From: a virus
IMG/VR virus record: IMGVR_UViG_3300035670_006354
Span: 1-28,854 of that record
DNA length: 28,854 nucleotides
Strand: one strand, 5' to 3'
This document shows, one piece after another, positions 1 through 28,854 of the stretch. The notes under the pieces were generated by a model that was given only the letters and a program-made list of their open reading frames with translations, was not told where the DNA came from and did no database searches. Numbering within the stretch: position 1 is the stretch's first letter; every line of letters begins with the position of its first letter. Made by a program: the position numbers and the translations under genes.

Positions 1-1
1 C

Positions 2-256
2 ATCAGTGAGAAAGCGATCCAAGCCCGACGCCAAGAACTCCTTGACCTATTGGATCAACTGGTGGAAGCGGGTGAAGCAGAGGAGCAACTCGCGTGGAAC
101 GACTGCAAGATCACGCGTCGCTCTCGCAAGTCCTACACCTATCCCGCTCACATCCTTGAGCAACGCGAGCAGCTCAAGGCATCCGAACGACTTTCACTCG
201 CCTTGGGCGAGGCCTCGGTAACCATCAATCACTTCTGGGAAGTCCGCACAGCATGA
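2..256 (+). CDS. Hypothetical protein, C-terminal part (5' end outside window)
   Basis: The reading frame is open from the first bases of the window and ends at TGA 254-256, so only the last 84 residues are seen. An internal ATG at 50 exists, but the frame upstream of it reads as protein-like (ISEKAIQARRQELLDLLDQL), so I treat the gene as truncated by the window edge. The visible part is mostly helical and charged, with a Glu/Ala-rich stretch and a C-terminal segment ending NHFWEVRTA. No family is recognised. It overlaps the next gene by four bases (ATGA), so the two are probably co-translated. Its position upstream of a resolvase and terminase suggests an early or middle phage gene, which is context only. 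Confidence 0.6.
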   Translation: MSEKAIQARRQELLDLLDQLVEAGEAEEQLAWNDCKITRRSRKSYTYPAHILEQREQLKASERLSLALGEASVTINHFWEVRTA

Positions 257-558
257 AGGAATCCAAACGCACCAGCCGCTTTGTTGAGCTTGAAAATTAC
301 GACCACACAGCCAAAGGGGATGATTTCTTAGAGGTGACTGAATGGTCCAACGCTGAAGGCTTTGACTTGCACATCAGCCGTGGCGAGCAGACCATCTCGC
401 TGACGTGGGGTGAGTTCACCGCTATGCAAGCAGCGCTTGGCGACTGGATTGATCAGCCCGATTCCGCATGCCCTCACATTGTCAGCTCTGACGAGGGCAC
501 CAGCTACTGCAAGCTGGCGGAAAAAACTGCAGATCTGCTGGCCAAACTTAAATCCTGA
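253..558 (+). CDS. Hypothetical protein, 101 aa
   Basis: ATG 253 overlaps the stop of the preceding gene (ATGA), which fixes the start. The protein is acidic and compact, with a mix of predicted strands and helices, one aromatic-rich stretch (TSRFVELENYD) and a C-terminal helix rich in Lys and Leu. There is no signal peptide or membrane segment. Two Cys (SACPH and SYCK) are about 20 residues apart without a recognisable metal-binding spacing. I do not recognise the family. It lies in an early-gene-like cluster just before a LuxR-type HTH protein, 23 bp downstream. The opposite-strand ORF over the same DNA is a shadow. Confidence 0.6.
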   Translation: MKESKRTSRFVELENYDHTAKGDDFLEVTEWSNAEGFDLHISRGEQTISLTWGEFTAMQAALGDWIDQPDSACPHIVSSDEGTSYCKLAEKTADLLAKLKS

Positions 559-581
559 TAATTCAGTTCCTCCTTTATCCC

Positions 582-824
582 ATGGCAACTAGGCATCCTA
601 AATTAACTAAACGGGAACTTGAGGTACTGGAACAGATTGCATGTAATGCCACCAATAAAGAAATCGCAGCTTATTTCTTCATCAGCTCAGAAACGGTAAA
701 AAGCCATGTGACCCATGTCTTGCGCAAGCTGGGTTGTAGGAGTCGGCTCCAGGCTGCCATCAAAGGCGTCCGTCTCGGTTTGGTGGAGTTGTCTGACGCC
801 CAACCTTCTGGAATTTCCAGATAG
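582..824 (+). CDS. Stand-alone LuxR/GerE-type helix-turn-helix protein, 80 aa
   Basis: Residues about 7-70 form a complete GerE-type DNA-binding domain: LTKRELEVLEQIACNATNKE, then IAAYFFISSETVKSHVTHVL, then RKLGCRSRLQAAI. The recognition helix is the SSETVKSHV segment and the dimerisation helix follows. There is no receiver, PAS or autoinducer domain, so this is a minimal regulator that presumably binds DNA as a dimer without sensing a signal itself. Full-length LuxR and NarL proteins are usually over 200 residues. ATG 582 follows a pyrimidine-rich leader without an obvious Shine-Dalgarno sequence. It likely regulates phage genes. GerE-type domains resemble sigma region 4 in fold, which matters because the sigma-like protein at 3698-4312 lacks region 4. 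Confidence 0.88.
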   Translation: MATRHPKLTKRELEVLEQIACNATNKEIAAYFFISSETVKSHVTHVLRKLGCRSRLQAAIKGVRLGLVELSDAQPSGISR

Positions 825-870
825 TTCAGTCACGCTCACACCACGTCTTCACGATCTCACGCTTCAACCC

Positions 871-1044
871 ATGCCACCCAAGCTCAAAGCCTCCACGCTC
901 CCTGTCACCCTCACCGCCTACCAGCGCGCCATTGACGCCGCCGCTCGCACCGTCTCCGGTATCCCCCGCGCTCAACTCGAAGCCATCGTCGCCGCTGCCA
1001 TCACCGCCATTGGCAAACCAACAGATGACAACCAAGCGGCCTGA
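871..1044 (+). CDS. Small hypothetical protein, 57 aa
   Basis: I chose ATG 871 because the frame upstream is a shadow of the LuxR gene. The protein begins MPPKLKASTLPVTLTAYQRA and is Ala-rich and mostly helical (IDAAARTVSGIPRAQLEAIV), ending DDNQAA. There are no Cys, no membrane segment and no recognised domain. Its end overlaps the next ORF, which starts at 1025, by 20 bases, in the style of packed phage operons. A 46-bp gap separates it from the LuxR-type gene. The function is unknown, and the call rests on coding-like composition and tiling with its neighbours. Confidence 0.5.
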   Translation: MPPKLKASTLPVTLTAYQRAIDAAARTVSGIPRAQLEAIVAAAITAIGKPTDDNQAA

Positions 1045-1201
1045 ATACCAACCCTGTCGCCTTGTCTCCCTCTGCGGTCAGTTCCTCACCGTCAATGGCA
1101 CCTTCTCCGCAGACCCTGCCCGTGCCCTCACTGCAGAACGCTGGTGGATTGAACGCGAACAAAGGCGCATCAACACCGCCACCATCATCCTCCGCGCCTA
1201 G
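1025..1201 (+). CDS. Small hypothetical protein, 58 aa
   Basis: ATG 1025 lies within the end of the previous ORF. The product begins MTTKRPEYQPCRLVSLCGQF and ends with a basic, aromatic helix (AERWWIEREQRRINTATIIL) that could contact nucleic acid, which is inference. It ends at TAG 1199-1201, and the most likely resolvase start region overlaps its second half in another frame. Its amino acid mix looks more protein-like than the Pro/Ser-rich sequence read in the overlapping resolvase frame, so I believe this ORF and suspect that the resolvase starts late. No family is recognised. Confidence 0.5.
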   Translation: MTTKRPEYQPCRLVSLCGQFLTVNGTFSADPARALTAERWWIEREQRRINTATIILRA

Positions 1202-1628
1202 CGCCATCACCTTCGATGTGATCGGCATGGAAGCCGCCACGCAAGGCTCCAAACGCGCCATGCCCAACGGCATCATGCTCGAAACCAACAAGCGCCTCCG
1301 CCCCTGGCGCTCGCACATCACTGACGCTGCACTCGCCACCAACTACCCCCTCACCACCGCACCCGTCTCCATCTCCATCACCTTCCGTTTCCTACGCCCC
1401 AAAGGTCACTACAACAAATCCGGCCTATCTCCAAAAGCACCACTCCACCTAACCTCTAAGCAGAAAGGCGACATCGACAAGCTCTCCCGTGCCGTGCTTG
1501 ATGCCCTCACTGGCACTCTTCTTCACGACGATTCTCAAGTGGTTCAACTATCCGCCCACAAGCGCTACACCACCCCAGAAGAACGACCCGGTGCCCTCAT
1601 CACCATCATTCCCCTCGCGGCAACCTAA
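1095..1628 (+). CDS. RusA-family Holliday junction resolvase-like endonuclease
   Basis: The core begins around codon 1203 (AITFDVIG), followed by a QGSKRAMPNG loop, the ETNKRLRPWR segment and RPKGHYNKSG. The diagnostic RusA block comes next: KGDIDKLSRAVLDALTGTLL followed by HDDSQVVQLSAHKRY. The acidic residues in GDIDKL and HDDSQV match the metal-binding positions of RusA, which cuts four-way DNA junctions as a dimer. In phages RusA-like enzymes often sit just before terminase and resolve branched DNA before packaging. The start is uncertain. ATG 1095 gives a low-complexity Pro/Ser N-terminus overlapping the previous gene, TTG 1149 is possible, and ATG 1227 would remove the first beta strand. 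Family assignment is secure and the 5' end is not. Confidence 0.8.
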   Translation: MAPSPQTLPVPSLQNAGGLNANKGASTPPPSSSAPSAITFDVIGMEAATQGSKRAMPNGIMLETNKRLRPWRSHITDAALATNYPLTTAPVSISITFRFLRPKGHYNKSGLSPKAPLHLTSKQKGDIDKLSRAVLDALTGTLLHDDSQVVQLSAHKRYTTPEERPGALITIIPLAAT

Positions 1629-1631
1629 ACC
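1619..1631 (+). repeat. Recurrent junction element, copy 1 (GGCAACCTAAACC)
   Basis: A copy of the recurring intergenic element. It overlaps the resolvase stop codon, so the upstream protein ends in Ala-Thr-stop. Its first base lies 29 nt before the next start at 1648. Confidence 0.55.
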
Positions 1632-1647
1632 ACTCAGCCTTGGCACC

Positions 1648-1962
1648 ATGGAGCCTTGGTCCGTCGTCGCTGAATACCCCTACACCGGTGAACCCTTCGG
1701 TCTCGTCTTCAATGACGACTCCACCTTCACCGAAGCTGAATACATCGCTCGACAGCTCCTCGCCACCTTCCGTCTCACCGGCCTCTACATCCCCTCCGCC
1801 TCACAAGACAACACCGAAGGCCACTACCTCTTCCTCTTCACCATCGAGCCCGAAACCCTCCCTCGCATGGGCACCATCTGGGCCTTTGATGCACAAGACG
1901 CTGAACTGCGCCTCACCGTCCTCGCCTCCGATGGCACACTCTTCATGCCGGCCTCCGGTTAA
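1648..1962 (+). CDS. Hypothetical protein, 104 aa
   Basis: The start is ATG 1648, 29 nt after a recurrent junction element. The product (MEPWSVVAEYPYTGEPFGLV onward) is acidic, with many Thr, Phe and Pro and alternating hydrophobic residues suggestive of a small beta-rich fold. It ends with a short strand-turn segment (ASDGTLFMPASG). There are no Cys, no signal peptide and no membrane segment, and I recognise no family. It sits between the resolvase and the small terminase, only 9 bp before the latter, so it may take part in replication or the switch to packaging. That is position-based inference. Confidence 0.6.
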   Translation: MEPWSVVAEYPYTGEPFGLVFNDDSTFTEAEYIARQLLATFRLTGLYIPSASQDNTEGHYLFLFTIEPETLPRMGTIWAFDAQDAELRLTVLASDGTLFMPASG

Positions 1963-1971
1963 ACTCAGGCC

Positions 1972-2295
1972 ATGGCAAAGAAGAGCACTAACGTAGAAAT
2001 TGATGAGCGGGTCAACGCCGTTTACGACCTGCTTCTTCGTGCCTATAGCCGTACCCAAATCCTGCGATACGCGGCGGAGCAATGGGGAGTGGCCGAACGT
2101 ACAGCCGAGACTTACATCCAACGCGCACGCCAGTTAATGCAACTGGATGCCGAACTTGAACGCCCTCAGTGGCTAGCAGCTGCAGTCGCTCGCCTCTACG
2201 ACTACGAACGCCGCGCTTCCGAATCCAATCAGCTCGGTGTAGCCCTCAAGGCCTTGGAAGACCAAGCCAAGCTGCTTCGCTTCGAGATGTCCTGA
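1972..2295 (+). CDS. Terminase small subunit (TerS-like), 107 aa
   Basis: This lies immediately upstream of the large terminase and overlaps it by one base (TGATG). Residues about 10-55 form an HTH-like helical region (VYDLLLRAYSRTQILRYAAE followed by WGVAERTAETYIQRARQLM), as expected for the DNA-binding part of small terminases. The C-terminal half is a long helical segment (LAAAVARLYDYERRASESNQ and onward to LLRFEMS) that would form the oligomerisation core. Small terminases bind pac or cos sites as rings and feed DNA to the large subunit. Length fits the short members of the family. Assignment rests on HTH content plus position. Confidence 0.8.
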   Translation: MAKKSTNVEIDERVNAVYDLLLRAYSRTQILRYAAEQWGVAERTAETYIQRARQLMQLDAELERPQWLAAAVARLYDYERRASESNQLGVALKALEDQAKLLRFEMS

Positions 2296-3698
2296 TGGCA
2301 TCGCTCCTGGCTGGTATCTGCAAGCCCGAACCCATCACGGCCTTTCTCAACGACCGCTCCACCCAGCCCGTAGAGCGCCTCTCCTTCTACGACTGGCTCA
2401 AGCAGGTCTCCCCCAACGACAACTGGGACTGGCCACACCTCGCCTACATCCGCACCTACCTCGACGCGATCACCGCCGGCACTCTCAAACGGTTGATCGT
2501 CACCGTGCCGCCCCGCCATGGCAAAAGCCATCAAGGCACCATCCGCTATCCCGTCTATCGCTTGGAGCAAGACCCCACGCAGCGCGTGGTGATCGCTGCC
2601 TATTCGCAGACGCTGGCCAACACCTTCAGCCGTCAAGCTCGGCGGATTGCTTCGCAGCGCTTTGAGATCAGCAGCGACCGCAAATCTGTGGAGCAATGGG
2701 AGACACCCGCTGGTGGTGGTCTTCGCGCCGTTGGTGTAGGTGCAGGGATCACAGGTTTGGGAAGTTCGCTGACCCTGATCGACGACCCAACTAAGAGCAG
2801 AGAGGAGGCTGAATCCGAGGCCTACCGCGAGCGTGTTTGGAACTGGTATCGAGACGACCTTTACACCCGCCTCGAACCCGGTGGTGCCGTCGTGCTCACC
2901 ATGACGCGCTGGCATGAAGACGACCTGGCCGGCCGCATCCTCAATTCCGACGACGCGGACTCGTGGACGGTGGTGAACCTCCCGGCCATCGCAGAAGACA
3001 ACGACCCCCTCGGCCGCACCCCTGGCGCTGCGCTTTGCCCCGAGCGCTACGACCTCACCGCTCTGCAAGATCGCCGCCGCGTCCTAGGTGAATACGGCTT
3101 CAATGCCTTGTTCCAGCAGCGGCCCTCACCCCCAGCCGGTGGCCTGTTCAAGCGCTCCTGGTGGCAGACCTACCGCGAGCTGCCCCAGCTCGACCGCATC
3201 ATCACCAGCTGGGATCTCACCTTCAAAGACGGCCCCAACACTGACTACGTGGTGGGCCTCGTCATCGGTCAGAAAGGCGCCAGCTTCTACATCCTCGATT
3301 GCATCCGCGACCGCCTCGACATCACCGAGACGATCCCCGCCATCGTCAACACCTTCAACCGCTACAAGCCTGTCGCCACGGTGGTGGAAGACAAGGCGAA
3401 CGGCCCCGCTGTCATCGCCATGCTCAAGAGCAAGGTGGCCGGGCTGATCGCGGTCAACCCGCAAGGCGGGAAGTTCTCTCGCGCCTCAGCGATCTCCCCA
3501 ATGATCGAGGCCGGCAACGTCTTCCTGCCGGAGCGCAGCAGCTGGGCCTCGGCGCTCATTGAAGAAGCCGCTGCCTTCCCTAACGCTGCCCACGACGACC
3601 AAGTGGACGCGCTGAGCCAAGGCCTCTCCTGGCTCCGTTCACGCCCGGCGATCAGCACCGCTGCCGCTGTCTCCTACGGGCAGGCCGCCGCATGGTGA
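2295..3698 (+). CDS. terL: Terminase large subunit, 467 aa
   Basis: ATP-driven DNA packaging motor and nuclease that docks on the portal. ATG 2295 overlaps the TerS stop (TGATG), and I prefer it to the longer frame starting at 2169, which lies inside TerS. Walker A is VPPRHGKS (residues 71-78), Walker B is LTLIDDP (159-165), and a coupling-motif-like TMTRWHEDD follows at 202-210. The nuclease domain shows its three acidic clusters: SWDLTFKD (D307), VVEDKANG (E365/D366) and AAHDDQVDAL (D434/D435). Length is normal for the terminase_6/RNase H-like type. The C-terminal tail is Ala-rich. All key residues are present, so it should be active. It overlaps the next ORF. Confidence 0.96.
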   Translation: MASLLAGICKPEPITAFLNDRSTQPVERLSFYDWLKQVSPNDNWDWPHLAYIRTYLDAITAGTLKRLIVTVPPRHGKSHQGTIRYPVYRLEQDPTQRVVIAAYSQTLANTFSRQARRIASQRFEISSDRKSVEQWETPAGGGLRAVGVGAGITGLGSSLTLIDDPTKSREEAESEAYRERVWNWYRDDLYTRLEPGGAVVLTMTRWHEDDLAGRILNSDDADSWTVVNLPAIAEDNDPLGRTPGAALCPERYDLTALQDRRRVLGEYGFNALFQQRPSPPAGGLFKRSWWQTYRELPQLDRIITSWDLTFKDGPNTDYVVGLVIGQKGASFYILDCIRDRLDITETIPAIVNTFNRYKPVATVVEDKANGPAVIAMLKSKVAGLIAVNPQGGKFSRASAISPMIEAGNVFLPERSSWASALIEEAAAFPNAAHDDQVDALSQGLSWLRSRPAISTAAAVSYGQAAAW

Positions 3699-4312
3699 TG
3701 ACCAAACCCCAGCGCCACAGACCCTGCGATGGCCAGCTAAGCCTTCCGCTCCTCTCCGATGGCCCCTGGCAGCCGGCACCCCTGCCCACCGGCAAGCTGC
3801 CGCCGCGCAAGCCCAAGAGCACCCGTCCGAAAACCCTCCTCTACCGCGAGACCTGCCCCAGGCAGCGCCGCAAGGAGGAGCGCATGGTGCAGCAGCACAT
3901 CCCCCTGCTCAAGCTGATCATCAAGCAGCAGCACCACAAGTACAAGTGCATTGAGATCGAGGATCTTTACAGCCTTGGCCTAATCGGCCTGCTCAAGGCG
4001 GTGCGCAAATACGACGCCGCCACCGGCTACAAGTTCTCCACCATTGCCCTGCCTTTCATCCTTGGCGAGTGGCGGCACTACATCCGCGACCACAACTTCT
4101 GGCTGAAGGCACCCGGTGCGGTGCGCCAGCGCGGGATGCACGCCAGACGCCTACTGGAGCGCGGCGAGACCATGGCGCAGGTGTGCGTGAAGCTCGGCAT
4201 CAGCGCGGAAGAACTCAAGCTGGACCTACGCGCCACCGCCGGCATGGGGCATGAGCTGGGCGGCTTTGAGCTGCATTCCGCTGACGATCAGATGGACGCT
4301 GGCTGGCTCTAG
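3698..4312 (+). CDS. Sigma-70-like protein with regions 2 and 3 only (no region 4), 204 aa
   Basis: I chose ATG 3698 because it forms a TGATG overlap with terL, like many junctions here; ATG 3692 is also possible. Residues 1-60 are a basic, Pro-rich tail. Residues about 62-134 match sigma region 2 of the SigF/SigB group: QHIPLLKLIIKQ, EIEDLYSLGLIGLLKAVRKY, then GYKFSTIALPFILGEWRHYI and RDHN. Residues 135-176 resemble region 3 (LKAPGAVRQRG, then VKLGISAEEL). After that the protein ends in a short acidic tail, without region 4, which would bind the -35 box and the beta flap. Group 3 sigmas are usually about 230-260 residues with region 4. It could direct late transcription with a partner, or act as an anti-host factor. 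Its position inside the packaging genes is unusual. Confidence 0.82.
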   Translation: MTKPQRHRPCDGQLSLPLLSDGPWQPAPLPTGKLPPRKPKSTRPKTLLYRETCPRQRRKEERMVQQHIPLLKLIIKQQHHKYKCIEIEDLYSLGLIGLLKAVRKYDAATGYKFSTIALPFILGEWRHYIRDHNFWLKAPGAVRQRGMHARRLLERGETMAQVCVKLGISAEELKLDLRATAGMGHELGGFELHSADDQMDAGWL

Positions 4313-4321
4313 TCCACTGAC

Positions 4322-4349
4322 TTGCATTAGCTAGCCTAAGTGGTATAGT
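4322..4349 (+). promoter_or_regulatory. Candidate sigma-70 promoter after the sigma-like gene
   Basis: TTGCAT (4322-4327) and TATAGT (4344-4349) are separated by 16 bp, close to a consensus bacterial promoter. It sits just after the sigma-like gene and before a 240-bp non-coding stretch leading to the membrane HTH and portal genes. It is the best promoter match I found in the window. The GCTAGCCT at 4330-4337 in the spacer recurs at 17726-17733. Confidence 0.55.
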
Positions 4350-4588
4350 GGTGGTGTGAACGGGAAACGGCAGCGACAGCGCCACCCAATCACCAGACAT
4401 GGGGCGGACAGCACGCACCCCGCCGGCTTGACCGGCACGAGGAGCGGCTCGGGGAACAGAACACACGACCCGTAGAAATCGAGTTCAACAGGGCCTGACT
4501 AAGCCCGCACCGCCGGTTGGCCCGGCACCCCCTTCCGCTGCGTTGAGCGCCCTAAGCGGCTGCTCCGCACCTTGCATCCACTTCAGCC
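4350..4588 (+). other. Non-coding leader or small-RNA candidate with twin hairpins
   Basis: I find no convincing ORF on either strand in this gap. It holds two similar short hairpins: GCCGG-CTTGA-CCGGC at 4422-4436 and GCCGG-TTGGC-CCGGC at 4512-4526. Both have the flanking pattern GCAC-(C)CGCCGG-N5-CCGGCAC, so they form an imperfect direct repeat of a hairpin. A third possible stem (CCGCT/AGCGG) lies near 4533-4560. There is no T-run, so these are not classical terminators. With a promoter just upstream, the stretch could be a structured leader or a small RNA, or a binding or packaging region. Function is not determined. Confidence 0.35.
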
Positions 4589-4774
4589 ATGACCATCACC
4601 TGCCTCGCGGCCTGGGGCCTCGCCCTGCTGCTGCTCCCTCTGATCGTGGTCCTCTGGGCCACTGAATCCCGCAGCCAACGCATCCATCGCCTGCGCCGCC
4701 AAGGCTGGTCGCAGCAACGCATCGCCTCTCACCTCCAGATCTCTCGCTATCAAGTGCGCCTAGCCCTTTCTTAA
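4589..4774 (+). CDS. Membrane-anchored helix-turn-helix protein, 61 aa
   Basis: Residues about 3-24 (TCLAAWGLALLLLPLIVVLW) form a single hydrophobic transmembrane helix or uncleaved signal anchor. Residues about 29-61 form a resolvase-like HTH (RIHRLRRQGWSQQRIASHLQ, then ISRYQVRLALS), with the helix-turn-helix around QQRIASHLQISRYQV. The basic residues directly after the membrane helix predict that the HTH faces the cytoplasm. The combination suggests a protein that tethers DNA to the membrane or regulates from it. It lies between the sigma-like gene with its non-coding leader and the portal gene. I have a general impression that similar tiny TM-HTH proteins occur in cyanophages but cannot name a family. 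Confidence 0.72.
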   Translation: MTITCLAAWGLALLLLPLIVVLWATESRSQRIHRLRRQGWSQQRIASHLQISRYQVRLALS

Positions 4775-4779
4775 TCACC

Positions 4780-4792
4780 GGCAATTTCAGGC
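4780..4792 (+). repeat. Recurrent junction element, copy 2 (GGCAATTTCAGGC)
   Basis: Identical over 13 nt to the copy at 7714-7726. It starts 32 nt before the portal start codon and 5 nt after the upstream stop codon. Confidence 0.65.
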
Positions 4793-4811
4793 ACGGAAGA
4801 AAACCACATGG

Positions 4812-6287
4812 ATGGACGGCAGGCCTGCCATTGACGGCGATCTCTTCGATGCGCCCAACCTGCCGACCTGGAAGCATCCGGTCCTGCGGGACATTGAGCC
4901 CGATCTGCAGCTCTTAGGCGACTGCTGGCTGGGCCTGCGCGGCAGTGAAGCCACCTACCTGCCGCAGGAAACCAAAGAGCCTGACCGCGCCTATCGCAAC
5001 CGCTTAGCGCGGGCCACCTACGTGCCCAGCTTCCGCAAGGCCATTGAGGCCATGAGCGGCATCCTCTCGCAGTTCACCCTCTCCGACCTGCCCGCCTCCC
5101 TGGAGCAACAGCTGGAGGATGTGGACCAGCTGGGTAACAACCTGACGGCCTTCATGGCCATGGCCGACAGCCTCGCCATGCGCGATGGCGGTTGCGCCGT
5201 CATGGTCGAAATGCCGCAGCAGGTCGCGGTGGAATCTGAGGCTGACCGCTTGGCCTTTGGCCGTCAGCCCTATCTGGTGCTGATCGAGCGCCGCAACATC
5301 CTCAACTGGAAGACCGAATACATCGCCGGTCAAGAGCAGCTGGTGCAGGCCACGCTGCTCGAATGGCGTGAAGTGGAAGCCGGCAGCTTTGGCTTCACCG
5401 TTGAGCCGTTCTTCCGCGTGCTCACCCCTGGTGCCTTCCAGGTCTATGCGCTGAACAAACAGCTCGGTGCCACCACCAAGCTGCAGCTGGTGGAGGAAGG
5501 CTTTACCAGCCTGAGCGAGGTGCCGCTGGTCTGGTATGCACCGCAGCCGCAGCGCTGGGGTCATGGCCTGCCGCCGTTCCGCGAGCTGGCGCTGCTCACC
5601 TTGCAGCACTACCGCAGCCGCTCCGATCTCAACGAGCTGCTGCACCGCTGCGCCCTGCCGGTGCCGGTGCGCCGTGGTGCGCTGCTGATGGACGGTCAAA
5701 CCCCACCGCCGCTGGTGATCGGCCCGAACAGCGTGGTGGATGTGCCCGTTGATGGGGACTTCCGCTTTGCGGAACCCTCCGGCAGCAGCCTCCAGCAGCA
5801 GCAGGAACACCTGCTTCACATCGAGCAGCTGATCAACAACGAGACGCTGGCGTTCATGAGCGGCCAAGAGGCCGTCACCGCGACTCAGGCCAGGCTGCAG
5901 GCCGGTCAGGTGCAAAGCGGTCTGGCGCTGGCCGGGATGCAGAAGGCCAGCCTGTTTGAGCAGCTGCAGATGCTCTGGGTGGCCTACACCGGCGAGGAGC
6001 CCACTGGTGTGCTGCAGATTGCTGCACAAGCATTGGAGTCGCGCCTAGAGCCGCAGCAGGTGGCGCAGATCCAGAGCCTCGCTGATGGCGGCTACATCAG
6101 CAAAGAGACCACGCTGGAACTGCTCCAGCGCGGCGGAGTCCTGCCCGTTGATTTTGACATTGAAGCTGAAGTGCTCGGCTTGGATGGCAGCGATCAGCAG
6201 CAACTGCAGGCGCAGCTGGAGCGGGATCGCCTACTGCTGGAGCAGAACGTCATGCTGCCCCCGCAGGCCCTGCAGCCTGGTAGCTAA
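4812..6287 (+). CDS. Portal protein (DUF4055-like), 491 aa
   Basis: The dodecameric portal forms the DNA entry channel at one capsid vertex, binds terminase during packaging and later the head-tail connector. The sequence has the features of the DUF4055 phage family: an N-terminal segment with LPTWKHPVLRDIEPDLQLL and a conserved YLPQETKEPDRAYRNRLARA block, followed by FRKAIEAMSGILSQF. The centre holds the stem/clip region, and the Gln-rich C-terminal half would be the helical crown or barrel. Length is normal for portals. ATG 4812 is preceded by a recurrent junction element. The stop overlaps the Mu-F start (TAATG). The large ORF on the opposite strand is a shadow. Confidence 0.9.
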   Translation: MDGRPAIDGDLFDAPNLPTWKHPVLRDIEPDLQLLGDCWLGLRGSEATYLPQETKEPDRAYRNRLARATYVPSFRKAIEAMSGILSQFTLSDLPASLEQQLEDVDQLGNNLTAFMAMADSLAMRDGGCAVMVEMPQQVAVESEADRLAFGRQPYLVLIERRNILNWKTEYIAGQEQLVQATLLEWREVEAGSFGFTVEPFFRVLTPGAFQVYALNKQLGATTKLQLVEEGFTSLSEVPLVWYAPQPQRWGHGLPPFRELALLTLQHYRSRSDLNELLHRCALPVPVRRGALLMDGQTPPPLVIGPNSVVDVPVDGDFRFAEPSGSSLQQQQEHLLHIEQLINNETLAFMSGQEAVTATQARLQAGQVQSGLALAGMQKASLFEQLQMLWVAYTGEEPTGVLQIAAQALESRLEPQQVAQIQSLADGGYISKETTLELLQRGGVLPVDFDIEAEVLGLDGSDQQQLQAQLERDRLLLEQNVMLPPQALQPGS

Positions 6288-7324
6288 TGCAGGCCGCCGA
6301 CAGCTGGGAGAAGCTCAGCGATGCCCTGCTCGGACCGTTTGAGCGGGACATCATCGACGGTCTCACCGGCGCCTATCGCGCCCTGGAGCCGCGCATCGAA
6401 GTCGCCTACAAGCGGGCCTTAGAAGGCGCGGGTGCTTTCCCCCTGCAGCGCTTGCTGATCCTCAGGCAGCAGCTGGAGCAGGAGCTGCAGACCATGACGC
6501 TGCCGCCGCAACTGCGGCAGACGGTCAATCAGGCCCTGCTGGATGGACAAAAGGCCGCTGACTTCTGGGCGCTGGCAGAACTCAACAAGGTCAAGCAAGA
6601 AGCCAGCAAGCTGACACCCGATCAGGCCGCTGCCGTCTTCGCCGATGCCGTCACGGACCCGACGACCATCCTTTCGCCGGGGATGGTGCAGCAGAACCCC
6701 ACGGCCTTGATCGCCGCCGCGCAACGGCAGAACGCACTGGCCAGCTACGCCGCAGGCGGCAAGGGCACCCAAGCCTTCGCCACCTTGAACCGCCTGGTGG
6801 ATGTGGATCTACGCGGCCGCATCATCGGCGGCGTGGAGTTTCACCTAGCTCAAGGCGACAGCTGGCGGCAGCTGCGCAAGACGTTGCAGAACAGCGTGGA
6901 GCTGAGCAAGAGCCGCGCTCAAACCGTCGCTCGCACCGAGATGGCAGCAGCGATGGTGGAAGGCAGCAAGCTGCGCTACGAGGCTGAAGGCATTGATCAG
7001 GTGCAATGGCAGGCGGTGGGCAGCAGCCGGACCTGCGGCTATTGCGCCCCGCGTCACGGCAAGGTGTATCGCCTCGGGGATGTGGTGGCGCCAGCGCACC
7101 CGAATTGCCGCTGCACCGTGACGCCTTGGGATCCCGAATGGGAAGAGCTAGGGCTGATTGATCCGCAGGAGGAGGCCAAGGCACGGGCGGAGGTGCTAGC
7201 TGATCTGGAGGCCGCCGGCAAGCAACCGATCAGTGGGCCGACGCCGTTTGAGAAGAGCCTTGGCATGGAGCAGGCACCGGAGGCGCTCTGGACCCCGCCA
7301 CGTCCAGCCGCAGGGGCAACCTAA
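6287..7324 (+). CDS. Phage head morphogenesis protein (Mu gpF / SPP1 gp7 family), 345 aa
   Basis: A minor head protein that typically binds the portal and is packaged in the prohead. In SPP1, gp7 affects DNA ejection. The N-terminal 180 residues are helical. The Mu-F core follows: LAQGDSWRQLRKTLQNSVEL and RAQTVARTEMAAAMVEGSKL, then a Cys/His motif TCGYCAPRHGKVYRLGDV (C250, C253) and HPNCRCTVTPWDPEW (about residues 271-285). The conserved Arg-Thr-Glu and Cys-Arg-Cys are intact, so zinc binding is plausible. Start ATG 6287 overlaps the portal stop. The C-terminus overlaps a recurrent junction element and ends Gly-Ala-Thr. Confidence 0.92.
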   Translation: MQAADSWEKLSDALLGPFERDIIDGLTGAYRALEPRIEVAYKRALEGAGAFPLQRLLILRQQLEQELQTMTLPPQLRQTVNQALLDGQKAADFWALAELNKVKQEASKLTPDQAAAVFADAVTDPTTILSPGMVQQNPTALIAAAQRQNALASYAAGGKGTQAFATLNRLVDVDLRGRIIGGVEFHLAQGDSWRQLRKTLQNSVELSKSRAQTVARTEMAAAMVEGSKLRYEAEGIDQVQWQAVGSSRTCGYCAPRHGKVYRLGDVVAPAHPNCRCTVTPWDPEWEELGLIDPQEEAKARAEVLADLEAAGKQPISGPTPFEKSLGMEQAPEALWTPPRPAAGAT

Positions 7325-7327
7325 GCA
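7315..7327 (+). repeat. Recurrent junction element, copy 3 (GGCAACCTAAGCA)
   Basis: Overlaps the stop codon of the Mu-F gene, as copy 1 does with the resolvase stop. It begins 25 nt before the next start at 7340. Confidence 0.55.
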
Positions 7328-7339
7328 AAAGCACCCGCC

Positions 7340-7711
7340 ATGGCCTGGGTTTCCACTGACCGCGAAGCAATCCGCCGCCACCTCGCCATCCCGGCCACCA
7401 ACATCGCCCTCGATCACCTCGACGTGTTGATGGCTGAGGCCTCGGCCGCGTCGATCACCACCAGTCAGAGCGCCATCGGCAAGCTCAACGCCCTGGAAGC
7501 CAGCTTTGAAGCCAAGGCCTCCGAAGACCTCGGCCTGATCCGCGCCGACGTTCTCGAATGGCAGCCCGGCAACCCCGAGGCCAAGCTCGCCGGCATCCGC
7601 ACCCAGCAGGCCTACTGGCGTGAGCAGCTGTCGCTGGCCATCGGCTACGACGGCCGCTTCTCCAACCTCTACGCCAAGGCCGGCGGCCAGGCGGAGCTGC
7701 TGCGCTCCTGA
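7340..7711 (+). CDS. Probable head-tail connector or head-associated protein, 123 aa
   Basis: The product is mainly helical: VSTDREAIRRHLAIPATNIA, DHLDVLMAEASAASITTSQS, then KLNALEASFEAKASEDLGLI. It continues with a WQPGNPEAKLAGIRTQQAYW segment. There are no Cys and no membrane segment. It is the first gene after portal and Mu-F, where siphoviruses commonly encode the gp6/gp15-type connector, and the small helical fold is compatible. I cannot match a named family, so the role is inferred from position. Junction elements lie both before it and directly after its stop (7714). Confidence 0.6.
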   Translation: MAWVSTDREAIRRHLAIPATNIALDHLDVLMAEASAASITTSQSAIGKLNALEASFEAKASEDLGLIRADVLEWQPGNPEAKLAGIRTQQAYWREQLSLAIGYDGRFSNLYAKAGGQAELLRS

Positions 7712-7713
7712 TT

Positions 7714-7726
7714 GGCAATTTCAGGC
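7714..7726 (+). repeat. Recurrent junction element, copy 4 (GGCAATTTCAGGC)
   Basis: Exact 13-nt match to copy 2 at 4780. It begins 36 nt before the TTG start of the tail tube gene. Confidence 0.65.
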
Positions 7727-7749
7727 AGACCGCTTTAGGAGCGCCCACC

Positions 7750-8232
7750 TTGGCCTTTATGTCCGCCATCGGTTACCGCCTGTGGATGGCGGATGCCGCC
7801 TCCGCTGATGACACCCATCCCACCAGCAGCACCGGCCTGACTGAGATCCTCAATCTCACCAACGCCGGCATTGAATCAACAACTGAGACCCAGACAGTCA
7901 CTGATTACTCAACTGCTGGTGGTTTCTCCAAAGCTGTGGCGACCTCGCAGAGCTACAGCATCCCCATGACCATGAACCTGGATACCGTGGATGCGGGGTA
8001 CAAGCTCCTGAAGGACGCTGCTCTGGATGCTCCGACCGGGCAATACGTGAAGTGGTATCGGGAATCGCCTGACCCTGGCGCTTCCGTGGCCACCGTGGAG
8101 AAGCACGCTGGCATCGGCATCATCACCGACTTCTCTGAGTCGATTGAGGCTGGTGGTATAGCGACTGTCTCATTTTCGCTCCAGGGATACGGGAGCCTGT
8201 CCTACACCGAAGCCACTGCACCCACCCCCTGA
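7750..8232 (+). CDS. Major tail tube protein (putative), 160 aa
   Basis: Forms the stacked rings of the tail tube. The sequence has the tail-tube pattern: N-terminal GYRLWMADAAS; LTEILNLTNAGIESTTETQT; TAGGFSKAVATSQSYSIPMT, then a beta strand series ending ITDFSESIEAGGIATVSFSL and QGYGSL. The last block resembles the conserved end of lambda gpV/TP901 tail tube folds. I chose TTG 7750 because AGGAG (7737-7741) is 8 nt upstream; ATG 7759 is the alternative. With no sheath gene nearby this supports a siphovirus. Its position before the neck genes rather than after them is slightly unusual. Confidence 0.78.
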   Translation: MAFMSAIGYRLWMADAASADDTHPTSSTGLTEILNLTNAGIESTTETQTVTDYSTAGGFSKAVATSQSYSIPMTMNLDTVDAGYKLLKDAALDAPTGQYVKWYRESPDPGASVATVEKHAGIGIITDFSESIEAGGIATVSFSLQGYGSLSYTEATAPTP

Positions 8233-8240
8233 GTTAGCTG

Positions 8241-8636
8241 ATGGCGAGCCCGCTGGATGCCTACAGCAACGGGGAGCTGACTGTTCAGCTCCCTGCAGCG
8301 GGCACCACCACCGACCCCTATACCGGCAACGTGGTGGCCAACACAACGGCCACCACGTACCGCGTCTTTGTCAAAGAGATCGGCGCCACCATCGGCCAGA
8401 ACTTCGCCGGCGTGGATGTCCGCACCTCACGCTTTGAGGGTTATGTCACCGACCCGCAGCTGCTGGATGATGCGGTGCTGGAAGGCATGACCGGCAGCCT
8501 GGAGATTGACGACGGCAGCACCTATGACGTGACGCTGGTGGCCTTGCGCAGCGCCTACGGCCGTGGCGGCATCGGTGCGCTGCTGGAGGCCAACGTCGGC
8601 CATGTGGTGGTGCTGGATGCGGTGCGGCAGGAGTGA
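8241..8636 (+). CDS. Putative head closure or head-tail joining protein, 131 aa
   Basis: A small beta-rich protein: YSNGELTVQLPAAGTTTDPY, then TYRVFVKEIGATIGQNFAGV and a segment VTDPQLLDDAVLEGMTGSLE followed by DGSTYDVTLVALRSAYGRGG. This arrangement, with an N-terminal NGELTVQL-type strand and a DGSTYDV turn, is like head closure/FII-type proteins encoded in neck cassettes. It lies eight bp after the tail tube and three bp before a neck/completion gene. Family identity is inferred from fold pattern and position rather than from a diagnostic motif. Confidence 0.55.
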   Translation: MASPLDAYSNGELTVQLPAAGTTTDPYTGNVVANTTATTYRVFVKEIGATIGQNFAGVDVRTSRFEGYVTDPQLLDDAVLEGMTGSLEIDDGSTYDVTLVALRSAYGRGGIGALLEANVGHVVVLDAVRQE

Positions 8637-8639
8637 GTC

Positions 8640-9053
8640 ATGAAGGTCACTGTTCAATTTGACTCTTCAGATATTGAACAGCGCCTTGAGCGTGCTTGGG
8701 AAAAGTTCAGCCAGCGCATAGAAGCCCAGTTCACTAAAGAGATCGGCACCAAGCAATTCACCTGGCCGACGCAATACAAGACCACACGCGGAAGCTACAA
8801 CCGCAAGGGCAAAGGCCGCGAAAGCGTCGGTAGCCCCAGGGACATCATTGATAGCGGTGCCCTTCGGCAAAGCATTCAGCGGACTCAGATCGGCCCATTT
8901 GTCTATCGCTACAGCTGGAACGTGGATTATTCCGTCTACGTGCTGAAGGGTTACCGCACCAGCGCGGGCAACCAGATGCCGCCACGGGATTGGATCACGC
9001 CAGCACTGGCCAAGCTTCCTCCTTTGGTGACATTGCAGAAGTTGATGCCATAA
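8640..9053 (+). CDS. Putative neck / tail completion protein (HK97 gp10-like), 137 aa
   Basis: The sequence resembles the gp10/minor tail completion group. It has an amphipathic N-terminus (SSDIEQRLERAWEKFSQRIE), a basic loop (YNRKGKGRESVGSPRDIIDS) followed by GALRQSIQRTQ, then beta strands YRYSWNVDYSVYVLKGYRTS and PPRDWITPAL. The signatures DSGALRQS, YSVYVLKGY and PPRDWI are typical of this family, in which an IDTGxLR motif and a PxRxW/F end recur. These proteins join the neck to the tail tube. ATG 8640 lies 3 nt after the previous stop, so translation is probably coupled. Confidence 0.68.
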   Translation: MKVTVQFDSSDIEQRLERAWEKFSQRIEAQFTKEIGTKQFTWPTQYKTTRGSYNRKGKGRESVGSPRDIIDSGALRQSIQRTQIGPFVYRYSWNVDYSVYVLKGYRTSAGNQMPPRDWITPALAKLPPLVTLQKLMP

Positions 9054-9054
9054 G

Positions 9055-9067
9055 GGCAACTTCACGT
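9055..9067 (+). repeat. Recurrent junction element, copy 5 (GGCAACTTCACGT)
   Basis: Directly follows the TAA at 9051-9053 and begins 29 nt before the GTG start of the tape measure gene. Confidence 0.55.
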
Positions 9068-9083
9068 CACAGGCCTTGCAAGC

Positions 9084-12032
9084 GTGGCGGAGTCAATTGG
9101 GCGGGCGGTCTTTGACCTAGAGCTGAATGACGGCGCCTTTCGTGCTGGACTCCGGCAAAGCCAAGAAAGCATCAAGACCTTTACCGATTCATCCGGTCGG
9201 TTGCGGGATGAGTTTGGGCGATATGTCAAGCAGCAGGATGCTGCAAATGCTTCGCTTGGTGGATTCAATCAGCAGCTGGGTGCAGCCAGTGGCATCAAGG
9301 GACTAACCAGTCAGATCGGCTCACTTGTCGCGCAGCTCGGAACGCTTGCTGTGGCAGCGCAAGCTTTCAATCAAATCAAGCAGGCCGATGATGCGGCCGC
9401 TGCCGTGCGCACACTTGGTGTTGATGCGGTTGCTCTCAATGACAATCTCAAGCTGGTCAGCGCTGGCTTAAAGGCCAACATCTCAACCGTTGAGCTGACC
9501 AAGGCTGCCTATGACGTGGCATCTGCAGGGTTTGCCAGTGCTGCTGATGCGACCGACATCCTTAAGGCGTCTGCGCTTGGTGCTAAGGGCGGCTTCTCCA
9601 GTATTCAAGTGGTCGCCGATGGTGCCACCTCTGTGCTCAATGCCTACGGCCTGAGCGCTAAGGAAGCGACCAAGATCATTGATGGGTTCATCACGACCCA
9701 AAACGACGGCAAGATCGTTGTTGGTCAATACGCAGACCGAATCGGTACGATTGCGCCGATTGCGGCGGCAGCCGGCGTCAGCATTGAAGAGCTGAATGCA
9801 GCTATATCAGCTGCGACAGCTCAGGGTGTTCCTGTTGAGGCAACATTTGCCGGCTTGCGGCAGGTGATCAGCAGCATCGTCAAACCAACGCAGGAGGCCA
9901 GCGAGCTGGCTCAGCGCTTAGGTCTGCAATTCAATGGAGCAAGCCTCCAAGCCAAAGGCCTTGGCGCCTTTCTGCAAGAGGTGGCAGCTGCAACCAAGGG
10001 CAGTGCAACCGCGAACAGTGTTTTGTTTGGCTCGGTTGAGGCGTTGACAGCAGTCCAGCCATTGCTGAACGATCAGCTTGCAACCTACAACAAGTTTCTG
10101 GACAACCAGAAGTCCAGCGCTGGAGCAGCAGCAGCAGCAGCAGATATTACAAGCAAAACAATCAGCAGTGGCGTTGAAGCGATTGGCAATGCGTTTAGCA
10201 ATCTGGTCACTAGCAGCAACTTCTCATCCATCGGCGTCTCATTGTCTGGGATTGCTGAGGCAATCAACGGCATTAGCTTGACACCAGCGCAGCAAGAGCT
10301 GACGGCACTTGAGTCAAGCATCAAGACCATTCAAACAGAAATAGATCGGCAAAAAGAATATGGCCTTGATACTAGCTTGGCCGAGAAGAGACTGAAGGAA
10401 CTGGAAAAGCGTGCCAATGTTGTCCGTGGTGTGATTGGTCAGCAGACGAATGTTGAGTCACTTAAGGGAGAGGCCATTGCCCTTGGAGAGCAGGCAGAGG
10501 CTCTCAAGCGAGCTGGTTTAAGTGGTGAACAACTAAACTCACAGCTTGGCGCGATTGCCAACGAAGTCGCCGCCCTAGAGGGCCGTGACATCTCGTTCAA
10601 TCTCCCCAATGGCACCCAGCTGGTTGGAACGCTTACACCAGCGCTAAAGAAATACGGCGAAGAGCTAGATGCAGCTGAAGCAAAATTGGCTCTGTTGCAG
10701 ACTGAGAAATCCCTAGCTGCGCCAGGGGTTGATACAGCTGCTCTAGATGCCAGCATTCAAGAGGTAGAGCAAAAGGTCGGTGGAATCAAGGCCAACATTA
10801 AGTTAGAAGCGCAAACTGCATCTATTGACTACGAGATCAAGCGGATTCAAGGTGAACTGAGAAAGCCCGGCCGCTTTATTGATGAGATCTTCGGAGGAAA
10901 ACTGGTAAAAGAATATCAAGGCCAGCTGAAGTCATTAGAAAATCAACGTGCGGTATTAGCGCAGATTGGCGCCAAGAACAAGGCAAATGCAGCTGAAACA
11001 CAAGCCAACGGCAAGCAGGAGCAGGCAGCGCAGAAACAGGCGAACAAGCAAGCTGAAGCGGCGGCTGAGACAGCCAGGCAGCAGGAAGAGGCGATCAGGA
11101 ACGAAAAGCTGACAACCTTGCAGCTTGACAATGCAAACCTGAAGGGCCAAGAGGCGCGTCTTGGTTTTTATGCCAAAGAAGTCACGCTGATTGGTCAGAT
11201 CAACAAAGTCCGCAACGACGCTGCCATTGGCCGCAGCGATACGATCAAGGGCCTACTGGATCAGGAGCTATCGCAAGCGCAGAAACTGGCCACCAATGAC
11301 GCGCAGCGGCGGGCGTTAGAGCTGGAGTTTGGTCAGAAAAAGTTCAACCAGACCGTTGCTGAGTTTGATCTCAAGGCTCGTGGCTTGGTCGCTGAGCAGC
11401 AGGCGCAGCAGGCCAGCTTGGCCTTTGAGCAGCAAAAAGCAGCGGCCGCAGGTCAGCGGCTTGAGAATGAAGCCCAGATCGCCCTGCTGCAAGCTGAGCA
11501 GCAGAACACTGAAAAAGGGACAGCTGCCACACAACGGCAGGTGGAGCTGGCCAAGCAGAACCTTGATCTGATCAAGGAAACCAACAGCCAAGAGCAAGGC
11601 CTGGGCGCCCTTCGCCAGCAGCTGCTCGCGGATCAGCAAGCCGCTGCCCGTGATCAGCTCCAGCAGCAACGCCTCCTAGCGCTGAACTCTCAAGCTGAGT
11701 TTGCATCCAAGGAGCAGCAGGCCCAGCTGCAGGCTGATGTCAATGCCGAACTGAGCCAGCAAGCGTCCTATGTCGATGCTGCAGCGGTATCGGCTCGCAA
11801 CTTCAAGAATCTGCTGCAGGAAGCGGCGCAGGCCCGTGGTGAGCTGTCCACATCCTTCCAGGCGCAGGTCAACACGGTGATTGACGGCAGCCAGCAGTTC
11901 TCCCAGATGAACAGCTTCCTCTCCACCATCGCCACCAACACCGCCAAGCCACCGGTGGTCAATGTCACCGTCAACAACAGCGGTACAAGGGGCAACTCAA
12001 GTGGTGCGGTGGTTAGCGGAACAGGCGGCTGA
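9084..12032 (+). CDS. Tail tape measure protein, 982 aa
   Basis: The longest gene in the window, as is usual for a tape measure; it sets tail length and is ejected with DNA. GTG 9084 is used, with a junction element 29 nt upstream. The N-terminus reads RAVFDLELNDGAFRAGLRQS as in TP901-type tape measures. Residues about 70-330 form the conserved alanine-rich core (KAAYDVASAGFASAADATDI and IAAAAGVSIEELNAAISAAT). Residues about 600-930 are long Gln/Ala-rich coiled coil, with an NKQAEAAAETARQQEEAI-type repeat. At roughly 0.15 nm per residue, 982 residues suggest a tail near 147 nm. An (GCA)6 run at 10125-10142 encodes six Ala. The C-terminus carries a Gly/Ser-rich tail. Confidence 0.93.
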   Translation: MAESIGRAVFDLELNDGAFRAGLRQSQESIKTFTDSSGRLRDEFGRYVKQQDAANASLGGFNQQLGAASGIKGLTSQIGSLVAQLGTLAVAAQAFNQIKQADDAAAAVRTLGVDAVALNDNLKLVSAGLKANISTVELTKAAYDVASAGFASAADATDILKASALGAKGGFSSIQVVADGATSVLNAYGLSAKEATKIIDGFITTQNDGKIVVGQYADRIGTIAPIAAAAGVSIEELNAAISAATAQGVPVEATFAGLRQVISSIVKPTQEASELAQRLGLQFNGASLQAKGLGAFLQEVAAATKGSATANSVLFGSVEALTAVQPLLNDQLATYNKFLDNQKSSAGAAAAAADITSKTISSGVEAIGNAFSNLVTSSNFSSIGVSLSGIAEAINGISLTPAQQELTALESSIKTIQTEIDRQKEYGLDTSLAEKRLKELEKRANVVRGVIGQQTNVESLKGEAIALGEQAEALKRAGLSGEQLNSQLGAIANEVAALEGRDISFNLPNGTQLVGTLTPALKKYGEELDAAEAKLALLQTEKSLAAPGVDTAALDASIQEVEQKVGGIKANIKLEAQTASIDYEIKRIQGELRKPGRFIDEIFGGKLVKEYQGQLKSLENQRAVLAQIGAKNKANAAETQANGKQEQAAQKQANKQAEAAAETARQQEEAIRNEKLTTLQLDNANLKGQEARLGFYAKEVTLIGQINKVRNDAAIGRSDTIKGLLDQELSQAQKLATNDAQRRALELEFGQKKFNQTVAEFDLKARGLVAEQQAQQASLAFEQQKAAAAGQRLENEAQIALLQAEQQNTEKGTAATQRQVELAKQNLDLIKETNSQEQGLGALRQQLLADQQAAARDQLQQQRLLALNSQAEFASKEQQAQLQADVNAELSQQASYVDAAAVSARNFKNLLQEAAQARGELSTSFQAQVNTVIDGSQQFSQMNSFLSTIATNTAKPPVVNVTVNNSGTRGNSSGAVVSGTGG

Positions 12033-12781
12033 TGAGCGTCACGATCAACGGCCTGACCATCAGCAAGCTGACCGCGCAGCCGCTGGGCTACACCTCTGAG
12101 GATGTGAGCCTCGGCCTTGCGGCCCGCAGCTGGACCGTCAGCGGCCTGCTCAACAGCACGGAGCTGGGGCAGTTCATCTCCATCTTTGAGACGTGGCTGG
12201 CAGCACGGCGCGGCGATGCCGATTCCATCGCCAGCAACAGCGTCGGCACCACCGTTGCACTGAGCTTTAGCGCCAATGGCCTGACGGCCAGCGGTGTGGC
12301 CTGTTGGTTCACCGAGGCGCCCAGCATTGAACAGGTCGGCGCCTATGTGCAGCTCACCGCGACGTTGGTGGATGCCAATCAGGCGCTCACCGTGGCGAAG
12401 AAGTCACTAGAGAAGAGCAGCGCTGCCGATGACGCCCTGCTGCCCAGCCTGGGCACCGTCACCTTGGGCGGCGTGACGATCACGCTGACCGAGCCGATGG
12501 AAACGCTCGACGACCTGCCCAGCCTGGAGCGCACCGCTGGTGGATTTGCCTACATCAATGGCCCGCTCAGGGCTTCTGCTGTGCGGCAGATCACCGGCAC
12601 CGTGGCCAATGAAGCCGCCTACACCACCCTGCGCAACTGGGTGGCCAGCACCGTGCAGAGCACGCCTTCAACGGGTGACTGGTGGCCCACTAGCCCGCCC
12701 ACAGCCAGCGTGGAGGCTCGCATTGTCGGCGGCCTGAAGACCAACCTCTGGACCGTGAGCCTGACGGTGGAGCAGGTCTGA
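12032..12781 (+). CDS. Putative distal tail / tail tip protein, 249 aa
   Basis: Overlaps the tape measure stop (TGATG), the usual place for the distal tail protein. The product is beta-rich with two apparently similar halves. The first half has LTISKLTAQPLGYTSEDVSL, the motif ARSWTVSGLLNSTELGQFIS and EQVGAYVQLTATLVDA. The second has GTVTLGGVTITLTEPMETLD, RQITGTVANEAAYTTLRNWV and LKTNLWTVSLTVEQV. The shared order (gly-rich strand, SGLL or TGTV turn, helix, final strand pair) suggests an internal duplication, which is inference from reading. It likely caps the tube and connects to the hub. No enzymatic motif is visible. Confidence 0.62.
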   Translation: MSVTINGLTISKLTAQPLGYTSEDVSLGLAARSWTVSGLLNSTELGQFISIFETWLAARRGDADSIASNSVGTTVALSFSANGLTASGVACWFTEAPSIEQVGAYVQLTATLVDANQALTVAKKSLEKSSAADDALLPSLGTVTLGGVTITLTEPMETLDDLPSLERTAGGFAYINGPLRASAVRQITGTVANEAAYTTLRNWVASTVQSTPSTGDWWPTSPPTASVEARIVGGLKTNLWTVSLTVEQV

Positions 12782-15192
12782 TGGTGCTCGACGTTCGCGC
12801 TCAGATCCTCTGCAACCTTGGCCCGGTCATCTCCGGCAGCGTCAAGGATGACCATGTGCAGGGCCAGGGCCTGGTGATGACCACCGGCGAGCTGGTGATT
12901 GCCGGGCTGGTGACACCTGCGCACGGCGATGTGGTGAAGCTGGCCTACATCACCCCTGATGAGACCAAGGCGGCAAGGTTCCCGCGTGGGCCGTTCTATG
13001 TCACCAAGGCCTATGCGGATCCGCTGCGCAATCAGACGCAGGTGAGCATGGCCGACAAGCTGGCGTATGAGAAGGGCAAAGGCGGCGGCGTGATTAACAG
13101 CGCCTTGGTGGATGGGCTCAATGGCCGCATTCCCAAGGTGGCCAAGACCTTGAACCTGCGGGAAGCCTTCACCGTTGTGGCCAATCGGCTTGGTGTGCAG
13201 CTTGGCAATGTTGGGAATTGGAGCCTCAAGAAGCAGATTGCAGCCTTGGCGTCTGAGGACTATGTAGAAACACTGTCGGACATGTTGGCCAGTGTCACGC
13301 GCTTTGGCTATCTCGATACGCAAAACAAACTGGTAGCCCGCTCTTACAAGCAGCTACCGAATCAAGGGCCTGTCGTTGGCTTTGATCGCGTCATTGATCT
13401 CAACGGCAACCAAGGCGGGCTGGACTTCACAGAGAACCCCACCGGTAGCGGCACCGCGCAAACCGTGGAGGAGGAAGACGAGGCCCCGACGACGGAGTGG
13501 CTGGCTGGTGCGTTAATCACCAGCGCGGAGTATGGAAACTTCCGTGCGACCTGGGATTCTTCAAGCACCACCACTGAAACCTCGATCAAGGTGACGCTGC
13601 GTGATGGCACCACGCGCAGCTATCCGATCAGCGAGACGGTGGAGACCTTTGAGCAGAAGGCGGAGCCTGATAACCGGGTGATCGAACGCACGGCGGTGAC
13701 CAGCACCTCGTTGGTGAAGGTCAACAGCCAAGTGATTCAGGACCACCTGAATGCCGGCATCACCGGGCCAAGCGCTTCCACAGCGATCACCAGCCGCAAG
13801 ACGGATCGCTACACCTACGAAGAGATTCCGCCGCCACCGCTGAGCGAGCAGGAAGAAGAGCAGGTGCAGCAGGAGATCTTGGCTGCTCAGCAAGCCATCG
13901 CTGATGCCAACCCAGCGACAGATCACCCGGTGATGACTGTAGCCGGCACGATTGTGCTGCTGCCCAAGCTGCCGACCTTTCGCGTTATCCGCGAGGAGAG
14001 CAGCGAAACCATGTCCTACACCGAAGCGCTGGGCCGTATCGGCGTCAAGGATTACACCAAGATGGGCAGCATCCCCACTGGCGAGGGAACGAAGCAATCC
14101 ATCATCACCGACATTCTCTACAGCGACAACAAGCAAAAGCGTATTGAGCGCACCTATGTCGCCTATGGCTTGACGCAGATGGGTCAGCAGGCCATCAGTG
14201 CAGCGGCTCTCAAGGCCACTACAGGCGCTGAGTTTGCGCCGTATCTAGAGCAGTTCTTCCGCTTGGTGCTGGAAGACGTGAAGGTGGTGACCTCCGATCT
14301 CAATACCACCGATGCAGAGAAGCCGGTGCCGGATTATCTGGCGCCTTACCAAACCGCAGAGGCGGTGATTCAAGGCGGCAACCGCATTCAAGTTGGTGCC
14401 ACACCCGAAACACGGGCTAACAGTGCCACTGGCTTTGCGGTGCCTTTCCTGCCGGATGACGTGGTGAATGACGACGGCAGCGTGACCAAGGGTGATGCCA
14501 CGGCCTCAGCGGCCAACTACGCGGAAGAGCAAAACCGCCTGCTGCTCGGTCATCGCCTCGGCCTCCAAGTCACCACCGGCCTAGGTGTGCTGCCCACTGA
14601 GCCCTTGGCTGCGTTTCACCTGCGCAACGGGGGCATCACCGCCACCTACCGCACCAATGGCACCGCGTGGAGCTTTGACGCCAACAGCTGTCTGGTCTCG
14701 ACCGATGCCCTCTACTGGGGCCTGGCGGGCGGTGACATTAGCGGCCCGCGCTGGACCCCTGTGGCACCTGGCACCAGTGCCTTGCCGACCCCGCCAGCGG
14801 ATGTGAACAACGGCCCGCAGGATCCGGTGAACAGCGTGACGCTGGTGGAGCCGGTGGATGTGAGCGACAGCGCTGCGGTCACAACGCTGATCGACAGCCT
14901 GCCGGACGATGAGACCGAAGTGTTTGAGACGGAGCTGACGCCTGTGGCGTTGGCGTTGCCGTTCAAACCGATCAGCACCGCTGCCCTGCAGGTGCGCTTG
15001 CAGCTGGAGACACTGCTGGTGCCGCTGGGCATCAACCGCAGCCTGGGCGACGCCACTCTGCAGAGCGTGCTGCAACTGGAGGCGATGCAAGAGATCAGCG
15101 AGCAGGTGGTGCTGCAGCTGGAGAGCGGTGAGCGGCAACTGCTGATCCAGAGCTTCAGCGCTGGTCTTGGCTTGGGCGGCAACCTCAGCTAA
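12781..15192 (+). CDS. Putative tail hub / tail-associated structural protein, 803 aa
   Basis: Overlaps the upstream gene by TGATG. The N-terminal 230 residues look like a baseplate-hub fold: strands GQGLVMTTGELVIAGLVTPA, then KAARFPRGPFYVTKAYADPL, then the segment LREAFTVVANRLGVQLGNVG and VETLSDMLASVTRFGYLDTQ. The last is similar to the late part of gp27-type hub domains. A middle region is acidic and linker-like (EEEDEAPTTEWLAG). The C-terminus carries three similar short units (RLQLETLL, VLQLEAMQ, VLQLESGE). It probably forms the tail tip ring. No lysozyme or peptidase motif is seen. Assignment relies on size, order and N-terminal pattern. Confidence 0.62.
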   Translation: MVLDVRAQILCNLGPVISGSVKDDHVQGQGLVMTTGELVIAGLVTPAHGDVVKLAYITPDETKAARFPRGPFYVTKAYADPLRNQTQVSMADKLAYEKGKGGGVINSALVDGLNGRIPKVAKTLNLREAFTVVANRLGVQLGNVGNWSLKKQIAALASEDYVETLSDMLASVTRFGYLDTQNKLVARSYKQLPNQGPVVGFDRVIDLNGNQGGLDFTENPTGSGTAQTVEEEDEAPTTEWLAGALITSAEYGNFRATWDSSSTTTETSIKVTLRDGTTRSYPISETVETFEQKAEPDNRVIERTAVTSTSLVKVNSQVIQDHLNAGITGPSASTAITSRKTDRYTYEEIPPPPLSEQEEEQVQQEILAAQQAIADANPATDHPVMTVAGTIVLLPKLPTFRVIREESSETMSYTEALGRIGVKDYTKMGSIPTGEGTKQSIITDILYSDNKQKRIERTYVAYGLTQMGQQAISAAALKATTGAEFAPYLEQFFRLVLEDVKVVTSDLNTTDAEKPVPDYLAPYQTAEAVIQGGNRIQVGATPETRANSATGFAVPFLPDDVVNDDGSVTKGDATASAANYAEEQNRLLLGHRLGLQVTTGLGVLPTEPLAAFHLRNGGITATYRTNGTAWSFDANSCLVSTDALYWGLAGGDISGPRWTPVAPGTSALPTPPADVNNGPQDPVNSVTLVEPVDVSDSAAVTTLIDSLPDDETEVFETELTPVALALPFKPISTAALQVRLQLETLLVPLGINRSLGDATLQSVLQLEAMQEISEQVVLQLESGERQLLIQSFSAGLGLGGNLS
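15178..15190 (+). repeat. Recurrent junction element, copy 6 (GGCAACCTCAGCT)
   Basis: Lies in the last codons of the hub gene (Gly-Asn-Leu-Ser-stop) and begins 29 nt before the next start at 15207. Confidence 0.5.
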
Positions 15193-15206
15193 GACCGAGC
15201 GCCGTT

Positions 15207-15647
15207 ATGCCTGCGAGCTTTACGCCCAACCGTGAGGCCGCGCTTAGCGCAATGTGGTGGTTGTTTGAAGGTGCCACGTTTGTCAGTTTCTTGGCTGATA
15301 CCACTGGGGCTGCATCACCGCCAGCGCTCAATGCGGATTACAGCGCATGGGATCCCTATGTGTTGGCTGGTCAGTTTGATACCTTCACCGCATCTGGCAC
15401 CGTGGCCTATGACGCCACATTGACCCAGCGGGCTGAACTGCCGCAACAGGAAATCACACTTTCGTTTGCCTCAACGGTGACCTACACCGATGTGTTGGTT
15501 GCCATCATTCCAGCCGTAGATCCAGGGGCTGGTGCTCCAGTTCATGCCTTCCCTCTGATCGGTGTGATTCACGAATCCACACCCTTCACGCTGACCGCTG
15601 GTGCCACCAAGTCCTACCGCTTGGATCTCTATTCGCAGTGGATCTAG
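15207..15647 (+). CDS. Tail-associated beta-sandwich protein, 146 aa
   Basis: A small beta-rich protein with an N-terminal helix (REAALSAMWWLFEGATFVSF) and a C-terminal half with strands YTDVLVAIIPAVD, PLIGVIHESTPFTLTAGATK and SYRLDLYSQWI. That second half has the same order as the end of the next gene product (YTHVVLL, GILSETAAVTISNGQT, YSVKLAVND), so the two look like paralogous or fold-related tail-tip proteins. There is no signal peptide or Cys. It probably decorates the tail tip or baseplate. It lies 15 bp after the hub gene and is bracketed by junction elements. Confidence 0.6.
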   Translation: MPASFTPNREAALSAMWWLFEGATFVSFLADTTGAASPPALNADYSAWDPYVLAGQFDTFTASGTVAYDATLTQRAELPQQEITLSFASTVTYTDVLVAIIPAVDPGAGAPVHAFPLIGVIHESTPFTLTAGATKSYRLDLYSQWI

Positions 15648-15660
15648 GGCAAGTTCAGGC
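15648..15660 (+). repeat. Recurrent junction element, copy 7 (GGCAAGTTCAGGC)
   Basis: Follows the TAG 15645-15647 without a gap. It differs from copies 2 and 4 by one base and begins 27 nt before the start at 15675. Confidence 0.65.
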
Positions 15661-15674
15661 ATAAGGGTTGATCC

Positions 15675-16370
15675 ATGGCCGTTACCACCGCACTGACGCA
15701 GGCTGAGCTGGCCCGCGTGATGTCTGAGGCTTACAGCGGCAAGGTGCTGACCGCTGCCTTGGTCAATGCCGCCAGCGCACCGGCCACTGATGCCGGGATT
15801 GCCAGCTGGTTGCAGCATGAGCTGACCGAAGGCACCAATGGCTATGCCCGCTTTCAAAGCGCTGCCTTGACCGGCGGCACCTACAGCGCCACCAACACGC
15901 GCTATGAGCAGGATTCAGTGAGCGTGGAGTTCAGCGCCAATGGCGGCAACCTGACCTACACCCATGTGGTGCTGCTGGTGGATGCCGCCGCTGATGGCCA
16001 GGCCGGTGCGGGCTTGACCGCCAGCAGTGCGGTAGATCCAGCCACGGATGTGATCACCGTGGCCAGCCATGGCCTCAGCGATGGCGATGCGGTCACCGTG
16101 ACGGTGGACAGCGGGGGCACGCTGCCCGGTGGTCTGACGGCCGGCACGCTCTACTACGTGGACAGCGTGACCAGCTCGACGATCACGCTGCACACAGGCG
16201 CATCGGTTGGCAGCGCTAACCGCGTGAACATCACCAGCACCGGCAGCGGCACGTTGCGCATCCGCAAGTGCGCCGGCAGCGTCTACGGCATCCTCAGCGA
16301 AACCGCAGCGGTCACGATCAGCAACGGCCAGACCGTGGGCTACAGCGTCAAGCTCGCCGTGAATGACTGA
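15675..16370 (+). CDS. Tail-tip or fibre-associated structural protein with inserted YYV cassette, 231 aa
   Basis: The N-terminal part (QAELARVMSEAYSGKVLTAA onward) is helical, then beta-rich up to YTHVVLLVDA. Residues about 117-198 hold a cassette common in phage fibres and decoration proteins: DPATDVITVASHGLSDGDAV, GTLPGGLTAGTLYYVDSVTS and STITLHTG. After it, VYGILSETAAVTISNGQTVG completes the original fold with YSVKLAVND. The outer fold aligns with the preceding gene product. So this looks like a beta-sandwich protein into which a glycine-rich ligand-binding module has been inserted. It ends in a TGATG overlap with a 50-residue ORF. Confidence 0.65.
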   Translation: MAVTTALTQAELARVMSEAYSGKVLTAALVNAASAPATDAGIASWLQHELTEGTNGYARFQSAALTGGTYSATNTRYEQDSVSVEFSANGGNLTYTHVVLLVDAAADGQAGAGLTASSAVDPATDVITVASHGLSDGDAVTVTVDSGGTLPGGLTAGTLYYVDSVTSSTITLHTGASVGSANRVNITSTGSGTLRIRKCAGSVYGILSETAAVTISNGQTVGYSVKLAVND

Positions 16371-16522
16371 TGGCTGAAGCGCAGGTCAATGTGCAGGTGA
16401 GCGGCAACGCTGGCAGCTCCGAGCTGCGCCAGCGATTGCAGGAGGTGGTGGATGCTAACCGCATTGCGATGAACCTGCGGATGCAAGCCAAGATCACGGT
16501 GATCAAGGCGCAGCGTGGTTAG
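16370..16522 (+). CDS. Small hypothetical protein, 50 aa
   Basis: ATG 16370 overlaps the preceding stop (TGATG), and TAG 16520-16522 overlaps the next gene's GTG 16515, so it is tightly placed between two structural genes. The sequence MAEAQVNVQVSGNAGSSELR continues as QRLQEVVDANRIAMNLRMQA and KITVIKAQRG, giving a beta strand followed by a helix. There is no membrane segment. It was too short for standard length cut-offs. The tiling on both sides and continuous coding-like codon use support it. The function is unknown; a small assembly or tail-tip factor is possible. Confidence 0.6.
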   Translation: MAEAQVNVQVSGNAGSSELRQRLQEVVDANRIAMNLRMQAKITVIKAQRG

Positions 16523-17720
16523 GCCGGTTGCACGATTCCGCCCAGCTGCACGACGCAGCGGTGGCGACTTGGTGCCGGTGTTTTTTATTGAGGAGAACGC
16601 AGCAGGGCTGATTGAGATTCGCAGTGGCATCCAGCCTGGCGGCATTGTGGCGACGCTGGATGTCTACAACGACGAACCGCAGACCTTGGCTCCAACAGCA
16701 TCAAGAGGCTTGCTGACGAGCTTGATTGCACAGGTCTCAGACTTCGGCGACCCTGCCCAGGGCGATGAGACAAGGATCTACAGCCAGAGCGAAACCATCG
16801 CAGAGAATCGACGATGGACGGTTCTCACCTGGCATGTCATCAATCAAGTCGCCTATGTGGCGATTGCGCGTGAGCACACTGTGCGGCACAGCGCGTCAGT
16901 AAGTTATCAATACTTTTCTTTTCAAGGCGAGCAGGGGCTTGAGTTTGGCCCTGTTGGCCCAGTCCTAAACGTGACGAGAAGCGGCACTCTCGACGTGGCT
17001 CTAGACATGGTGGCTTACAGCATCGACCTAAGTTCTGGCGAGGTGTCTATTGCTTCTGAGCTGGTCTATACGCACGAAACGACCAGCATTGCGTGGGGCG
17101 CTTTTTTAACACTTGTCGCCACGGCAGTGTCTACGCGGTATCCGGCACCTTTGGTGCTTTCGGGGCTGCTGCCATCAAGTCATCCGTTTAAGGATTGCGG
17201 GCCGTCCATCTGGAGCCTGACCAGCGTTGCCAGCGGGCCAACGATTGTGACTGGAAACAATCTGCAGCAGTGGAATGTGCTCACAACAAAGAACGAGATT
17301 TCTCGGTCGTTTGAAACTATGCTGGCTCTGAATACGGCCGCGTCGCGTCGTGTCATCCGCAAAGCCCTATTCGTCAGTGGGCCTGCGTTTGTGATTGAAC
17401 TAAGCACGTATCAAAACAGCAGCGCATCCACTTGCGATCTTTACAAGGACATCGGCTTGGCTTGGGCTGATTCCTTTGCCAGCTATGCCCCGAGTGCGCT
17501 ATTGGATCGTGATGCGGTCTTTGCCGATCTGGATGGCTTTAGCCCAGAGGATCAGGAGCTGTTTCTGGCGACCTCGCTAGAGCCACCTGCTGGTATTGCG
17601 CCGGGTGCATCCACTGCAGGCAGCACGTCTGATGCGATCTACTTTATGGAAACGGAAAACCGTCCTAACCTCAGCTTCATCAGCGGCAGCAGCACTTTGC
17701 GCTATTGGATTGTCGATTAG
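16515..17720 (+). CDS. Hypothetical tail-region protein, 401 aa
   Basis: GTG 16515 overlaps the end of the 50-residue ORF by 8 bases. It is a mixed but mostly beta-rich protein: LVPVFFIEENAAGLIEIRSG, then EGFR-unrelated Gly/Ser loops, VSYQYFSFQGEQGLEFGPVG, a central WGAFLTLVATAVSTRY, and a C-terminus with FSPEDQELFLATSLEPPAGI ending LRYWIVD. No motif matches a known enzyme. Codon use is slightly less GC-rich than in the neighbours. By position it is likely a tail-tip or receptor-interacting protein, but I do not recognise it. It is followed by a 32-bp gap and the scaffold-like gene. Confidence 0.55.
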   Translation: MVRPVARFRPAARRSGGDLVPVFFIEENAAGLIEIRSGIQPGGIVATLDVYNDEPQTLAPTASRGLLTSLIAQVSDFGDPAQGDETRIYSQSETIAENRRWTVLTWHVINQVAYVAIAREHTVRHSASVSYQYFSFQGEQGLEFGPVGPVLNVTRSGTLDVALDMVAYSIDLSSGEVSIASELVYTHETTSIAWGAFLTLVATAVSTRYPAPLVLSGLLPSSHPFKDCGPSIWSLTSVASGPTIVTGNNLQQWNVLTTKNEISRSFETMLALNTAASRRVIRKALFVSGPAFVIELSTYQNSSASTCDLYKDIGLAWADSFASYAPSALLDRDAVFADLDGFSPEDQELFLATSLEPPAGIAPGASTAGSTSDAIYFMETENRPNLSFISGSSTLRYWIVD

Positions 17721-17725
17721 CGACT

Positions 17726-17743
17726 GCTAGCCTGTTGTGTAGT
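17726..17743 (+). promoter_or_regulatory. Possible promoter or operator ahead of the scaffold-like gene
   Basis: The 32-bp gap carries GCTAGCCT (17726-17733) followed 4 bp later by TGTAGT (17738-17743). The strong promoter candidate at 4322-4349 has the same GCTAGCCT followed 6 bp later by TATAGT. No good -35 box is seen, so promoter function is uncertain. No junction element is present here. Confidence 0.3.
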
Positions 17744-17752
17744 GCCTGATTT

Positions 17753-18451
17753 ATGGCCGACGAGACACAACAAGCGCTGCAGCCAGAACAATCAACGCCA
17801 ACACCTGCTGTAGAGCCTTTGGGTGAAGCTGGTCTCTCGGCACTGCAGGAAGAACGCGAAGCCCGCAAAGCAGCCGAGCGCCGCCTCAAGGCGATTGAGC
17901 AGCAGCTGCAAGGCCTCGACCCCGATCAACTGCGCAACATCAAAGAAGCTCAAGAGCGGGAAGAGCGCCTGCGGGCTGAGATGGATCAGCGCATCAAAGA
18001 AGCGGCAGAAGCGGCCAAGGCCGAGGCTTATGCGCAGGTCAAGGTCAAGGATCAGAAGCTGGCCGAAGCCCTGGCCGAAAAGTCGGAGCTGTACCGCCAG
18101 CAGGCCCTCGCCAATGCCTTCCAGGTTGCCGGCGGCCGCAGTGGTGGCGCTGAGGATGGCACCACCTACTTCGATGCCTTGATGGGCGCCATCGGCAACC
18201 GCTTCAAGGTCACCGACAGCGGTGATGTGGTGGTGCTCAATGCCAACGGTGAACCGATGCTCACCGAAAACGGCGACACCATGAGTCCAGCGGCCTACCT
18301 CGAAGGCCTCAAGAGCAATGCGGTCTACGGCCACTTCTTTTCCCCCACCAGCAACGGCCATGGCGGCGGAATGCGCGGCAGCGGCAACCTGACGGCCGGC
18401 AGCCTCCAGGGCATGAGTGCCCTCGACAAGATCGGCTACGGGCTGGGTTGA
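17753..18451 (+). CDS. Putative capsid scaffolding protein, 232 aa
   Basis: The first 130 residues are a highly charged coiled coil (LQEEREARKAAERRLKAIEQ, then ELYRQQALANAF), as expected for a scaffold that directs prohead assembly and leaves or is degraded. The C-terminal part (TYFDALMGAIGNRFKVTDSG, VVVLNANGEPMLTENGDTMS, AAYLEGLKSNAVYGHFFSPT) with a Gly-rich tail resembles the capsid-binding end of phage scaffold proteins. It lacks a protease motif. It lies about 5 kb upstream of the capsid gene with chaperone, tip and fibre genes in between, which is unusual. The stop overlaps the next start (TGATG). Confidence 0.62.
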   Translation: MADETQQALQPEQSTPTPAVEPLGEAGLSALQEEREARKAAERRLKAIEQQLQGLDPDQLRNIKEAQEREERLRAEMDQRIKEAAEAAKAEAYAQVKVKDQKLAEALAEKSELYRQQALANAFQVAGGRSGGAEDGTTYFDALMGAIGNRFKVTDSGDVVVLNANGEPMLTENGDTMSPAAYLEGLKSNAVYGHFFSPTSNGHGGGMRGSGNLTAGSLQGMSALDKIGYGLG

Positions 18452-19014
18452 TGAGCGTCGATCTGCCCTTTGTGGTTGCGCCGGCCAAGCGCAGCAAGCG
18501 CCGCATTGGCACCAAGGCCACCGGCATCCTGGAGCTGCCCGTGCATGGCTCACTGCAGGTCGGTGAAGTGATCGCGGTCAGTGATCTGACCACCGAGAAC
18601 GATGCCGCCGTGGTGGTGGCCGCCAAGTTGGCGCAGCGGATCAGCGCTGAGCAGGAGATCACCATCCTCGAAGCCTTCGCCTTGGTGGAAGCCTCAGCGG
18701 TGGGCAGCAGCATGAGCCCGGAGCAGGATGCGATTCGCCTGCAATACCTCAGCGAGATTGCAGAGCTGACGCGCATCTATGTGCAGCGTGGTCGGGAGCG
18801 GATGCTGGCCAGCGTCACGGCCTTGATTCGCTACCGGCTGGAGCGGCCGCAGTGGAGCATGGCGGACACCAGCCAGCTGCCGCAGCCCCTGATGGATGCC
18901 CTGTTTGCCTTCTTTGAAGAGGAGCGCCAAGCCGGGCAGGACGACACCACCGCCCCGCCATCTGAGGAGGAGATAAAAAAGCAGCGGCCGGGGACTGGAA
19001 GCCAAGCCGCATAG
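18451..19014 (+). CDS. Tail assembly chaperone-like protein, frame 0 (G-like), 187 aa
   Basis: ATG 18451 in a TGATG overlap is preferred over TTG 18448. The protein has strands TKATGILELPVHGSLQVGEV, a set of helices rich in Gln/Glu, and a segment ASVTALIRYRLERPQWSMAD, followed by PLMDALFAFFEEERQ. Its end is Pro/Glu-rich (APPSEEEIKKQR). The pattern LELPVHGSLQVGEVIAV is like tail chaperones of siphoviruses. At its 3' end an A_AAA_AAG heptamer allows -1 frameshifting into the downstream ORF, exactly like lambda G/GT. Normal termination gives the short form. Position away from the tape measure is atypical, so the role is probable rather than certain. Confidence 0.62.
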   Translation: MSVDLPFVVAPAKRSKRRIGTKATGILELPVHGSLQVGEVIAVSDLTTENDAAVVVAAKLAQRISAEQEITILEAFALVEASAVGSSMSPEQDAIRLQYLSEIAELTRIYVQRGRERMLASVTALIRYRLERPQWSMADTSQLPQPLMDALFAFFEEERQAGQDDTTAPPSEEEIKKQRPGTGSQAA

Positions 19015-19025
19015 ATTGGCCGGCC
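18964..19025 (+). promoter_or_regulatory. Programmed -1 ribosomal frameshift site
   Basis: The slippery heptamer A_AAA_AAG spans 18975-18981 in phase with the frame-0 codons ATA-AAA-AAG. An AGGAGG (18965-18970) lies 4 nt upstream and can act as a stimulatory internal Shine-Dalgarno. Downstream, GGCCGG (18986-18991) can pair with CCGGCC (19020-19025), or GCGGC (18984-18988) with GCCGC (19006-19010). After slippage the new frame reads Ala-Ala-Ala-Gly-Asp-Trp and continues without a stop to 19664. The -1 frame upstream is closed by TGA 18963-18965. Confidence 0.75.
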
Positions 19026-19664
19026 CTGTTCTGGGCCTTGGTCAAGGCCTTCCCCGGCCAGTTCCATCGCAGCACCTTTGCAAGCGAGAAGGTGGTGGTG
19101 GTGATGGCGGCGCATCGGAGCTTGCTGGAGCTGCAGCGGCAAGAGCTGCAACTGCAGGAGCTGCAAGGAGCGCAGCTGTGCAGCCTGCTGTACAACATCA
19201 ACCGCGATGCCAAGAAGGGCAAAGCCACCAGCCATCAGGACTGGCTGTTCTTCCGCACAGAGGAGCGCAGCGAAGAGGATCAGCTACCAGCGGTGGTGGC
19301 GCACATCTGCTTGGCCTTGCGGCATGAGGAGCAGCTACCGCCGTTGTTGATCGGCATCTGGCGCGATGTGGTCAAGCGAGCAGCGGTGCCGGCTCAGGTG
19401 CCGGAGATCCGGGCGCTGGTCAGCGCAGATCGCAATCTGGTGGTAGTGGCCCCCAGCTGGGAAGGCGGCCACGTGCGCGGCTTTATTGCAGCCAAAGGGC
19501 AAACCCCCGGCACCAGCGTGGAGCTAAGCGACATTGACCGCCCGCTGCTGCGCTACCAGCTGCGTCTGCCTGCAAGGCTGCAGCCCATCCACTTTGAAGC
19601 CGGTGTGCTGCTGCTCCATGAGCAGGCCAGTGCTGGCCGGCTGTTAGGGGCAACTTCAACCTAA
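18966..19664 (+). CDS. Frameshift extension (GT-like) of the tail assembly chaperone
   Basis: This frame is open from 18966 to TAA 19662-19664. It has no ATG or GTG near its beginning: the first possible start is TTG 19038, with no convincing ribosome site, which argues that it is expressed as a -1 extension of the preceding gene. The fusion would be 404 residues: 177 from frame 0 plus 227 from here. The added part begins AAAGDWKPSRIDWPALFWAL, continues with a Gln/Leu helix (ELQRQELQLQELQGAQLCSL) and a second, beta-rich half (PEIRALVSADRNLVVVAPSW, HVRGFIAAKGQTPGTSVELS). It is longer than usual T domains. The C-terminus overlaps a junction element. Confidence 0.65.
   Translation, partial: GGDKKAAAGDWKPSRIDWPALFWALVKAFPGQFHRSTFASEKVVVVMAAHRSLLELQRQELQLQELQGAQLCSLLYNINRDAKKGKATSHQDWLFFRTEERSEEDQLPAVVAHICLALRHEEQLPPLLIGIWRDVVKRAAVPAQVPEIRALVSADRNLVVVAPSWEGGHVRGFIAAKGQTPGTSVELSDIDRPLLRYQLRLPARLQPIHFEAGVLLLHEQASAGRLLGATST
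19649..19661 (+). repeat. Recurrent junction element, copy 8 (GGCAACTTCAACC)
   Basis: Overlaps the last codons of the frameshift ORF (…Gly-Ala-Thr-Ser-Thr-stop) and begins 25 nt before the GTG at 19674. Confidence 0.55.
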
Positions 19665-19673
19665 AGCTCTGGC

Positions 19674-20267
19674 GTGGACATCCTTGCGCTACGGGGAGCC
19701 CTGGCCACGGCTCTCACTGCTCACCTCGGCACCTACACCCTTGCCAATGGCAGCACCACACCAGCACTGGTGGTGCGCGATCCCGGTGCCGGCATGGGCG
19801 CGAGCACCAGCGTGAGTGGGCTGGAGGTGGTGATCAGCAGCGTGCCGGAGCTGGAGCAACAGGCGCAGTACACCAGCAGCCCGTTCCTCCAGACTTGGAA
19901 CGTGTTCCTGCTGGATTGGGGCGGCGCTGATCTAGAGGGTGCGGCGGCGTTGGTGCAGGCCGGCTTTCCGGGCACCACCGCGCAGATCCTTGCGGTCATT
20001 GAAGATGTCGGCCCCAAGCGGCAGACACAGCTGCGCATCCCCCTGAGCCGTGCTGGCGGGCAGTTTGCCTTTCAGGTGCCGCCGACCCTGCAGGTGCAGA
20101 GCGTCAACGGACAGACCGGCCATGTGAGCCTCGATCTTGCGGACCTCGCCGATGTGGATGACACCGGCCTGGTGGATGACGCGGTGCTGGTGTGGGATGC
20201 AGCCAGCAGTAGCTGGAAGGTGAATCAACACACCACCTTGACCTTGACCGATGGCGGCCACTGGTAG
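19674..20267 (+). CDS. Probable tail-tip or fibre-connector protein, 197 aa
   Basis: GTG 19674 lies 9 bp after the preceding stop. Residues about 1-135 form one domain, with an N-terminal helix (DILALRGALATALTAHLGTY), strands, and QYTSSPFLQTWNVFLLDWGG. It resembles phage tail-completion or minor structural proteins, though I cannot assign a family. Residues about 140-197 carry the fibre-type motif VQSVNGQTGHVSLDLADLAD, then DAVLVWDAASSSWKVNQHTT. The VNGQTGHVSL motif is common at the head-proximal end of fibre proteins. The two-part design suggests a connector between the tail tip and the fibres encoded next. Confidence 0.6.
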   Translation: MDILALRGALATALTAHLGTYTLANGSTTPALVVRDPGAGMGASTSVSGLEVVISSVPELEQQAQYTSSPFLQTWNVFLLDWGGADLEGAAALVQAGFPGTTAQILAVIEDVGPKRQTQLRIPLSRAGGQFAFQVPPTLQVQSVNGQTGHVSLDLADLADVDDTGLVDDAVLVWDAASSSWKVNQHTTLTLTDGGHW

Positions 20268-20268
20268 G

Positions 20269-20281
20269 GGCAACTTCAGCG
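20269..20281 (+). repeat. Recurrent junction element, copy 9 (GGCAACTTCAGCG)
   Basis: Begins directly after the TAG 20265-20267 plus one base, 34 nt before the GTG at 20303. Confidence 0.6.
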
Positions 20282-20302
20282 CAAAGACCTAGCAGCTAGT
20301 CC

Positions 20303-21130
20303 GTGGCCAACACGATCCGAATCAAGCGGCGAGCGATTGGTGGCGGTTCGGGTGCGCCGAGCAGCTTGGCCAACGCCGAGCTGGCCTTTAACGAAGACAG
20401 CCAAGTTCTCTATTACGGACTCGGTACTGGCGGTGCTGGTGGAACGGCAACCAGTGCGCTAGCGATTGGCGGCCCTGGCGCCTACATCAGCTCAGCCACC
20501 ACCCGCAACGCGAATCTGGTGCTAGCGGGTCCGGCGACGGGCTCAGCTGCAGCGCCGACCTTTCGCAGTTTGGTGGCCAATGACATCCCAGACCTGAGCA
20601 GCGTCTATCTGGCGCTGGCCGGTGGCACGTTGTCGGGAAATCTGACGGTTTCAGGCAACCTGACCGTTAATGGCACCACCACCACTATCAACTCCACCAC
20701 GGTTTCGGTGGATGACAAGACGTTTGAGCTGGGTGCCGTTACGAGCCCGGATGATTCCACCGCTGACGGCGGTGGCTTGGTGCTCAAGGGTGCCACCGAT
20801 AAGACCTGGCTCTGGGTGGATGCCACCGATGCGTGGACCTCTAGCGAGCACATCAACCTCGCCAGCGGCAAGAGTTACTACATCAACGGCACGGCGGTGC
20901 TGTCGGGCTCGGCGTTGGGCTCTGGTGTCACCAGCTCCAGCCTGACCAGTGTGGGGACCATCGGCACCGGCACCTGGCAGGGCACCACGGTGGCGGTGGC
21001 CTATGGCGGCACCGGCGCTACCACGCTCACAGGTCTGGTAAAGGGCAATGGCACCAGCGCCTTCACAGCGGCTGTGGACGGCACGGATTACCTGAGCCCT
21101 AGCGCCACGATTGACGGCGGTTCGTTCTGA
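20303..21130 (+). CDS. Tail fibre protein, 275 aa
   Basis: The N-terminus (ANTIRIKRRAIGGGSGAPSS then LANAELAFNEDSQVLYYGLG) is a short fibre-attachment domain like the Mtd N-terminal fold. The rest is a beta-helical or collagen-like repeat region rich in Gly, Thr and Ser: LALAGGTLSGNLTVSGNLTV, TTTTINSTTVSVDDKTFELG, then VAVAYGGTGATTLTGLVKGN. The phrases GGTLSGNLTVSG and AYGGTGATTLTGLVKGN are typical of cyanophage and other phage tail fibres. It ends SPSATIDGGSF with no chaperone domain. It is probably a side fibre or adhesin shaft that binds the host surface. Confidence 0.85.
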   Translation: MANTIRIKRRAIGGGSGAPSSLANAELAFNEDSQVLYYGLGTGGAGGTATSALAIGGPGAYISSATTRNANLVLAGPATGSAAAPTFRSLVANDIPDLSSVYLALAGGTLSGNLTVSGNLTVNGTTTTINSTTVSVDDKTFELGAVTSPDDSTADGGGLVLKGATDKTWLWVDATDAWTSSEHINLASGKSYYINGTAVLSGSALGSGVTSSSLTSVGTIGTGTWQGTTVAVAYGGTGATTLTGLVKGNGTSAFTAAVDGTDYLSPSATIDGGSF

Positions 21131-21137
21131 TCTGACG

Positions 21138-21150
21138 GGCAAGTTAGGCC
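21138..21150 (+). repeat. Recurrent junction element, copy 10, degenerate (GGCAAGTTAGGCC)
   Basis: Lacks the C of the CAGGC half. It begins 43 nt before the start at 21181, the widest spacing seen. Confidence 0.4.
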
Positions 21151-21180
21151 GTCCGGCTAGATAGCCACTCGGACAGCCAC

Positions 21181-21405
21181 ATGGCCAACACGATCAAACT
21201 CAAGAGTTCTGCAGTTGCAGGCAAGGTGCCAACTACCAGCGATCTAGAGCTGCGTGAGTTGGCAATCAACACCTACGACGGCGCTGTCTACATGAAGCGC
21301 AATGCGGGCTCTGATGAGATCATTCGGATTGCCTTTGGCAATCAGGACTATGGGCTGATCACGGGAGGCTCCAGCGGGACGTTGGACTTCGGCGCCCTTT
21401 CCTGA
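21181..21405 (+). CDS. Free-standing fibre N-terminal domain protein, 74 aa
   Basis: The sequence (ANTIKLKSSAVAGKVPTTSD, then LELRELAINTYDGAVYMKRN) is clearly related to the N-terminus of the preceding fibre and to the Mtd-N-type RRGT module, but the protein ends shortly after the domain with FGNQDYGLITGGSSGTLDFG. It could be a connector or cap on the tail tip, or a remnant of a shortened fibre. ATG 21181 is preceded by a degenerate junction element, and the stop overlaps the next start (TGATG). No catalytic motif is present. Confidence 0.75.
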   Translation: MANTIKLKSSAVAGKVPTTSDLELRELAINTYDGAVYMKRNAGSDEIIRIAFGNQDYGLITGGSSGTLDFGALS

Positions 21406-23021
21406 TGGCCACTCAAGTACAGAACCGTCGCGGCACGACTGCGGAGCACAGCAGCTTCACGGGTGCTGTTGGTGAGCTAACGGTTGACACCGACAAGGAT
21501 GTGTTAGTGGTCCACGACGGCAGCACGGCCGGTGGGCACCCGATGCTTAAGCAGGACGGGAGCAACAGCGCTTTGGCGTTGGGTTCCGCGTCTAGCCCCA
21601 GCCTGAAGTTCTCCGGTGACCCCAACACCGGCATCTACTCCCCCGGCGCAGATCAATTAGCCATCTCGTCTAACGGGGTTGGGAGACTCTTCATTGATGC
21701 GAGTGGGAATGTTGGTGTTGGCACTGCGACGTTTGGTAATGCAATATTTCAAGTACAAACGCCTACTACTTTATCAACAACAGCCGATACAGGAGTAAGC
21801 TTTACAAATATCTCCACCAAAACATATCCAACCACGTCAGGCTTTAATGTCACACCTGGTTTAGCTCAAAGCATTGAGTTGGGGACGGCTCAAGTAATAG
21901 ACACCGTAACGCCTGGCGGTTTTAATAACGTTTACGGCACCCGTTTTCAATTAACAAAATCAGCGGGAAATACGCAGGATATTGAGCGGTTGTATTTTTT
22001 CGGGCTACACCAAACATTCAACTGGACGGACGGTAACACCTGCAAGCAGTACGTTGCAATTACTGATATATTTACTTACGGCGGCATCAACGCCAACGGT
22101 AGGACAACGTCTCTTATCGAGGGGTTTAGCGTTAACCTAACTCCACCCGCTGGCGGCACGCAGACTATTGCCATCGTAGGTGGCTTAAAAGCAGTAAGTA
22201 TTAGACCAGGAGATGGATCTACGGTTAACATTACAAATGGCACTGGAGTCCAGCCAAATTTATCTATATTCAACACTGCGTCTGGAACTAAAACCATAAA
22301 CGTCTCCAATTATTCTTTCTTTGAAACGTCTCCGTATTGGGGAGTCCAAGGGTCAGGCGGAACCTTAAATGCAACAATTACAAATCTTTTTGGTTTAAGA
22401 CTGCGGCCTCCTACTGGCAGTGCAGGGCTGACAATTACCAACAACTGGGGACTCTATCAAGAGTGGTCCTCTGCCAAGAATTGGTTTGCTGGAGCCTCTA
22501 ACCAATTTCCGAACATCACAACAACCGCCTCCGGCGCTAACGCCTTCCTTGATAGCGCTGACTCTAACAGGCTCTACCTCTCCACTTCCTCAATCGCCTA
22601 CAAACGGGACGTAGAGGATCTTGATAGCACTCTTGCGGACAAAATTCTGGGCCTGCGCCCGGTTTGGTATCGCTCAAAGTGTAAAACTGACTGCCAGGAA
22701 TGGTCTTGGTACGGTTTAATCGCGGAAGAGGTAGCTGAGGTTGATCCACGCTTCGTTCATTATGGATACCAAGAAGATGCTTACGAACTGGTAGATGTTA
22801 CCGAGACTGTTCAGCTTCAGCCAGATGATCCACGCCTGAAGGAAGGAATTGAAACAGAAGAGGTGACGCGCCAACGGCGTCAGTTGAAAGCCGACGCACA
22901 GCGAGTCCCCAACGGCGTTGCTTACGAGCGCCTGGTGGTGCCGTTATTGGATATCATCAAGCGACAGAAGAGCCAACTTGAATCTTTTGAAGCACGCCTG
23001 GCAGCTCTTGAGGCCCAATAG
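21405..23021 (+). CDS. Tail fibre/spike with C-terminal S74 self-cleaving chaperone, 538 aa
   Basis: N-terminal attachment domain: VQNRRGTTAEHSSFTGAVGE, LTVDTDKDVLVVHDGSTAGG. Next comes the fibre motif TGIYSPGADQLAISSNGVGR and LFIDASGNVGVGT. The middle (about residues 110-380) is a receptor-binding region encoded by strikingly AT-rich DNA. The C-terminus from about residue 385 is an intramolecular chaperone of the S74 family: SDSNRLYLSTSSIAYKRDVE, LRPVWYRSK, GLIAEEVAEVDPRFVHYG, and a final coiled coil (RQKSQLESFEARLAALEAQ). The Ser-Lys dyad with spacing of five is S395/K400, so cleavage before S395 should release the chaperone after trimerisation. It is the host-specificity protein. Confidence 0.9.
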   Translation: MATQVQNRRGTTAEHSSFTGAVGELTVDTDKDVLVVHDGSTAGGHPMLKQDGSNSALALGSASSPSLKFSGDPNTGIYSPGADQLAISSNGVGRLFIDASGNVGVGTATFGNAIFQVQTPTTLSTTADTGVSFTNISTKTYPTTSGFNVTPGLAQSIELGTAQVIDTVTPGGFNNVYGTRFQLTKSAGNTQDIERLYFFGLHQTFNWTDGNTCKQYVAITDIFTYGGINANGRTTSLIEGFSVNLTPPAGGTQTIAIVGGLKAVSIRPGDGSTVNITNGTGVQPNLSIFNTASGTKTINVSNYSFFETSPYWGVQGSGGTLNATITNLFGLRLRPPTGSAGLTITNNWGLYQEWSSAKNWFAGASNQFPNITTTASGANAFLDSADSNRLYLSTSSIAYKRDVEDLDSTLADKILGLRPVWYRSKCKTDCQEWSWYGLIAEEVAEVDPRFVHYGYQEDAYELVDVTETVQLQPDDPRLKEGIETEEVTRQRRQLKADAQRVPNGVAYERLVVPLLDIIKRQKSQLESFEARLAALEAQ

Positions 23022-23037
23022 TCCTACTCACTAGGCG

Positions 23038-23063
23038 GGCAACCGGCCTATTCAACAGGTTGC
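23038..23063 (+). promoter_or_regulatory. Hairpin built around a degenerate junction element
   Basis: GCAACC (23039-23044) can pair with GGTTGC (23058-23063) around a 13-nt loop. The left arm is a weak version of the junction element (GGCAACCGGCC). No T-run follows, so it is not a terminator. It lies 36 nt before the next start at 23099. Confidence 0.35.
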
Positions 23064-23098
23064 ACCACTCTTAGCCTTGACCCACCGCCACTGCACCC

Positions 23099-23434
23099 AT
23101 GGCTGACACCTACACCTGGACCATTAACCAGCTCGAACGACTGGCGCAAACCGGAGAGATTCAGACGGTTCACTATTCGGTGGCCGCCCGCAGTGAAGAC
23201 GAGGTGTACGCCAGCTCTGCCTACGGCAGCCTGGGCCTCGACCCCGCTGACCCTGACAACATGATCCCCTTTGCCAACGTCACTGAGGCAGAGGTGGTGA
23301 GCTGGGTGCAGGCCAAGTTTGGTGAGGAGAAGTTGGAAGAGATCCACCAGGCCCTCTCGCAGCAGATCGAGGATCAGCGTGCTCCAAAAGTCGCCCAAGG
23401 GTTGCCCTGGGCTGCAGCACCTGCAGCTGCTTAG
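23099..23434 (+). CDS. Small conserved phage protein, DUF7936-like, 111 aa
   Basis: The order TYTWTINQLERLAQTGEIQT, HYSVAARSEDEVYASSAYGS, then PFANVTEAEVVSWVQAKFGE and EKLEEIHQALSQQIEDQRAP is typical of a small phage family with an N-terminal beta sandwich and C-terminal helices (DUF7936-like). Its function is unknown. It often lies among tail-fibre and capsid genes, and here it lies after the fibre gene and just before a terminator. The C-terminus is Ala-rich (LPWAAAPAAA). The match is from memory of the family pattern. Confidence 0.65.
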   Translation: MADTYTWTINQLERLAQTGEIQTVHYSVAARSEDEVYASSAYGSLGLDPADPDNMIPFANVTEAEVVSWVQAKFGEEKLEEIHQALSQQIEDQRAPKVAQGLPWAAAPAAA

Positions 23435-23486
23435 TCTCGCCGTCTACTCACCTTTTCTTCCCGCTCTGCTTTGCATCGGGCTAATC

Positions 23487-23511
23487 AAGCCTCGCTACGG
23501 CGGGGCTTTTG
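23487..23511 (+). terminator. Rho-independent terminator before the capsid gene
   Basis: The stem AAGCCTCGC (23487-23495) pairs with GCGGGGCTT (23500-23508, one G-U pair). It is closed by a C(TACG)G tetraloop, the very stable UACG type, and runs into a T tract at 23507-23510. It ends the fibre/DUF7936-like transcript. Confidence 0.8.
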
Positions 23512-23513
23512 CA

Positions 23514-23610
23514 TTGTTGGCAACTAAAGCCACGGCTATCACGCGATGTGCGGCCTGTCTTGCGGTGCGACGCCATCAGGACATCAACCACACCCACCCA
23601 CCTCTGAATC
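23514..23610 (+). promoter_or_regulatory. Capsid leader region with weak promoter candidate
   Basis: After the terminator, 97 bp precede the capsid GTG. TTGTTG (23514-23519) and TATCAC (23537-23542) are 17 bp apart and could be a weak promoter. A poor match to the junction element (GGCAACTAAAGCC, 23519-23531) overlaps it. No ORF is visible here. Confidence 0.3.
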
Positions 23611-24540
23611 GTGGCACTTACCACCATCGAGGCCGGCAAACTGGGCCGGCAGGATTCCCTCAAGCAGGGGATCGTTGAAATCTTCCGCGAAGGCAAGCTG
23701 TACGCAGCCATGCCTCAGCTGTCGGTGACGGGCACCGGCATTCACTACAACCAAGAGCAGACCCTCCCCGGCATCGGTTTCCGTGGTGTCAACGAGGCCT
23801 ACTCCGAGTCCACCGGCATCATCAACCCCCAGTCTGAAGCTCTCAAGATCTTCGGCGGTGATGTGGACATCGACCTGGCTCTTGAGGCCATGCAAGGCCC
23901 TGAGATCCGCACCGCTCAGGTGGCGATGAAGGTCAAGGCTGCTCGCCTCAAGCTGGAGAAGACCCTGATCAAGGGTGATTCCACCAGCAACGTCAATGAG
24001 TTCGACGGTCTGCAGGCCCGCATCCCCTCGGGTTCTTCGCAGCTGATCACCAACGCCGCCAACGGCGGTGGCCTGAGCCTCGCTGCCCTCGATGAGCTGA
24101 TCGACGCGGTGGATGAGACCGTGGGCAACCCGGTGCTGATCATGAACCGCACCCTGCGTCGCCGCCTCTCGGCTGCTGCTCGCGTGGCTGCTGCGGTGGG
24201 CAACCTGCAGTACGGCCAGGACGCCCTAGGCCGTCAGCAGCTCTCCTACAACGGCGTGCCGATCATCGACATCGACCACGATGAAGCCGGTGCTCAGATC
24301 ATGGCCTTCAACGAGACCCAAGGCAGCAGCAGCGCTTGCAGCTCGGTCTACTGCGTGGCCGCTGGCGTCAATGGCGCCACTCTGATCACCAACGGTGGCA
24401 TCGGCGTGCGCGATCTGGGCGAGATCGACACCAAGCCCGTGCGTCGCATCCGCGTGGAGGCCTACCTCGGCATGGCCGTGTTCCACCCCCGTGCCATTGC
24501 ACGTCTGGCTGGCATCACTAATGCCGCTGTCGCTGCCTGA
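23611..24540 (+). CDS. Major capsid protein (HK97 fold), 309 aa
   Basis: GTG 23611 is the most upstream start that keeps the natural N-terminus (ALTTIEAGKLGRQDSLKQGI). The sequence has the HK97-type order: an N-arm and E-loop region (GVNEAYSESTGIINPQSEAL, KIFGGDVDIDLALEAMQGPE), a long spine helix (AQVAMKVKAARLKLEKTLIK), a P domain with GSSQLITNAANGGGLSLAAL and a strand PVLIMNRTLRRRLSAAARVA. An A-domain follows with RQQLSYNGVPIIDIDHDEAG and the final KPVRRIRVEAYLGMAVFHPR. Length about 309 is normal for a capsid without a long delta domain. Its position after the fibre genes, far from portal, is unusual. Confidence 0.9.
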   Translation: MALTTIEAGKLGRQDSLKQGIVEIFREGKLYAAMPQLSVTGTGIHYNQEQTLPGIGFRGVNEAYSESTGIINPQSEALKIFGGDVDIDLALEAMQGPEIRTAQVAMKVKAARLKLEKTLIKGDSTSNVNEFDGLQARIPSGSSQLITNAANGGGLSLAALDELIDAVDETVGNPVLIMNRTLRRRLSAAARVAAAVGNLQYGQDALGRQQLSYNGVPIIDIDHDEAGAQIMAFNETQGSSSACSSVYCVAAGVNGATLITNGGIGVRDLGEIDTKPVRRIRVEAYLGMAVFHPRAIARLAGITNAAVAA

Positions 24541-24572
24541 TCTCTGTTCTTTACCTCACTGAGGATTGACCC

Positions 24573-24980
24573 ATGCCTGTCGCAACTGGAATGAGTGATC
24601 GCCGGGGTTACCTGCGCGACGCTGAACTGGAGCTGGCTGTTGCCAGCGCCGCCACCTCAACCGTCACCGGTGATGAGGTGACCTTTGATGCCTCCAGCCT
24701 GAACACCGCCAAGGTGGTGATCGCCTCCGGTGGTTACAGCTCCTACACCGCCGGCTCGGCCGAGTGGACTGTGAGCCTGCAAGCCGCCACGGCTGCTGGT
24801 GGCACCTTTGTGGTGATCGAGTCGATCACCCTGCCCGCTACGGCCAAGACCGTAGAGGTGCCCTTCTCTGGCCCTGAAGTGACCGAGCGCCTCGGCGGTC
24901 GCGCTGCTGTGGTCAAGGGTGTGATCACCAAGACCGGCAGCCCTGGCGCTGCCACCGCCACGGTCTACATCGCTAAGTGA
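24573..24980 (+). CDS. Putative capsid decoration or head-stabilising protein, 135 aa
   Basis: This is the first gene after the capsid, with a good ribosome site (TGAGGA about 8 nt before ATG 24573). The product is a beta-rich, Ser/Thr/Ala/Gly-rich protein: VASAATSTVTGDEVTFDASS, ASGGYSSYTAGSAEWTVSLQ, VVIESITLPATAKTVEVPFS and RAAVVKGVITKTGSPGAATA. It resembles small Ig-like or jelly-roll decoration proteins that bind capsid surfaces. There are no Cys and no signal peptide. The stop overlaps the next start (TGATG). Role inferred from position and fold pattern. Confidence 0.6.
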   Translation: MPVATGMSDRRGYLRDAELELAVASAATSTVTGDEVTFDASSLNTAKVVIASGGYSSYTAGSAEWTVSLQAATAAGGTFVVIESITLPATAKTVEVPFSGPEVTERLGGRAAVVKGVITKTGSPGAATATVYIAK

Positions 24981-25171
24981 TGTCGGCCTATCCGGTCACC
25001 CTCACCCACCCGGACACAGGGGCCACCTATGTGGCCTCGACCCGGCTGGAGATGATGGATGCCCTGCGCAATGGCTGGACCCTGAGCGCTGACGAGCGCA
25101 AGGCGGTGGTGGCCAAGACCAGCGGCAAGAAGAAGGCAAGTTTCGAGCAAGCAGCTGACGGCGAGAGCTGA
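24980..25171 (+). CDS. Small hypothetical protein in the capsid transcript, 63 aa
   Basis: ATG 24980 forms TGATG with the previous stop; the GTG at 24977 is the longer option. The sequence SAYPVTLTHPDTGATYVAST, RLEMMDALRNGWTLSADERK, then a Lys-rich end (AKTSGKKKASFEQAADGES) has a small beta hairpin followed by helices. Many phages have a small gene of this kind after the capsid gene encoding a head completion or accessory protein, but no specific family is recognised. It is followed by a strong terminator. Confidence 0.6.
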   Translation: MSAYPVTLTHPDTGATYVASTRLEMMDALRNGWTLSADERKAVVAKTSGKKKASFEQAADGES

Positions 25172-25191
25172 GCTGCGAGCTGGGAGACGGG

Positions 25192-25217
25192 AGCCCTCGC
25201 TAAGGCGGGGGCTTTTT
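25192..25217 (+). terminator. Rho-independent terminator after the capsid operon
   Basis: AGCCCTCGC (25192-25200) pairs with GCGGGGGCT (25205-25213, with one G-U pair) around a TAAG loop, followed by T's (25213-25217). Its stem is similar in sequence to the terminator at 23487-23511. Confidence 0.85.
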
Positions 25218-25223
25218 CTTGCC

Positions 25224-25236
25224 GGCAACCTAGAGA
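25224..25236 (+). repeat. Recurrent junction element, copy 11 (GGCAACCTAGAGA)
   Basis: Sits just after the terminator and begins 27 nt before the first lysis-cassette start at 25251, so here it lies outside any upstream gene. Confidence 0.55.
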
Positions 25237-25250
25237 AACGGATCTGCCGC

Positions 25251-25418
25251 ATGGACTACAAAACCGTGGCCGAAGTCGCCGCCGTTGCGTTAGCCGGCAG
25301 TGAACTGCTGAGTTTGACGCCAGCGGTCAAAGCAAACAGCTGGGTGCAACTCGGCATCCAGGTATTGCGGCTCGTCGCGCAAAGCCGCAAGGTCAACAAA
25401 GGACGGCGTAAGGGTTGA
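25251..25418 (+). CDS. Small lysis-cassette protein, 55 aa
   Basis: The ORF from ATG 25251 to TGA 25416-25418 encodes a short protein (MDYKTVAEVAAVALAGSELL, SLTPAVKANSWVQLGIQVLR, LVAQSRKVNKGRRKG). It has amphipathic to weakly hydrophobic segments and a basic C-terminus. It is not a clear membrane protein. It lies 3 bp before a holin candidate and 27 nt after a junction element, so it belongs to the lysis unit. Similar short proteins before holins occur in cyanophages as I recall them, but no function can be named. Confidence 0.6.
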   Translation: MDYKTVAEVAAVALAGSELLSLTPAVKANSWVQLGIQVLRLVAQSRKVNKGRRKG

Positions 25419-25421
25419 GTC

Positions 25422-25661
25422 GTGGCCGAGCAACAGCATCACGACGTTGAGGTGATTGCCCCGGCATGGGTCGCTCAAACCATCCCCGCCCTGATGGTCG
25501 CCGCCGTGCTCGGTCTTGGTGGCCTGTTCATGCAGGTGACGAAGATCGACCAAGCACTGGAGACGCTGCAGAGCGACATCACCGAGCTGAAGAACGACAG
25601 CAAGGAACGGCTGAGCGATCTGGAGACGCGGGTGCGAAAGCTGGAGATGACGGGCAAGTGA
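25422..25661 (+). CDS. Holin-like protein with one membrane helix and coiled coil, 79 aa
   Basis: GTG 25422. Residues about 9-33 (EVIAPAWVAQTIPALMVAAV, LGLGGLFMQV) form a single transmembrane helix. Residues about 35-79 form a coiled coil (IDQALETLQSDITELKNDSK, ERLSDLETRVRKLEMTGK). The arrangement resembles XhlA-type or single-TM holin partners. It overlaps the next small membrane protein by 4 bp (GTGA), and the endolysin follows. It probably helps form the membrane lesion that times lysis. The order relative to holin pairs is typical. Confidence 0.7.
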   Translation: MAEQQHHDVEVIAPAWVAQTIPALMVAAVLGLGGLFMQVTKIDQALETLQSDITELKNDSKERLSDLETRVRKLEMTGK

Positions 25662-25891
25662 GCAATGCAGCGGTCTCCACTTGGGTGTTGCGTTTCCTCG
25701 GTGTTTGCTACGGCTACAGCCTGCTGATGGCCACCGGCAACGTCGTCAACTGCGAGGCGCGCAAACCGATGGCCTGCGGTCAGCAGTGGACCCAAGCCTT
25801 CACCGTGGCGGGCAGCACAGCGGGCACGCTGCTGGCCTACTTCATCGACAGCCCGGCGCAAACCCGCAAACGCCAAGAGCCTGAGGCATGA
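25658..25891 (+). CDS. Second holin candidate with two hydrophobic segments, 77 aa
   Basis: GTG 25658 overlaps the upstream stop (GTGA), which I prefer to the long upstream frame that is a shadow. Two hydrophobic stretches are TWVLRFLGVCYGYSLLMATG (about residues 8-27) and QAFTVAGSTAGTLLAYFI (about 46-63). Between them lies a short segment with two Cys (NCEARKPMACGQQW). The C-terminus is charged (RKRQEPEA). The size and topology fit a class II-type holin. It overlaps the endolysin start (ATGA). Holin versus antiholin roles for this pair cannot be decided from sequence. Confidence 0.65.
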   Translation: MSNAAVSTWVLRFLGVCYGYSLLMATGNVVNCEARKPMACGQQWTQAFTVAGSTAGTLLAYFIDSPAQTRKRQEPEA

Positions 25892-27069
25892 GCATCATTC
25901 AGCTGCGCGACGCGGCGAAGCATCACAAGCAACTGCCGCATCAGCTGGCGGCGTGGGACTGGCTGCAGGAGCAGCTCAGCGCTGACACCTTGAAGGAGTT
26001 TGCGGAGCTGTATCGGTCTGATCCGCTGGCCAAGCAACCGCTGCCGCCGACCTGGCTGGCGCCAACCCTCAAGATCATCCGCGAGTTTGAAGGCTGTCAC
26101 CTAGAGGCGTATCGCTGCCCAGCCGGTGTGCCCACCATCGGCTGGGGCACCACAAGGCTGATGGATGCCCCGGTGCGGATCGGCGACAAGATCAGCCAGG
26201 CCCTGGCCGATGAGCTGCTGCAGAACGAGGTGGAGAACCTCTTTGGCCCTGGGGTGCTGCACCTGCTGCCGCTGGCCAAGCAATGGAAGCCCAATCAGGT
26301 GGCGGCCCTGATCAGCTTTGCCTACAACCTGGGCCTTGGGGCGCTGGAAGAGTCCACCCTGCGCAAGCGACTGCTGGCCGGGGAAGATCCCTGCACGGTG
26401 GTGAAGCAGGAGCTGCCGCGCTGGGTCCATGCCGGTGAGGCCGTACTGGCCGGCTTAGAGCGGCGGCGGGCTGCAGAGGTGGCGCTCTTCTGCGGTGAGC
26501 AGCGCTTAGGGGTGCCGGCGCAGCAAAAGCCCAATGCACCGCTGCGGGTGCCGTACTTCAGCCAGCGCGATTCCACGGTGGCTGGCCAAGCCAACCGCAT
26601 GTGTTTCTCCAGCAGCTGCGCCATGCTTGTGGCCTTCCTGCGGCCTGGGGTGATCACTGGTCCTGCAGCGGATGATCAATACCTCAAGACGGTGCTGCGC
26701 TTTGGTGATACCACCGACGTGAACGCCCAGCTCAAGGCGCTCGCGCACTACGGCATCAAGGCCAGCTTCAGGCAAGACGCCGGTTGGGATGACCTGCAGC
26801 GGCAGATCTCACGGTCGGTGCCCATCCCGTGCGGGTTCCTGCATCACGGCACCAGCGCCAAGCCCAGTGGCGGCGGCCATTGGCTCACCGTGATCGGCAT
26901 CACCTCCGGTCACGTCCTGGTGAACGATCCGTTCGGGGAGCTGGATCTGGTGCGCGGCACCTACCTCAACAGCAAAGGCTCAGGGCTGCCGTACAGCAAA
27001 GCGAACTGGGGGCCACGGTGGCTGGTGGAAGGCCCGCGCAGCGGTTGGTGCATCCTCGCGGAACCATGA
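25888..27069 (+). CDS. Bifunctional endolysin: GH24 lysozyme plus C39-like peptidase, 393 aa
   Basis: ATG 25888 overlaps the holin gene (ATGA). Residues about 1-55 are a helical N-domain (LPHQLAAWDWLQEQLSADTL). Residues about 57-205 are a GH24 lysozyme: IIREFEGCHLEAYRCPAGVP then TIGWGTT, giving an E68-C77-T83 catalytic triad of the E-8-D/C-5-T type, and LISFAYNLGLGALEESTLRK plus LAGLERRRAAEVALF. Residues about 219-385 are a C39-like cysteine peptidase domain: VPYFSQRD, RMCFSSSCAM (C239), GGHWLTVIG (H331) and VNDPFGE (D347). The two domains should cut glycan and peptide bonds. No signal peptide is seen, so release by holin is expected. Confidence 0.9.
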   Translation: MSIIQLRDAAKHHKQLPHQLAAWDWLQEQLSADTLKEFAELYRSDPLAKQPLPPTWLAPTLKIIREFEGCHLEAYRCPAGVPTIGWGTTRLMDAPVRIGDKISQALADELLQNEVENLFGPGVLHLLPLAKQWKPNQVAALISFAYNLGLGALEESTLRKRLLAGEDPCTVVKQELPRWVHAGEAVLAGLERRRAAEVALFCGEQRLGVPAQQKPNAPLRVPYFSQRDSTVAGQANRMCFSSSCAMLVAFLRPGVITGPAADDQYLKTVLRFGDTTDVNAQLKALAHYGIKASFRQDAGWDDLQRQISRSVPIPCGFLHHGTSAKPSGGGHWLTVIGITSGHVLVNDPFGELDLVRGTYLNSKGSGLPYSKANWGPRWLVEGPRSGWCILAEP

Positions 27070-27251
27070 GGAACGTGAACATCAGCCAGCGCATTCAGCC
27101 CGGCCTGTGGAAGGTCCACCGCCGTGACACCGGCGTGGTGGTGTGGATGGCGATGGCCAATGGCATCACCTACCTCTCCTATTCAGAGGATCAAACACGC
27201 CTGTGGCTCAGCCGTGAACTGGATGATCCTGAACCGCTGGAGGCGGCATGA
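27066..27251 (+). CDS. Small hypothetical protein after the endolysin, 61 aa
   Basis: ATG 27066 overlaps the endolysin stop (ATGA). The protein begins MRNVNISQRIQPGLWKVHRR and has a beta-type pattern with DTGVVVWMAMANGITYLSYS and ends with an acidic helix. There is no membrane segment, so a spanin or holin role is not supported. It is the last gene of the plus-strand lysis unit. It stops just before a minus-strand terminator at 27250-27278, which separates it from the opposite transcript. Confidence 0.55.
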   Translation: MRNVNISQRIQPGLWKVHRRDTGVVVWMAMANGITYLSYSEDQTRLWLSRELDDPEPLEAA

Positions 27252-27278
27252 AAAAGCCCCCGGCATGACCACGGGGGC
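27250..27278 (-). terminator. Rho-independent terminator for the minus-strand transcript
   Basis: GCCCCCG (27256-27262) and CGGGGGC (27272-27278) form a GC-rich 7-bp stem with a 9-nt loop. On the minus strand the stem is followed by TTTTT, so it terminates leftward transcription. On the plus strand no T-run follows, so it is a poor plus-strand terminator. Confidence 0.8.
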
Positions 27279-27291
27279 AGAGTGAACATCC

Positions 27292-27304
27292 GGCTGAACT
27301 TGCC
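27292..27304 (-). repeat. Junction element on the minus strand, after the 54-aa gene (GGCAAGTTCAGCC)
   Basis: Reads in the direction of the minus-strand gene and overlaps its TAG by one base, the same placement as copy 7. No further minus-strand gene follows before the terminator. Confidence 0.5.
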
Positions 27305-27468
27305 TAGCGCTTGAGATCATCTGGCTGCACACCTTTGGCGGCCAGAAGGCATTGATGCATCACCTCGGCCTGCCAGCGTTGGCGGTGCTCGGTGCAATAG
27401 CCGAGCCCACAGACTCGCCAGATCGGGCCGTTGTTGGTCTCCACCAACTCCACGGTGGGGACTGACAT
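27304..27468 (-). CDS. Small Cys/His-rich protein, 54 aa
   Basis: The minus-strand ORF starts at 27468 (MSVPTVELVETNNGPIWRVC) and continues with GLGYCTEHRQRWQAEVMHQC and LLAAKGVQPDDLKR. It contains Cys at three sites and two His (CGLGYCTEH and MHQC), which could bind zinc, though the spacing is not a standard finger. A minus-strand junction element begins 31 nt before its start and a weak AAGGTG ribosome site is 5 nt before it. It is followed by its own terminator. Too short for default ORF cut-offs. Function unknown. Confidence 0.65.
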   Translation of the reverse strand: MSVPTVELVETNNGPIWRVCGLGYCTEHRQRWQAEVMHQCLLAAKGVQPDDLKR

Positions 27469-27486
27469 CAGGCACCTTACTGTGAC

Positions 27487-27499
27487 CTCCTAGGTTGCC
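27487..27499 (-). repeat. Recurrent junction element on the minus strand (GGCAACCTAGGAG)
   Basis: Begins 31 nt before the minus-strand start at 27468, the same spacing as plus-strand copies, in the 34-bp gap between two divergent genes. It shares GGCAACCTAG with copy 11 and runs into AGGAGG. Confidence 0.6.
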
Positions 27500-27502
27500 T
27501 TT

Positions 27503-27724
27503 ATGGCCTGGGGTGAGTGGATGGTGCCCCAGCCGGGGCCAGAGCACCTGCTCACGCTGGAGCGGCAACGACGGGCGGTGGAGACCTACGACTTGGTGCA
27601 AGCGCAGCGGATGCTGCTCAAGCTCTGTGAACTCTCCCTGCACCAAGACCTGATCATTCGCGGCGCTACGCGGCGGATCGCAGAGCTTGAATGCACGCTT
27701 GCCCTTGCAGACCGCCAAGCTTGA
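27503..27724 (+). CDS. Small conserved-looking protein, 73 aa
   Basis: ATG 27503 begins MAWGEWMVPQPGPEHLLTLE, then RQRRAVETYDLVQAQRMLLK and a helical tail (LSLHQDLIIRGATRRIAELE). The pattern HLLTLERQRRAVETYDL with a final ATRRIAELE resembles a small family of helical proteins found in picocyanobacteria, as I recall it, with no known function. It is divergent from the 54-residue minus-strand gene, and its last 59 bases overlap the 3' end of the sigma factor gene on the other strand. Confidence 0.6.
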   Translation: MAWGEWMVPQPGPEHLLTLERQRRAVETYDLVQAQRMLLKLCELSLHQDLIIRGATRRIAELECTLALADRQA

Positions 27725-28580
27725 GCCGCAAGGTGGTCATGGCGCGGGTGTGCATCTGCTGCGTTGCCTGACGGCTCACCTGCAGATCGGCGCCGATCTG
27801 TTCATACGGCTTGGGCAGGCGGGTGCCGCAGAGGTAACGGCTGCGGATGATGTGCTGATGCTCAGGCGTCAGATCATCAATGGCCTCATGCAGGGCCTCG
27901 CTGAACTGCTGTAGGTCATCGTCAGCGGGCTGGAGGCTGCGGGGATCGGCCACCACATCCATGAAGTCGCCGTAGTTCTCGCCGCCGGGCATCTTCTGAT
28001 CCAGGCTCAAGACGCTGGCGTTGTGGTTGAGGTAGCCAAGCAGCGTTTCCTTTTGGATGCCGCAATGCTTGGCGACATCGGCCAGCGGCGGCAGCTTGCC
28101 CTGCTCCCGCAGGTGCTGCTGCATGAAGTCCATGGCCTTGCGCAGCTGATCGTTGGCCTGCATCGGCAGGTGAATGATGCGGCTGTGGCGGTTGATCGCG
28201 CGTGTGATCCCTTGACGAATCCACCAGTAGGAATAGGTGCTGAACTTGTAGCCCAGCGCCGGTTCAAACTTGAGGATCGCGGAATCGAGGCCAATCAGAC
28301 CCTCTTGTATCAGGTCTTCAAGGGTGAGGGTGCCGCTGTACTTTTTGTACTTCCCGGCCACATTGACGGCCAGGCGGATGTTGGAGAGAAAGAAGCGATC
28401 ACGGGCGCGGCGGCCTTTGTTGATGATCGCCTTCTGCTGTTTGGTGGGCTTCTCCAGCTCACCAAGGGCTACCCAAGCCTGCACCTGACGGGCCAAGGTG
28501 ATCTCTTCTGCGGGGGTGAGGAGGGGGTAGCGACGCGAGTGCTGGATGATCCAATCGACGGAAGTGCCAGGCGTAGCCAT
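27666..28580 (-). CDS. RpoD-like (group 2) sigma-70 factor, 304 aa
   Basis: Complete sigma on the minus strand. Region 1.2-like helix PLLTPAEEITLARQVQAWVA (about 19-38). Region 2 at about 60-135: RDRFFLSNIRLAVNVAGKYK, LTLEDLIQEGLIGLDSAILK, FEPALGYKFSTYSYWWIRQG, ITRAINRHSRIIHLPMQ, with intact core-binding and -10 melting aromatics (YSYWW). Region 3 follows (GKLPPLADVAKHCGIQKETL). Region 4 at about 225-290 has the HTH YEQIGADLQVSRQATQQMHT. It resembles cyanobacterial group 2 sigmas and could redirect host polymerase to phage promoters. No strong ribosome site is seen before ATG 28580. Confidence 0.92.
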   Translation of the reverse strand: MATPGTSVDWIIQHSRRYPLLTPAEEITLARQVQAWVALGELEKPTKQQKAIINKGRRARDRFFLSNIRLAVNVAGKYKKYSGTLTLEDLIQEGLIGLDSAILKFEPALGYKFSTYSYWWIRQGITRAINRHSRIIHLPMQANDQLRKAMDFMQQHLREQGKLPPLADVAKHCGIQKETLLGYLNHNASVLSLDQKMPGGENYGDFMDVVADPRSLQPADDDLQQFSEALHEAIDDLTPEHQHIIRSRYLCGTRLPKPYEQIGADLQVSRQATQQMHTRAMTTLRLKLGGLQGQACIQALRSAA

Positions 28581-28712
28581 TGGCAGCGGTGTGGGGGGAG
28601 AAATGGCTAATGTGTTGGCCTAGACCTTTTTTCGAGGGCTAGGCGGAACCGTAGAGGCAGGCTGCGGTAAGGCCGGCACCGCGTGAGGACCGGCCACCTG
28701 CCAACCCTTTGC
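28581..28712 (-). promoter_or_regulatory. Intergenic region with inverted repeat and hairpin between dcd and sigma
   Basis: This 132-bp gap has no gene. It holds an inverted repeat GCCTAG (28618-28623) and CTAGGC (28639-28644) spaced 15 bp, around a T-rich tract, and a GC-only hairpin GGCCGG (28671-28676) with CCGGCC (28690-28695). The hairpin could end the dcd transcript but lacks a T-run on either strand. The repeat could be an operator for the sigma gene. Confidence 0.4.
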
Positions 28713-28854
28713 TCAGACCGTGGCCAAGGTCACGGTGTGCTCTTGATCCTGGTATTTGCCAGCGCGGTCTTCGTAGCTGACCGAACAGGGGTCACCTTCA
28801 AAGAACAGCAGCTGACAGATGCCCTCGTTGGCATAGATGCGGCAGTCCGCACCG
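28713..28854 (-). CDS. dcd: dCTP deaminase, C-terminal part (continues beyond the window)
   Basis: The minus frame entering at 28854 reads [20 protein letters not shown] then [20 protein letters not shown] and stops at TGA (28715-28713). This is the conserved end of dCTP deaminase: the [15 protein letters not shown] strand and the YEDRAGKYQ nucleotide-binding loop. The enzyme turns dCTP into dUTP, feeding dTMP synthesis. Only 46 residues are visible. It may be a phage gene for nucleotide supply, or the flanking host gene if this is a prophage; cyanobacteria carry dcd too. It precedes the sigma gene in the same direction. Confidence 0.87.

Follow-up and report, generated by a model that had tools for sequence, protein, structure and literature searches.

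The window analysed here, a 28,854-base IMG/VR virus record, carries two overlapping open reading frames, ORF1 and ORF2, the second of which lies in the -1 frame relative to the first and is open throughout, from just upstream of a slippery heptamer near the end of ORF1 (Table 1). The A_AAA_AAG heptamer was originally predicted to be in phase with the ORF1 ATG, which is correct to the base. After slippage the chain resumes at GCA 18981 to give a product of 404 residues, 227 of them the extension, in addition to the 187-residue zero-frame product; on recomputation these lengths, as well as the frame and open extent of ORF2, agree with the prediction. In a scan of 30 window genes no other in-phase heptamer had a -1 extension longer than 41 aa (for this site it is 229 aa as counted in that scan).

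Table 1. Features of the window and positions of the homologous pairs in isolate genomes
Feature	Position	Strand	Remarks
Large terminase gene	start 2169		
Sigma-factor-like gene	3692-4312		phrog_351; directly after large terminase gene
Portal gene	start 4812		
MuF-like gene	start 6287		
Major tail protein-like gene	7750-8232	+	expected partner of the extension
Neck1-like gene	8640-9053		resembles Neck1/tail-completion protein
Tape measure gene	9084-12032	+	expected chaperone partner
Further tail-region genes	between tape measure and scaffold-like genes		
401-aa gene	16515-17720		no family match
Head scaffold-like gene	17753-18451	+	phrog_206, E 2.3e-24; directly upstream of ORF1
ORF1	18451-19014	+	putative gpG-like tail assembly chaperone, zero-frame product, 187 aa; ATG 18451, TAG 19012-19014
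SD-like AGGAGG	18965-18970	+	4 nt before heptamer; not conserved
ORF2	18966-19664	+	-1 frame, entered at 18981 upon slippage; putative T-like extension, 227 residues
Slippery heptamer A_AAA_AAG	18975-18981	+	AAAAAAG; in phase relative to ATG 18451
5' arm GGCCGGGGA	18986-18994	+	candidate long-range stimulatory stem
3' arm TCCCCGGCC	19051-19059	+	candidate long-range stimulatory stem
Gene after ORF2	19674		next after ORF2
Fibre-like gene	start 20303		
Tail-fibre-like gene	21405-23021		no match in any related locus compared
Major capsid protein gene	23611-24540	+	phrog_212, E 9.5e-73; downstream of pair
PSS2 pair	GQ334450 34537-35765		ORF064/ORF065 (ACT65626/ACT65627)
S-CBS2 pair	GU936714 9251-10413		gp015/gp016
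S-CRES1 pair	OQ587939 36695-37878		gp72/gp73
S-CRES3 pair	OQ587941 36772-37913		gp79/gp80

The pair sits between the scaffold and capsid genes, and the tape measure gene ends ~6.4 kb upstream. Six related contigs (L002, L006, L010, L012, L024 and L046) share the gene order around the pair, which thus is not an assembly error. In cyanophage PSS2 the pair is ~18 kb from the tape measure gene; in S-CBS2, S-CRES1 and S-CRES3 it is upstream of the tape measure gene with the major tail gene in between; and in contig L030 it is flanked by Neck1-like and major-tail-like genes, with the tape measure gene next. The two window genes that adjoin the tape measure gene (8241-8636 and 8640-9053) were considered as the true chaperones and rejected, since they do not overlap and have no in-phase heptamer, and the latter is Neck1-like. 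Scans for tRNAs and Rfam families were empty.

Scans with ORF1, ORF2 and their alignments found 45 distinct related viral contigs with the pair, and in 45/45 of these an in-phase heptamer lies within the ORF1/ORF2 overlap, with ORF2 in the -1 frame. Isolate phages found by protein search to have the pair are cyanophage PSS2 and the Synechococcus phages S-CBS2 and S-CRES1-3; an in-phase slippery heptamer is also present in the overlap in 4/4 isolate genomes (PSS2, S-CBS2, S-CRES1 and S-CRES3; S-CRES2 is left out of this count). The 45 contigs and the window reduce to 30 distinct pairs, or 34 with the four isolates, and ORF1 identity to the window ranges from 20 to 97% across the other distinct pairs. 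The heptamers of the 30 comprise 12 A_AAA_AAG, 1 A_AAA_AAA and 17 G_GGA_AAG, all near ORF1 codon 173-200. Each of these 30 ORF1s, that of the window included, contains exactly one efficient in-phase heptamer, which is at this site, and none was found elsewhere in their 6364 codon positions; when the codons of these ORF1s are shuffled, only ~9% of shuffles contain one at any position. Among the isolates, G_GGA_AAG is the sole heptamer in the PSS2 region and is also found in S-CRES3, and S-CBS2 and S-CRES1 have A_AAA_AAG followed directly by TAA. ORF1 coding past the heptamer varies from 0 to 66 codons; the stop follows the heptamer directly in L026, L027 and L052 as well as in S-CBS2 and S-CRES1, and the ORF1 stop is shifted in L012 and L014. 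Comparison of relatives had been suggested as a check on the frameshift reading. All homologues checked keep both the heptamer and its phase, as well as a -1 ORF that lacks a start of its own; this comparison therefore fails to refute the frameshift and instead supports it.

The two main slippery sequences have been exchanged at a nearly fixed codon position. On a FastTree tree of 32 concatenated ORF1/ORF2 pairs, some branches of which are weakly supported, A-type and G-type heptamers are interleaved and at least two switches are needed; the window clade, all of it A-type, neighbours lineages of the G type, and S-CBS2 and S-CRES1 (both A-type) cluster with S-CRES3 (G-type). The encoded residues differ with the heptamer type, i.e. 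Gly-Lys for G_GGA_AAG and Lys-Lys for A_AAA_AAG/A. What is preserved across the switches is the capacity of two tRNAs to re-pair one base back, and such repeated exchange with changing residues constitutes a natural experiment which indicates that slipperiness, rather than the exact sequence or the residues, is selected.

The absence of a usable ORF2 start bears on the alternative that ORF2 is an independent gene initiated within the overlap, at TTG 19038 or at GTG/ATG 19092-19104, and that the heptamer is incidental. ORF2 was predicted to have no ATG or GTG near its beginning, and in the window the first of either is a GTG at codon 38; candidates for internal initiation exist at the codon 20 TTG, the only earlier one, and at the GTG/ATG codons 38-42, and the GenBank annotators of PSS2, S-CBS2 and the S-CRES phages did select internal starts. 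However, the TTG is absent in L004, L006, L011 and L012, and no ATG, GTG or TTG ahead of ORF2 codon 38 is common to the relatives. Moreover, codons 14-38, which precede any common start, show 173 synonymous vs 21 nonsynonymous single changes where 23% synonymous would be expected without constraint, as counted over all pairwise comparisons of ten window-lineage sequences from the ORF1 stop to codon 38; these counts are not independent because pairs share ancestry, but the direction is clear and strongly indicates purifying selection in the -1 frame. Given also that every homologue has the heptamer, switched between two slippery types, an independent ORF2 is very improbable. About equally small is the chance that the long product arises from RNA polymerase rather than ribosomal slippage on the A6 run. 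The window site does have six As and that of L024 seven, but efficient polymerase slippage generally needs a longer run than six As, and in 17/30 distinct pairs as well as in PSS2 and S-CRES3 phase and position are unchanged although the heptamer is G_GGA_AAG, without a long homopolymer. An indel introduced in sequencing or assembly, or a gene in decay that a frameshift mutation has split, might be suspected in a single-contig metagenomic record with a homopolymer at the junction; the recurrence of these frames in the 45 related contigs and the four isolate genomes refutes this and leaves it a negligible probability. The comparative evidence thus argues very strongly for programmed -1 frameshifting, and it appears almost certain from the sequences compared that ribosomes shift frame in this way at the heptamer.

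Candidate stimulators of slippage were sought on both sides of the site. The AGGAGG upstream is present at the predicted 4 nt spacing; its conservation does not hold, since it is lost in five relatives (L006, L007, L024, L025 and L033), and it encodes part of a Glu run. The SD-like stimulator of dnaX is spaced by ~10 nt, so that the window motif, too close for the dnaX type and not conserved, is probably not a stimulator. Downstream, the GC-only local stems 3-5 nt from the heptamer that had been proposed are better replaced by a long-range stem kept in the window lineage, which is what recurs there in folding instead of short local hairpins. The two arms can pair in a 9-bp stem that follows the heptamer after a spacer of 4 nt and encloses a branched loop of 56 nt; its core of 8 bp is found in 10/10 sequences tested from the window lineage, in L024 by way of a G-U pair, and shows weak covariation, and L025 has a different 10-bp stem with its 3' end near the same position. 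The folding excess at the site is small (mean z -0.66), yet the lowest of 55 offsets, and because of this small excess and because both arms are also coding the stem is a candidate only. A stem common to the G_GGA_AAG lineage was rejected as not significant in most members. The base 3' of the heptamer is C in the window, and a 3' C is reported to be more shift-prone than U in E. coli (PMC5009743).

The proteins themselves resemble known families little. ORF1 has no convincing Pfam or PHROG match; its predicted structure (pLDDT 83), a beta hairpin followed by helices, has no significant fold match in PDB, and its BFVD match to the Xylella phage Sano "pre-tape measure frameshift protein G" is not significant (E 0.45). 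PDB searches by sequence and by fold gave nothing useful. All 30/30 ORF2 homologues match phrog_34388, of unknown function, and 12/30 match Phage_tail_T (best E 0.0012), as does the PSS2 extension (E 0.00064), all below the Pfam cut-off; profile comparison to lambda G and T (hhalign) gave no significant similarity. ORF2 is modelled (pLDDT 73) as helical to about residue 135 and beta thereafter, and its top BFVD structural neighbours are F4YCJ6 (181 residues) and C7F4B1 (177 residues), which agree in length with S-CBS2 gp015 and with PSS2 ORF065 as deposited and are presumably those proteins. The S-CRES ORF2s are deposited as "tail assembly protein". The published list of P-SS2 virion proteins has ORFs 061-063 and 066-069 and lacks 064 and 065 (PMC2784084 Table 2), and G/GT-type chaperones are likewise missing from mature virions (PMC5009743).

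The products are very probably a tail assembly chaperone, because relatives have the pair in a neck, major tail and tape-measure context, the P-SS2 homologues are not listed among its virion proteins, and the Phage_tail_T matches, though weak, point the same way. The predicted identity is thus well supported by context and published virion proteomics, and sequence similarity lends it little. phrog_34388 would accordingly now have a likely function as the T-like extension of a tail chaperone. That the -1 frameshift is real while the proteins serve head assembly or another non-virion role is improbable. Such a role would suit an ORF1 without known family and the location of the pair between the scaffold-like (17753-18451) and major capsid (23611-24540) genes, not beside the tape measure gene, but the pairs of S-CBS2, the S-CRES phages and L030 are near neck, major tail and tape-measure genes, the ORF2s have Phage_tail_T-like matches, and a -1 frameshift combined with absence from virions is the signature of tail chaperones (PMC5009743).

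In the tail-chaperone reading, which as a whole is held with high confidence, most ribosomes would translate ORF1 to the UAG at 19012, yielding the chaperone of 187 residues. The remaining, smaller share, in which tRNA-Lys occupies the P and A sites on AAA AAG, would slip back one base, perhaps helped by the downstream long-range stem, and read through ORF2 to give the 404-residue protein. By analogy with lambda the short protein would coat the tape measure protein, the long protein would recruit the major tail protein, and neither would stay in the virion. The arrangement was originally described as that of lambda G/GT, and this stands for the overlapping ORFs, the -1 shift and the X_XXY_YYZ heptamer that lies in phase close to the end of the first ORF; lambda's own G_GGA_AAG is even found in several relatives, and the PSS2 homologues, too, are not among the detected virion proteins. 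It does not stand for position: the window pair is separated from the tape measure gene instead of being flanked by it and the major tail gene, and in this respect the resemblance to lambda is incomplete. Also unlike lambda, there is no significant similarity to G or T beyond the sub-threshold Phage_tail_T matches, and the window extension is 227 aa vs ~140 with a predicted C-terminal beta region. A rather unlikely possibility is that the pair represents a separate, sequence-unrelated family of cyanosiphovirus tail chaperones, moved out of the tail module to between scaffold and capsid genes, whose extra C-terminal beta region may couple tail assembly to e.g. head/neck joining.

PSS2 ORF064/ORF065 is homologous to the window pair (~30% identity) and shares with it the -1 frames, the in-phase heptamer and the distance from the tape measure gene, but has the G_GGA_AAG type and is deposited as two hypothetical proteins. 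The homologous pairs of S-CBS2, S-CRES1 and S-CRES3 are also in -1 frames and differ from the window in lying just upstream of the major tail and tape measure genes and, in S-CBS2 and S-CRES1, in the stop directly after the heptamer. In the deposits of all four phages each half is a gene by itself and the second (ORF065 in PSS2) is given an internal start; the -1 reading extends this second half upstream to the heptamer. A_AAA_AAG, the heptamer of the window, is also that of the E. coli dnaX and IS911 -1 frameshift cassettes. These differ from the window in gene function and in that its SD-like motif is 4 nt away and not conserved and its evidence for structure is weaker; the downstream structure in IS911 is a three-way junction (PMC5009743).

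The mechanism is a textbook one, and what is new is the family, the exchange of heptamers in nature and the displacement of the pair. Frameshift annotation is absent from the PSS2, S-CBS2 and S-CRES isolate records examined, where the separate halves are mostly hypothetical proteins, the PSS2 paper does not contain the word "frameshift", and a literature search, which did not extend to subscription papers, returned no report of this frameshift in cyanophages. The tail-chaperone frameshift would thus be extended to PSS2/S-CBS2/S-CRES-like cyanosiphoviruses, and the displaced pair shows that lambda gene order alone is not a sufficient guide in the search for such chaperones. The isolated relatives suggest that the host is a picocyanobacterium.

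Some further features of these genomes were observed. The product of 16515-17720 has 26-53% identity in L002, L006, L010 and L012, where neighbouring genes mostly have 75-99%, and this would be a hypervariable gene between conserved ones; the unmatched tail-fibre-like gene points to an apparent fibre exchange. One phage contig with the pair, L069 (PBTG01000079.1), has been assigned to a Myxococcales MAG, probably through mis-binning of a virus contig, and is probably the same sequence as IMG/VR 2775506767_000005. PSS2, like the window, has a sigma factor gene (type III) after the large terminase gene. PSS2 83401-84141 (L035:39402-40142), deposited as "host specificity protein J", is probably the scaffold, since it has a head scaffolding match (phrog_206, E 1.9e-29) and a match to a major head protein (phrog_212) comes after it. 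The naming in the PSS2 paper of the 1500-aa ORF030 as major capsid protein then appears doubtful.
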